64,000 bases of DNA, taken from Hypomyces perniciosus (lineage: Eukaryota; Ascomycota; Sordariomycetes; Hypocreales; Hypocreaceae). Each line of letters opens with the position of its first letter. Within the stretch, counting starts at the first letter, position 1. A program made the translations under genes and the position numbers. The notes under the pieces are model-generated. The model did not search any database. It was not told where the DNA came from and saw only the letters and a program-made list of their open reading frames with translations. Where the stretch lies: positions 558,001 through 622,000 of the forward strand of contig SPDT01000009.1 of the NCBI GenBank assembly GCA_008477525.1, in the 5' to 3' direction. Below, one piece after another: positions 1 to 64,000 of this stretch.

Positions 1-672
1 ACTTTTACTAATAAGCTTTTATATGTTTATTTTTAATATTAAATTTATTTTCAAAGTTATTAATTCAATATTTTAAAATATTATTACTTTTAGCTTTAAT
101 AAATTTAGTAATTATATTATTTTGACTTTAAATTTTATATTAAATAAACTTTAAATCCTTAAAGATAATCGTATTTTTGAACTTTCTTTATTTTAAAGTA
201 ATATTAAAATTATACGTTTGGCTTTAAAAATAATATAAAAAAAACTTTAAAAAACTATTTCAACTTTAATACTTGAAGCCATGGAGTTTTACAATTGTTA
301 TTATAGGCATTTAAAATAATATATATGTAAAGCCAGTTATAGAAACAATTAATACATTTTACTTCAAAAATAAAGTTTCCTTTTATACTTTTATATTTAC
401 TTTAATGTTTTTAAATTAAATATGGCTGAAAAACTCTAATATAGGCTAAAAGATTATATTAAAGTACATTTTCACGGCAAGGTCATATGCGTCATAAAGG
501 TTTCATTATAGTTAAAGATTAGCAGAGACTTTATATAATATAAGGCCCTTATTTAATAGTATTGCAATAAAAGCTATTAGCGATTTTATGAATCTTTTTA
601 AGCAGGTTTAAAGGCTAGGGATAATGGTATAGTTTATTATAGGAAAATATAGACTATTATAGTATAGAATAG

Positions 673-855
673 CAGGTTAAAGTAATATCTTTATTATACC
701 TTAAATAAAGCAAGAAGCTATAAGAATATAGCTTAAAGGCATAAGGCTAAGGCATTGTATAACGATTTATGTAATGCTGATTATTTAGTATGAGACAGGT
801 TTAGTACTATAATAATACTATTGCTATTATAAAATATTTATTAAGAATTAACTAA
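673..855 (-). repeat. Decayed LTR copy (gypsy-associated), reverse orientation
   Basis: The sequence, read on the minus strand, matches 4,457-4,625 and 15,283-15,440. Shared blocks include the stretch around caagaagctataagaatata and the block ending in aggtttagt-ctgtaataatac. It is the same repeat that follows gypsy coding relics on the plus strand, so I take it as an LTR of that family. Neighbouring gypsy coding sequence is not recognisable here. Confidence 0.55.
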
Positions 856-3349
856 AAACAATCTTTAAACTATAATAAATTATAATATCTTTGTCAATAA
901 ATTTATATTTTAAAAAAAATTATAATTTATTATAAACTTTTATAGTTATATTATGGTAATCTATTCATACAATATTTGAAAGTAAAAAGTATTTAAAAAC
1001 CTTTTGAAAGAAAATTCTGTTAAAAGAAAATAAGTATAAATATTAGAAATTATATTATAGGTTGTTAAATTTATTAAAAAGCTACTATTAAAAGACTATT
1101 AGCTTTATAAAAAATTTAACATATTATTATTATTAATATATCTAATAAAGGAATAAATAACAAATTTTTAGTATAAAATTATTTACTACTACTTTTTAAA
1201 AATAAAAAGTAAATAGTATTTTCATAATTATAAATTAATATATTAAGTATATTATTATAATTTTAATTATTATTATAATTGTAAAATTTAAATTCATAGA
1301 GTTATGTGTAATTAAATAGAATTTAAATTTAATTCTTTATATAAAATTATATTAATAAAACTTTATTATTTATTAATTAAATTACATTATTAAATAATAT
1401 TTTTATTTTTATATTAATAATACTTTAAAAAGCTAATTATAATTACTTATAACTATATAATTCTCTGTAAATTTAATTAAAAAATACTTTAATTAATATA
1501 TTTCTTTATAAAGTATTTATAGTTTAAAGAAAGTATATAACGCTTATACTATAATTTATTAAATTATTATAAATATTTTAAAAGATTCAAGTTTAAATAT
1601 ATTAATTTGTATTATTTATAAAACATAGTAATATTTATAATATATTTTATATAAATCTTTTTAAATTTTAAAGTTTTTTTTAAATGAATTAAAAATTATA
1701 AAATTTAAAATTAACTTCATAAGAAATAAGTGTATATAAATTTATATGTATTTAAACTATTTTTTAAAAAACATAATAAAAAAGTATCTAAGTTTATGTA
1801 TTTAATAATAATATAATAGAAATTATTTATTTATAAATAACAACAATATATTATTTAAAATAATTATTCTTACCTTTTATTAATTATGAATAAAGTATAA
1901 AATTGGACTAATTTATTATATGTTAACTTTATAATTTATTAATAAAACTTTAGAAAAAGATTATTAAATTTATAATATCAAAAGCTATAGAATAAATTTA
2001 TATATTAAAACTATTTCATTTTTTGATTAAAGTATAATAATATCATACTCTAAACTCTTATATTATAAATTAATCAATACTTTATAATCTATTTATGAAA
2101 AGAATAATTTAATAATAGTTTTTCTACTCAATCACTATTATCATTTATACAATATGTTAATTAAATAAAAAAATACAAAACAATATTTATAAATTTTAAT
2201 ACAAATATTTAATTATAAAAAAAGAATTTTACTTTTATTATTCTTACTTTTAATATAAAGTATATATAATTTATTAATAAAATAAAAATATTATAATAAT
2301 CATCTTCATCCTTTTTTATTACAATAAATATTTGAAATCAATAATAATAATTAAAATTACTATTTAAATTGATTAAAGAAATTGTATTAATTTATATAAC
2401 TTTTTATCAGTAATATAATGTCAATAATATGTTATATTAAAGCTAAGTATAATATAATGTAACGCTATTAGAAGGCTAAAAAGGAAATTCTTTAAATAAT
2501 AATCATATATAAAAATGCTTAAATATAAACAATATATAGAAAAACAGTAATTTATAATTATGTTAAGTAAAATAATACCTGCTTTTTTATTAATATTATT
2601 TTAAAATAAAAGGAGATATTAAAAATATTATGTTCAATAATATAAAGATTAATAAATAAAATAAGATTAATTTTAAAGTTAATAAAATTATGATTAATAT
2701 TTTTTAATAAAAGACAGATGTCTCAAAGTATTAAAAGGAATTATAGTTTTATTATTAATAATATTAACTATAAATATAATAATTTAAAAGGTGAAAACAA
2801 AAATAATACTTATAATATTTAAAAGATTATTAATAGAAAATATATAATTAAGTTAAAGAAAAAATAATAAATATTGGTAAATATAAATAATTATTAAAAA
2901 TTATAATAATTTAGAGAAAGGATTTATAAAATAAAGTTAAAAATATAAAAAATAAAAATAACTATTATTATATATTGAATAATGATTAACTATCTCATAA
3001 AGAATAAAAATTTAAGATATCTTTAATAGAATCTTTACATAAATAAATTTAATTTATAAAACAGATAATATATTAATATATTTAATTAAAAATAATAGAA
3101 TTTAATAAAGGTTCTACTATAAAAACTTATTAAAGTTAATTTTATTATTATTGAAAATTATAATTGGCAAATATTTTGAAATTTCAATATATACTTTTAA
3201 ATTTTTTTAAATTACTATTAATATTATTTTAAATTTAACTTAATATCTTAATAAATTATATTATATGATGAATTGCTTATGATTAATAAAGCGTAATTTA
3301 TCAAAATGTCTTCATAATAATATATTAGTTAATAAATATATATTACTTT

Positions 3350-4625
3350 ATTATGACCTATACGTTTCATATTAAAAACTTATTAATATTTTTATTTTAT
3401 ATATTTATGCTTTATATAAAACTTGAAAAATAATTATATTAAATTCTAGTATTTAACTTATATTTAAACTTTAAAAGCAGTTATTTCCATAAGTTAAAAT
3501 TTACTTCAAATATCTTTTTTAATTTGTTATTTAAAAATTAATAGTTAAATTAAATAATTAAATATAAAAATAACATAATATTTTAAATAATTTATAAACT
3601 TTCTTAAAATAATTAAATATTCAAAATAATAAAAACTATATTATTTTTATAAAATTGTAGTTTTTATTTATATTTTAAAATTAAATCTTTATTTATTAAA
3701 TCTATTTTTAATTCAAAAGAAAGGTTTTTATACTATATTTCAATATTTTTAAGAACTTCTAAATTAATTAAAAGCTTTTATAAGATCATTAAGTATTTAA
3801 TATAAAGCTGTAGTTAATATATTGAAAGAAAATTTATATTAATTTATTGTTAATATAAAGTATAATCAATAATTAAATAGTTCAAAATAAACTATTTATA
3901 TAAGAAAAAGATAATAAATAAATAAACTTATATAAAATCTTTCAACATTTACTTTTAAATATATTAATTTCAGCTTTTTAATTATATTTATATATTTTTT
4001 CATATTTTATAACTTTGTTTTTAAACTATTAATAGTTAATAAAATAGGCTAATATATATATTTACTAAAATAAAATACTAGTAATGAATTAAAAAATAAA
4101 AACATTTAAAGATAACTTTTTAAAAGAAATAATAAAATAAAGGAAACAATAATTCTTTTTAATAATATCTTTAACTGCTATAATAAAAATAGTTTCTATT
4201 ATTATATAGCCTAGAAATACGATATATTAAGCTAATAGCCTATAAAAGACTTAAAAGGCTAAAATACTGCCTTTTTAAAATATTATAAGAACAATCCTAA
4301 CAAGCTTAGTCTACTTGCTTAGCTTAAAAGAGTAAGAACTATAAATGCAGCTAACTAGCTAAACCTATACTATAGCAGTTACTTATAGCGGAATTAATAT
4401 AGTAAAGGATTAGTTTTAAAATAGCTATTTAAAGATAAATAAAGTTTAAAAAGGCGGGGTATTATTACAGCACTAAACCTATACTATACTAAATAATCAG
4501 TATTATATAAATCCTATATAATGCCTTGGCCCTATACCTTTAAGCTATATTCTTATAGCTTCTTGCCTTATTTAAGGCACAATAAAGATGTTACCTTAAC
4601 CTGCTGCTCCGTGCTGTAATAAGTA
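3350..4625 (+). mobile_element. 3' part of a RIP-degraded Ty3/gypsy element with LTR
   Basis: This stretch is a diverged copy of 14,390-15,440: the order of conserved blocks is the same and ends in a purine-rich run (aaaaaggcgggg, about 4,446-4,457) followed by the LTR-like repeat (4,457-4,625). A polypurine tract directly before a repeat is the layout expected for the 3' end of an LTR retrotransposon. The coding part is too degraded to read. The upstream part of the element is not recognisable. Confidence 0.55.
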
Positions 4626-5422
4626 TATTTAAAAATATAGTTTTTTATTTATTGCCTTTTATAACCTCTACACTTAACAGTGCTGACTAGTAAGGCATAA
4701 ACCTTATAGTAGGCTAGGTAAAACGATATAGAAGGCAGGAGTAGGTTAATTATAAGACTAAAGATTGCCCTCTATCTTACTGAGGTAGAGGCTATCTCTC
4801 TTTTTAGTCTAATATAATCCTTCAGTTTATCTTTCCGCCGAACAGGTATATGCCTTTGTCATTTAAATTTCATAACATATTTTTTATATTAATTTTAGTA
4901 AAGTAGGTAGTTTTAAATATATAATTTAATATCTTTAATATTAATAAAAATAGGCATTAATTCTTTACTATTATTTTATGTAAATTATGGTAATTTATAT
5001 ATAATTATAGTATATTATCTTTTTTAAAAAAAAATAAAGGCTTTATAGGACTTTTAAAGCTTATATTCAGCCTTTTTCAAAGTTCTTTTTTCAATAATTT
5101 TAAAGTTGTCTTAACTTTAACTATAACATCAAATAAATTAAGCTTTAAAGGGGCTTTTCCTTTTGTTATTGAATTAATTGTATAATCTATTATTCTATAA
5201 TAAAAAAGATACCTATACCTTTTAAAAAGAATATATTGAAGTATTTTAATAATTCTTTTAATATTTTTATACATTTTAATTATTCTTTACACGATTATTC
5301 ATATGTTAAAAATATAAATATATATATAATTCCTTTAGTATTATTATGAATAAAATATAAAGTTCCTTTTTAATCTTAAGTATTAATGTATAATATAATT
5401 ATAAAAAAACTTTATTATTTTA

Positions 5423-8416
<2,994 letters not shown>

Positions 8417-9692
8417 TTCATTAAAAAGTAAAGAAAACTTTTATTTAATATATTATATATAATAAACAGTTTTAATAAAAGTTTTTAGTATAAAGTAAAA
8501 TATATATAATCTTTTTATATTATTTTTTATTTATATACAATAGTAACTTATTTTTATATAACTCAAAAGCTAAACCTTTTTAAATATATATAGTAATAAC
8601 CCTATTTATATTTAAAGTTATGTAATAATTTCTTTAAATTTATAATTATTTTTATATCCTTTTATAAACTAATTTTCAATATTATTATATACTATAACTT
8701 TTATATTTTAAATAATTATATTGTATTTTTAATTAAACCTATATATTATCATTTATATAACACAGCTTGACGATGTATTATGCAACATAGTAAGGTTTTT
8801 AAATCTATAAATAATAAATAGATTATATTGAAATAAAGAATAATTGACAGTAATGAAATATAAATTTGTTTTATAACATTACATACAAATATTGACTTTT
8901 ATTACATAGTTAACTTTATTGCTATATAATTAATAAAGGTATAAGCACTAGTATTAGAAAATAGTAAGTAATATTTGGTTATAGTGTAAACGATAATATA
9001 CGTTATGAAGAGAGAAAAAAAGCAAGATAAAAAAGCTAAGTAAGTATTAGGACTGCGAAGAGCTATATGTTCTGCTGTTATCGACCATAGAGTAGTAACA
9101 GCTCTGCTATTGCCCAGTATAGATGCTGCTGTTAGGTATATCCATACATTCTTTTATTATAATTTATATTAAATAAACAACTTTTAGCTTTATAAGGTAG
9201 TAGTTAGGATTGAATATTTTGCCTTGACTATTAATATATTTAATAGAGTATTACTATTTAGGCTATAGTAGCTTATATGCCTATTAACTCAACGCTAGCT
9301 TTTCTTTATTCCTATAAAAATACATTAAATTATAATATAGTATAATAGAATTTCTAAATATTAATACCTATATAATTAAAGTCTTTTATAGCCAGTTAAG
9401 TTATCTAAATCTTGCATTTCTATGCATTTAATTATAATGTATAAGCTATTAATTAATTTATGACTTTATATAGCTAGCTTTGTAGCTGGAATAACCTTTT
9501 TAATAACTAAAAATATAGGTAGTGCTGCTAATCTTCCCTTGCCTCAGCCCTGGATCTCGCGGATAATTCTATTGCGCTATACTGTAATTTGGTGTAGCCT
9601 TATAGAAAAAAGAAAGGCTGGCGATGAGTTAGTGGGCGTATAGGCCACTACAGCCCGAATAGCAATACTTATTTAATAAAAGATTTATTTAA

Positions 9693-10063
9693 AGTAATGC
9701 TATTCACACAGATAAAAATTGCTATTCGCACAGATGGCCCATGCGCTACCCAAAATCTCTGACAGCCGCAGCAGCGGAGATAGAGTTAATATTACAGAGT
9801 ATACAACAGTTACAACTGTTATATAGCCAATACAGCAGTTACAGACAGGGAAAGAGTGAGGGCGACCTGTAGATTAAAGACGAATGTAATGAAACTGTGC
9901 GGACAATATAGCCGGAAGAATAGTCGGCCTAGGGAGATTTTATATAGACCTATTAGTGCAGTATTTCAGTCATATGGTGTAAGGAGCTGCGGGGAGATGT
10001 TCGCTGGTAGTGCATGGACTATCTGTGCGAATGGTAATTTTCATCTGTGTGAATAGCATTACT
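9693..10063. mobile_element. 371-bp non-autonomous TIR element (MITE-like)
   Basis: Ends are agtaatgctattcacacaga at left and its near-perfect inverse at right, about 43 bp each. The outermost bases resemble the termini of the 5,423-8,416 element, so it may be a distant non-autonomous relative. Its interior keeps a much higher G+C than the surroundings, suggesting insertion after, or escape from, most RIP. A short open frame inside (9,856-10,056) has no coding character. A degraded right end of the same kind is visible near 10,683-10,724. Confidence 0.75.
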
Positions 10064-12559
10064 CATTATTTAAGGCTATTATGATATTTTAAAGGTTAAA
10101 GTTACTATAATAAGACTAAATATAGCTTTAAAGATTATTTCTCAATACTTATAGTATTTATTTAAAGTTTTTAAGAAAATAATAATTTTATTAATATATA
10201 TATAAGCTTATAATAAAAATAAAAGTCTTAATTTATTTACTTATATATATAAGAGAATCTCTAGGTTTTATTAATAATATATATATTTAGTTTTAACTAT
10301 GACATATAATTATAATAAATTTCTTATAATAATTAGAATATATTTAAAATTAATAAAAAAGTATTTTTATTTTTATTATTAAAATATATTTAACCCTTAA
10401 TAATAAAAACTTCTTTTTATTATTATAGCAGTAAATATATATTTATAATTGTGATGTTATTTGAACTTTTTAAATTAATAATTATGTATCCTTTATTTTT
10501 ATTATTAATGTTCTTTTATAATATAAAGATTAAAGCTATAAATAATACAATCAAAAAATAATTTATTTCAAGATATTTTATATGAAGTAAATAAAAGGGA
10601 TATTACAGATTTATTAATATACTATTTTAAGGATATAGTATACAAAGCTATAAGGAGATACTTGCAGGTCGTATATAAATTATTTATATAAATAGCAATT
10701 TCTATCTATATAAATAGTATTACTTATATTTATTATATGTCAAAGGTTAAAGGTGTTTTTAACCTCTTTATTATAAATACTAATGGGATATAGTTTATAA
10801 TTACTCATATAAATTACTTTACTATACTATTCTTATTTATATATATATACCCTTTTGAAGTTTATAATTTCTTTTATAATTATTTTATTAATTCTTAAAA
10901 CCAAATAGTTTATTGTATATAATAGTTTTAAACTATAGTTTAATATTAATAAAATTCCTGCCATGTAAATATAAATATTAAAGTTAGTTAAAGCAGTAAA
11001 AAAAGCTTTATTAAATGTAATTATATAGTATTATAAAGTATAATATATTACAAAACTTTTTTTTATTAAAAGTTTTATTATTAAATACTCTTTTGTACTT
11101 CTATTCTATTCAATAACATTATATATATTTCTTATATTCTAAATCAATTCTTTTACTATATTAAAATACATATTATAATTAAGTTTTCATAACGTATTTA
11201 AACTTTGCATTATAATTATATAATATATAATATAATATAAATATATTTATAGCTTGAACAAGTTTAACTTTCTAATAAAGTATTAATTTTGAAGGAGCTT
11301 GAGATTGATTATTAAACCATCATTGTATTAATATAAAAGTAATAATAATGTTATAGCTGTTATTATCTTATATTTAATATTTTAAGTTATATATATACAC
11401 TACACTTTATCTATTTTCTTTTAAAGTTTTACTATAAAAATAAATTATAAATATAGCCTATTAATTTAATTTTATTATACTTTTTAATCCTTTTACAGTC
11501 TATAAATTAACTGTAACTATATAAATATTTAATTAAAACTTGAATGGAATCTTGATTTATAATTATAGTAAAGTACTTCATATTAAATAATCCTTAAAGG
11601 CTATAGTCTATAAGTGTACTTTTAAATATATATTAATAGAGGTATATATATATATATATAATATAAACTCTTTTAATCTTATACTTTTATAAATTAAATA
11701 TACTTTCATTACTAGCTCTAATAGATATCCTTTACTATTATAGTTATGAAATATTACTTATTAAGACTTAAATAGTTAAATAATATGTAAGTAATAAACT
11801 ATATATAATATATATACTATTTTAGTTTTTTAAAGTTTAAAACTTTTTGATATATAATTTTAGTATCCTTAAATATTATTATAAAGTATCAAACATTAAA
11901 GAAAAAGAAAAAGATTTATATATTAACTTTATATTGATATTAAAATAAAATTACTATTATATTTATTAATTTAATAACTATAAAAAATAAGAAATTAAAG
12001 TATAAATAATATTAAATAAACCTTTAATATTAATTTTAATAATCTTTATAGTTAATAGCTGTTAATACTTATATTAATATAACCTAATATAACTCTTTAA
12101 ATTAAATATATTAACTATTAAAGTTTAGTGAGAATACTTTTATAAATATATTATAAAAATAAAATCGCTTTATAATAGTATAAATATTATTCTTTATAGC
12201 TTTTTACAATTTCTTTATATACTATTATAGCAGAGAATACCTTTAAAGGATATTAAAGTTTAATATTACTAAATTTATAAAAGTAAAGTTAAAATTAATA
12301 AAAAGTAATATTTAAAAGGAATTTCTTAATTAACTATAAAATGGAATTATTAGCTTTTTTTATAGTTAATAAATACATTTCCCTTTAAAAGATTATAAAA
12401 CTATAAAATTAAATATTTATTTAAAAAAACTATTATATTAAAAAAACAATGTAATATTATTAAATAAACTTTAAATTATAAAAAAGTAATTAAATTAAAG
12501 GTTAATTAAAGGATTTATAAAAGAATTTAAAGTAAAATATACTGTCTTTTTACTTTTTA

Positions 12560-15282
12560 TAGCAAAACCTAATAAAAGTATTTTCTATTTATTACAATTA
12601 TTAAAGATTTAATAATGTTATTACAAAAGATTGCTATTTATTGTAATTAATTTAAAAAATATTAAATACTTTCTATAATATTAAAATTTTTGTTAAATTA
12701 AATATAATGACTGCCTTTAATAAACTTTAAATTATAAAAGGATATAAATAGAAAATAGTATCTGTAATTTAATTTAAATTATTTAAAACTTTCATTATAC
12801 TTTTTAATTTTTATAATAGTTTAACCTTTTTAGTATTATATAAATTACACTTTATATAATTTATTTAATAAAATTTATATAGCCTATTTTAATAATATTT
12901 TAATTTATTTAACTATATAAAAAGAATATTAATAGTATATATAAAGAATTATAAATTAATTAATTAATATAGGCCTTTAAATTAATATTAAAAATATAAA
13001 TTTAAAATAATAAAAATAAAATATTTTAATTTAACTATTATAAATAATAGTATTAAAATAGATTTTAAAAAAATAGGTATAGTTATAAATTAAAAAAGAC
13101 TTTTAAACCTTTATAAACTTTAATACTTTTTAAGCTTTATAAATTTCTATTAATTGTTTATTAAGGACTTTTTTAATACTTATAACCCTTTAAACAGCCT
13201 TTTAAAGAAAAATATACTATAAAATTAAATAAAACTTTATACTACTATATTTAACTATTTTAAAACCTAGTTTATAATTGCCTTAATTTTTACCTTTTTT
13301 AATGATAATAAAAAATAGTCTTAAAAATAAATACTTTAAACTAAGCATTTAATAGTATTTTCTTTTAATATAATAAAAGTAATATTTTATAATTAATAGT
13401 ATATTTTTTATTTAAATATTTATTTATTAAATATAATTATAAAATCTATAACAAAAAGCTATTAGCTATTATCAAATTATTAAAAGAGTAATACTTTAAG
13501 CTTTAAAGTATAAAAAATAAATTTAAAATTATTATAGACTATAAAAACTTAAAATCTTTTATAATTATTAAAGTATTAAATTAAAGATAAATTTACTAAT
13601 TTAAGTTTTTATTTTATTATAATTCCTAGATTATCTATTAGCTTAAATTAAAAGCAGTAAACCTTAATATATTAATTAAAATATTTTAAAATATTTTATT
13701 AAAGTTAAATTAAAATAATAGCTAGTTAAAAAAAACTTTACTTTTAAAAACCTACTTTAATCTTTATATTTATATTAATATTATAACAAATATAAATAAT
13801 AAAAATCTATTTACTATAATAATTAACACTTTAAGTTTAAACTTAAAGATATTAATTAATAGAATAATTAATAAAGCTTTTAAAATATTAAATATAATAA
13901 ATATTATAATATAAACGCTTTAAAACTTAGTTGTTTAATAATACCTTAAAAGTATTTAATATAACTTAAAAGCAGTAATATAAAAGTTTTAAATCTATAG
14001 TAATTAAATATATTATTAAAAATGAATTTTCCTTTTATTAATAAATAAAGTAAAAATATAAGTTATATATTAAATATACTTTTTTAAACTAAAAGAATAT
14101 TTAAAATAAATAAAAATACTAAACCTTTTTAATTATATATACTAATAGCTATAAATATTAACTAATATTAATACTTTTATTAAAGGCTATAATTTATACT
14201 TTTAAATAAAGTGAAATAAGTTTACTCCTTTAAAAAATTTAAAATTATTACTAATACTATTTTAAGCTTAAAGTAATATTTTAATAGATTATATTATACT
14301 ACTATTTAACTATAATTAATAAAGTTTAGTCTATAAAAATATCTTTATACTTATATTTTATTTAATAAAAATATATTATCTTATTACTATTTATATATTT
14401 ATTATTAAAACATTTATTAATATCTTTATTTTATATATTTATATTTTATATAAACCTTTAAAAATAATTAAATTAAATTAAAGTATTTAATTTATATTTA
14501 AGTTTTAAAAGTAGTTAGTTTAATAATTTAAAATTTGCGTTAAATATTTTTAATAAATTTTAAATTAATTAAGAGCCCTTATAATATAATCAATTATTTA
14601 ATATAAAGCTGCAGTTCATATATTAAAAAAGGACTTATATTAATTTATAGTTAATAAAAAGGTATAGTTAAAGATTAAATGCTTTAAAATAAACTCTTTA
14701 ATAAAGAAAGGAGATAATAAATAAATAGGCTTATATAAAATCTTTAATATATATCTTTAAATTTATTAACATAAACTCTTGAACTATATCTGCATTTTCT
14801 TTATATTTTATAATTTTCTTTTTAAACTATTAATAGCTAATAAAATGAATTAATATATATATATATATTAAAGTAAAACGCTATTAATAAACAAAAGTAA
14901 AAATATATAAAGATAAATGTTTAAAAAGGATAATAAAATAAATAAAATAATAGAAAAGTAAGAATTTAATAAAACCTTTAACTACTATAACAGAAATAAC
15001 CTATACTATTATATAGCTTAGAAATACTATATATTAAACTAATAACTTGCGAAAAACCTAAAAGGATAAAATACGGCCTTTTTAAAATACTATAAACAAA
15101 CCCTAATAAGCTTAGCCTACCTGTTTAAGTTATAAAAATAAAAATAATAAAAATAATTAATTTACTAAACCTATAATACAGTAGCCGTCTATAATAGAGT
15201 TAACATAATAAGAGGATTAAAATATATATAGTTTTAGAATAGTTATTTAAGGGCAAATAAAGTTTAAAAGGGGGGGGGGGGT
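12560..15282 (+). mobile_element. Ty3/gypsy retrotransposon relic: RT and RNase H traces
   Basis: Plus-strand translation, ignoring stops, shows the gypsy order. An RT palm is visible near 12,690-12,910: a block reading KIFVKLNIMTAFNK, then AYFNNILIY where active elements have YLDDILIY. An RNase H block reading YNKKLLAIIK ... DYKNLKSF lies at about 13,447-13,560, and the typical junction after RNase H (IIY..LKLKAVNL) near 13,640-13,670. The 3' part ends in a G-rich polypurine run (about 15,270-15,282) and the LTR. Every domain is shattered by RIP-type transitions, so it is a dead copy. Gag, protease and integrase are not readable. Confidence 0.75.
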
Positions 15283-15440
15283 ACTATTACAGCACTAAAC
15301 CTGTCTTTTAATAACTTATTAGCATTATATGCGTCTATATATAATAACTTAGTCTTATATCTTTAAACTATATTCTTATAGCTTCTTGCTTTATTTAAAG
15401 TATAATAAAGATATTACTTTAACCTACTATTCTGTATACT
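15283..15440 (+). repeat. LTR of the gypsy relic
   Basis: It starts directly after a run of about ten G (the polypurine tract) and matches 4,457-4,625 and, inverted, 673-855. The right limit is set where similarity among copies stops. Confidence 0.6.
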
Positions 15441-15449
15441 ATAATAGAT

Positions 15450-18130
15450 ATTAAAATAAATATAGTACTTTATAGTAAAACTATAACCATAAAAAGGCAT
15501 AAAAGGCTTTAATAGTAACTATTAATATATTTAAAGAAAAAAAAGCTATTAAAAAGACCCTATATATAACTATTCTATATAAAAAATCAGTTTATTCAAA
15601 CTTAATTATTACTATAATAAAACTAAGTAAAGATATATTTTAAATAGTTAAGTAAAAGAAAGCTATTAATTAATTTTAACTATTATTTTTAATTAATAGG
15701 GACTATTAGGTTATAGACTTAATAAATAAAGTTACTTTTTTATAAAAGATAGTCTTTAAGTATAAAAAAGTATTTAAAAATATTAATAACTTTTAGCATT
15801 ATTTAGCCTGCCTTTTTAAAAATACTTTTTAAAATAAAGAATTAAATAAAGAAAAAGTAATAAAAGCTATTATTAAAGTAAAGAATACTACCTTTAAAGT
15901 AAATAAAATTTTAGTAAAACTTTTTAAAATACCTGAGTTAATAATCTATAACTTTATATATAAACCTTTTAAGGGATATTTAAAAATCAGATATTATTTA
16001 GCCCTTTTCTAAAATATTAAAGTAATATTTATACTCAAACTAAATAAACTAAATTACTTTAAATATAAAGCCTAATAGATAATTTTACTTTTATTATATA
16101 TAAATAAAAGCTTAAAAAGGCTATTAGTATAAAAGATTATAAAAGATATATTTAAATATAAAGTACTTTTAAAATAATACTTTAAAGCTTTATTAAAAAG
16201 GAGTATTATAAATCTTTTTACTTACTTTATTTATAATATAAAACTAATACTTTTTAAAGGAAAAAGGGTATTAATTTTTACCTTTAATATTTTAAAAGGT
16301 TTTAATATTATAATAAAAAATTATATAAGCTTTTAGCTTAAAAAATAAAGATAGTTAAATTAATTTATTAAATAAATAAAGTTTTTTTTAAATAGCTATA
16401 TAGTCTTTATTTAGAAAAAGGATAGTATTACTTTTCTTTATAGTATGTTTAAATATAAAACCCTTTAAAGATCCCTTTTTTTATTAAGTTTATTTATATT
16501 ATATATTACTTTACTTTTAAAAATAAGTTAATTTAGTAATAAATGCTTTATATATATAAACAATATTGCTTTCCTAGCTATAAGCCTTTATATAAGCTAT
16601 ACTTTAATAATATTATAAAATAAATTAAACTAGGCAGTCTATTAAAAATAGGAAAATATAATCTTTTTTACTTTAAATAAAATTAAACTCTTTTACTTTT
16701 ATAAAAGATATAGACTTAAACTTTATTATATAATTATATTAAAAAGAAGGCAGATTAACCTTAACCTATATATAAAGTAGTTTAATATTACTTTTAACTT
16801 TAAACTATTCTTTAAAAAATATATTAAAATTTAAATAGCTAAGGCTTTAAAGATAATTAACTTCCTTAAAAGTCTTAATAAAATTAAAAAAGGCTCCCTT
16901 TTTAATATAGTAACTATAATAATTAGGGCCTATATATTATTAATTGCTTTATATAATATAAAAGTATAATATCTTAGCTTAAAGAGAGAATTTAGGAATA
17001 ATTTAGGCAGGATAGTAAATATAGGCATTAATAACTTTATAGTAAAACTAAATAAAGCCTTTAAAATAGTAACTTATATTATCCTCTTAGTTTAAAAAAC
17101 TACCTTTATTTTAATACTTTACAGAGTCTAATATCCTGCCTATATTTATAATACTCGCTTAGGCAAAATTAAGAAACTTTATTTAACTTACAGGCCTAGA
17201 CTGCTTTTATCTGCTAGCTAATAGGATTAATAGACTAAATATTTAATTTCCTGCAATATACCTATAAAAGACTGCCAGTCTTATTAGCCAGTTTATTTAA
17301 CTTACTCTCTTTATTAAAAAGCTTTATTTTATTAAAGTTAACTTAAACTTTAAGGTATTAAGGAAAGAGATAATTATATAAAGGCACTTTAAGCTAGCAA
17401 ATTTAATATTAACTTTAATAATTACAGTTTATTTAAATAGCTTTTAACTTAATAAAAAAATAAAATAAAGAGTAATAGTATATTATAAAGTTACAGTCTA
17501 TAAAGACTATAAGCTATTTATTAATATAAAAGTTTATAATATAAAAGCTATAAAGGCTATTAAAGTAATTAACATAATAGCTAGACTTATAAAAAATAAC
17601 TTTAAAGTTAATAAAATATTTTTTTAATAATATATTAATAGTTAAACGCCTATAAAGTAAAGCTTTAATTTTATTATAAAGAAAGTTTATATAGTTTTAA
17701 TATACAACTAAAAAAATATACCTTTATAAAGTATTTATTTCTTAAGTGTTAGGCTATAAGGATATATAAAGTAATAAAATAATAAATAAACTAATAAAAA
17801 AAGGTATAGTTTTTAACTTTCTTTTTTAAAGTTAAAGTACTTTAATATATATTAAACGCTAAGTAAAAGCAGAAAAGGTTACTTTTTGAAAGAAATATTA
17901 AAAGGCAATACTCTAGAAAGCTACTAACAGAAAGGTTTAGTTATAGAGACTTTTAAAGCTACTATAACTAATTTAGCTATAATATATAATTTTACTATAA
18001 ATACAGCTTTACTAAAAAGCCAGGGCACTTTATGAAATACTATATAATAAAAAGCTTCCTCTTTAAAATGCTTAAAGGCAAAAGACTAGTTATATACCTA
18101 TTAAAACCTAAAAGAAGTAAAGCTTTTTAA
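15450..18130 (+). mobile_element. Tad1-like LINE relic (RT and downstream region)
   Basis: Conceptual translation through stops gives the order of a Tad-clade LINE RT. There is a block like ILKLNKLNYFKYKA (about 16,030), FNILKGFN where active copies have D.KGAFD (about 16,290), RSLFLLSLFILYI where active copies have QGSPLSPLLFLLYI (about 16,470-16,510), then FIYINNIAFLAI where the YxDD box belongs (about 16,540). Further on, near 17,090-17,200, the text resembles the region after the RT that ends in a TTRLGKIKKL-like block. It starts right behind the gypsy LTR, indicating nested or adjacent insertion. Non-functional. Confidence 0.65.
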
Positions 18131-19238
18131 AAGCTAGTAAAGGAGATAAACCTATATAGCCCCCCTTTATAAAATATAAATTAAGAATATATATAAAATT
18201 TCCCTTTATTTAATAAAATATAGCGAATAAGGTCTTAACCCCTAGCTCCTACTAACCTATTACCTAAATAAAGCTATTATACTTAAATATAAAGTAGTTA
18301 TAAATAGTAATAAAAAATAAAATAAAAAGATAAAAAGGTTATATACTGTTATTTCAATGTTAGGTAAAAGGGGTTAATGTAACTTATACCTTCCTTTTAT
18401 TTAAACTAATATAAAAATATTACAATTCCTATACTTAGTTTTACTTTAATAAACTATAAAATAAGCAAAACGAAATAGTCTTCCCAGTAAACTATATATT
18501 GGCAATTTTATGTTTTTTTATTACTTCTGTAATTTAATATAGCTCCTATTATTCATTGTAACCCTAACCCTTCCTAGTTTTAAATAAATAATTCTAGGTC
18601 CCTATTATATAGAATATATAAGGCTAGTCTTTTTATATTTTAAACTACTAAGCTGGCTATTTAATAAAAGTAAGGCTAGCTATATTATGTGAGTTTATAT
18701 CTAGTATTAAAATATAGTAAATTAACTTTCCCCTTTTAGTAAGTGATTTAAATAAAGGAGTTAAAACTAAAAGTAATCTGTTTTTAATAGTAAGTATTTA
18801 ATATATATAGCTTATTCTTTCTTCCTTCCTTTAAGAATTATTATTATCCTTATATAACCTAGTACATATCACTTGTTATAATAACTTTATGTGTATAATA
18901 ATATAGAATATTTCTACTAGATTTTATCAATATCTAATAAGGATTATTCTAGATTAATAAGATAATCCAAATAATTTAAGTTTTCCTATACTTCTAGTAA
19001 TCTTTATGCTTCTAATCTAAATACTATATCAGTCCATAGTAGTGCTGCAGTATATAGCATCAAGTCTACTATATAGACAGATTGAGATAGTACCTAGAGA
19101 TATAGAAGGAAATCTAGGAGTAAGAAAGTGAATGAAACATCCATAGCTAGACTAAACTAAGCTCTTCCCATCCTGTCCCCCACACCTAAAAACCCTCCAG
19201 CAACTGCCCCTATAAAATACTCTATTAAGTTATAGAGA

Positions 19239-19916
19239 TTAGGCAATAGGTTCACTAACTGGTAAAGACCTCTTAAGCTCATCATGATAGTATATCGCCT
19301 GCCCGTTGTTTTGTGTTGGCTTAAGGATCAACTCCAGAATTGCCTTGCCATTGGTGTCGTTCAAAATGTAGGAGATCGTGTTTGTGTAGGTATAAGCCTC
19401 CTTAGCCGCGTTTATGGCATCCTGCACAGTGATAGCTATGACTGAGGAAGGAATTCCCTGGAGTGAATAGTTGTCGGCAAGGATTTGACAGGTATAGGTC
19501 CACCCATCACCGAAGGCCTTTTTGACTGTGGCATAAGCATTGGTGGTAGCTAGATCTTTGATGATCTCCTTTGCGATTATAGCCACACTGTTGGAGGCAG
19601 AAGGGAATTGCATCGAAGTACCGCCAAGCTCTTCATAAGCGAAGAATCCAATTGTAAAAACCCAGCCAAAAATGTTATACTGCTTGCCTGTCGTCATATA
19701 GTCGGTTCTTTGCACAAGGTGTTTAATACCAGTGTTGCTCTGCTGGCTGACAGGAGGGATAGCTGGTGTGGTTTCCGTGTTGATTCCATTAAATGGAGTG
19801 TCGAGTTTAGGAGTTGGTGGAATATTGACCGCTTTATCAATTGCAAGAGTATCGGATGTAGATGTAGGAGCCGCAGCACAGGCTACCGCAAAAAGAACAA
19901 CAGATAGTGACCGCAT
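19239..19916 (-). CDS. Secreted protein of unknown function, 225 aa
   Basis: An uninterrupted frame from ATG to stop within otherwise destroyed DNA. The N-terminus MRSLSVVLFAVACAAAPTS is a good signal peptide with likely cleavage near residue 16. The following 50 residues are rich in Pro/Thr/Ser, then a compact domain follows with a hydrophobic stretch around YNIFGWVFTIGFFAYEE (about residues 80-96). No family is recognised and no catalytic motif is visible. Codon use and G+C are normal, unlike the flanks, so the gene has been spared RIP or arrived later. It is a candidate small secreted (effector-like) protein by features only. No intron is needed. Confidence 0.75.
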   Translation of the reverse strand: MRSLSVVLFAVACAAAPTSTSDTLAIDKAVNIPPTPKLDTPFNGINTETTPAIPPVSQQSNTGIKHLVQRTDYMTTGKQYNIFGWVFTIGFFAYEELGGTSMQFPSASNSVAIIAKEIIKDLATTNAYATVKKAFGDGWTYTCQILADNYSLQGIPSSVIAITVQDAINAAKEAYTYTNTISYILNDTNGKAILELILKPTQNNGQAIYYHDELKRSLPVSEPIA

Positions 19917-20096
19917 ATTGATTGAATGATAGTTTTAATCAAGTACGTTAAAGATAATTGAGATTGTAGGATATACATAAAACGAATTTCGATAGAGGGC
20001 ATAACATTAAATATATATAGAAGAAAGTTTAATAGTGGCTTTACAATAGTAATTAATTATTATATTAATTAATACTTAATTTTACAATAATCTAGT

Positions 20097-20167
20097 AAAT
20101 CTTACATAAGATAAGATTTTAGTAGTAAAGTATATCTTACATAAAATAAGATTTTAGTAGTAAAGTA
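20097..20167. repeat. Short tandem repeat, two units of about 38 bp
   Basis: The block atcttacataa-ataagatttt followed by agtagtaaagta occurs twice in a row. Each unit contains an imperfect palindrome around cttacataag. No function is evident. Confidence 0.7.
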
Positions 20168-20400
20168 AATTATAATAAGCTAAGTATTTTTTAAAAATTA
20201 AACTATATACTAATATATACTAGAGCTATAAAAGAATAATAATAATAATTATAGAGAAAGAAAGGTTTAAGAAACTATATATATTAAATAGCTACTATTA
20301 AAAATTAAAAAAAAAAACTACTTTTAGTTTAAACTCTCTATTAAGATAGCCCAAGCTACTTACATAAAATAACACAAAGCTTCCTAGGATTAAGCTGTTT

Positions 20401-20648
20401 AAGCCGGCTAGGTTAAATAGTCCCGCTAAGTGAAATAAAGTATTGTTATTCGGACCGGCCGCGTAGAACAAGGCCGCGTTGCTAATAGCTGCTGCGTTAA
20501 TTGATATTGCTACAGACTAGATCTCGATAATCAAGGCAGTTTTATTCGGGCCGGCTAGGTTAAATAGTCCCGCTAAGGGAAATAAAGCCTCGTTATTCGG
20601 ACCGGCCAGGTAGAACAAGGCCGCGTTACTAATAGCTGCTGCGTTAAT
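20401..20648. repeat. Two GC-richer 100-bp repeats in the AT block
   Basis: Units 20,401-20,502 and about 20,547-20,648 are close copies: both run from ccggctaggttaaatagtcc through cggaccggcc to gctgctgcgttaatt. A unique 45-bp spacer separates them. They keep CpG-rich words such as cggaccggcc, which RIP would normally erase. The origin of the unit is unknown. Confidence 0.8.
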
Positions 20649-20734
20649 TTTTTTTTCTGGTCTTATATGCGACTTGGCAGTATCCTAGGCGAGCAGACGT
20701 CGGACTAGCTAGTACATAATAGCTGAAATGCACT

Positions 20735-20990
20735 CATGTTAACCTCAGTAACGGATAACTCTACATCACGGCATATTCCGTTATTCCTAACTAGCCTATA
20801 CGAACCCGGATAATTAGCAAGAACCTGGATAGTCAGTAAGAACCTGGATAGTTAGCAAATTCATATATTTAAGCAGCAGCTTTTCCCACCTAACTTGGGA
20901 TTAGCAAGAGTGTTGAACTCTATTATTTATGCATCTACTAATAAGCCCTTATACTATTAATCTGTGATTGATAGTTATAAGCCCGGTCTG
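20735..20990 (+). repeat. 5' LTR of a Ty1/copia element
   Basis: It matches 61,183-61,407 along its length (start tgt-aacctcagt-acggata, inner block cccacctaacttgggat, end ctgtgattgata). Differences between the two copies are mostly C/T and G/A, with this copy carrying the T and A states, as RIP predicts. A copia gag relic follows downstream in the same orientation, supporting the LTR interpretation. Confidence 0.7.
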
Positions 20991-21049
20991 CATTGGGTTT
21001 TCTATATAGCTACCACTTCGCATAACAACAATACTATCAATATAACTTA

Positions 21050-23000
21050 AGCACCATTAACCTTTTCCTGGGTTATCTTAAAGGGACTAAGTAACTGGGA
21101 TTTTTAAATCAATTCTATTAAACAGCTAGCCATTAATTATAATATTTAGAGATATATTAATCTAGATATTAATAATAAGCCTATAGTTATTAAGCCTAAG
21201 GCACCTACTCTTTAAATAATTTAGCTAGAAATAAAAAATATTACTAATCTTAATACTAATAAATTATCTAAGCTTAAGCTTTTAAAGAAAAAATATAATT
21301 TTTAATATAAATAGTGTAATAACTATTTTAAAGCCTTAAAAAGGCTTATAATTTAAATTTAAAAGATAATTGGTTCCTAGAATTATATAATCTTGAAAAA
21401 AGTAATAATCTTTAAATAACTTTAAACTCTTAAAGACTAATACTAAATAGCAGGATAAATATAATATAATTTTTATTAATTAAATTTTTAATTGTTAATA
21501 TAGGTTAAAGATAAATATACTTAAAAGAGTATTTTCTGCTTTTTAAAGAGAAAAGGCTACTCTTTTATTAAAAAATAAATTAAATATATACTCCTAATAC
21601 CTTTAAAGTAATACTATTAAAATAAATAAAAATTACTACTTGAATAGATAGTCTATACGCATATATAGAAATTATCCTAGCTTATAATTCTTCGATTTCT
21701 ATAAATAATAACTTAAGTAGTAATAACAGCAGCAATAACAGCAGCAGCTTTATTATTACTATATAATAGTTATAACAGCAGCTATAATAAAGGCGACTAT
21801 AAAGGCAAAGATATAGCAGTAGTAGTAAAGCTGCTATATAAGAATTATTATAATAGTTATAAGTGCAGCCGAGAGGTTAGCCCTAGGGCTAACCACCTAT
21901 ATATTAGCTTAACCCTAGTATATAATAGGTCCCTTTATAATTAAAGATTAAGAGCTTGCAGCTAATATTATAAGGGCCTAGAATATCCAGTTAATGTTTT
22001 AAAGGCTATAATAGGTTGCAGGTTATAAAAACTTTTAGCTAATAAAGCTATATCTTTGCTATATCTCTGCTATAGTAGCAGCATTATCCTAGATTAAAGA
22101 GATTAAAGAGATTATATTAGCTATATAGCCGGAAAAATAGTTGGCTAAGGGAATATATATAAATAAATAGAATATATACTAAAGACCTATTATTTAAAGT
22201 AATTTAATAGTGTTAAAATAGCTAATTAAAGATACTATATTATATCCTATAATTAAGTGTTATATAAAGGAGTAAGTTATATATTAAGGGAAATTGCTGG
22301 GAGAATTTTGCAGCTATATATAAACTATCTATTCCAGTAGCAATTTTTGTTTATTCCAATAGTATTACTTTACTTCTATAGCTAAAATTATTAATATTGT
22401 GCCTATTATTATTTTATTAAATTAATTTAACTATTAAGCTAAGTTTTAAATGCTTAAATATAATAAAAAGTTAATAAAAAGCTTAAAAATAATAAACTTA
22501 AAGAATATATTAATAAAGTTAAAGTATAGGTTAAAATATTAAAGTTTTTAATTAAAGAAAACTTAAAATAATAGGAAAAATAAAAGGAATTAATTATTTT
22601 AAGTATTTCCTTTATACTAAAAATACTAAAAATAATAAAAGTATTATTTACAATAGCTATTTATTTATTAAAAGACTTTTTTATTTTAAATCTAGGTTAA
22701 ACTTTTATACTTATAATAATAAAGCTAGATTTATTAAAAATACCTTTTAATTAGTATTAAAACTATTATATAAATGGAATATATATCCTAAGATTTAAAG
22801 ATATAGCGATATTATTATTAAAATCAGTCCTAAAGCTAGTTTTAAATTACTAAATATTATATATATTCTTAACTTTTATATAAATATAGCCTTATTAAAC
22901 CTATTTCTAAAAGAAAGATATTATTAAAATTTATTTATTAGTAAAGCTTTAATTAATAGATATTACAGTATAAAAAGGCAGGTTAAGGTAAATGTTTTTA
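21050..23000 (+). mobile_element. RIP-degraded Ty1/copia element (gag and protease traces)
   Basis: After the LTR, a gag-like start reads LKGLSNWDF ... RYINLDINNKPI near 21,085-21,190. Downstream of the inserted TIR element, translation near 22,676-22,735 reads like ILNSGSTLHICNNKARF with D changed to N, the copia protease active-site region. Near 22,860-22,930 a block like ILYIPNFYINIALL follows, matching the usual text after the protease. Integrase and RT are missing; the element ends or is cut near 23,000. The 21,607-22,369 transposon interrupts it. Confidence 0.65.
21607..22369. mobile_element. 763-bp internally deleted TIR element inserted in copia
   Basis: Terminal inverted repeats of about 46 bp begin agtaatactattaaaataaa and the inner end reads agatagt. 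The internal sequence matches the right third of the 5,423-8,416 element. Its position between copia gag and protease traces shows it jumped into an older copia copy. Both have since suffered RIP. Confidence 0.7.
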
Positions 23001-23145
23001 TTATACTATAGAGAGCGAGAAAGCTTTAAGGCTTTATAGAAAGCTATAGCTAGGAACGCGTTAAGGCCTAGTTACATAACTGGAGCTTACGTAATAAGGC
23101 GTCAATATTGCATTACAGTTAATACTATAATAATACCCCCCTTCT
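22978..23145 (-). repeat. Diverged copy of the gypsy-associated LTR
   Basis: The minus-strand reading follows the same block order as the LTR copies at 673-855 and 15,283-15,440: it begins caggttaaggta and ends ataataccccc. Identity is lower than among the other copies, so the call is tentative. Confidence 0.45.
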
Positions 23146-24299
23146 TTATTATACTATTTACCTGTAAATAGCTATATTATTTATATAAATCGAAATTTTA
23201 AGTAATTTATTTTAATACTTTTAATATAAAGGCAAATAAGGTAAATTATATAGTTTTTAATATTAGCGATATATAGTTTAGTTATAGGCTTTAATACAGT
23301 ATAGTCTTTAATTAGCGCTTTATAAGCTTTAGTTTCTTTCTAGCTATTTCCTTTTTTTCCTTTTTTATAATTCCTTTTAATACCTATTATAATAAACTTA
23401 GCTTTTTTAAGTTTCTTTTATAAAAGTTTTATATTACCTTTTCTTAGCTTTATAAATCTTTAATTAATTATTATATAGAAGTATAATATTTCCATTTAAT
23501 AAAGTAGTACAATCTATTATTATTATAGTAATCTAAAAGCACTTTTAATTTTTATTTCTTTTATATTTTATTTATATTTCTTTTTCTAGTATCCTGCTTT
23601 AAATATTCTTTAATTTAACTTTATTAATTTTTTTTATTTAAAGTGCAATAAAGTAGCTGTTTTAAGTTATAAAAAGGAGTTATATAAAACTAAAAGAGTC
23701 TTTATATTTTTTAATAAACTAATAGCGCAGGCTTATAAATATACCTTTATTATTATATAAAGTCCTGCCTATTTATTATTTAGCTTTTTATTAACTAGTT
23801 AATTTTTATATTTTATATATTAATAAAAACTTTTTGCCTAATAATATAGACTAGTAATACCTCTTTTTATATATTTATATTTTCTTCATATTTTTTTCTT
23901 AAAGCTTTAGTAAAGGCCTTTAACTATATAATAATATATTTAAATTATTTAATAATAGTATTCGTGTAAAAAAACTCTTTTTTTTTTACTGCAGAAAAGT
24001 TTAGCAGGCAAGGGTATAAAGGCTTTATCCTTAAATAAAGGTTAAAACTATAATTAGTGAAAAACAGTAATATACTAGTAATCTTAAATATTATATTATT
24101 TATAGCAAATTTAGCTAATAAAAGCTAATAAACCTAGTTATTTTAATAGAAGATAATAAAAGTTTATAGGTATTATTTTATATTTATATTAATTCTTTTA
24201 ACCTAGCTATTAATCTTAAAGTAAAAAGCTAATAACTATTTTAATATAACTTTTAATTACTTTAAAAGTTATTCCTAAAATTTTAATATAAACTATATA

Positions 24300-24643
24300 C
24301 TATAGTCTAATATAGAATAAATCCATCTAGGGAGCAGTGTTCGTCGGCGCTCATTGCGATGCTTGGACAACATTCATCACGTGATGCGGTCGCGGGACAA
24401 AGGGACGAGGTGGGCCATGGAAACCCGTAGAAAAAAAGGCATGAACTGCCACTGGGATGCTCCGTGGCAGCCAGCTTCCGCGAGCGTTTGCCTTCCAAGC
24501 TCGCCAGGCTAACCAACTCGCCACCATGGATAACACGCAATTCGAGTGGCTATCGACGATAATGATTTGAATTATCGAACTCCCGGCCTCCTCGATAGCC
24601 CAGCTGCCGAGCCGAGCCGAGCCAGCCGGCAAGTGGCGGGTCG
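24300..24643. other. Normal-GC intergenic DNA at the AT-block border
   Basis: Composition changes abruptly at about 24,305. The stretch contains overlapping minus-strand frames with no family resemblance, which I regard as chance. The repeated gccgagccgagcc at about 24,606-24,622 is a small direct repeat. No promoter was identified. Confidence 0.6.
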
Positions 24644-25734
24644 GTGTTACCGCTTCTTAGACTGAGCAACTGGGACAAGGAGCGTCATTATGACAAGAAT
24701 AATCCCATATGTATCCATTATGACCTCCGGTGGACATTGTTCCAGCTTGACAACTCCAATAAGAGGGCTAAGGCACTCGCTAAAAACTCGGAGCTCGATC
24801 TTGTCCTAGCACCGAGCGATTTTTGGCAGGTAACACTGAAGACAAAGCTTGAAAATCTTGTGAAGAAAAAGCTGCCTGAAGATAGTTACACATGTGAAGA
24901 TACTAATATCAACGTGACTGCCCACCAGAGCCGCAACCAACGCTTAACGAAACAATTTGAGGGGCTACAGATCGACAGGGAAACTGTGAATACCCACCTG
25001 TACGGTCTTGAAAGCCTATTCAGCCATGGGAGGAAGTAACGATCGACATCAAATTCATCTATAAGGAAAAGAGCCCAGAAGATACCGATGGTGCAAAGAG
25101 TCAGAAGAAAAAGAAAGGCAACAATGCTACCACCGCTCAAAGGGCCGAGATGGAGGCGGAAGCAGGCATTTATAGAGACGTCTATAAAAAGATGCGCGGT
25201 GAGGCTAGAAATTGCAAGAAGGGCCCTCATTGCTGGGTTGATTAACGTGGGAACCACTACGAGCTGCTGCCGATTCACATAGAGAAGCTTGTCGACCATG
25301 TGAAGCGAGGGAAACCATTGGAGATGCGTAGGCAGGTGCCTCTAGAGGTCGTTAATGACATCAAAAGGCTCAATCAGAAGCGAAAGGCAGACAGCCCTGA
25401 GGATAATCGCCCTTGCAAGGCCTTGCATTGCGACATGGGATGTACGGCCAGGCGTCAGGAGACACTGCCTGCAGATCCCCCACTCAAGTTTCAAGGGACG
25501 AGAGACGCCGCTCTTGCAAGCTATCGCGAGTGGAATTTGACACAAGTGACAGATCAAAGGTGGAAGGAAGGCATTTGAGCTGCTTGCAAAGTTGCGCATG
25601 AGGAATGCCTCGACTTGCGTTTGTCCGCAAGAACCCAAAACTTGCGGTGGACATTATGGTAAAGCTTGGGGTGAGGCCTGGCATTGCGGAGCAATTGGTT
25701 AGCAACATCGACGACTGGGAGAACGATTTATAAT
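24644..25734 (+). pseudogene. Broken member of a fungal CxxGPHCW family (copy A)
   Basis: Successive plus-strand frames together resemble one protein. The first frame (to 25,039) ends ...QFEGLQIDRETVNTHLYGLE; the next, from about 25,031, continues with a Lys-rich linker and NCKKGPHCWVD. An in-frame TAA at 25,243-25,245 follows, then a frame with LEVVNDIKRLNQKRKAD...RPCK, then REWNLTQVTDQRWKE, and finally RPGIAEQLVSNIDDWENDL in another frame. Copy B at 28,617-29,359 shows the same order. No ATG opens the first frame. At least two frameshifts and one stop make it a pseudogene. Cys/His residues in KKGPHCW and PCK...C suggest a metal-binding segment, but the function is unknown. Confidence 0.7.
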
Positions 25735-25879
25735 AGCGCGCTAGGGATTAGTCGGGTTCAGGAAATAGCACACTGGCGACCAGGTTCAGCGTCCGGGTTC
25801 CAGTGTTAGTACTCCGTAGACCGGAGGGGTTTGCTAACATTGATCCAGCGCTCAAAGAGCTCTCTTTAAACGACATTCG

Positions 25880-27321
25880 CTATGTACATAATTTACATTG
25901 CGACTCGAGACAACGATGAAAGACCGTGATCCCTAAACCTAGAGTAAGATTCACCTGTTGCATAAAAAGCTTGCAGTCGTCGCAGACTGGACGGAGACAA
26001 TGATGGTAGCTTTCTCCAAGGAGACACCTGGCTGCATGCTCATAAGCTTAAATAGATCGTTCTTGAGTTTGTTTTCCTTTACCAGCCGCTCATGTTCCCT
26101 GGACGATATTTCCATCAAGTCCAGCCTTTCCAGACTCCTTTCCAGGCTGTATTCATCCTTCGTTTCGTGAGGCAAGAACATGTGCTTATCGATAAAAAAT
26201 GCGATCAATTGTTTCTCCGCATGGCAAGCGTAATACTGTCCGGGGTAACCTTGATCGCCATGATGGGGAGCCAGGTAATGTCTAATGGTTTCGCAGAGAC
26301 GACTGACCTCACGTGTCCAGTTTCTTCCCCCAACCTGAACGTTCATTCTGGAATCCTCGTCATGTCCCCAACCGCTCATCGCGGCGACCAACTGATATTG
26401 GCTCCCACGATATAGAACACCGATTGTCTTCCAACTTTTGGGAAGGTCAAAGTGTGCAATAAGAGTCAGCCAGTTTACATCCTGGGGAGCTTTCGTGAAC
26501 GCAAAGCCAGTCAAAAAGGGCGCATCCTGGCTAGAAGTCTCTGCTGTATTCTCGAGCAGGCGAACTATTGCCTTGCGATCCAAATCTCTCTTGAACGTGT
26601 CCTCCTTGTAGATTTGGACTTCCATTCCGGAACGGTTGTAACGCTCTTCAGCATTTGCTCGAATAGGTCTCGCGAAGTCAATGGCCTGGAGCCGATGGCC
26701 ATGGTGAACACAGTCTAGCTCCTCACTGGCTCCGTAATTAAGAAGTGTTTTGGCGTTCTCTATTCGGCCCCAGAAGGCGGCTTCCATGAGAGGAACTCGA
26801 CCCTCAACATTCGGTGCATTAGGGTCGGCCCCGCTCTGAAGGAGAAGCTCTACTATATGTGGATGCTCCTCGCAAGCAGCGAAATATAGCGCCGTCTTGC
26901 CGGAAGCTTGAATATGTTCAACGTCGTTATCGTAATCTTGATCGTCGTCATCGTGAGAAGAATCAAGGCCGTTGGAAACGCAGTCCCAAGCTTCGAAGCC
27001 CTGGACAAAGAGGTCTGTTTCTGAGGACGATTCGAGGTATCGACGAACGTATTCAATATCTCCCTGAACCATTGCACTCACAACCTTATCAATCCTTCGG
27101 TAGGAGTAGCCCCCAGCAATCCTACAATCCTCCACATGTATCGTCTCGGTTGCTTCAGTCCATTTGGGGCGGTTCCTCATGTCTTGCCGGAAGGCTGGCC
27201 GAATAGCTTCGTGACCTGAGAAGTAATCGGCCGGATCTGCATCGCTAGCCACGTAGAGGCCCCTGTGCTTGTCAATTTGGTATTTAGCGTTGCCCAGTGC
27301 ATCGTTGGGGGAATCTGCCAC
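25880..27321 (-). pseudogene. Ankyrin-repeat protein with C-terminal deaminase-like domain, damaged
   Basis: A 456-codon open frame (25,951-27,321) contains two ankyrin repeats (about residues 140-205: GKTALYFAACEEHPHIVELL, then GRVPLMEAAFWGRIENAKTL). Its C-terminal domain has CHAEKQLIAFFI at residues 366-377, the His-Ala-Glu zinc site of the cytidine deaminase-like fold seen in many fungal ankyrin-deaminase proteins. The partner Pro-x-Cys-x-x-Cys-type motif (PVCDDC) lies only in another frame at about 25,975-25,992. A one-base loss near 25,993 puts it out of frame and ends the protein early; that other frame would stop at 25,880. The 5' end has no ATG: the frame opens with GTG inside the adjoining transposase sequence. 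So it is broken at both ends. Substrate unknown. Confidence 0.75.
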
Positions 27322-27969
27322 AATGATGTAGCAACCGCTCGATCAAGTTTTTGAATACTACTGTATCGGTTGATCCTTGGTATACTTGCCTTAGCATAAT
27401 GCCACCTTGCCAATATGCAGAAAGAATATGGAATCTTCGTCCACGGCCAAACTTGGTCATTTGTGCAGGTGTGCTTCCCCTTGGGGACCAGCCCCAACGA
27501 CGGAATCCCACTCGTCTATCGCAACCAGACTCGTCGATAAACACCAACTGTAGGACTTATGCTTGGAAATCCTATGCAAATAGAAATCCCGCAGGTCGGC
27601 GTCTCGCTGTTGCGTGACACGACGGATTGTTTTCCTTGTCCAATCCATAGATTGAAGTTTCCGACCGATGGCTCGTTCTGATACCTTCTTTCCAAACTTA
27701 TGACTTAGGAATTCTACCATCTCGCATCGGTACATATCCGGCCGTTTGGTCAGTTCGTCGCGAAGTGCCTTTGACATCGGTGGTGTGATGGCGCTACGAT
27801 GGCCAACACGGCCTGGGGTGGTCGTCATCTCGCGTGATTGCTCTTTCGAAATCCTTTGGACAGCGCGTGAGCTGCAGGACACAGTCTTGGCTATTTGGTC
27901 AGTCCCCATGCCTTGCTCTAGCGTAGATTTAATCATAGCACGCGACGCTGCAGACAGTTGCGGCGCCAT
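27284..27969 (-). pseudogene. Tc1/mariner-type transposase, truncated and frameshifted (copy 1)
   Basis: From ATG at 27,969 the N-terminus (MAPQLSAASRAMIKSTLEQG) carries helix-turn-helix DNA-binding text (SRAVQRI). The catalytic block VFIDESGCDRR lies in a second frame (27,284-27,547), so a frameshift separates DNA-binding and catalytic halves near 27,540. The frame then runs YQGSTDTVVFKNLIE to HHCGRFP and stops making sense at about 27,305, exactly where the ankyrin gene begins. The second Asp and the Glu of the DDE triad are missing. It is 60-70% similar by eye to copy 2 at 29,424-30,402. Confidence 0.8.
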
Positions 27970-28616
27970 GGTCCCAAAGTCAGTAACTGAACCATTGGTT
28001 GTACAGTGAAAGGCGGAATGGGCGTCGCGGCTTTGTCAGTTAATTATTTTAGTGGCAGCCATTTCAGGCCACTAGTGGCCTTGCAGTTTGTACCTTGAAG
28101 GTATGTACCGTTACTAAATGTCATAGCAAAGCAGCAAGAGCCACTTCTTGCCATGCATCTGCTCCATAGTTTAGAAGTGGACAGTCATATATGGACTTTA
28201 AGAAATTCTATAAAACCCATCGTCGCTCCGGTTCTCTCACCCAGTTAATGTTTTAGTTGTATTGTCTAGGATGTTCTTCCCCTTCAGGCAGTTGGGGGGC
28301 TTTTGGGCCAATAGAACTGAATCATGCAATCTTACCGAGGAGCCTGCATATGTTGGCGGCAAACAGCGTTACATTGCCACGACCAACTTTTAAATCACTT
28401 AGCATCCTCTGCTCCATGAATGGCATAAAGCTTGCTGCCGTTATGGAGATGTATTTTGATCAAGATGCTAGAGAAGAGTTGTGTTGTGATACCCGGTGCG
28501 GTCATGTAACTAGTAAACAAGGGGGGCGCTCATAGGAAGTGGCACCAGTGACACAGCTGGATTGCGTTGTGACAACAATCTTGTCTCCGGGCTCGTTACA
28601 TAACGAATAAGGCAAC
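27970..28616. other. Intergenic, with a perfect 14-bp palindrome
   Basis: No gene is recognised. A perfect palindrome ggccactagtggcc lies at 28,067-28,080. The stretch also contains the probable transposon 5' flank of copy 1, but no terminal inverted repeat could be paired. An open frame at 28,257-28,535 has no family resemblance. Confidence 0.5.
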
Positions 28617-29359
28617 ATGGAAGACATCGATCTTGAATGGCCTGAAGGCGAATATGCTTTTGATTATCGTACTCCCGAGTTTCCGACGTCTGGCAGTCCC
28701 AGAGCTAATCCAGCTGCCGAACAAACTGATCCGCCAAGTGGCGAATCTGGACTACCCCTTCTCCGAGATGGTCAAGGGGGCAAGCGTTTGGAAACGGGTC
28801 TATAACTATTGGCGTTGTAGAGGGAAGTATTGCAAGCAAGGTCCCCACTGCTGGCCGGACGAACGAGGAAATCACCCGCTTAGCCGACACCAAGGACCAT
28901 ATCATGAAGAATATGAAGGAAGGGGAGAAAGTAGAGGATGTCGACATCAATATCGAGATCCCACCCCATATTCTCAAAGAGGTCCTGGAGGCCAGTCGGA
29001 AACGGAAGGCGGATGGCTCTAGCGATTGTCGTCCCTGTAAGATCCACTACGGGCATGGCTGTGCGGCTACAACTACTGGTGAGGATCCTGTGGTCATTTC
29101 CGGGGATAGAGCACAGACTCGGGGCGTATTGCAACTGGACAGTGGCGCAAACGAAAAGCGACAGATGGAGGTTAGAACTGGAAAGGGGGACTCAATTCGC
29201 AATGGATCATTTCCTCGAACCGAATTCCTTTCTACAGCACCCAAAAGTCGCCGCCGATCTGATGGTAAAAGGCGGAGTGAAGCCGGCGTTGCATTGCAGA
29301 TTGTGAGTAAGCCTAACATTGAGCAATGGTGGAAAGAGCAACAGGAAGAGAACGTGTAG
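28617..29359 (+). pseudogene. Broken member of the CxxGPHCW family (copy B)
   Basis: It starts with ATG at 28,617 (MEDIDLEWPEGEYAFDYRTP), then shifts frame near 28,690 to a block ending KYCKQGPHCWPDERGNH (about 28,830-28,875). It shifts again to DTKDHIMKNMKEGEKVEDVD...LEASRKRKADGSSDCRPCK, and has a fourth segment (YCNWTVAQTKSDRWR ... ILQHPK-like) in a further frame. Copy A at 24,644-25,734 has the same order of blocks. At least three frameshifts make it non-functional. The KQGPHCWPDERGNHH-like Cys/His stretch is the most conserved part and may bind metal. I recognise the family as recurrent in Eurotiales genomes but know no function. Confidence 0.7.
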
Positions 29360-29423
29360 AATTGTAAGGTGCGCGAGCGGTTCGTCTAGATCTACAACTA
29401 AATCTATACTATAGTATTTGCAT

Positions 29424-30402
29424 TCATTTAGATGGTTGTGTGATAGGTATCCCGGCATGACGGAAGTGACTCTCAGCAATGTGTACATCGTCGCCAACGA
29501 CATCGACGCACCACTCTAAATACTTTTTTAATTGTGTTCTGACAAAATGTTCGTTTTCATACCAGTTTTTCTTGATAAACCTCTTCAGCACCCCAAAATA
29601 CTCCTCAATAGGGTTAAAATCTAGCGAATAAGGGGATAGAAACACCACTCTCACTCCTGCCTCGTCGCACATCGTCTAGATTTTCTCTGAATCATGCCAA
29701 GAAGCGTTATCTATGACGATCACGGATTTTGGCTCTAGATACCTGCCACAATGATGCAGCAGCTGCGCAATAAAGTCTTCAAAGAAAGCAAGGTCCGTTG
29801 ATCCTTGGTATACTCGCCTGAGAAGTATGCCATCTTGGGTGTACGCAGGTAGAATGTGCCATCTTTTTCCACGACTAAACCTTGTGACCTGGACAGGTGA
29901 GGTCCCTTTAGGTGACCTCCCCCCCCCCCAACGTCGATATCCAACCCTTCTATCACAGCCAGACTCATCAACAAAGACAAAATGGTAGGATTTAAACTCC
30001 GATATCATATGTAGATAGCGATCTCGAAAGTCCGCATCTCGTTGCTGTGCGACGCGGCTAATCGTAGTTTTGGTCCAGCCTATAGATCGTAGGGTCCAAC
30101 CGATAGACCTTTCTGATACCCTTCTCCCAAACTTATCATAGAGAAAGTCTACTAATTCGCATCGATACATGTCCGGCCCTTCGGTTAGTATGTCACATAG
30201 GGCCTTCTGCATAGGCGGCGCAATACAGCTACGGCGGCCGACGCGGGTTTTGGTTGCACTGGTCATCTCGGATGCTTCTGGCTCTAAGCGGATTCTCTGG
30301 ACGGCGCGCACGCTGCACGAGGCGGCCGGGGCTATTCGTTTATTTTCAAAGCCTCGCTTTAGTATGGACTTAATCGGGCCACGCCGTCAGTTGCGGCGCC
30401 AT
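29424..30402 (-). pseudogene. Tc1/mariner-type DD34E transposase, inactivated (copy 2)
   Basis: The main frame (29,676-30,311) has FVDESGCDRRVGYRRWG, YQGSTDLAFFEDFI and VIVIDNASWHDSEKI. An in-frame TAG at about 29,673-29,675 follows, and then the same frame continues with VVFLSPYSLDFNPIEEYFG. First Asp, second Asp and Glu are all present, and 34 residues separate the last two, as in the Tc1 (DD34E) group. The N-terminus from the ATG at 30,402 (MAPQLTA) is out of frame by small indels near 30,360-30,380. A run of ten C at about 29,922-29,931 adds two residues relative to copy 1. No terminal inverted repeats were paired. A DDE transposase acts in the nucleus by cut and paste at TA sites; this copy cannot be expressed whole. 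Confidence 0.85.
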
Positions 30403-31139
30403 GGTTGTATTTGTAGCAAGAAAACGCTCCAGGTCTGGCTGGATAGATGAAGGGAAAGGAAAGATGGGAAACCAGATAGGCACAAGGTGCGGACGTTTGT
30501 GGCGCACTGCTAAGTGGGGCCAAAACATCCTGTTCTCTCAGGACTTGCTCACTACAAGCGCGTAACGTAAAGCCACACAAGCCACTGGACAACCCCGCGA
30601 TTCTTTAAAAAAGTTAACTAAGAACTTGCGACACCCATTTCGCCTTCCACTCGCGAGAAGTAGCCGACGAATTCGGCTACATCCCAATCATTGATTTCTT
30701 GCTTGTCTTGCAATTTGGTGAAAATAATATCGTGCAAATGGATGAGTTGAATGGCGGACAGATTGGGGGTTGTGGTAGTTAATGTAAACTACAAGTCTGT
30801 TGCCGCTCATGGCAAATTGCTGCCGAGATGTTGGTTGAAATCCAGGATCGCAGCAGAACTTAGTTCCGTATGTAGCTCTACGTGAAAACTAAGTGTACAG
30901 TGCACAGTAAGTGGGGCCGTTCACGGTTAAAAAGAATGTTCAACAAGAGGAAGACTACATATCAAGCTATGTATTGTGCTCGTAACTGTATGTATCAAGG
31001 AACGAAATATGTATAGACGAGATTAATACACCAAATAAACCTCCAAGTATGGCTCATGTGGGGGCTTTAATAGACATGTCGCGGTCCCGGAAATTTTCTA
31101 GCACATACCACAGGTCAAAATTATTAGACATCCATTAAT
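30403..31139. other. Intergenic
   Basis: No gene recognised. The word taagtggggcc occurs at about 30,511 and 30,909 in the same orientation, perhaps marking ends of a decayed element. The region just before 31,140 is the presumed promoter of the kinase-like gene; no clear TATA box. Confidence 0.5.
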
Positions 31140-31964
31140 ATGCCACTCAAACGAAAACAAGCATTTCATCATCGCAAAGAGGTTTCTGTGCAGGCAAACC
31201 TACTAGCACACTTGGATCGGGACCCTTGCGCCGATTACAAATTCTTGGGCATGTCACGCACAGCTTGGGTTGGTCAACATCGCCGTCACCTTGCTCGACA
31301 ACTAGTCATGATCCAGGAGTTGAAGAGCATGACCTTCTCTGACTTTGGTCGTTTGGCCCAAATTGCTCATAAAAATGTTGCGCGGCCAATTGCGTTTTAC
31401 AGCACGGAAGTTAGCGTCAATATCGTTTACGAATTTGTGGATCTGGCTTTATTCGACATTCTTCCACTTTGCCATATTGAAATAGCCGCAGTGATGTCGC
31501 AGGTTAGTCAAGAGTTCGATAGAAGATGCCTGTCTAACACCAATTGCAGGTTATGTCCGCGGTGCATGCTCTTCTTAGAGAATCTATTACTTTTCGCATC
31601 GATTCCATTCGCATATCATCCCATGGAGTGATAAAGATTGGTGCGGGAAAACTCAAAATCGACCTTATTCTAGACTCACTAACACGTACTAGTGTTAGAC
31701 TGGGGTCAAGAGCAGAGAGAGGACCCTATGGTACAAGATGCTAATATTACGAATATTGCAGTCTATTTAGGCGAAACGATGGATGTCATGGGGCAAAGCC
31801 TACTCGGTTGGACACGCGATGCATTAGAATTTCGTGGTATTCTTCGATCCGGGATGCTGCCTGCTCCGAATGTGAGAAACTCAAAGTTGGATGCAGCAAA
31901 TCAAGAGCTGACGACGGTAGCACCCTTTCCTCCTGAAGTCACCTCGGAGGGCTATTCTTCATGA
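31140..31964 (+). CDS. Protein-kinase-like protein without catalytic motifs, 241 aa, 3 exons
   Basis: Exons are 31,140-31,502, 31,550-31,640 and 31,693-31,964. Both introns (47 and 52 bp) have GT, a CTAAC branch site (tgtctaacacc; cactaacacg) and AG, and removing them keeps one frame. The text HKNVARPIAFYSTEVSVNIV then YEFVDLALFDIL resembles the end of a kinase N-lobe and hinge. The C-lobe half reads VMSAVHALLRE ... VIKIVLDWGQEQREDPMVQD. The glycine loop, VAIK lysine, HRD and DFG motifs are absent, so it would be a pseudokinase or only a kinase-fold relative. It is shorter than a full kinase domain (about 260). The start context attaatATGcc is acceptable. Similar proteins occur in Eurotiales; function unknown. 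Confidence 0.7.
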
Positions 31965-32404
31965 GTCTGCTTTGTTTGCGGTACGAAAAGCGCTGACGTT
32001 GTAAGTATCTGGGTGTACTTCGTTCCACAGAAGAAGAGCAGGCTGATGGTGTCTTGGGCATTCAAGTGCTCCGACTAGCTCGAAGTTTTTTTTGGCATGA
32101 TCAAGATCACCAATGCTACTGTAACCAGCACGGAGGACCATTACGTTTGGTAACTTCCTAGCTGTGGGTATAGTATGTAATCTCTTTCTAAGAAATTAAC
32201 CAATGCTCCAAGCGGGGGACAGAATAACGAGCACCGCAAACGTTATTCTTCGCTGATACTTCATAGAAGCAAGATACAAAATCTAGGAAAATTGTAACTT
32301 GACCAAGAGTATCTGAAGTATAATTCACCTCTTTTAAGTTATGATTTGTCACGTTATGTGGTGAAGAATCATCCCCTTGAATAGGTAGTGAAGGGGTGCA
32401 TTTA
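31965..32404. other. Intergenic
   Basis: A small minus-strand frame (31,959-32,141) shows no recognisable family. Nothing else supported. Confidence 0.4.
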
Positions 32405-32697
32405 AGCAGTCATTGCACACTACACTCCTAATTTTGCGGTGCGCGTTATTTTGTCCCCCGCTTGCCAGGGCTTTACAACCTTTCCAAGGACCTGATCACA
32501 ATAGCCCCGAGTGATCATCTTGCCGTTGTTGTTCGAGCTGACGAGGTATTCCTTTGATGGGCCCTTGGAATAGTAATCAATAGCTGCCCAAAAAAGGGCA
32601 TTGAAGCGTTCGTCTTCTATCAGCGGCTCCGGCCGCTCTTGGATACAGTCTGGGCAGTCAGTATCTTTCCCCGCATGAAGAGTGGAGGCGTACTTCG
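32405..32697 (-). pseudogene. Unassigned coding remnant, possibly transposase-derived
   Basis: The minus strand is open for about 90 codons without an early ATG. It reads CPDCIQERPEPLIEDERFNA, FWAAIDYYSKGPSKEYLV, then KMITRGYCDQVLGKVVKPWQ. The FWAAI...GP...Y..QVL pattern resembles the central part of some fungal Tc1-type transposases, between the first and second catalytic Asp, but no catalytic residue is present to prove it. Flanking minus-strand frames up to 33,472 (Lys/Arg-rich) may belong to the same dead element. Low confidence. Confidence 0.35.
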
Positions 32698-33790
32698 TAA
32701 TGTATCATCTTATCCGTGGAATCTTTGCTCCTAGTTTTATGGAGCTGCCAAGCGATCGGCCAAGGAGAAGTCAGCCAAGGATCTGGCGAAGTGGCAAAAA
32801 ACGCACTTTCTGTTTCTCCTGCCTACCGCCGGTGATTTTACCGCTTGACATGTGATGCTTTCGGGCACCGTCTAATAACTCGTCGGAAATCTGCTTGGTG
32901 CGGATGGCTCTGTTGATGATGAGGAGTTTGATGAGTGGGTGGCGCTGCTGACCTCTGGCGGCCCCGTCTCTCGCTCCCTCATCGGCCTCTGTACGCCTTC
33001 GTTTTGGCGCCCCTGTGCCACCCTCCGCTCGCAGTGATGGGATGTTGTGGTGTAGTTTGTTTCGACCTTCGGCCATTTGACCGAGTTGGCGTGAGAACGT
33101 CGGTGTTTCTCCGATCAGCAGTTAGGTTTTTCGCTTTTGCGACATTTTACGCCCAAATATGACGCATCCCCGAACTTGCGTCGTGCCTCACTTAATTGCT
33201 TTTTCCCTTGGTCTTCCACCCTTCTTTTGCTGCTCGGCAGGAAGCTCTTTAATATCTTCTTCTTCGACAGGGTGTCGCTGCTTCTTCTCTCGGGTTTTCT
33301 GGTAATTTTTGATTGCGCCTTGTCTTCCATACCGCTTTCCGCAACCCACTTGCCGTATTCTGCGGGCTAGCCTTTCTACTTCATAATGTAGCCCAGTTCT
33401 CCTCAGAGTTTTGCAGCATCTTGGACTTCTTCTACCTCCAAACCCACTTGGGCAGGCTGATATATGAAACACTGTGTAGGTGTCAGTATTTTTCGGGCAA
33501 GGCTAATCTGTACACTCGCTTCCCGATGACTCAAGGATCCGGCACGGGCCGCTGTATCTACAGTTTAATATCGAGGATGAGAGTGCTTCTCTGATTTCAC
33601 TACAGGCAGTATTGTCAAGGGCACTCTGCAACTCATTTTTAACTCGTCCGTTGTTCCTTGTTGATGAGAAGACTGAGGATCGGTCATCCCCCCTTTTAGT
33701 CATACTAGACAAGCAATTCTATACAGGCATGTGACTGCACAAGTACAACATCTGGTTCTACAATATTAGAGATTGGTTGGAATTATAGGA
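32698..33790. other. Region without a supported gene
   Basis: Overlapping frames on both strands (for example 32,771-33,076 and 33,188-33,472 minus) are rich in Lys/Arg and Gln and show no family signature. They may be remnants of the 32,405-32,697 element. No RNA gene or repeat recognised. Confidence 0.4.
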
Positions 33791-33898
33791 TAAAAGGACA
33801 CAGCAATTGAATGGATAATCCAGACACTAGAGTTAGAGTTAATAGAAAGGGCTATACCTCTAAAACAGAAAAGCTTCTGGGCACAGGCCGAAGAGTTT

Positions 33899-34369
33899 AT
33901 GAGAAAATACAGATCGTTGCTTGAAGCGACAATTAAGGAGATCACTGAGAATGATGGTAAGGCCCCTACCGAGATCTTCAAAGAGTTTGCTGACTTGACC
34001 CTGAGACTGTGGAAGGGGAGAACAAGTATTTATGTGCGTGGCATGCCCTACGTTTCTGGCTGTCAAGGGTTTCAGCACGGGTCGGACGAAATGAAGGCTT
34101 GGGAGATCAACTCAGCGCGGGCAAATCGGCTGAACTATCGCCCAATTGGGGTCGTCACACGCCCTCTCATTATCTCAGGACCGGTAGCAGGATTAGGGAC
34201 AGCAGGAAGAAACCATAGTTTAGTCAATGACTATGCTCTGGGTACCAAGTTCCCGCTGGTAGGAGAACAAGAAAGATTTGGGGCTTCTCGTAGTGATGTA
34301 GCACATGAACTCATGCAATTATTGGGACCGGTTGATCATGTGCTGCGCTGTGAAAGATGTTGTGCGTAG
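33899..34369 (+). CDS. Unrecognised ORF, 156 aa or longer
   Basis: The frame is open further upstream to about 33,796, without an ATG before 33,899, and reads IEWIIQTLELELIERAIPL... before the Met. The N-terminal half is helical and charged (LLEATIKEITENDGKAPTEI); the C-terminal half has Gly/Pro-rich text and ends CERCCA. No family is recognised. It may be an internal exon or the remnant of a larger gene. Confidence 0.3.
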   Translation: MRKYRSLLEATIKEITENDGKAPTEIFKEFADLTLRLWKGRTSIYVRGMPYVSGCQGFQHGSDEMKAWEINSARANRLNYRPIGVVTRPLIISGPVAGLGTAGRNHSLVNDYALGTKFPLVGEQERFGASRSDVAHELMQLLGPVDHVLRCERCCA

Positions 34370-34596
34370 TTTGACTTTGATGAATATTACTTCGCTACTG
34401 GCCACACGCGGCCATCTGCGCTACGGAAAGCTTTCACTAGCCTTATGCCTGCGATTTAAGTGTGTATGCGATGATTCTAGACTTGCTTCTCTTTCCTCTT
34501 GCTTTCTCTGGAACAAAGGCCAAATAGTTGGAAGGCATCCAGCTATAATGCCAAGGCATGGCTCTATGATTGAACATATCGCAACATCACTAAAAA

Positions 34597-35482
34597 TTAG
34601 TAATCATTCGAAGTTGATCGGCTCTTCACATACACTGTCTTGACGAGAAACTCGGTCGAGACTTCTAGAATTCGGATATACGGGATTCTCACAATCATCG
34701 CTATACCCGCCCTAGGACCTGAGTTAGTATAAGCCAGGAAAACATCGGAAAGCATACAGTATTCCAAATCCGAGGAGGACAAAAAGAACAAACTGCTTTT
34801 TCCTCTCCAACTTAGTTGAACCACTGCGTAACAGCATCGTGACCGGGAGAAGCCCAAGAGTCCAGTCACTTATAGCGGCGATAACACTATGGATAATGGC
34901 CGCAATCGGCACTGCTCGTGAGTTCAGGCAAGATCCTTTCAAACTATTGTTCCCAAATTGTTCCCAATAAAATGAAGGTGGCCAGCATTGGATGATGTTG
35001 ATAACTAGATATGGGACGGTGAAGGTCCACACTACGCCAAGGCAAGTGTATAGAATAAAACGGGTTGTGTCCTCATGAGAGGTTCTGCGCCATATCCGTA
35101 GAATGAATAGGCTCATCGAGGTTCTGATGATTGCCGCGAGCGGCCCATATATCAGCTCACAGAGGTACCATGCTCGGAAAGCGATGACGATCTCGGGAAT
35201 GTCAAGATCTGATATGTGTTTGCCAATGCCGCCTGCGACTACGCCATGAATTACAAATGCACTTTGTGCACTGTAAAGAAGCTGCATCACATCAGCACGA
35301 ATTCCGGTTGACTACATTTCCGAACCTACAAATGCCAAATACATCAGCTTATCTTCGAGACTGTTTTCTTTCATAATATATTGTTTTGCGTAAAGCCTGA
35401 GGCTGAACATAACAAAAGCGAAGAAAAGGCATACTGATTGAATGGCAAGTAGAACCTCACCATTACTGTTATGAATGTCCAT
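34597..35482 (-). CDS. Fungal rhodopsin-like (SAT4/Pth11-related) membrane protein, short, 263 aa, 3 exons
   Basis: Exons on the minus strand are 35,330-35,482, 34,758-35,281 and 34,597-34,711. Introns of 48 bp (gtaggt, gctgat branch, cag) and 46 bp (gtatgc, actaac branch, tag) restore a single frame. The start is MDIHNSNGEVLLAIQ. Helices include VCLFFAFVMFSLRLY, IYGPLAAIIRTSMSLFILRI, FILYTCLGVVWTFTVPYLV and FVLFVLLGFGILAGIAMIVR. The pattern of a Lys/Arg-Leu-R-x-(W) segment after TM3, a Cys in GSCLN, a helix ending in LGLLPVTMLL, and the last helix ending RIPYIR matches the fungal rhodopsin domain family of integral membrane proteins. Members are usually 330-420 aa; this model stops soon after RIPYIRI, so the tail is short or missing. 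Confidence 0.75.
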
Positions 35483-36043
35483 GGTGACTGCAGTACCAGG
35501 ACTGATGCCACTTCGTCTTTATAGCGCATTAATGTCGAGACGGGTTTACGCACTCATTTTGGCTAGTCATGCTTATGCTAAATCTCTCCCCAATGTTCCT
35601 ATGTGGTTTATAGCTTCAACCGCAAAACTGCAGAATATCGCAATGCCCTTAACCTCGAAAACCCCAAGTCTTGTGGACTCTGCTCTCTCAGTTAATATTG
35701 GTGGGGTGTTGGCTAAGGTATAATCAAGCCATTTTTAGCGTTTAAAGCGGTCAACTCCACCGGCATAAACCTCCAGTTCTGGCCCAAAAAGAGAAGGCCC
35801 AATGACGTCGCCCCCTAAACAGCCGAAAATGGCTGAAAGGTGGTGCGTTGCTGTGACATGGGTCTGAGAATTGTGGACACAACTCTCAGCCATTAATGAG
35901 GACCAAGTGTGCTTTCCGCCAAATATGGCTGAACCTAGGCTGACTACGGAGTAGTGTTTAAGATGAAGCGTGTACCCATTCCCTTGGTCAAGTGGTCATA
36001 CCAAATTTTCACATTGCAAAGCAACACACAACATCATTATGTA
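35483..36043. other. Intergenic upstream of the rhodopsin-like gene
   Basis: Contains one TACGGAGTA motif (35,945-35,953) and the repeated word ggctga (gaaaatggctgaa, aatatggctgaac). No gene supported; the frame at 35,475-35,723 is a shadow of exon 1 and its upstream DNA. Confidence 0.5.
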
Positions 36044-36503
36044 CAGTAGAGGCCGAAATGAGTGTCCGCGATTTGCGTGTTTAGAAACTCTCTGGGCACG
36101 GATCAGACAGCTGCCTGCTGTAGCTAGTACTATAGAATGAGGCTTGTCAGGTTATTCGTTAACATTAGCCTAACAAAAGCCATTTGTGGCTTTTTAATGT
36201 TATAAATTGGGATTTTGATCTTTCTTATTCTTAAAAGTCAGAAACAGCAACTTTAAAACACAGCACTTATGGATCTGAAGGTTTTTCCATTGATAAAGAG
36301 CCTAGGGCGACTTTCGGCCGTTTCTTGCCGTTCCTCTCTGTATAGCAATGACGAAATTATTCTTATGTAATGTTAGGTAAACACTAAGAAGCACGGTTAG
36401 GCTGTGTTTATAGACGTATCGCCTACAGAAATCAAAGGCACGGTCTGTGCCCAGAAACTTTCTATACATACAAAATGCGGACACTCATTTCGGCCTCTAC
36501 TAT
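36044..36503. mobile_element. MITE, TA-flanked, copy 1
   Basis: The left end cagtagaggccgaaatgagt and right end in inverse form a terminal inverted repeat of about 26 bp (with gtccgc). It is flanked by TA on both sides, the Tc1/mariner/pogo target duplication. About 460 bp, no coding capacity. Internal text (gccatttgtggctttttaatgtta) is shared with copies at 38,700-39,166 and 39,696-40,147. Confidence 0.9.
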
Positions 36504-37066
36504 ACCATTTTGCATGTACATAAATGTATACCTCGTATTACGGGGAGTACTAGTTAAAATATGTAGTACTATAACGGCCTGGTTCGTGTCTAGACCTATG
36601 TGTATTCCTTGTGGAGAACTGCATATAAATAATGTAGATGGCTGGTTGCGACTAGATCTCCCCATTGGCTGAGATAATGTTTCTAGATGCATATGATTAG
36701 GTGTTGCAATGTTTGTTCAATCCAAATCCTGCGCTATCATTAAAATAATTGGCTCTATGATGTTTCGGGTCACTTGGCTGGTTATTTGCACCCAGCCCCG
36801 TTGGGATTTTCAAAGCTACAAGAGATCTTAAATATCTAAGCCTCAAACTTCCGTCTCAACCAGTATGCTTCCAATGTTGCCTAGGAAAACAGAATTGATG
36901 AAAGACAGCTAAGGTATGTATGAATTTATTGCGAACTCGTCTCTTTCTAACATAGGAGCCTCGGCTTCGCCTTAAACTTCCGTGGCTCCGCATTCTTCTT
37001 TTCAGACAGCATCTAGAACTAAAGATCAAGGCATCTTCCGAAGTGGAGGAAAAAGGAGCTGCCAAC

Positions 37067-37583
37067 ATGGATCTTAGACACATACTCAATCCTATGCCCG
37101 ACTTGAAATCATCGAATGCTGCACATGTCAACCAACCTTCAGCCTACAGTAGTCAACAGGGGGGCCAAAGTAAGATTTCTAGTTTTCATCAACCATCAGT
37201 AATAACAGACAGCTCACACCTAAGTAGCTCATTCTTGGCCTTTGGCACCATCGTTAGGGTATCCAAGCATGTTTATAGGTGATGGCCAACAACATCATCC
37301 GGTATTCCATGCTCCCGAGCCGTTCCAGGAACGACTCTCTACGAAGATGAAGACCCAGGCAGAGCGGAAAGCATTGCACTACACGATATCTCTGCCGGGG
37401 AGCGAGACACCGGTTTCGGTCCGGATAGACCATTCAGGCTCCTCAAAGGCAGCGAGCGAAAGAAAACGCCAGGCAAGGGTGGCGAGCGTGTACCGCAAGA
37501 AAAAGCAGGAGTTGCACAAGGAGAACGAGATCTTGAAGAAAATGCTGTACTATGCACAACAAGAATTGAAAGCTCTTTTATAG
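37067..37583 (+). CDS. Short bZIP-type transcription factor, 152 aa, 2 exons
   Basis: Start MDLRHILNPMPDLKSSN at 37,067 (an ATG 24 bp upstream is possible). Intron 37,170-37,227 (gtaaga ... ctaagtag) joins the frame to THSWPLAPSLGYPS. A basic region KAASERKRQARVASVYRKKK lies at about residues 107-126, followed by a leucine-zipper-like heptad segment (LHKENEILKKMLYYAQQELK) running to the C-terminus. The MDLRHILN opening is shared by a group of fungal bZIP-like regulators. The basic motif lacks the classical Asn of NxxAAxxSR, so DNA binding may differ. Nuclear by type. The intron's 3' site was chosen for frame continuity. Confidence 0.65.
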
Positions 37584-37872
37584 AGTATGTATTACTATTG
37601 AGACCAGATTTAGTGGCCAACTTTGACATAAGGCAATGCTAGTTGCTGCGAATCGTATCTCTTTTCGCGCCTTTGCAACGATCCTGGCTTATATAATGTC
37701 CGCAAATGGACCAAAGTAGCTGCTTGACAGGCTTTGGATATTGACATGTACGTAATTGAGTGTGCTCGCGATATTTCATGCGTCCCTCGAGGAGGTCCAG
37801 AATCCCGTCGTCGGTGAGTTATAAAAAACGGAATCAAATGCCGAAGTCACCTGATAGTCGCTTCATGGCATA

Positions 37873-38625
37873 TTATAGAAAGTCATCAGGTGGCAACTGC
37901 GGACGCTTCAACGAGCAAGCCCCGCATTTAGGTATATACTTTCTACCTCTGACTTCCTTCTGCTTTCGTTCAAGTTCCTGAGCGTAATGTTCGGGGTAAT
38001 ACCAAATGATAATCTCTTTTACGACAGCACAACGAAGGAGATTCTCCATTAGAGACCTGAGAACTGTATAGTGTCTTGTCCGTTTATTGGGATCCTGGAT
38101 CGTAATCGTGCTTACTAGCGAGAAGGCGTCGTTATGTTGCGCTTTTCCACCGATTCCGTAAACTTTGTTTGTGCAGTGACTTTCGTTCTCCCCCCAAAAC
38201 AGATAATCCGAGCAGCGACCATTTTCATTAGACGTACTCAACTCCCCTGGCCACCTAGTACTTATAGGTTGACCTGGACGACGAATATATTGGATGCTAA
38301 GTGTGATGTTGTGTTCATAAAAGACAATATCACCATAGCCATAAACGCGGCCATGTTCGTGAAATTTGTGGGGTTTCAAGCAATCTAGGAGTAAGTCCCA
38401 GTTACAGAATCTATTGGTAACGAGCACCAAGTAAGTTGACTCTGTCCCGACGCCGTACGTTATGAGTAGAGGCAAACCGTGGCCAATGAGAGCAGGTCTG
38501 TCTCCGGCTTCAACGGCTTTATCGAGCCAATCATAGCTTTTAAAAAATGCGTCCCATATTTTCTTATACTCAAATTGTAGGGAAATTGCCATGGATTGGG
38601 ATTTCGGTCTCATTTGAGCCACCAT
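37873..38625 (-). CDS. Conserved-looking hypothetical protein, 250 aa
   Basis: A single open frame from MVAQMRPKSQSMAISL to a stop. It has an aromatic, mixed alpha/beta composition (LLITYGVGTESTYLVLVTNR; YGYGDIVFYEHNITLSIQYI). Near the C-terminus KCGACSLKRP is the only Cys pair. No signal peptide or membrane helix. I do not recognise the family. MITE copy 2 begins about 75 bp upstream of the start, so its promoter lies in or is interrupted by that element. Confidence 0.6.
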   Translation of the reverse strand: MVAQMRPKSQSMAISLQFEYKKIWDAFFKSYDWLDKAVEAGDRPALIGHGLPLLITYGVGTESTYLVLVTNRFCNWDLLLDCLKPHKFHEHGRVYGYGDIVFYEHNITLSIQYIRRPGQPISTRWPGELSTSNENGRCSDYLFWGENESHCTNKVYGIGGKAQHNDAFSLVSTITIQDPNKRTRHYTVLRSLMENLLRCAVVKEIIIWYYPEHYAQELERKQKEVRGRKYIPKCGACSLKRPQLPPDDFL

Positions 38626-38699
38626 CTTGGTTACATATGAATCCAGAGACAGAGTATGGAGAAGTGATACAGGATATGTTTAGATGATGGTGTTATATA

Positions 38700-39166
38700 T
38701 ACAGTACATAGAGGCCGAAATGAGTGTCCGCGATTTGCGTGTTTAGAAACTCTCTGGGCACGGACCAGACAGCTGCCTGCTGTAACTAGTACTATAGAAT
38801 GAGGCTTGTCAGGTTATTCGTTAACATTAGCCTAACAAAAGCCATTTGTGGCTTTTTAATGTTATATGTTAAGATTTTGATCTTTCTTATTCTTAAAAGT
38901 CAGAAATAGCAACTTTAAAACACAGCAATTATAGATCGAAAAATTTGTCTATTAATAAAGAGCCTACAGCGACTTATGGCTGTTTCTTGCCGTTCCCCTC
39001 TATATAGCAACGGCGAAATTGTTATTATGTAATGTTAGTAAATATTAAGAATGTACAGTTGGGCTAAGTTGATAAAAGTATCGGCTAAGGAAATCAGAGG
39101 CATGGTCTGTGCCCAGAAACTTTCTATACATACAAAATGCGGACACTCATTTCGGCCTCTACTGTA
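38700..39166. mobile_element. MITE, TA-flanked, copy 2
   Basis: Nearly identical to copy 1 in sequence and orientation, including gttattcgttaacattagcc and the right terminal repeat ending ggcctctactgta. A 3-bp difference occurs at the left terminus (acagtacatagagg). The high similarity of copies 1 and 2, and absence of RIP-like decay, point to recent movement. Confidence 0.9.
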
Positions 39167-39345
39167 CCAACTGTATATAAGGGAACACGTGCTCGGCTCG
39201 TGACACGCCGTCAATGCGATTTAGAATACATAATAGTCAGTCCTACCTGTGCTATGTATGAAGAATCCAGAAATTGCCTCATGAGAAAAATACCAGAGGT
39301 TGGGTAAAATTTGTGCGTATGTAAAATGTCAAGCGCAAGAAAAAG

Positions 39346-39353
39346 TATAAAGC
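39346..39353 (+). promoter_or_regulatory. TATA box of the cysteine-rich protein gene
   Basis: gtataaag lies 87-94 bp upstream of the ATG at 39,440. Pyrimidine-rich text with cca-atcact words follows, a common fungal core promoter layout. Confidence 0.55.
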
Positions 39354-39439
39354 ATTCTGCTGCTCCCATACCAGAGTCTCATCTCAATCTTGAACTCCAA
39401 CCAATCACTTGCCATTCCGTGCCCAAACACGCCTAAAAT

Positions 39440-39658
39440 ATGCACCTCACTCACGTCATTGCCGTTTTCGGCCTCGTTGCCGCCACCCAAGCTTGCAGCC
39501 CCAGCGCTTTTAGCTGTGGGAACCAGTTCGGTGCTCCGGGCCCTGACGGCGCCATCTACACTTGTAACTCCTTTGGCCTATGGGTTCTCACCGCCAAGTG
39601 CGGCTGTCCAACGTGCTGTATCCAAGTCAATACCAGCTATGCTCACTGTTGGCGCTAA
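39440..39658 (+). CDS. Small secreted cysteine-rich protein, 72 aa
   Basis: Signal peptide MHLTHVIAVFGLVAATQA (residues 1-18), then a mature peptide of about 54 residues with eight cysteines (CSPSAFSC ... YTC ... KCGCPTCC ... HCW). The spacing C-x6-C ... C-x-C-x2-CC ... C suggests four disulfide bonds. The size, signal and cysteine content fit fungal small secreted proteins (effector or antimicrobial type), but I recognise no named family. A good TATA box stands upstream. The gene sits between two MITEs of one family (38,700-39,166 and 39,696-40,147) in opposite orientation. Confidence 0.8.
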   Translation: MHLTHVIAVFGLVAATQACSPSAFSCGNQFGAPGPDGAIYTCNSFGLWVLTAKCGCPTCCIQVNTSYAHCWR

Positions 39659-39695
39659 AGTGGCACTGCCATTTTTCCTGCAGCACCAAGCAGCT

Positions 39696-40147
39696 ACAGT
39701 AGAGGCCGAAATGGGTGTCCGCATTTTGTATGTATAGAAAGTGTCTGGGCACAGACCATGCCTCTGATTTCTGTAGCCGATACTTCCATAAACACGCCTT
39801 CTTAATGTTTACCTAATATTACATAAGAACAATTTCGCCATTGTCATACAGAAGGGAACGGCAAGAAACAGCCGAAAGTCGCTCTAAGCTCTGTATTAAT
39901 AGAAAAGGTTTTAGATCGATAAGTGCTGTGTTTTTAAGTTGCTGTTTCTGACTTTTAAGAATAAGAAAGATCAAAATCTTAGCATATAACATTAAAAAGC
40001 CACAAATGGCTTTTGTTAGGCTAATGTTAACGAATAACCTGACAAGCCTCATTCTATAGTACTAGTTACAGCAGGCAGCTGTCTGGTCCGTGCCCAGAGA
40101 GTTGCTAAACACGCAAATGGCGGACACTGGTTTCGGCCGCTACTGTA
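39696..40147. mobile_element. MITE, TA-flanked, copy 3 (inverted)
   Basis: The same family as copies 1 and 2 but inserted in the opposite orientation: its internal sequence is the reverse complement of theirs. Ends tacagtaga and ctactgta give TA target sites. It begins only about 38 bp after the stop codon of the cysteine-rich gene, so it may supply transcript end sequence. Confidence 0.9.
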
Positions 40148-40189
40148 TATGCTTTTGGCTTTGCCATCTCTTCATCCCCAATTACAATA

Positions 40190-40224
40190 CAGTAGGATGC
40201 GAAAATAAGTGTCCGCAATTTTAT
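40190..40224. repeat. Isolated MITE-like terminus
   Basis: tacagtaggatgcgaaaata followed by agtgtccgcaatttt resembles the MITE terminal repeat (tacagtagaggccgaaatgagtgtccgc). No partner end found nearby. Confidence 0.5.
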
Positions 40225-40881
40225 ACCAGACTTCTTTCCGCCCACCCGATTTTTACAGGGCATGTGGCCTGTACAGTGCGTAGTAGAATATAACGCCAAG
40301 TACCTACTGTGTCAAGAACAAACTAGCAATTCTAATCAATTTTGGCAGAGTTCCACTTCTGGTCCTGCTTAGTCATGTCTATCGCGGTGGTATAGGCCAT
40401 TCTTATGTACTCCTTTCTCTCTACTATCCATCTTTCTCTATCCTGTCGTTATATACTGTAGAATAAATGACGTCCATCGCACCGGAACGAAGCGGTGTAG
40501 ATCGAGCGGCATTCTTAGGCCGGCAGTGTTGGTCTTGCGTCTAATTAGGCTGTCGCCGCCTGCGTGGGATTGACATCGTGTCGATTGTTGCTCCTGCTAC
40601 TGGGCACTTACGTAAGGATGGGAAGATTACGTTATCAGGTGTGAGAAGGAGTACGGAGTGCTTCGTACAATACCTGCACTTGCGTACTCCGTACAGCGGG
40701 CTGAGTCTGCTTACACCTACCATTGGCTGTCAATTTTCAGCCAATTTCTGCTGTTCTTTAAAAACAAAGTACTTCGTATACATAACTAAGTTTCATTTCA
40801 TACAATATCGCCTGTCGCCCACTAACGAGTGAGCAGCGACAGGAAGGCGACTGTGCTCATAACCGTACACTCAAATTCCCA
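40225..40881. other. Intergenic
   Basis: No gene recognised. It includes TACTCCGTA at 40,685-40,693 and a related gtacggagtgcttcgtac palindrome-like block at about 40,650-40,668. The last 60 bp are the presumed promoter of the next gene. Confidence 0.5.
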
Positions 40882-41184
40882 ATGAATTTGCAACCAAGGC
40901 CATCGTCAAGCATCTACTCAGACTCGTTCCAATTGGACGATTTGCTTAGACGGATCTCCGAGCATACCTACCAGCAAGAGGAGTACAAACTACAGTCTTT
41001 ACGAGACGAGGAGACGACTTTGAAACGCGAGCTTGATGCTATACGAAAACAATGGGATGCACTCTACGAGGCGATAGAAAGCATGGATAATTTGGCCAGG
41101 CATCTTGTGTGGATATCGTGCGGTGCAAAAAGACATATGGAAATAGAGCAGAATAAGTGGCTAGCGAACTGCACAGCATTTTAA
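40882..41184 (+). CDS. Small coiled-coil protein, 100 aa
   Basis: Open from MNLQPRPSSSIYSDSFQ with a fair start context (ttcccaATGaat). Residues about 30-72 (EEYKLQSLRDEETTLKREL then DAIRKQWDALYEAIESMDN) form a heptad-like charged helix typical of coiled coils. No localisation signal. It could be a genuine small protein or the first exon of a longer one; no intron was evident downstream. Confidence 0.5.
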   Translation: MNLQPRPSSSIYSDSFQLDDLLRRISEHTYQQEEYKLQSLRDEETTLKRELDAIRKQWDALYEAIESMDNLARHLVWISCGAKRHMEIEQNKWLANCTAF

Positions 41185-41437
41185 TGAACGAACCCATAGT
41201 CTACAGTATGTAATAGGATTATTCTACTCCGTATGGAGGAAAGCCCTGTGACCAGACAGCATAGTAGTGACTGAAATCCGTGCCACAGCATGCTGACCGT
41301 TCTTAGCGACACACTGCGTAATATCTAGGGATGCGCATTGAATAATCAGCCACAACTCTGGCGGTCCACATTAGCGAGTGATTTTTTGTAAAATTTAGTT
41401 TCTACCTTCTATTTTTGCTTAATTTAGAAAGGACGAT

Positions 41438-41755
41438 TTAATAGTTAGGAGCGAAATGGGTGTCCTCTTTACACTCTTGGCGGATTCCAAGCACGGACCG
41501 GTGGTACCTACAGTATACATATATCTACAAAGCCATTAGTCAAAACTGGCTTCAAAATTACCCCATATTAAATCCTAGCCCAATGTGGACTTCGCAATAC
41601 TAGGTGGCAGGAAGAAGGTACCTTGAAAGTCTTACACAGTATACAAGCCATCGGCAAACCACATGAATTGTAAACAGTGCCAAGGCTAACGCAAAATACG
41701 AAATATTCCTCGCTAGGTACATATTCTGAGAATCAACTACATGTCAAGTGGGTTG
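41438..41755. repeat. Dispersed repeat related to 50,697-51,040
   Basis: It begins tagttaggagcgaaatgggt and ends ctacatgtcaagtggg. The same blocks in the same order occur at 50,697-51,040: gtggtacct, aaactggctt, ccatgaattgta, acatgtcaagtgggg. The first 25 bases also occur at 57,108 and, inverted, at 60,711-60,737, which suggests the terminal repeat of a TA-targeting element. Confidence 0.65.
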
Positions 41756-42743
41756 CGAATCATATGCGCATTTATATGTGTTGATTTTTTTCTCCCACTT
41801 ATATGCCTCAGCGTACCCCAAAGCAGTGTCAAACTACTTGGACGAGGTTGGATTTTCATTTATATACAAGAAAGAAAGAGAGAAAGGCTAGTGAATTTCT
41901 TCTCTCCAGATACGCTTGATGATTGCTTGCTACTGTGGTATGTATAACTGGCATAACTCTCCAATCAACATACATATGGATGCATAGTACAGATATCTCA
42001 CTCAGCATCACTACCCTAACTCTATAATCTATCTACTATAAGGTTCTAGAAGTTAAGGGACAAGACCTACAGGACATAAAGTAATTTAATTTCCTCTAAC
42101 TCTCCTTTATACATACATAAAGTTATTGTATGTATTTATGTGACCTTTTTTCCCCTTTACTCACATGTCCCAAGGCGAAGGCACATCGTAACTCAAAGCC
42201 ACGCCAAGATCTAAAGGGATTCCGAAATCGATGGTGTGCAGCAAGAAAAAGACGCAACGTCTGAATAGCTTCAATTCAAGGTATTATCAGGCCAAGACCA
42301 CTAAGAAGTCTGACATCGCGATACCCAGTTTCAGTGGAGAGAAACAACCTAAGGCCAGAACCTTTATAACCGCCCAAAGTGCAACTATGGGAAATGAAGT
42401 TGTTACGACGTGATTAAAATAGCAGCAGCTTACATTTCCTACTTGCTATGTACTGCACCTTCTCAAACCTTTTGAAAGCACAAGTCTGACTCTCCAACTG
42501 GTTGAAAAATTCAGCCAGCGTGCCGAACTGCTTTCTACAATTGCCCTTCGAATTCACGTAATGATGCACCTTCCGCTTGTGGGTAGGCGAGTTGAGATAC
42601 GCATTCAGGGCGTTCATGGCGTAAAATAACTTAGCCCATTTAAACATCGCAGACTATATCCTGCTGACTCCATAGTGGCAGCACTGTTAAATAGCGTTAG
42701 GTAAATAGAGAGCAGCTGTAGACAAAGAGTACTGACTAGATAT
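41756..42743. other. Intergenic; small unsupported frames
   Basis: Frames at 41,741-41,947, 42,231-42,413 (plus) and 42,414-42,647 (minus, 77 codons, FKWAKLFYAMNALNAYLN) have no recognisable family. The minus frame is the best candidate for a small gene but nothing beyond the open frame supports it. Confidence 0.4.
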
Positions 42744-43823
42744 ATGACGAAATGGAACCGTCATCAATTTCTTGCACAGTCCAGCCCCGCCTTCAAACTC
42801 GATCGCAAGACCATAACGAGCTTTCGAAAACTTACCTCCGTTAAATCTCAACACCTATTGAGGATACCTTCTCTTTATGGCCACAGCTATTTACTTGGAA
42901 TGAAAATGGTGCCTCCTCTTCCCTCTTCAAACTTCAGTGCCTTCCTAGCCATGCCACTGGAAATCCGCCGGCAGATCCGATTTTGCATCCCACAAAACCT
43001 TCGCTTCGATGTTTCCAGTAGCATGTGCGACCAAAATCGCTCCGACTTGCTCTACAAGACAAATGATTACCCTCACTATGACTGGGAGAGTGGTAGTGTC
43101 TCTTTGATCGATAATGAGGATGGCGAAGAGGGCGAACATGAGCTTTCGACAGTTACTGATGACGAAGAGATCGTATATAAGCCCTCCGGGGACGGTTGTT
43201 GTCGAAGTGCCTTACCTGGACTCCTTCTCTCCTGCCGCCAAATTACCGAGGAGGTAGGGGAGATGCTATACGGAGGGAACACTTTTACAGTCAATATTCA
43301 CGGTGACGGCCAATTTACTCTTGCGAGTTTGTTCAGTCCTGAGACAATAGAGAAAATGCGCAAGATGATCCTCATCTTGCGGCCCATGGGAGTCTCCTAC
43401 CGCCCCGATTTCCGCATGGACCCGAACATTTGGGGTGGTGTTCTCGGTAACCTTTCGATACTGGGGGTTATTGCAGAGCAGCCAGAGTCTTCCTCTCCAT
43501 ACGAATGGCCCAAAGCGGAACAGGAGCACGCCTTCGAGGAATGGGCTGCGTGGATAACACCGATCTTTGAGTACTTAGGCCGGGCTCTTCATAGGGAAGC
43601 TAAGATCGTCGTGGATGCAAATAATGAAAAAAGGACGGTACAAGTATTGGAAAAGGTAATTCCGGGGCGCTGCCGCTTTCAGCACCTACCCACAGCCGAC
43701 TTCATATTCAGAAGAGGGAAGTTCTCTATGGAGTCAGGATACTGGGATGACGATGACGACGGTCCGACCAGTTGTAGGGATATCATCAACGACAGCGACT
43801 ACGACTACTACTATTCAGACTGA
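42744..43823 (+). CDS. DUF7730/F-box-like fungal protein, 359 aa
   Basis: Near residues 64-80, FSAFLAMPLEIRRQIRFC matches the LPxEIRxxIY motif that opens this family. Further on ALPGLLLSCRQITEEVGEML then YGGNTF matches the usual second motif (LL.tCRqIy.Ea...Ly..N.F). The C-terminus is acidic and ends with a tyrosine-rich DSDYDYYYSD. Such proteins are abundant and expanded in filamentous ascomycetes; no biochemical role is established. Several in-frame Met codons exist before the motif (for example MKMVPPLPSSN), so the true start may be downstream. No intron needed. Confidence 0.7.
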   Translation: MTKWNRHQFLAQSSPAFKLDRKTITSFRKLTSVKSQHLLRIPSLYGHSYLLGMKMVPPLPSSNFSAFLAMPLEIRRQIRFCIPQNLRFDVSSSMCDQNRSDLLYKTNDYPHYDWESGSVSLIDNEDGEEGEHELSTVTDDEEIVYKPSGDGCCRSALPGLLLSCRQITEEVGEMLYGGNTFTVNIHGDGQFTLASLFSPETIEKMRKMILILRPMGVSYRPDFRMDPNIWGGVLGNLSILGVIAEQPESSSPYEWPKAEQEHAFEEWAAWITPIFEYLGRALHREAKIVVDANNEKRTVQVLEKVIPGRCRFQHLPTADFIFRRGKFSMESGYWDDDDDGPTSCRDIINDSDYDYYYSD

Positions 43824-43869
43824 GCCTTGTGAACCTCTCGAGCATCGAATCCATACACTTATTAATAGT

Positions 43870-44046
43870 CTCTTGAGAGATTCTGTTGGACACATTTTTA
43901 CTTTTTTGTGTCAACCAGTTGCCACGCTAACCTTTGAGATCCTGTTAGATGCACGGGAGTGGCAATTGCAGCATGATGGGGTCATTGTATTGTTGATGAT
44001 GCTTGGGAGAGTGGAAACCAGCCAGTTTTTATTATGGATAATTTAA
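43870..44046 (+). pseudogene. Possible C-terminal fragment of the element ORF at 44,419-45,069
   Basis: The plus-strand frame reads VIVLLMMLGRVETSQFLLW near 43,980-44,037. This parallels GIVTELHVLLGCVDSAQFCN in the ORF at 44,419-45,069, and in each case a related non-coding unit follows. I take it as the tail of another unit of the same integrated element. The similarity is short and by eye. Confidence 0.4.
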
Positions 44047-44079
44047 TGAGAATGTTTATTGATGATAGTGTTTTTGTAA

Positions 44080-44320
44080 TTATTATTTATTATTGTGACT
44101 GCGTGATGTTATTTTATGAGGGTGGTGATAGAGTCACTTTTACAGATAAACACCAAAGAACACGATCCTGGGCACGGGGACCCTTGCGACGACAAACACG
44201 AGTGGGCGAGACGGAACAACTGGGAACCAATGGCGATCTGGGGTCGAGAAATCTGAGAAAGATTTTCCAGGACGAAAAACGAGAGAGCGTTTTGAGGTAC
44301 TTTTACACGACGGAGGAGTG
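44080..44320. repeat. Common region X of the Rep element
   Basis: Shares blocks with 45,425-45,780 and 47,411-47,690: cacttttacagataaa, gggcacggggacccttgcga, gagtgggcgaga, gaaagattttcc-ggacga. This is the non-coding unit that precedes each coding segment of the element. Confidence 0.7.
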
Positions 44321-44418
44321 TGAAGATGACACTTGAGTGTGTTTAACTGACATTGAATGTCGGAGCAGTATTACCATTACAGAATAGTTTCGCATTTGCC
44401 AGGCAATTATTATTAGAC

Positions 44419-45069
44419 ATGGAGTCAGTCAAGATGGAATCTTGTTATGAGACAGAGCACGATGAGGCTCTCTTTTCCTCTTCTATTGAGATGTCATCTT
44501 CATTGCCAGGGTCGGCTTGTTCTTGGGACAGTGCGGTTTATCATTCGTCTTTTACTAACTTGAATTGCATCGCGTGTGCGTGTGAATTGTGTGGCAAGGA
44601 GGTTTATGAAGGTGTTAGACACTCTGTAGGTGACTGTTTCTTTCCACTTTGGAGGAGCACCAACAATGTGTGGACAGTGGACGAACCATCCTGTTTGACG
44701 CTTGTGCTGTCTTTCGTGAGTTCGGCTACAATGGATTACTTTTGTAAGTTGTTATCTGAGACGATACTTGTTAAAGCAGACGGGAGGATGTCGTTGCCTT
44801 GTTTTTCCAAGAAGGCGCGGTCTTGTAGTGATCCTGCGGTAGATGGAGAGTGTTGCATGTTACTTCTTCTTTATCCTGAGCATGGGTTTCAGGGTGAATG
44901 GACTGAGAGTGGGATAGTGACTGAGCTTCATGTGCTATTGGGATGCGTGGACAGTGCACAGTTCTGTAATTTGTTCTGGGGTGTCAAGATGGATGCAGAG
45001 GTTGGAGTGACGTACATGTCTTCGTTGGCACATTGGTTGAGCGTAGAGCGGCACAATGGGAACAGATGA
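44419..45069 (+). CDS. Unknown ORF of the integrated Rep element, 216 aa
   Basis: The first ATG of an open frame that reaches back to 44,353. Product starts MESVKMESCYETEHDEALFS and contains a cysteine-rich stretch (CIACACELCGKEVYEG, residues about 52-67) that could bind metal, then hydrophobic segments, and ends LAHWLSVERHNGNR. No signal peptide. No family recognised; capsid, movement or regulatory protein cannot be told apart. It is preceded by region X and followed by the same gcccatgctagactatgaa block that follows the Rep gene (45,235 and 47,319), so both genes sit in equivalent cassettes. Codon choice is T/G-rich, unlike neighbouring host genes. Confidence 0.5.
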   Translation: MESVKMESCYETEHDEALFSSSIEMSSSLPGSACSWDSAVYHSSFTNLNCIACACELCGKEVYEGVRHSVGDCFFPLWRSTNNVWTVDEPSCLTLVLSFVSSATMDYFCKLLSETILVKADGRMSLPCFSKKARSCSDPAVDGECCMLLLLYPEHGFQGEWTESGIVTELHVLLGCVDSAQFCNLFWGVKMDAEVGVTYMSSLAHWLSVERHNGNR

Positions 45070-45224
45070 ATTGAAAGTCGGGAGGAGATTTTATCCAAGT
45101 GTCGAACCATTAGTTGGAGTTTGTAGACTGAGTGATGGATGAGTTATGACTACTTTAGAAATAGATCGTGTGTTTCCGTTTTAGGATGTTAGTTGGCTTC
45201 ACTTAGTGCAGATAGACAGTGCAG

Positions 45225-45845
45225 CTCCCGCAGGGCCCATGCTAGACTATGAAAGAGATCCCGAAGGGGTGCAGAGCGGCCGTAGGACGCGATGTGAATA
45301 GTTACACTTCATGTTTATTGTTTTAGATATTTAATATTATTGTTCTTACTTGAGATGTTTATTTTATTTGATGATTGAGTACATGTGATGTTGATCTGTA
45401 GAGAGTATCTATGTGTATTTTATTTTATTAAAGTGGTTGTGTGATATTATTATGAGAGAGTGTTGGCGATAGCATCACTTTTACAGATAAAAATTAGAGT
45501 CCAAGATCTCGGGCACTGGGGACCCTTGCGACGAGAGGAGCAAGCAGTGTGAGCGTGGCGAGCACTGAGGAAGAGCGCAGCGATGACCAACACGAACGTG
45601 GTGAGTGTGTGCACACGAGTGGGCGAGTGAGTGAGTAGACGAACGTTGAGTGAGGTTCGGAGAAACGGAACAACCAGGAGCCACTGGCGAGCTGGGGTCA
45701 CAAATCTTGAGAAAGATTTTCCGGGACGAAATTTCAGGATGGAATTTGATGTCACTTTTTGCTGTACGGAGTATGGCGAGTGACCGCGGGGACCCGATTT
45801 CCTTATGTTTGGTAGTAAGGGTCCCCCATCCCCAGTGCCCCAAAG
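45225..45845. repeat. Common region A of the Rep element
   Basis: Consists of a left part (cccatgctagactatgaa to the hairpin at 45,292-45,314), an AT-rich part (45,315-45,470), and a right part (45,471-45,780) that matches regions X and B, including gtgagcgtggcgagcactg and ctgtacggagtatggcgag. The right part is bounded by an imperfect inverted repeat (gggcactggggacccttg at about 45,508 and aagggtcccccatccccagt at 45,818). It lies directly upstream of the Rep gene and probably holds its promoter and origin. Confidence 0.75.
45292..45314. other. Candidate origin hairpin, copy A (degenerate)
   Basis: Arms atgtgaa and ttcatgt enclose tagttacac. Two mismatches in the arms relative to copy B at 47,381-47,402. 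Proposed as a replication-origin-like hairpin because of its place upstream of Rep; not a canonical nonanucleotide. Confidence 0.35.
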
Positions 45846-46094
45846 CGCACGAAAAGGGTGTAGACCAGCAAATAGAGTCAGGTGACAGGATGGAGTGTGA
45901 CTAGTACCTAATGCGGACAGACGAGTGGACACGAGGACCGCAGAACCAGATGCGATTGGTTTACCTTTCAGCAGATCCACAAACGGCCGTACATAGTGAG
46001 AGGACGATTACTTAGGGGACAGTCCCCCGCCCCTTTTTTTCTTTCCTTTCAATCTTGGATTGTATCTTTTTGCGAGAGCATTGCAGACATTACC

Positions 46095-47281
46095 ATGGAT
46101 ACAGAGTGTATAGTTGGGTCGCCTGTTAGCGATAGCGGGTATGACACGGTTGATCGTCAGTCAAGTGAGGTAATTCAGGCAAGCCAGGCAAGTGAGGCAG
46201 GTGAGGCAAGTGATGCACCTGGTGTGCTTAAGGAAGGTAGGGAGTTTGAACTTCAAGGTTTTACCTTTTTTGTGACATACTCGCAGAGTCGAGTTAGTGA
46301 TAAGGAAGAGTTTCATAGGTGTTTGCGAGAGTCACTTGAACCTCATCTACCTGTCGGGGCCGGCACAGAGAAGGCTACTGTTCAGATTTTCGGTAGTAAG
46401 GAACTTCACGCGGATGGGATGCCGCACTATCACGTATTACTCTTTTTTTCGAAAAGAGTGCATTGGAGGCGTGCTCGTTCTTGTCTTTCAGTTTGGGTTG
46501 ATGTTAATGGTAGTCGAGAGATCGACACTCAATCTATTTACATTCGGAAGAAGCGAGATCGAGAGTCGAACGCTCAGTGGTTTGCATGTGTTGAAGCGTA
46601 CATCGCCAAGGAGGGAGATGTATTCGGAGCTAGAATTAGCGACACTGGAAGCAAAGCTCAAAAGGATTAGATACTGAAGAAGATTATTGATGCAGAATAT
46701 AGGGAGGAGGCCGATTCCTTGATCAAAGAACATTTCCCGCTGAAGTATATCTTCGGTGCAGTTGGTATTCAGTGTTTTCTGAGTGGCAAGAAGGGTCGTC
46801 CTGCTCAAGCACATGTTCCTGACTATGAGCGTCTTCCTTGGGTTGTGCCAAAAGCGATGCTAGAGTGGCGGGAGAGCAACTTTCCTCCTCCCAATGGTGG
46901 AAGGCCTGTTCCTTTAGTGATTGTTGGAGAGCCAAGATGTGGAAAGACTGAGTGGGCGTTGTCTTGGGGGGGAGGCCAGCTACGATGACTGGCAACTGGA
47001 GTGTGGATGAGCTTCTAAAACCCGAGGTCACACATCTCGTCTTGAACGATATCAACTTGAAGATTTTCCCCAACAAGCGTGATTTTGCTGGGTGTCAGAA
47101 ATACATTACAGTTACAGGAAAGTATCGGAAGAGGCAAACCATTACGTGGGGGAGGCCCGTCGGTTGGACTTGTAATAGAGACAAGGACGTAACTAAAGAT
47201 AAAGTGATTGGAGAGTACTTGAAGAGATCAGGAGTTGTGGTGAGAGTTGGAAGTAGGAAGTTATATAGAAATATTAAATGA
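46095..47281 (+). pseudogene. CRESS-DNA replication initiator (Rep): HUH endonuclease plus SF3 helicase, interrupted
   Basis: From ATG 46,095 a variable N-terminus of about 55 residues precedes rolling-circle motifs in order: motif I FFVTYSQS (about residue 58), motif II MPHYHVLLFF (HxH, about 110) and motif III YIAKEGDVFG (about 169, catalytic Tyr and Lys). A TAG stop at 46,668-46,670 interrupts the frame; the same frame then continues to a Walker A box GEPRCGKTEWALS (about 46,927). A shift at a seven-G run (46,967-46,973) moves reading to another frame carrying the Walker B-like HLVLNDI, the B' motif TGKYRKRQ and the motif C-like WTCNRD. Rep proteins of this kind nick and unwind small circular ssDNA genomes (genomoviruses, geminiviruses, related plasmids). 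This chromosomal copy is broken twice. It is flanked by common regions A and B. Confidence 0.85.
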
Positions 47282-47317
47282 TTTTGTTAAATTTGTTCCA
47301 ACTGTAATGTGATCGCC

Positions 47318-47690
47318 GGAGGCCCATGCTAGACTATGAAATGATACCCCGAAGGGAGTGCAGACTGGCCGAAGGACAGGATGTGAATATGTTACTTCAC
47401 GTTGTATTAAACTCCAAGATCTGGGCACGGAGACCCCCTGCGACTGGAGGGAGCGGGCAGTGTGAGCGTGGCGAGCACTGTGGAAGAGCGCAGCGATGAC
47501 AAACACGAACGTGGTGAGTGTGCGAGGTTCGGAGAAACTCAGTCGAGAGAGTCGAAACGGAACAACAGAGAGCCAATGGCGAGCTGGGGCAGTAAAACCT
47601 GAGAAAGATTTTCCGGGATGATATTTCAGAATGGAATTTCAGGTCACTGTTGGCTGTACGGAGTATGGCGAGCGACATCTGGGACCCGAT
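47318..47690. repeat. Common region B of the Rep element
   Basis: Right-hand direct repeat of region A: cccatgctagactatgaa, gatgtgaata, aagatctgggcac, gtgagcgtggcgagcactg, gaaagattttccggga, ctgtacggagtatggcgag. It lacks about 150 bp of AT-rich sequence present in A. Similarity ends near 47,690, which may mark the element border. Confidence 0.75.
47381..47402. other. Candidate origin hairpin, copy B
   Basis: Arms atgtgaa and ttcacgt pair over seven positions (one G.T) around the loop tatgttac. The loop end ttac and the stem-loop layout recall Rep nicking sites, where the cut lies before AC. Function is inferred from structure and position only. Confidence 0.4.
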
Positions 47691-48139
47691 TTCTACATAT
47701 GTGCTCCAGATTGAGTCAAGAATACTAGTTAGTATTACTTCATAGATGTACCGCATTTCAGGAGGATATACGGAGTACCCCCGATGAGATAGAAGTGACA
47801 GGCTGGGACCTCTTTCAAATCGGCTATCCAAAATGGCCGATTTTGTTTACTGTCCCGGATCCAATGCCACACACGGCGTCCGGGCCATAAATATAGCGAC
47901 CAGAAAGCTTCTAGCACTCTGGAGTACGTGGTATTGTATCACGACCCACAACAACGGGCATGTACATAACCAAATTGTGTGATTCTCCCTAAGCGAGCTT
48001 CACAGTTCAGATCAGAGGTGAACCACCAAAAGAGCAATAGTGCCAGGCGCGCAGCGCGGCTCTTTGTGTGTGGGAACCAACAAGCACCTGGAGATCTACC
48101 AACAAGGACCACAACACTCGCAGGAATGTCGTTCAGAGC
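47691..48139. other. Intergenic between Rep element and copia remnant
   Basis: Contains the inverted repeat aatacta-gt-tagtatt (about 47,726-47,741), TACGGAGTA at 47,767, and a segment around 47,965-48,070 (tgtgtgattctc ... gtgccaggcgcgcagcgcg) shared with 51,318-51,390. No gene recognised. Confidence 0.5.
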
Positions 48140-48775
48140 CCTGATGGCGATAGCAGTAGAATATGACTTGGAACTCGAATAAACGGATGCAGTTTGTTAA
48201 CCGCGAATTGGATGAAGTTGTCTATATGAGAATGCCACCTGGATTCGAGACGGGGCACGGCGCTAAGACTACGGAAAGCCTTGTGCGGACTGAGAAGATC
48301 CACCTCTGCTGTGGTAGAAGGACCTCACACGAGCTCGGGAAGAACTAGGGTTCAGGACTGTTCCTCAGGAACCGTGTGTCATGATGCAGAAACGATATTT
48401 TTTGGGCGTATCGAAGGGAATATCAGAAGATGGCGAAGGAAGCTATTGAAAGTCGGAAAGCACGGTATCAGATGGGCTTAATGAACGAGCCAAAGTGGCT
48501 TCTTAGAATCCACATCGTTCGAGACAGGAGATCGAAGACGATCTAGCTAACCCAAGAAGCATATATTGATAAAATCGCACATCGATTGGGAATTGACTCG
48601 AAGGTCAAGCTCCCTGGCATGCCAATGGCTCAAGAAGAGCTGTTGCCATCTTATGGAATAGCAACAAAGGAGTCTGGGCTGTACTAACAGAAGGTCGGGT
48701 CGTTTTCGTTTGCAGCTATTATAGCGAAAACGTCACTGCGGAGCTTTTCTGTCGTGCGAGGATCAGTGTCGGGAA
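48140..48775 (+). pseudogene. Ty1/copia reverse transcriptase remnant
   Basis: Frames read NRELDEVVYMRMPPGFETGH at about 48,193-48,255, then text of the RT fingers/palm (PRTVPQEPCVMMQ-like, near 48,345-48,390), MNEPKWLLRIHIVRDRRSK near 48,480-48,535, and EAYIDKIAHRLGIDSKVKLP near 48,555-48,615. This is the order in copia RT. Stops and frameshifts are frequent and the YVDD box is disrupted (about 48,390-48,410). No LTRs nearby. Unlike the copia relic at 21 kb it is not AT-shifted, so it is decaying without strong RIP. Confidence 0.8.
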
Positions 48776-49073
48776 CGTTTGGGAGTGCACAGACTGCTGG
48801 CTCCATGCAGCATCCCGATGAAGTTGGTATCCATACAAGCAACACGGCACTCAACACTCAAGCATGCCAAAGCTTCGCTCTGTACATGTGCATTATCTGT
48901 GTTCGTTTTTCCGGACACAAATTCGGGGGCAAAGTATGTTGTTCGCAACACTTAACTCGCTCCTCACGCAGGATAATGGCTTCAACCCAAGAGGGTCATG
49001 AAATCCCGATAAGGTAGCACTCATTCATCATGTTTGTTTCACGCAGGAGAGACCAAGAGATGCACATTCTATC
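48776..49073. other. Intergenic
   Basis: End of the copia remnant and 3' flank of the coiled-coil gene; nothing else recognised. Confidence 0.4.
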
Positions 49074-50006
49074 TTAGTTCTCCTGTGCTTCAGACAGCTC
49101 TCGGGAACTCGTATTGGGGTTGGTTGTTGTGCCAGCATCAGACGATGTTTCTTCACTGTCATTTTCGGCTTGGGCTTGCCTCACGGCGTCCCTAAATTTA
49201 CGCCACCTCTTTCGATCTGACGGACTTGAGCCTATCCGCCACTCAAGACGGGTTTCTTTTGAGGCGCGACTGGAGTGGGCGTCCTCCTCTTCTCCATGTT
49301 GCGGAAATAACGATGCCCCACTCTTTGGTCGGGAGGGTATTGGGCAATCGCCGAATTGCGACACACGCGAGCGTTTGGCATTTGGGCGTGGTAGCGTACT
49401 CTGCTGAGCCATCTGGTGAGCCTTTAGGCGGAACTGGTCGAAGTTACTTTCACGAAGGCCGAGAATCATCTCTAGTTGTTCCACAACCAGATCAGGACGC
49501 TCTATGATGCTCTCCCTGTCGCTGCTTTCGGAATCGGATTGCTGGCCGTGATGGGGTGTAATGTCGTAGAAGTCAGCGAGGTAGGTCAACATGCGGCGCT
49601 GGCGCTCGCTCTCAAGAGATCTCATTGAGTAGAATTCATTGGCGTGCTTGGGAAAGTATTTGCGGTCGGGCTCGATGATGCCTTGGCCAGGACGGAAAGC
49701 AACAACTGGGCGGATCGAAAGAGTTGGATTGTGCAGGTTGTTGTTTCTAAGGACAGCCGACATCTGCATGCTTTCGGCCCGTAGTTCTTGTATTTGTTTG
49801 CTGGTATCGGCCCGTAGGTCTTGGATTTGTTTGCTGGCATCGGCCCGTAGTTCTTGGACACTTTCCTTGACTTCCTTGAGCTCGCTGCTGACTTGACAGA
49901 TCGAGTTACGGATGGAGGAGAGCTCGTGACTGAGCAGCGAATTTTGCTTGTTTTGACTATCGACATACTCGTCGCGAAGCAGATATGTAGACGAGGAGGT
50001 CGCCAT
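49074..50006 (-). CDS. Coiled-coil hypothetical protein, 310 aa
   Basis: Start at ATG 50,006 (MATSSSTYLLRDEYVDSQ); the frame extends 11 codons further back without ATG. Residues about 25-85 form a coiled coil containing an 11-residue repeat in tandem: ELRADASKQIQ, DLRADTSKQIQ, ELRAES. A middle region RPVVAFRPGQGIIEPDRKYF ... FYSMRSLESERQRRMLTYLA is the most ordered part and is familiar from hypothetical proteins of Aspergillus/Penicillium. The C-terminal third is polar and low complexity (TTTNPNTSSRELSEAQEN), likely disordered. Function unknown. Confidence 0.7.
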   Translation of the reverse strand: MATSSSTYLLRDEYVDSQNKQNSLLSHELSSIRNSICQVSSELKEVKESVQELRADASKQIQDLRADTSKQIQELRAESMQMSAVLRNNNLHNPTLSIRPVVAFRPGQGIIEPDRKYFPKHANEFYSMRSLESERQRRMLTYLADFYDITPHHGQQSDSESSDRESIIERPDLVVEQLEMILGLRESNFDQFRLKAHQMAQQSTLPRPNAKRSRVSQFGDCPIPSRPKSGASLFPQHGEEEDAHSSRASKETRLEWRIGSSPSDRKRWRKFRDAVRQAQAENDSEETSSDAGTTTNPNTSSRELSEAQEN

Positions 50007-50696
50007 GACTGTTTGATAGCAGGAATAGGTGTGAATCAAAGATGGAGGGGATGGGGAATGATAGGAGTTGACATACTTCGTACTCCGTAGGTGGACCAGG
50101 AAATCAGCTCCAGGTCACGTGAAGCGTTGTGGAGGCGGTTTAATTTCGCCCGCCAATGGCTGCGCGTTCTTAAACATTCACTCGTGGTTGATTACGTGAG
50201 CCCTTTGCACCACCAGTTCTTCCCAACTACAGAGCACTATACCAAGGCATGCTTATAATTCGACAAAACACACCAAATAAGCTCGAGCACACTTCCTCGT
50301 CCCTATGCCCTTTTTTGCCTGCTATAGTGGGAGTTAATCGACTCTGCGTAGGTTGAGTTAGTGTCAACACCATAATTTCTCCACAATTCTAGGAGTAGCG
50401 TTAGTTTTCTATCGATTCTCTGCACAGGGAACACTCATGCTGATTTACCCTACATGTGGGGAGAGACGCGTCGAGTACCTCGTAGTTTTGAGAAAGTTAG
50501 AGCCTTTAAACTGTCAATTAACTTATAGTAAGCATGATTGCATTTTAATACATACTCTTGTTCATGTGAATCTATTCATTTATTGTCCGTTGGCGACTGT
50601 AAGAGGGCGAGGGGTTAGTTTGATATGTGTTAGGACGGGTATGTATGTACATACAGTAGTCAATGCCTCCACCATTTCTTATTGCATTTCTGCAGA
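50007..50696. other. Intergenic
   Basis: Upstream region of the coiled-coil gene with TACTCCGTA at 50,081. A long frame (50,437-50,883) runs into the dispersed repeat and has no coding character. Confidence 0.5.
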
Positions 50697-51040
50697 TACA
50701 GTTGTGAGCGAAATAGGCGTCCTCTTCAATTACAGAGTATACTCTTTCAGAATTTCCGAGCGCGGACTGCAGGTACCTAGATATACTTTTATATACAAGG
50801 TTATTATTAAACAGTCGAAACTGGCTTTTGAGTTACCCCCGCAGAACCTAGCCAATTATGGATTCTGCAACATCAGGTGGTGAAAAGTATCTATGAAGTT
50901 CTGCTAGGTATGTATGTATAACCTTAGCAAACTCCATGAATTGTACTCCGTAGACAGTGCTGGGACTGACGCGAAACACGAATAGCCCTGCTCTAAGTAC
51001 ACAATCTTAGAGTTAACTACAGTACATGTCAAGTGGGGCG
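50697..51040. repeat. Dispersed repeat, second copy (with 41,438-41,755)
   Basis: Begins tacagttgtgagcgaaatag and ends acatgtcaagtgggg with the same internal block order as 41,438-41,755. Contains TACTCCGTA at 50,944. A shorter related segment follows at about 51,413-51,540 (ttatgagcataaacgg, cttcctctta). Confidence 0.65.
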
Positions 51041-53089
51041 TGTACAGTCATGAACATATTTGGGCTTGATTCCATTTTGTGAAGAACCTCCGTGTTAGGT
51101 TTTGCCAGAACCCAAGCGGCTGCCACGATGTCTAGGACATCTATGTCATCACCACCGCTTGCCCTGATGTTGTGGGCGATCAATCAATATGGCCCTGGAA
51201 GCTATCTACCGCCCGGCGCATCCAGATCTTGGATATCATTCTCGGTAATACATACATACATAGTGAGCGATGGGATCAGTGTCCACATTACTTTACAAAT
51301 TGTTCCCCTAGCTGTATGTACCATCGGTACATTTGTGTGATTCTCAAAGTCGGCCCCCAAGTGCAGTGCCAGGTGCGCAGCGCGCCTCTTTGTCACAGCT
51401 ACATACATACGGTTATGAGCATAAACGGCTTCCTCTTAAATTATACTGTTGAAAGAGGCCAGGTATGGAGGATTTTAGCGTGCGCTGTCCTATATACTTG
51501 TAGGTACTTAAAAATACCTCCCCAGCTAACCAGTTTGAACCAACAGTCGTGCATTTAGGCCCAAATATTTCCTCCACTTTTGGCTTTTTGGCTATAACTA
51601 AGTACGTGATTGTATCCTAAAGTATCCATTACGAAACTTCAATGATGGAGACTGTGTGCAGAGAGGAAGCCATTTATGCATATACCTGTACTGTGCTCGA
51701 ATAAGTGAAACCTTCAAAATTCCCTGTAATCCGATTTCAGGAGTAACTTGATGCGATTTGGTGTCCCGGTGTCCCCCGTTCGCAAGGATCGGCTTGATGA
51801 TGCACTGTCGAAGTGTAGCAAAGTCATCTGTGTCCGATTGTCGGCTGCGGATTGGACACTGCGAGTAGTACTAGAGTAACATGTATCTAGGTACAAGCCT
51901 TAACCGGATGGGGTGAACCCAAGTTAGGAATACAAAGTTCTCGGTGGGTCAGGTAGAAATTGGCGGCTTTGGCAGGGGCCTTTGTACAACTTGTACACAA
52001 GGCAACGTCTATAACGGAGAGCACTAGCGAATTTACGGAGTGCATGGCACAAGCACGTAGGCACGGGATTTCTTGTACAATTCCTCTGCACGGTCCTGTT
52101 CATATTAGCTTGTACTCCGTACAGTGTGAGCTATCCCTTTGTGTGTGCAAAGGGAGCTAGGATACCTACGGAGTACAAATCAGTGGGATTAAAAGTAGTA
52201 CCCTTAGGCCGCTCACCCCGTGAAAGTCGGCCCCCAAAAGGGCGAGCCTACGGGCGGGTACTCATTACCAAGTACTCCGCAGTGACCGAAAGCTTTCTGT
52301 TCACGAAAGCGTGTTGAGTGCCCACCAACTCATGCTGCTGACGCGCGACCCACCTTTCATGAGAGTTGCGGATGATCTCCTGGACCTATGCTATTCTTGA
52401 AGATGATTACGAATAGCACTTGGTCGTACTGACGGAGGATCTGAAGTGATTTGACGCCATGCAACGCACGCATTATTAGATGGCATGGCGGTGCAACCGG
52501 ACAGGACGGTGGCCGAGTCTCTGGTCGCTCGGCGTACGAGCATTTACCCAGCCTGTCTGCCCTGATGGACGGCCAGTTCCGATGACACAAGATCTTTAGA
52601 GCTAATTTAGTACATAGTAGTAATCAACTTCGCTAGTGTCATCGTCACTCCTCGTCAGGCGACAAGGCAACAGCCAAGCCAACAGGCGGTGTCGTCAAAA
52701 CTTATCAACTTTTAGCAAGACATGACTCACAATGACACTATCACCAAATCAATACGCATGCACTCTATTGCAGCAATAATTCATCTTATTCACACGTCTC
52801 TGCTGTTATTACACAGTTCGGTCCTCCAGTCCTCCTACAATCCCTTCGGGGTATCAGCTGCCAATCATGACTGGACTTCGGCAGCTTGTCTATTTATCTG
52901 ACCAAAGTCAATGTAGGCTACAAATGAGACCATTATCATATCCATATTAGGCAACAACTCCAAAACACCAGCGCTCCACTATACAAACCAAAAAAGGAAA
53001 GAAATTCCCAACAATCAAACAGTCTGTGTCCTAACACCAAATGCCACTTTAACTTTCGCTTCCTCGGAACATCTGCTCTCGGTACATTC
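51041..53089. other. Gene-poor repeat-rich intergenic stretch
   Basis: Contains the 51,318-51,390 segment shared with 47,965-48,070, three TACTCCGTA-type motifs (50,944 at the border, 52,113, 52,167) and several small frames with no family resemblance. Nothing else supported. Confidence 0.5.
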
Positions 53090-53293
53090 TCACCAAGCTC
53101 CCGCAACAGGTCTCCAGCCTCCCAGGCTAATTAAAGCAAGCTGCTTTACAACAGCATCTAGTCTCTGTAGTATGGCTATACCATCAGCCACGGCGGGTAT
53201 ATTTGCGCACCGCTCCAAGTGCTCCGCAGCATCCCAGAAATGGTCTGCCGCTGCATGAAAATCGGGTTGACGGAAAGCTGCATCCTGTTCCAT
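53090..53293 (-). CDS. Small hypothetical protein or first exon, 67 aa
   Basis: MEQDAAFRQPDFHAAADHFW then LERCANIPAVADGIAILQRL reads as an ordered helical protein, like the N-terminus of short fungal hypothetical proteins. The C-terminus LGGWRPVAGAW looks less ordered and may be read-through of an intron. Function unknown. Confidence 0.45.
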   Translation of the reverse strand: MEQDAAFRQPDFHAAADHFWDAAEHLERCANIPAVADGIAILQRLDAVVKQLALISLGGWRPVAGAW

Positions 53294-53541
53294 AGTCGTA
53301 CAAACCGATCACTGCCTCGGGGTGTCACCGTCGTATGTCACTATCGGACCGTAGAAAATAAAAGCGCGTCTCACGAGTAGATGTAGGAGAGAGGAAGCTC
53401 CACTAGTAAGAAACAGGATACCCTCGATATCAAGCAATTTAAGAATCCCGTTTTCCAACTAAATGAGCAAAATTGAGGTCTGTTTAAATACATAGAAGTC
53501 GGCGGAGATAACAACCTAGGAGTCGACAGGGTAACCGAGAG
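53294..53541. other. Intergenic
   Basis: Region between divergent-looking small gene and the exonuclease gene's 3' end. 53,450-53,515 (gttttccaactaaatgagc, tgtttaaatac) is repeated at 62,945-63,010. Confidence 0.5.
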
Positions 53542-54393
53542 TCAGCCTAGCGTGCGACGGCTTCGATACCAACCAGATGGAGCTAATGCCATGTGCTGTC
53601 CCTTGCCATTGAAACTCGGCAGCTGGGATAGCTTAACTCTTTCCTTCGAAGCCTCAACTACCCTCTGCTTCCATCCTGTGGTAATTTTACTACTATAGAA
53701 TGTCCACAAGCGAGGCAAAATCTGTACATCCTGGGCACAGTAGAGCCTGATGTCTTTTTGCAGAGGGCGTTCATTGAACACCTCGTAACTCCCACCTTTC
53801 TCCGGCGCAAAAAGCCGCAGTCCTTTCTCCTTGGTTTGCATCCAAGTGAGCGTCTCGTCAACAGAGAGACACGCATCTCTTTCAATGCACTTCGAGAGTC
53901 CACTGACACACCTTCTAGAGAAACTCCGCGTTGCAAGCTCCATAAGTTGAAGATCGAGTATACCAGCTAGGTTGATTTGGAAATGACTATAGAGTGCATC
54001 TGAGTCGTTCCGAACATCGAAAAACACCTTGGGAATGGTATTCGATTCCAGGATCTCTTTCAAAGTGTGGCCACTTTCCCCACGTGTTGAGAAACATTTG
54101 TCCCGCAGCGAGTGAATGTCAATCAAGTAGGTCCGTTTGCCAGGGAGAATGTAGAGTTGTAATATGGAGATAGTGCCGTGCCGAGAAAGGTTAACTCCTT
54201 CGAGGTCGATGTAAATCGATGGTGGTTCAGTTGGTAGTCCTTTGAGGGAATCTACTACTTTGGATAAGGCAGGAGCAGTATCAATAAGAGTCGGATTCGA
54301 AGGATCGACGAGATCAATTTCATCAGGAAGTCTCGTAATATTTACCAGAAACTCCGCTTTGTTATCGGCGTCGGTGTTCAGAGATGTCGCCAT
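53542..54393 (-). CDS. DEDDy 3'-5' exonuclease domain protein, 283 aa
   Basis: The exonuclease core has motif I IYIDLEGVNLS (Asp63, Glu65), motif II KVFFDVRNDSDALYSHF (Asp132) and motif III YCAQDVQILPRLW (Tyr218, Asp222 in the YxxxD arrangement of the DEDDy group). This is the RNase D / WRN-exonuclease fold; the four acidic residues bind two metal ions and the Tyr orients the water that cuts the 3' nucleotide. All catalytic residues are present. Single exon, start MATSLNTDADN with ATG after tatggcg-type context. No localisation signal. Substrate (RNA or DNA) not predictable. The C-terminus (MALAPSGWYRSRRTLG) is basic. Confidence 0.85.
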   Translation of the reverse strand: MATSLNTDADNKAEFLVNITRLPDEIDLVDPSNPTLIDTAPALSKVVDSLKGLPTEPPSIYIDLEGVNLSRHGTISILQLYILPGKRTYLIDIHSLRDKCFSTRGESGHTLKEILESNTIPKVFFDVRNDSDALYSHFQINLAGILDLQLMELATRSFSRRCVSGLSKCIERDACLSVDETLTWMQTKEKGLRLFAPEKGGSYEVFNERPLQKDIRLYCAQDVQILPRLWTFYSSKITTGWKQRVVEASKERVKLSQLPSFNGKGQHMALAPSGWYRSRRTLG

Positions 54394-54602
54394 AATTTGC
54401 GCTGCCTAGCATGGGCAACAAGCAGGTGTGACAAGCCGTCTACAATTCACAGCATTTGCTGCTGTGTTGAAAAGGATAAGCAGAGTTGACCGAAAAGCAA
54501 CGGCTGCTTATGTATCCGGTAGCCCAGTGGGCTCAATTTATATACGGATAAGCGAGCATGGCTGTAGCAATTAAGGGATCGCATCATTCGTCCACGGTGG
54601 GT

Positions 54603-54905
54603 GGTACAGTAGCAACCGAAATCAATATTCGCGGTTTGTGTGTTTGGAAACTCTCCAGGTACGGACCAAGAAGTTGCTAACTGTAGCTGGTACTGGCCTA
54701 ACAAAAGGCCATTTGTGGCTTTTTTTGATATTTATCTATCAAATATTATGATCTTATTTGGACTTGAACATCAAAACTAGTAAGGAAATAACACAGTTTC
54801 TAAAAGTCCGAAACTTACCTCTATGTATTAAATGCTTGGAGCGATTTTCGGCCTTTTGTTGTCGTCCTCCTCTATAGGTCACTGTGTTACCCTTATGTAA
54901 TGAAT
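54603..54905. mobile_element. Diverged, right-truncated member of the MITE family
   Basis: Left end tacagtagcaaccgaaatca and internal blocks (gtgtgtttggaaactctcc, cctaacaaaaggccatttgt, ggagcgattttcggcc) follow the order of the MITEs at 36,044, 38,700 and 39,696. The right terminal repeat is missing. Older than the other copies. Confidence 0.7.
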
Positions 54906-55037
54906 TCTGATCTCACTTAAAGACCTCCTCGCTACATTGGGTCGGACGAACGTTTTGCCGAAGCCTGGCCCACTAAGCAACCACGGACGGACAGCTGCAT
55001 GTTTGTTTCCCACACCTCTCCCACTAAATTCATCACT

Positions 55038-56280
55038 ATGGCCAGTCCAACCTTCACCCCCACAGACTCCGGCTCTCCAAGCTCCTGTGAAACTGGTCCA
55101 AACGCGAGGACGCCACCGGGGAGAGATAGCGACTTTCTTTTGACTCCACCTGTATCCAATGAGCGACCGTCAACCTTTGATTCCGATGTCGACGCAGCAA
55201 TAGAAGTCTTCCAGACATGTCGAGATCGACCTGACGCCTCTACTCTGGCAGCGCCGATTCAGCTACAGCAGCGGCAATTCCGCCAGCTAATGGAAGAGTT
55301 GGAACGCGACCCACCGTTGAGTGGATACGTCAAAGACAAAGTGGCGTAGGTTTTCTACGAGATCCATTATCGTACAGGGCTGACAACACTGCAGGTTCGA
55401 CTACGATCCGGAAAGTGGAGTTCTCAACATCCGTATGCCTACCCCAGTCCACGATTTCTTTTCCACATCCCTCGCGGACGAAATAGGCAAGCAGCTTCGA
55501 GACATCGCTGGACGGGGCGGCCCTGCCGGCGAATTCGCAGCCCAGATCGCAAATGGGGGCTCATCGCGTATTCTATTGGCGGATGATGTGGAGGCCATTA
55601 CTCTGTTGCAAAGACAACCGGACGCACAGTTCCAGCATGCGAAAGCCGCATACCCTGGTGTGGTACTGGAGATCTCATACTCTCAGGACGGGAAAGACCT
55701 AGACAAGCTGGCATGGCAGTATATACAAAAGTCGAATGGGAATATCATAGCCGTGATTGGGGTCGACATCAACTACCGTGGGAAAGCGTCGGCGGTATCA
55801 TTATGGCAGGCACATTACTATCGGGAGAACGGTGATGAGGTCGATACTCTTGATGTGAACAGGAAAATCAAGTGCGAGGTACGTAATCTTGGACCCACAC
55901 CCTGGATCTTACTGAGCATCACGAAGTTGTTCCGATCTTCGGACGGCTCCCACGCGAACCAGGCACAGAACCTCCAACTGACACTAAGTGACTTCGCTAC
56001 GGACGAACTTTACAAAGTGCCGGAGTCGGTAATGCTGTCTGTAGCATACGGACGCCTTGCAGAACTTCTCGATCGGGCCGAGCAGTTGCAAAAGGTCAGG
56101 GAGCAACCGACAGGTGTTGGGGTCAAGTCGGAAAAAGTCTTCAAGAAACGCAAACGATCATCTAGCCCCCCTGATTGCATCCTACCCGACGATGAGGCTC
56201 GGTTTCGTAGTGACGAGGAAACAGCTATGAAGAAGGCCGCTGACAAGGACGGGATTTTCCGGCCGAGGAAGAGACCCTAG
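55038..56280 (+). CDS. Conserved fungal hypothetical protein, 397 aa, 2 exons
   Basis: Exon 1 55,038-55,345, intron 55,346-55,394 (49 bp: gtaggt, gctgac branch, cag), exon 2 55,395-56,280. Start MASPTFTPTDSGSPSS in the context tcactATGgcc; an upstream in-frame ATG at 54,999 is possible. A disordered Ser/Thr/Pro N-terminus precedes a conserved region (LERDPPLSGYVKDKVAFDYD; RMPTPVHDFFSTSL; YPGVVLEISYSQDGKDL; NIIAVIGVDINYRGKAS). The part YPGVVxEISYSQ ... VIGxDxxY is reminiscent of a restriction-endonuclease-like fold described for similar fungal proteins, but catalytic residues cannot be assigned with confidence. The C-terminus is basic with a KKRKRSSSP nuclear-localisation-like stretch. Common in Eurotiales repeats-rich regions. 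Confidence 0.75.
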
Positions 56281-56419
56281 GACATACGGCGGTCTTTGAA
56301 CGTGATGCCATTTTCATCATAGCCAAGCAATTTCGCCACGTCAATTGCAGTTAAGGTTATATTATTTTCGCTTGATTAAGGACAATAGGACGGAGTGCCG
56401 CGGCAGGATCTCCCCCACG

Positions 56420-56880
56420 CTGACCCGCGTTTCCACCATGGCTCGCCGACGGAAAAGTCCATTTCGACGGAATTGCGCTTCTCTTTGAGTCGGCTATGAA
56501 GACGTCGAAACGATTTAGAGTTCCATACGGATCAGTCGGCCAAGCCTTACATAATTGGTTGAAGGACCTCGCTGTCCTAAGATAGAAGCATACGCCCGGT
56601 GAAGAAGACAAGGTGAGCATCCAAAATCTCGAGCAGGCGGTCGACCAAATCGCTGGTCCGTTGATGAGCTGAACGGGATTTTGTCTGTTGAGCAGGTCCG
56701 TAGCAAGCTCACCGAGATGGAGATCTAGGAGGAATTCTGCCAGGAATATCAACACGGAGGACCGTGCAATGGTCCAGCTCAACGATGTCCTCCCCGGGGT
56801 ACCACGGAAATGCGATCGGAGGCAAAGTTTTTCCGGATAAATGGTGGTTAGGTAAAACTGTGGATGTAATCACGACTTGA
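56420..56880 (+). pseudogene. Unassigned coding remnant downstream
   Basis: The plus strand reads LADGKVHFDGIALLFESAMK then FRVPYGSVGQALHNWLKDLA to a stop at about 56,572, and continues with KHTPGEEDKVSIQNLEQAVD before shifting frame. The text looks protein-like but I know no family. It may be a broken neighbour gene. A minus-strand frame (56,357-56,782) overlaps and is regarded as a shadow. Confidence 0.4.
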
Positions 56881-57106
56881 GCATTGAATGCAATCGATAG
56901 GCTACTGCGGCGGCCCTACGGAACAGTCTACATTGAGACGGTAGGGTAGGCTCATGGGGGAACCCCTGCGACTGGCGGTATTTGTGGGATCCAAGCTGCT
57001 CTATGTATATCACATTACCGTAGGCTTTGGCGCCGTGCCTGGACGCAATTCGTCGCCAGGCCAGGCGTCGGTCGAGTCGGTTTCTGTTTGACGCGCTGCT
57101 TGCAGA

Positions 57107-57133
57107 GTATACAGCTAGGAGCGAAATCGGTTT
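57107..57133 (+). repeat. Left member of a 27-bp inverted repeat pair
   Basis: tacagctaggagcgaaatcg plus gtttcct is matched in reverse by 60,711-60,737. Both ends are adjoined by TA. Same terminus as the dispersed repeats at 41,438 and 50,697. Confidence 0.65.
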
Positions 57134-57469
57134 CCTCTTATGCACTGTGTGGAGACTTATAAAGCACGGGCCAGCAATACTTAGTAGTACCTCCAAGTAA
57201 TGACAGCTCGGGCCAAAATGCACAGACACCTTCATAATGAGATATCCACTAAGTAGCATTAAGTAAATAGAACAGCCTGCAGACCCACGTCATGTGATCA
57301 TCCAGTGCGGCGAAGATAGAAAGTACAAGGTCGCCACCGTCAATTTAAGTTTCTAATAATCTACTAGTCTCAAGAAGGGTAGTAGATAAACTATATAAGA
57401 ACTGTCTCCCAGACCCCAAAAGATAAGAGAAGTAGAGAATTCAAACGAGATATGAATGTTTCTTCTTAC
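57134..57469. other. Intergenic inside the inverted repeat pair
   Basis: Nothing recognised; a minus frame (56,870-57,259) crosses the terminal repeat and is not coding. Confidence 0.4.
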
Positions 57470-57600
57470 GCATCTTGCCGAGCTGCAATAGCCCTTCCTG
57501 GCGGCCCAGTGAAGTGGCGTCTCGCCGTTGTCATCCTTCGCGTTGGCATTGGCGTCGGCCTTGAGAAGCTGCCGCCACCGTCGTTGCCGTCGCTGTTTTC
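57470..57600 (-). pseudogene. Ankyrin-repeat gene fragment
   Basis: Minus strand frame reads LLKADANANAKDDNGETPLH then WAARKGYCSSARC, a complete ankyrin repeat core (DxxGxTPLHxAA). The frame upstream loses ankyrin character, and downstream it runs out within 15 codons. A single orphan repeat, presumably a relic of a larger gene. Confidence 0.6.
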
Positions 57601-57754
57601 ATTCTGGCTAGGAGTCGCATTTTTATAGGCTCTGTATGTGATGTCTCGATGTTGTGGGAAAATGCGTGGCTTCAATGAAGGTTGAGGCTGCGCCGGTTGC
57701 AAAGTGGGGTTTAGAGTCCGGGTTTTCTGAAATATGAAATGAAGTGCGGGGTAG

Positions 57755-57818
57755 AATACAAGAAGAAGAAGCGGGAGCGGGGGCAGAAGCGGGAGCGGGG
57801 GCGGGAGCGGGGGGGGGC
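57755..57818. repeat. G-rich purine tract
   Basis: Repeats of gcgggagcggggg with gaagaagaag, ending in nine G. Low-complexity DNA that could form G-quadruplexes. Proline/leucine-rich frames over it are artefacts. Confidence 0.85.
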
Positions 57819-58042
57819 AAAATATCCCTATTTTCCGCTTGTTAGTCCGCCTCACTTTTCTGTTGAGTCAGGCAGAGGCTTCCTGCTTCCGTTTTCCCAT
57901 CCGTCACGGCCGACACCCGCTGCCACTGTCGCGGGTTCTCGTATTGGGAAGCGACGCTTTGGGCGGGGGCAGCTTACAGGGGTGCGCAAAGTCATTTGAA
58001 TCTCGAATCAACACTTGACCTTCAGGATATCAATACAACAAA

Positions 58043-60100
58043 ATGGCAACTCCGCAGTTCATCTGCGCAAACTGGAATCCGGACAGCACTAATTGCAAGA
58101 ACGTCGGCAGATATAGTTGCAAGAACTGTCTTCTCGTGGTGGTAGGTAATGCATGCACAATCCTTTCTCTCTTACGCAGCATGGACCTTTTCTGAACGAG
58201 CGTCCTTCTAGTACTGCGGCCCGAACTGCCAAAAGTCCCACTGGGTTCTTCACAAAACAGATTGCAAATCGCCTCTGGGCAAGGAAACATGGAATCCCGA
58301 CTGGGTTCTGGAGAACCGAAAACCAGCCTTTGTCAGAGGGGGATTGGGGGTGCAGTTTGGAGGGAAGAAATACCTCTGGGGCAACATTCCCGCCCTTGAT
58401 GTTCTTCAACTTGGATCAAACGAAGGTGATGATTATGGAGGGCAGTTGCGCCTCTTGTTTGCCGGTGCGTGCTCGGTTTGATTTGATCTTATTCAGCTCC
58501 CAAACTGATGAAGGTTATCACGCTGTAGCTTCCGGTGACCTTCGAAATGTTGCCAAGACCATCGCCCAGCTCCCTAGCAGCTACAACCGGTCTGTCGACG
58601 TTACAATGAACGACCGCGATCTTGATATCGTGGCACGCAACGCTATTATGCTTCTCATTGCCCTCGTCGTCGACAATATCGACGAGGCGGTCGACTGCAT
58701 AATCCACGTCTGGTACTCGGCTCTCATTCGCAAGTCCGACCTTAACATCCTTCAACAACGGATTCGTCCTCTCATCGAAAGCGTTTGCGAAAAGATCAAG
58801 AGGAAAACACCCAGTAGCCTCTTGGGAAAGACCTGGACATTCGGGCAGCGCTCCCTGAGGCTTGTGCTGGAAAAGTCATCATGGGATAGCCTTTTGTCCT
58901 CCATGAACATTCCAGAAGGCTTAGCGGCGGAACGGGCGAACCAAATCCGCATAGCCGTTACCCTTGCTGAATCCAGGAAGGACTATCGTGATCGACATCT
59001 GCTTTTTCAATCTCCTTCCTGTCGAATTGCGATGAATCGGTTCCGGGAAGACGGACTCCTGCTACCGTTTGGGTCTCGACGCTATGACTTTCAAGAACCA
59101 AACCCGTGAGTAATAGACGGCACCAAACAGGTAAACGAAGCGCGGATCTAACAGATTACAGGACCTTCTTCCAGACTACCGACACCTGGCCGATACATGA
59201 CAATGCCGATCCTCTTCATGGATGGTCTTCCAAGGAAGTTGAAGACAGCTCGAGTGGGCCTGCGACTGCTGATATTTACGGCAAGCTCTTCTACCACGTT
59301 CGCGCAGTGCTTCGGTCTTTCATTCTTCGTCTCTCGGGCTTGCAAGTATCTTTTCGATTTTTTCAGGTGGATGCTTCTGATCTTCCCGATCATCTTGAGA
59401 GCGGTTCTTTCAGCCGAATCGAGGTAAGGAGGTATTTGAGGCTAGGTCAAGTCTAGATCTTCCAATCCTCGGTAGATGCTAATTCACTTCACATAGGTCT
59501 CCAATATTTCGGACGCCGGATATCTTGGAATACATCGCACAATTGGCTTGATGGTGCCATTGCTTCAGGGACCTCTCATCAACCCACATGCGACTCTCAT
59601 TACTCTATTCATGAACGCTGTTGACGAGAACATAAGCGACCAAGACAAAATTGCCGACATGACTCCGCATAGCCCAACGATGGAACGCCTTCTCAAGTAC
59701 CTCCCGCCCAAGCGAATGCCAACTAACCCTTCTGATCCCGAAATCATCAAGTTTTCATACGCTCGGGACAATGTTGCAACCTATGACCACATCTTCGATA
59801 GGTAAGCATAGACTAAACGAATTGGCTCCTCCCTCCACGGTCATGTAACTTGATTTTAACTGTACCATAAGGTTCGTGAAGGCCTTCAAGTTCTCTGAGG
59901 CAGCGCAGTTCATTGGGGCGGCAATGAAAGAAAAGCACACTGTCATCGAGAAGTGGCCGTTCAGACTGAAGCTCCGACCTGGTCAGCCCGGAGCCCAAGA
60001 GGAGTTTGACCGGCTGCTGGGTGGAGGGGTGTCAGGAAAGGAGCGCTACGTGGAGTGGAAGAGAATTTGTATGTATGAAGACGAGATTGAAGTTAAGTAG
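58043..60100 (+). CDS. MYND zinc-finger protein (DUF4470-like), 574 aa, 6 exons
   Basis: Exons: 58,043-58,141; 58,212-58,464; 58,529-59,105; 59,162-59,423; 59,497-59,801; 59,872-60,100. The five introns (56-73 bp) are GT-AG and each keeps frame. The N-terminus MATPQFICANWNPDST holds a MYND finger: CKNCLLVVYCGPNCQKSHWV then LHKTDC, spanning the first intron. Next comes KSPLGKETWNPDWVLENRKP and the block YLWGNIPALDVLQLGSNEG ... ASGDLRNVAKTI, the usual opening of the DUF4470 region that follows MYND in these fungal proteins. The rest is helical. MYND fingers bind partner proteins through proline motifs; no enzymatic domain is seen. All exons are intact, so the gene looks functional. It lies between the inverted 27-bp repeats at 57,107 and 60,737. 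Confidence 0.85.
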
Positions 60101-60710
60101 TTAGTGAAGGATATGTAATGGGAAAGGCGTTCGTGCTGGGAAAGTTGCCATTTTGTTTTTAAGTGCTCACACCTAAAAATCATCTAGCTAGATGCTCTCT
60201 CTGAAGTAGTATCCATATAGTTACTAGGAATTCAGGCAGTTCTTTTAGCGGTACTGCGAAGCCATGGCGCTAGTGGAAAGATTACATAGATGCCGACTTT
60301 TGCACTCCAGTGGTTCTTGCTTCTAAGGTAAGGGTTCTGCCAGAATAACCCGAACCTTGGCGGGCACATGGCCAGAACATCCTAGGGTTATCAGTGGGCG
60401 CTTGTCACCTTGAAACTTTAATGTTGATTACGTTCTGGATCAAGTTATGCTTTAAGAGTGCAAGATTTGGCGCATTGTGATCAAGTGTGGATGATAGTGG
60501 TAGGTCGAAGAGCCCGCCGTGACTTCACGACGACGTGGCCACCCGCTTTCCCATTTCTGACTTGCTGCCTGAATCCAGCGCTATGCATGACAAACTATAT
60601 CCGGCTCTGAAATCGAAGTACTTATTAAAGTACTCTGTGCAAGTAAAAGATAATACGCACTGTCTCCGCATAGTCTGTGCGTTCCAATTATTTCTTCAGT
60701 TCGACTGACA
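60101..60710. other. Intergenic, 3' flank of the MYND gene
   Basis: No gene recognised. Contains the palindrome-like actagtatccatat... no; only AT/GC-balanced unique sequence up to the right inverted repeat. Confidence 0.4.
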
Positions 60711-60737
60711 GGAAACCGATTTCGCTCCTTGCTGTAT
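60711..60737 (-). repeat. Right member of the 27-bp inverted repeat pair
   Basis: Reverse complement begins tacagcaaggagcgaaatcg and continues gtttcct, matching 57,107-57,133 with one mismatch in 27. Similarity ends abruptly inside. Confidence 0.65.
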
Positions 60738-61182
60738 CGCAACGCGGACTATTGAGATGTCATCAACGCTGCGCTCTTGCCACCGTTCTAACCGTCCAAC
60801 CTACCAATAAGCTGGCTGCTAGTGATAGCATGGAATTCGCCTCAAATGAGTTATATACACGAGGCTGAAGTTCTAGTTTTAGGTTTCTTCTTTAGATATC
60901 TCTAGTTCTTCAATATCGAGTTCTTGTAACTTATTTTTCGGCCTGATGGGGCCTAGGTAGCTAGAGGACGAACCCCCTGGATGCACCTGCTGTCTGGGTC
61001 CTGGTGATGATGATACGGATCGGGCAGTAAAACCTCGCAATATACACCCAGTGCATTTTATCCTCCTCAATTTGTCTGCCGATGCTGGCTTGCCAATACC
61101 CCTTCCTCTTTCTCGCGCTTCTCATGGTTCTCACTTGGTCCTTTTGGCCCACCCTTAGCAAAACTATGTCTTTTACAACTAC
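60738..61182. other. Intergenic
   Basis: A minus-strand frame (60,879-61,070; KNKLQELDIEELEISKEET) is acidic at its end but unassigned. Possibly part of the copia element whose LTR follows. Nothing firm. Confidence 0.4.
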
Positions 61183-61407
61183 TGTCAACCTCAGTGACGG
61201 ATAACTCCACATCACGGCACATTCCTTTATTCCTAGCTGGCCTGTAAGAACCCGGATGATCAGTAAGAACCCGGATAGTTAGAAATTTCATGTATTTAAG
61301 CAGCAGCTTCTCCCACCTAACTTGGGATCAGCAAGAGTGTCGAATTCCATCATTTATGCATCTGTCAATGAGCCCTCATACTGTTGATCTGTGATTGATA
61401 ACTACAC
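61183..61407 (+). repeat. Solo Ty1/copia LTR
   Basis: Full-length match to the LTR at 20,735-20,990 (tgtcaacctcagtgacggat ... cccacctaacttgggatcag ... ctgtgattgata). No copia gag follows here, so it is probably a solo LTR or a truncated element. It is less T-rich than the 20.7-kb copy and is the better guide to the original sequence. Confidence 0.7.
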
Positions 61408-61699
61408 TACGCTGCACCAGACCCCCTCATTCTGCGTGCTGACTAGCCGTTGCACCAAGATTCCTCTCAAAGTGCTTTCTTGCCTGACGTTTATCTTTTG
61501 ACTTGCAAACATGCCGTTGATGCCGTCAGTCAAATCTCTTGGAAAATGAGAGTTTATATCAAGCATTACAATCCTCTCCCCTTGCAGCTAAATCTGTGTA
61601 AAACCCGTTACATAACTCTCTCTCAGCACACTATTAAGCCCCATTCCTCTCATGACACTTTGGCTACTTCTCTTTTCATATTGCATCTAACATTCGAAT
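61408..61699. other. Intergenic
   Basis: Unique DNA between the solo LTR and the glycosyltransferase remnant; the frame at 61,450-61,887 plus is antisense to the latter and not credible. Confidence 0.4.
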
Positions 61700-62460
61700 C
61701 TATGGTGTTGGCACAGGCCAATTGGGAAAATGTACGAATTTCGCTTCGTTATATATCGCGACCGGATTCCATGTCTCACGATCCGAGCCGAGGTATTGCG
61801 CATGGTCATCTGCACCAAACTCGGCGGTTAACATGTCATATGACCTGTGTGGCAGAACCATGGCTTGGTCTTTGTACAGCTTATTGACAATTTCCATGTC
61901 GTAATTGTTGCTGTCAGCACTGTTGATCTCGGCGATAATACGCTTAAACTCGGGTGTGCTTGGCTGTACAAGCATGACCTGGGAGGATAGAGCCAGTAGG
62001 CGCGAGGCATCGCTACCGGACATGGTGGTAGAAGGAAAAGGTCGCCCATGAGCTGAAGAATGGTGGCATCTGAATCTAGGGAGAGGACCCGGCTATATTC
62101 TGTTTGTTTGGTTGGATGCAAGCAGCTTCGTAAACGAATCGGCCCAAGTAGCTGAATTTACGCAACCGTTAGCCGGGTTGAATAGTGCCAAGGAACTTGG
62201 AAAGAAGGAAGGATATGAACTATACGATCTGAGCCGGATTTATGCTGGACTTGGATCGGCCGCAGGCGTACTTTATACTCATCACGAGCCTTGATTAGCA
62301 AGCGGGCATCGTCGGAGTCGCCATCAGATGCATCTGGGGCGGCCATGGTGGACGGATACATCATGACGCGGTCGGCCCGGCTGCCGAGGGCTGAGACATG
62401 GGCAACCGTGCCAGCGGGGCCGAACGGGTCTTGGAATGCTGTGAAAGTTTCCATAGGTGG
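61700..62460 (-). pseudogene. Glycosyltransferase family 8-like (GNT1-type) gene remnant
   Basis: Minus strand exons: 62,226 to about 62,430 reads GSRADRVMMYPSTMAAPDAS ... KARDEYKVRLRPIQVQHKSG. A 74-bp intron (62,152-62,225; gtatag, gctaac branch, cag) joins DP-TWADSFTKLLASNQTEYS then RVLSLDSDATILQLMGDLFL, where DSD is the DxD-type sugar-nucleotide/metal motif. A frameshift near 62,000 separates LLPPCPVAMPRAYWL from SSQVMLVQPSTPEFKRIIAE; the last frame ends YNEAKFVHFPNWPVPTP and a stop at 61,700, where family members normally continue. The 5' end upstream of 62,430 has no recognisable counterpart. Fungal GNT1-like enzymes act in the Golgi; this copy is truncated and shifted. Confidence 0.7.
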
Positions 62461-63075
62461 CGATTCGCACTCTCTGGTACTCTTCCCCGGCCATGTGTAG
62501 CAAACTATCGCTCCCACCTCAAGTTATTGCTCAAAGAATGCCCCGACAAGCCACCGCACTGCTGGAACTTATTCGAAGGATAAGGCTATAGCAGACAGAC
62601 TGAATGGGGTGCAGTTCAAATCTGGGCACGTACTTCGATACTTGTGATGTGACCGGCAGGGTGCCGAACTGCTCTCTTGCACTAGTGGGTGGTCAAATGA
62701 TAGGATATCTAAGTGGACAATGGTTCCCCATCTTTGCTGGCTGTCTCTCCTTTGGAGCCCTTCTGAAAATCAGTCTTATAGTCAACTGAACGGCCCCCTT
62801 ATAAATGCAACAAACTTTCCTTGGTATTTCTACGAACATGGCACCGTATCCTCTAGTTCTTTTGGCATGCATCATGTCACACAACAGCGATCAATTGGTA
62901 GCGGGCGACGAGCGCAAAGATGGCTCTGGAATCAAACAATTGAAGAATCTTGTTTTCTAACTAAATGAGCGAAATAACCGCTGTTTAAATACAGAGATCG
63001 GCGGCGATAATATATTAGGCCCGACACAAGTTAAGGGATAACTGAAGGGATAACTGAGACCTGTCGCAACACATC
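62461..63075. other. Intergenic
   Basis: No gene recognised. 62,945-63,010 repeats 53,450-53,515 (downstream of the exonuclease gene). Confidence 0.5.
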
Positions 63076-64000
63076 AGCGTCTTCAGCATCACCGATGGCT
63101 GGGTCTCTGAACTTTGTTTCTGTTCTTCAATGCAGATTTGGTGCGACGGCGGATTGACAGCAACAGGGGAGCAATGGCATTCGTCGACGACTTTACGGCA
63201 TGGGTCAAGAACCAACGGCGTACAGCAACCGCAAAGGTATCGAAGCAATCATTAGCGAGGCTATAGACTGGGAAAAGAGAAGCGGTGCGACAGGCGGATA
63301 AGACAGCAATCATACATTTCACCCGAAAGACCTACAAGGCCAATTCGGAACCCTTTACTATCAAGGGGCAAAGAATTCGACCTAAAGACCATGTCAAGAT
63401 CCTTGGAGTGATTATGGACTCCGGGCTCAATTATAAGGAGCATATCGTGAGAGCAGCGTCTAAGGGTTTGGAAGCAGCAACGGAATTAAGACGACAAAGG
63501 GGTCCGTCCCTGTCGAAGAAATGGAAGCTGTTCACGGCCACCACTGCCCCTATAGTAGGCTACGCCTCTAACGTCTGGGTGCATGCATTCAGAGACAAAC
63601 TCGCAGGGCCTATCAATAGAGTTCAAGGGTGGGAGCACAGGCGGTTGTTGGAACTTCCTCACGGTGGCGATCAGCGCAGCGGAAGCGGAAGCCCACATTG
63701 CCTCTGCACAGCAACGGTTCTTGAGAAATGCAATTCTACGTCTCGAAAACGGGCATTCAGAAGATCCCACCGATCACCACTCTCTCAAGTGACAGTTGCA
63801 CTTAGGGACATGCAGAGGGAACAGAAACCATCAGCCCGTTCACATTAGCGCCATGTGGGAAGCGTGTGCAGACCATCACCGACGGAACAGCAGCGAGACA
63901 AGCAGATGCCGGTTGGACCATACGCGTTGCGGTGAGCAGCTCGACGCGGAACGAGGTGGTGGGAGGTGGTGGAGCCGTTTGGATCCTGGTGTCGGTGCAA
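63076..64000 (+). mobile_element. Tad1-like LINE, 5'-truncated, runs off the window
   Basis: Starts inside the RT palm (LFLFFNADLV near 63,103) with the catalytic box AMAFVDDFTAWV (about 63,175-63,210). A frameshift follows, then the long frame 63,285-63,848 has DKTAIIHFTRKTYKANSEPF, KDHVKILGVIMDSGLNYKEH and TAPIVGYASNVWVHAF, all typical of the thumb region after the RT of Tad-clade LINEs. Another shift near 63,650 precedes the RNase H lead-in. The last 150 bp (QADAGWTIRVAVSSS-like) lead into the RNase H domain, cut by the window edge. Little RIP, several frameshifts. Confidence 0.85.

What the first reader, a model, noticed from the sequence alone, without database searches (positions are those of the whole stretch)
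43870..47700. Integrated CRESS-DNA element with two alternative coding cassettes between shared non-coding regions
Seen: a Rep gene (46,095-47,281) lies between direct repeats A (45,225-45,845) and B (47,318-47,690). A second ORF (44,419-45,069) lies between region X (44,080-44,320) and region A, and both ORFs are followed by the same gcccatgctagactatgaa block. A fragment resembling the second ORF precedes X. Known: bipartite geminiviruses and multi-component circular ssDNA replicons share a common region between components, and Rep-catalysed integration can give tandem copies. Inference: a fungal circular ssDNA replicon with at least two components (or one circle with duplicated intergenic regions) integrated in tandem. 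The partner ORF matches no family I know.
Basis: partly seen in the sequence, partly recalled or inferred. Interest (0 to 1): 0.88.

Follow-up and report, generated by a model that had tools for sequence, protein, structure and literature searches.

The report
Fungal multi-cassette virus-like mobile element
The chromosome of this fungus-like genome carries several copies of a virus-like element made of interchangeable one-gene blocks that share the same replication start; it resembles an inherited form of the rare multi-segment DNA viruses of fungi.

Summary
The repeat architecture is real and extends beyond the window. Region A has 20 reported matches in the 44-Mb genome, all at 7 loci (counts are lower bounds); a degenerate cargo remnant at window 52.8-53.4 kb is an eighth place. 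The loci are built from cassettes of about 1.6-1.9 kb: left end AAGGGTCCCC.., leader, one ORF, conserved 3' block, AT-rich spacer, common region, right end ..ATGTTTGGT. The ORFs differ: a geminivirus/genomovirus-like Rep (window copy broken; an intact copy exists on contig 5), five small ORFs without detectable similarity to each other, and an intron-bearing gene E. Right and left ends meet in a stem-loop in 3 of 5 internal junctions; in 5 of 5 left-end/host junctions the element starts after RT, at AAGGG. One insertion interrupts a CHAT-domain gene at a host sequence nearly matching the element's loop. The best reading is chromosomal copies of a Rep-mobilised, multi-cassette CRESS replicon, closest in layout to the segmented genomoviruses FgGMTV1 and BcssDV1. 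No capsid gene was recognised and circular forms could not be tested, so virus versus capsid-less transposon stays open. ORF2 has no detected homologue; the claimed ORF2-like fragment before X is not supported.

The parts
44086..44330 (+). X: partial common region of a lost upstream cassette
   Evidence: blastn to A (77%, 85%) and to L023 (44199-44330, 89%)
44419..45069 (+). ORF2, small ORF (216 aa), gene of the first window cassette; its left end and leader are lost
   Evidence: ORF; none of 131 candidates scored E <= 0.01; only its own place in the genome; no Pfam or NCBIfam match
45234..45302 (+). 3' block of the ORF2 cassette
   Evidence: repeats D7/D10; a similar block in L020, L021, L022, L023, L024, L025
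45493..45813 (+). Common region A ending in right end ..CGATTTCCTTATGTTTGGT
45788..45826 (+). Putative origin stem-loop: GGGGACCC...GGGTCCCC arms around a loop with ATGTTTGGTAGT^AA; inferred nick between 45816 and 45817
   Evidence: fold; nick position inferred from 5 left-end/host junctions
45817..46094 (+). Left end (AAGGGTCCCC..) and leader of the Rep cassette
46095..47281 (+). Degenerate Rep gene (gemini/genomovirus-like HUH endonuclease + helicase), frame broken in two places
   Evidence: an intact relative lies on contig 5
47321..47391 (+). 3' block of the Rep cassette
   Evidence: repeats D7/D10
47406..47693 (+). Common region B; its right end is degenerate
52835..53418 (-). Degenerate remnant of the gene-E cassette (63% identical at protein level to L021, one stop) with a piece of 3' block

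Best explanation
These are chromosomal copies of a geminivirus/genomovirus-like CRESS replicon family whose genes sit on interchangeable one-gene cassettes (Rep, several small ORFs, gene E) sharing origin, leader parts, 3' block and common region. Inferred mechanism: Rep binds the common region, nicks the joined right-end/left-end stem-loop at T^AA (TGGTNNT^AA), and joins the freed ends to host DNA, preferring sequences that resemble the origin loop. Successive or multimeric insertions leave head-to-tail arrays. Shown: cassette anatomy, common ends, insertion junctions, Rep family, selection on Rep. Inferred: nicking by Rep, the target preference, circular intermediates, descent from a multi-segment virus.
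For: Cassette parts at 7 loci; a leader query adds no new locus. Cassettes with both ends: two in L020, two in L024. Left-end motif: 7 matches, 0 for the reversed control. The two bases before AAGGG are RT in 5 of 5 left-end/host junctions and in 5 of 5 internal junctions. Host flank against the loop ATGTTTGGT: 8/9 in L024 (P 0.0002) and 7/9 in L025 right (P 0.003). In L024, joining the flanks at T^A gives one open frame across the site; right flank CHAT, E 8.8e-14. The junction folds as a stem-loop in the window, L020 and L022. Rep relatives: 11 of 335 candidates, among them Hirsutella minnesotensis and Aphanocladium album; their profile matches 6 solved Rep sequences. Window versus contig-5 Rep dN/dS 0.27 over 390 codons, compared piece by piece.
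Against: No capsid gene recognised and no exogenous relative in three IMG/VR scans. Three of five host flanks do not significantly resemble the loop: L025 left P 0.10, L022 left P 0.31, L020 left P 0.90. The loop pattern was defined after seeing the junctions, and the L025 right flank could be a diverged right end rather than host. Loop-like sequences are hardly commoner in the genome than the reversed control (86+73 vs 83+67). L021 and L024 internal junctions do not form the main stem. L023's right end is not followed by AAG. TAATATTAT, the genomovirus motif, stands at 45332-45340 but not at the mapped ends. L023 is a region-A copy without ORF. Circular DNA was not observable.
Confidence: 0.67

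Rival explanations
1. A capsid-less two-unit rolling-circle transposon: the mobile unit is one element of about 3.7 kb holding a small-ORF cassette plus a partner cassette (Rep in autonomous copies, E or other DNA in non-autonomous copies). The cassettes were never separate virus segments.
For: Both Rep loci have the order small ORF then Rep, and the six two-cassette loci pair a small-ORF-type cassette with another unit: Rep in L020 and the window, E in L021 (where the small-ORF-type unit keeps no clear ORF) and L022, Rep-type leader in L025, foreign DNA in L024 (my parsing). No capsid recognised. A geminivirus-like transposon is reported in Tuber (PMC3198968, passages read).
Against: Cassettes look like complete replicon units each with its own origin, and L022 and L025 join them head to head, which a fixed two-unit element would not need. 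Segmented fungal relatives with one gene per 1.7-kb circle exist (PMC10731770, parts 1-3 of 8 read).
Confidence: 0.3
2. Tandem duplication and divergence inside the chromosome: one old insertion was copied by segmental duplication and the ORFs then diverged beyond recognition.
For: Window and L020 share about 2.4 kb: 89% of 2348 aligned bases, 83% over 2525 columns with gaps.
Against: No shared host flank appears in the comparison of window and L020, and the ends are exact at several loci. ORF2 and the L020 small ORF have no detectable similarity while the adjoining non-coding DNA is well conserved, which simple divergence does not explain.
Confidence: 0.08
3. X, A and B are one dispersed MITE that happened to land around a Rep fossil.
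For: The common region is bounded by inverted GGGCAC..GGGGACCC / GGGTCCCC..GTGCCC motifs, as a MITE could be. L023 is a region-A copy without ORF or left end.
Against: 6 of 7 loci carry cassette parts beyond region A, and the reported matches are confined to 7 loci. Host junctions fall at the left and right ends of the cassette.
Confidence: 0.04

Closest known systems
[quoted passage not shown] parts 1-3 of 8 and passages read)
   Same: One gene per segment of about 1.7 kb, common regions of about 260 and 38 nt shared by the segments, stem-loop origin with a non-canonical nonanucleotide (TACTCTT^CA), hypothetical proteins of 225 and 270 aa, genomovirus-type Rep
   Different: Exogenous, encapsidated circles with a capsid gene; here chromosomal arrays, no capsid gene recognised, more kinds of small ORF, plus gene E
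Fusarium graminearum gemytripvirus 1 (FgGMTV1), tripartite (PMC11708013; passages read)
   Same: Rep and accessory proteins on separate segments in a fungus; DNA-C ORFs without database homologues
   Different: Infectious virus with a capsid segment; no chromosomal form mentioned in the passages read
Geminivirus-like transposon of Tuber melanosporum (PMC3198968; passages and abstract read)
   Same: Geminivirus-like Rep in a multi-copy fungal mobile element without obvious target duplication
   Different: That element has 37-bp terminal inverted repeats and transposase ORFs; here left and right ends differ (outward left ends on both sides only in L022 and L025) and no transposase match was found in the cassette ORFs scanned
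Nanoviridae and bipartite begomoviruses (recalled)
   Same: Genes on separate components sharing a common region
   Different: Plant viruses with a canonical nonanucleotide; chromosomal cassette arrays of this kind not known to me
Helitrons / IS91 (recalled)
   Same: Rolling-circle HUH elements, defined ends, little or no target duplication, possible capture of host DNA
   Different: Rep here is geminivirus-type; ends are not TC..CTRR

Membership tests
Genomoviridae (multi-segment, gemytripvirus-like) | Rep of the gemini/genomovirus type (HUH endonuclease + helicase) | tested here: met
   Intact relative and 11 homologues; FVTYSR, PHYHV, YxAK, GxxxxGKT, VLNDI, WTCN stretches in A1 (motif roles recalled); Gemini_AL1_M over cut-off in 5 of 6 homologues scanned (P0004, P0006, P0008, P0009, P0010; not P0001). 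No tree against reference Reps was made
Genomoviridae (multi-segment, gemytripvirus-like) | Capsid protein gene | tested here: inconclusive
   No Pfam match for ORF2 or the L020, L022, L024 small ORFs; the L025 small ORF was not scanned (one search failed); no capsid model was searched genome-wide and capsids diverge fast
Genomoviridae (multi-segment, gemytripvirus-like) | Stem-loop origin shared by the segments | tested here: inconclusive
   Stem at the right-end/left-end junction in 3 of 5 internal junctions (window, L020, L022), not in L021 or L024
Genomoviridae (multi-segment, gemytripvirus-like) | Canonical TAATATTAT nonanucleotide at the origin | tested here: not met
   Mapped ends lie at TGGTNNT^AA; TAATATTAT at 45332-45340 is outside a mapped end; BcssDV1 too is non-canonical
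Genomoviridae (multi-segment, gemytripvirus-like) | Circular encapsidated ssDNA | not testable with these tools
   Chromosomal assembly only
Geminivirus-like transposon of Tuber type | 37-bp terminal inverted repeats and transposase ORFs | tested here: not met
   L020 and L024 have unlike left and right ends; L022 and L025 have outward left ends; no transposase match in the cassette ORFs scanned
Helitron | TC...CTRR ends | tested here: not met
   Ends read AAGGGTCCCC..ATGTTTGGT
Helitron | RepHel protein | not tested
   No RepHel search was run; the replication gene seen is geminivirus-type
MITE | Short element dispersed independently of its coding partner | tested here: not met
   Reported matches confined to 7 loci, 6 of them with cassette parts beyond region A; L023 is the exception

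The most novel reading that the evidence does not exclude
A so far undescribed class of eukaryotic rolling-circle mobile elements: a CRESS Rep inserts units into host sequences that mimic its own origin, and the units carry exchangeable one-gene cassettes, including apparently captured host DNA (L024 second unit: element ends around about 2.5 kb with a 418-aa gene of a multi-copy host family).
Probability: 0.25. Interest if true: 0.85.

Novelty: new variant of a known kind. Interest (0 to 1): 0.62.

Why it matters
Multi-segment ssDNA viruses of fungi are known from very few cases, and how such segmentation arises is open. Chromosomal arrays that keep origins, cassette borders and host junctions give a fossil record of segment exchange, let the nick site be read from insertion junctions, and link segmented CRESS viruses to rolling-circle transposons. 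The unlike small ORFs in one slot beside Rep are candidates for fast-evolving accessory proteins.

Tried and rejected
Dispersed-MITE reading: disfavoured, with L023 as the exception. Upstream ORF2-like fragment: not significant. Homology among the small ORFs: none by single-sequence hhalign, none in the shown part of a blastp table. Structure prediction of ORF2 and of the L020 small ORF: mean pLDDT 31.5 and 39.4, not usable, so no fold search was run. Rfam on L020, L021, L022, L024 at gathering scores: no match. Exogenous relatives in IMG/VR: none confirmed in 3 scans. PF00910 in the genome: no match at E 0.001. Divergent Reps: only the two known loci with a Hirsutella Rep as query; one weak 32% match on contig 3 (E 0.03) left unresolved. 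A DNA-level paralogue of the left flank of the L024 target as an independent empty site: none found. A simple target duplication at L024 was dropped: junctions at T^A explain both sides without one. That gene E belongs to a widespread host family is recall only; the search found one relative (P0012, 1 of 136 candidates). The three database searches went to Rep, ORF2 and E, so the other four small ORFs were not searched there.

Full report
OBSERVATION. The window is G000:C9:558001-622000 of a 44.0-Mb, 23-contig genome. Direct repeats A, B and X, the identical 21-nt block after both ORFs, and a Rep-like region are present as described. The Rep region is not one open frame: one in-frame stop and one frame break split it in three. 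The ORF2-like fragment before X is not supported (score 37; 22 of 1000 shuffles reach it).

GENOME-WIDE. Region A as query gives 20 reported matches (counts are lower bounds), all at 7 loci: the window, C5 (L020), C8 (L021), C9 at 645 kb (L022), two on C22 (L023, L024) and C10 (L025, which matches only the 3' block). A 24-nt left-end motif with up to 3 mismatches has 7 matches, all in these loci, against 0 for the reversed control; the window and L022 left ends lie beyond that limit. A 543-nt leader query adds no locus. Gene E occurs three times, the third a remnant at window 52.8-53.4 kb with a piece of 3' block.

ANATOMY. Reading the loci side by side, a cassette is: left end AAGGGTCCCCGATCCCCGTGCCCC; leader; one ORF; 3' block (..GTGCAG..GGCCGTAGGAC..); AT-rich spacer; common region beginning GGGCACGGGGACCCTTGCGAC; right end CCCGATTTCTATATGTTTGGT. 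I parse 14 cassettes or parts, plus X. Those with both ends measure about 1811 and 1902 (L020), 1596 and 2695 (L024, the last with foreign DNA); the window Rep cassette, with a degenerate right end, 1880. L023 keeps only region A and about 50 nt before it. Genes: Rep in the window and L020 (intact, 402 aa from the listed start); small ORFs in the window (216 aa), L020 (208 aa from its first ATG), L022 (157 aa, apparently truncated), L024 (143 aa), L025 (195 aa from the listed start); gene E with apparent introns in L021, L022 and the window remnant. The four small ORFs scanned have no Pfam match; the L025 one was not scanned. ORF2 has no homologue (0 of 131 candidates); the other four were not searched there. 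In 3 of 14 cassettes the leader holds an inverted copy of the 3' block.

ENDS AND INSERTION. Internal right-end/left-end junctions read ATGTTTGGT-AGT-AAGGG (window), -AAT- (L020, L021), -TAT- (L022), and a G-to-A altered form in L024. The arms GGGGACCC/GGGTCCCC fold as a stem in the window, L020 and L022, not in L021 or L024. In 5 of 5 left-end/host junctions the two bases before AAGGG are RT (GT, GT, AT, AT, AT). CRESS Reps cut after T in TAATATT^AC (recalled) and TACTCTT^CA in BcssDV1, so I infer TGGTNNT^AA as the nick. Host flanks resemble the loop strongly in L024 (8/9, P 0.0002) and L025 right (7/9, P 0.003), not in L025 left, L022 left or L020 left (P 0.10, 0.31, 0.90), against 94,770 background positions. 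The pattern was chosen after inspection, and the L025 right flank might be a diverged right end. Genome-wide, loop-like sequences are about as common as the reversed control. In L024 the insertion separates a stretch that I read as TPR repeats (Pfam gave no match for it) from a CHAT domain (E 8.8e-14); joining the flanks at T^A gives one open frame across the site. The CHAT match starts at profile position 100 of 289, so that host gene may also have lost sequence.

REP. Eleven relatives (46-58% identity over the endonuclease part) come from Hirsutella minnesotensis (2), Aphanocladium album (1) and unnamed sources (8). A profile from them and a window piece matches 6 distinct solved Rep sequences, best 1l2m/1l5i at E 1.7e-5; PMC10731770 names 1l5i as TYLCV Rep. 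Window and contig-5 Rep differ with dN/dS 0.27 (dS 0.16, 390 codons, three pieces compared apart), so selection acted for at least part of their separation. Gene E, L021 versus L022, gives 0.73 on only 12 changes. No relative was confirmed in IMG/VR. No tree against reference virus Reps was made.

PARTNER UNITS. The second L024 unit has a left end with about 120 nt of leader and the last 50 nt of the right end around about 2.5 kb that holds a 418-aa gene with 14 matches in the genome, itself included and some being pieces, best other 65%. This looks like captured host DNA, but the paralogues are too distant to prove a recent capture, and nested insertion plus deletion is possible.

LITERATURE. 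Segmented fungal genomoviruses: BcssDV1 (PMC10731770, parts 1-3 of 8 and passages) and FgGMTV1 (PMC11708013, passages). Endogenous geminivirus-like Reps in fungi and a Tuber transposon: PMC3198968 (passages and abstract). PMC8262958 and PMC6668415: passages. In nine searches I saw, by titles and abstract starts, no paper describing chromosomal multi-cassette CRESS arrays in fungi; two searches listed only 15 of 332 and 12 of 661 papers, and the library lacks most subscription papers.

VERDICT. The cassette architecture is secure. Rep-driven insertion at origin-like sites is supported but inferred. Virus versus capsid-less transposon is open.

Noticed in passing
window 1-24000: Very AT-rich block (mostly 10-25% GC) next to normal sequence (about 47% GC), as in RIP-type compartments.
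   Followed up: no
window 36042-36491, 38705-39153, 39708-40147; L023 1614-2064: A 450-bp dispersed repeat: the three window copies are 85-88% identical to the L023 copy; unrelated to the cassettes.
   Followed up: no
window 22956-23579; L025 4275-4897: A 624-bp repeat, 86% identical, shared with contig 10.
   Followed up: no
L024 1590-2846: A 418-aa gene without Pfam match, of a family with 14 matches in the genome, inside an element unit.
   Followed up: partly
G000:C2 1695-13329: A 16-nt motif recurs five times every 2.9 kb at the start of contig 2, suggesting a long tandem repeat.
   Followed up: no
L026 / G000:C3:1452065-1452265: Weak Rep-like match (32%, E 0.03) with three stops, perhaps an older Rep fossil or chance.
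   Followed up: no
L022 2253-3157 and L025 1440-3342: Cassettes joined head to head, giving left ends facing outward on both sides.
   Followed up: partly
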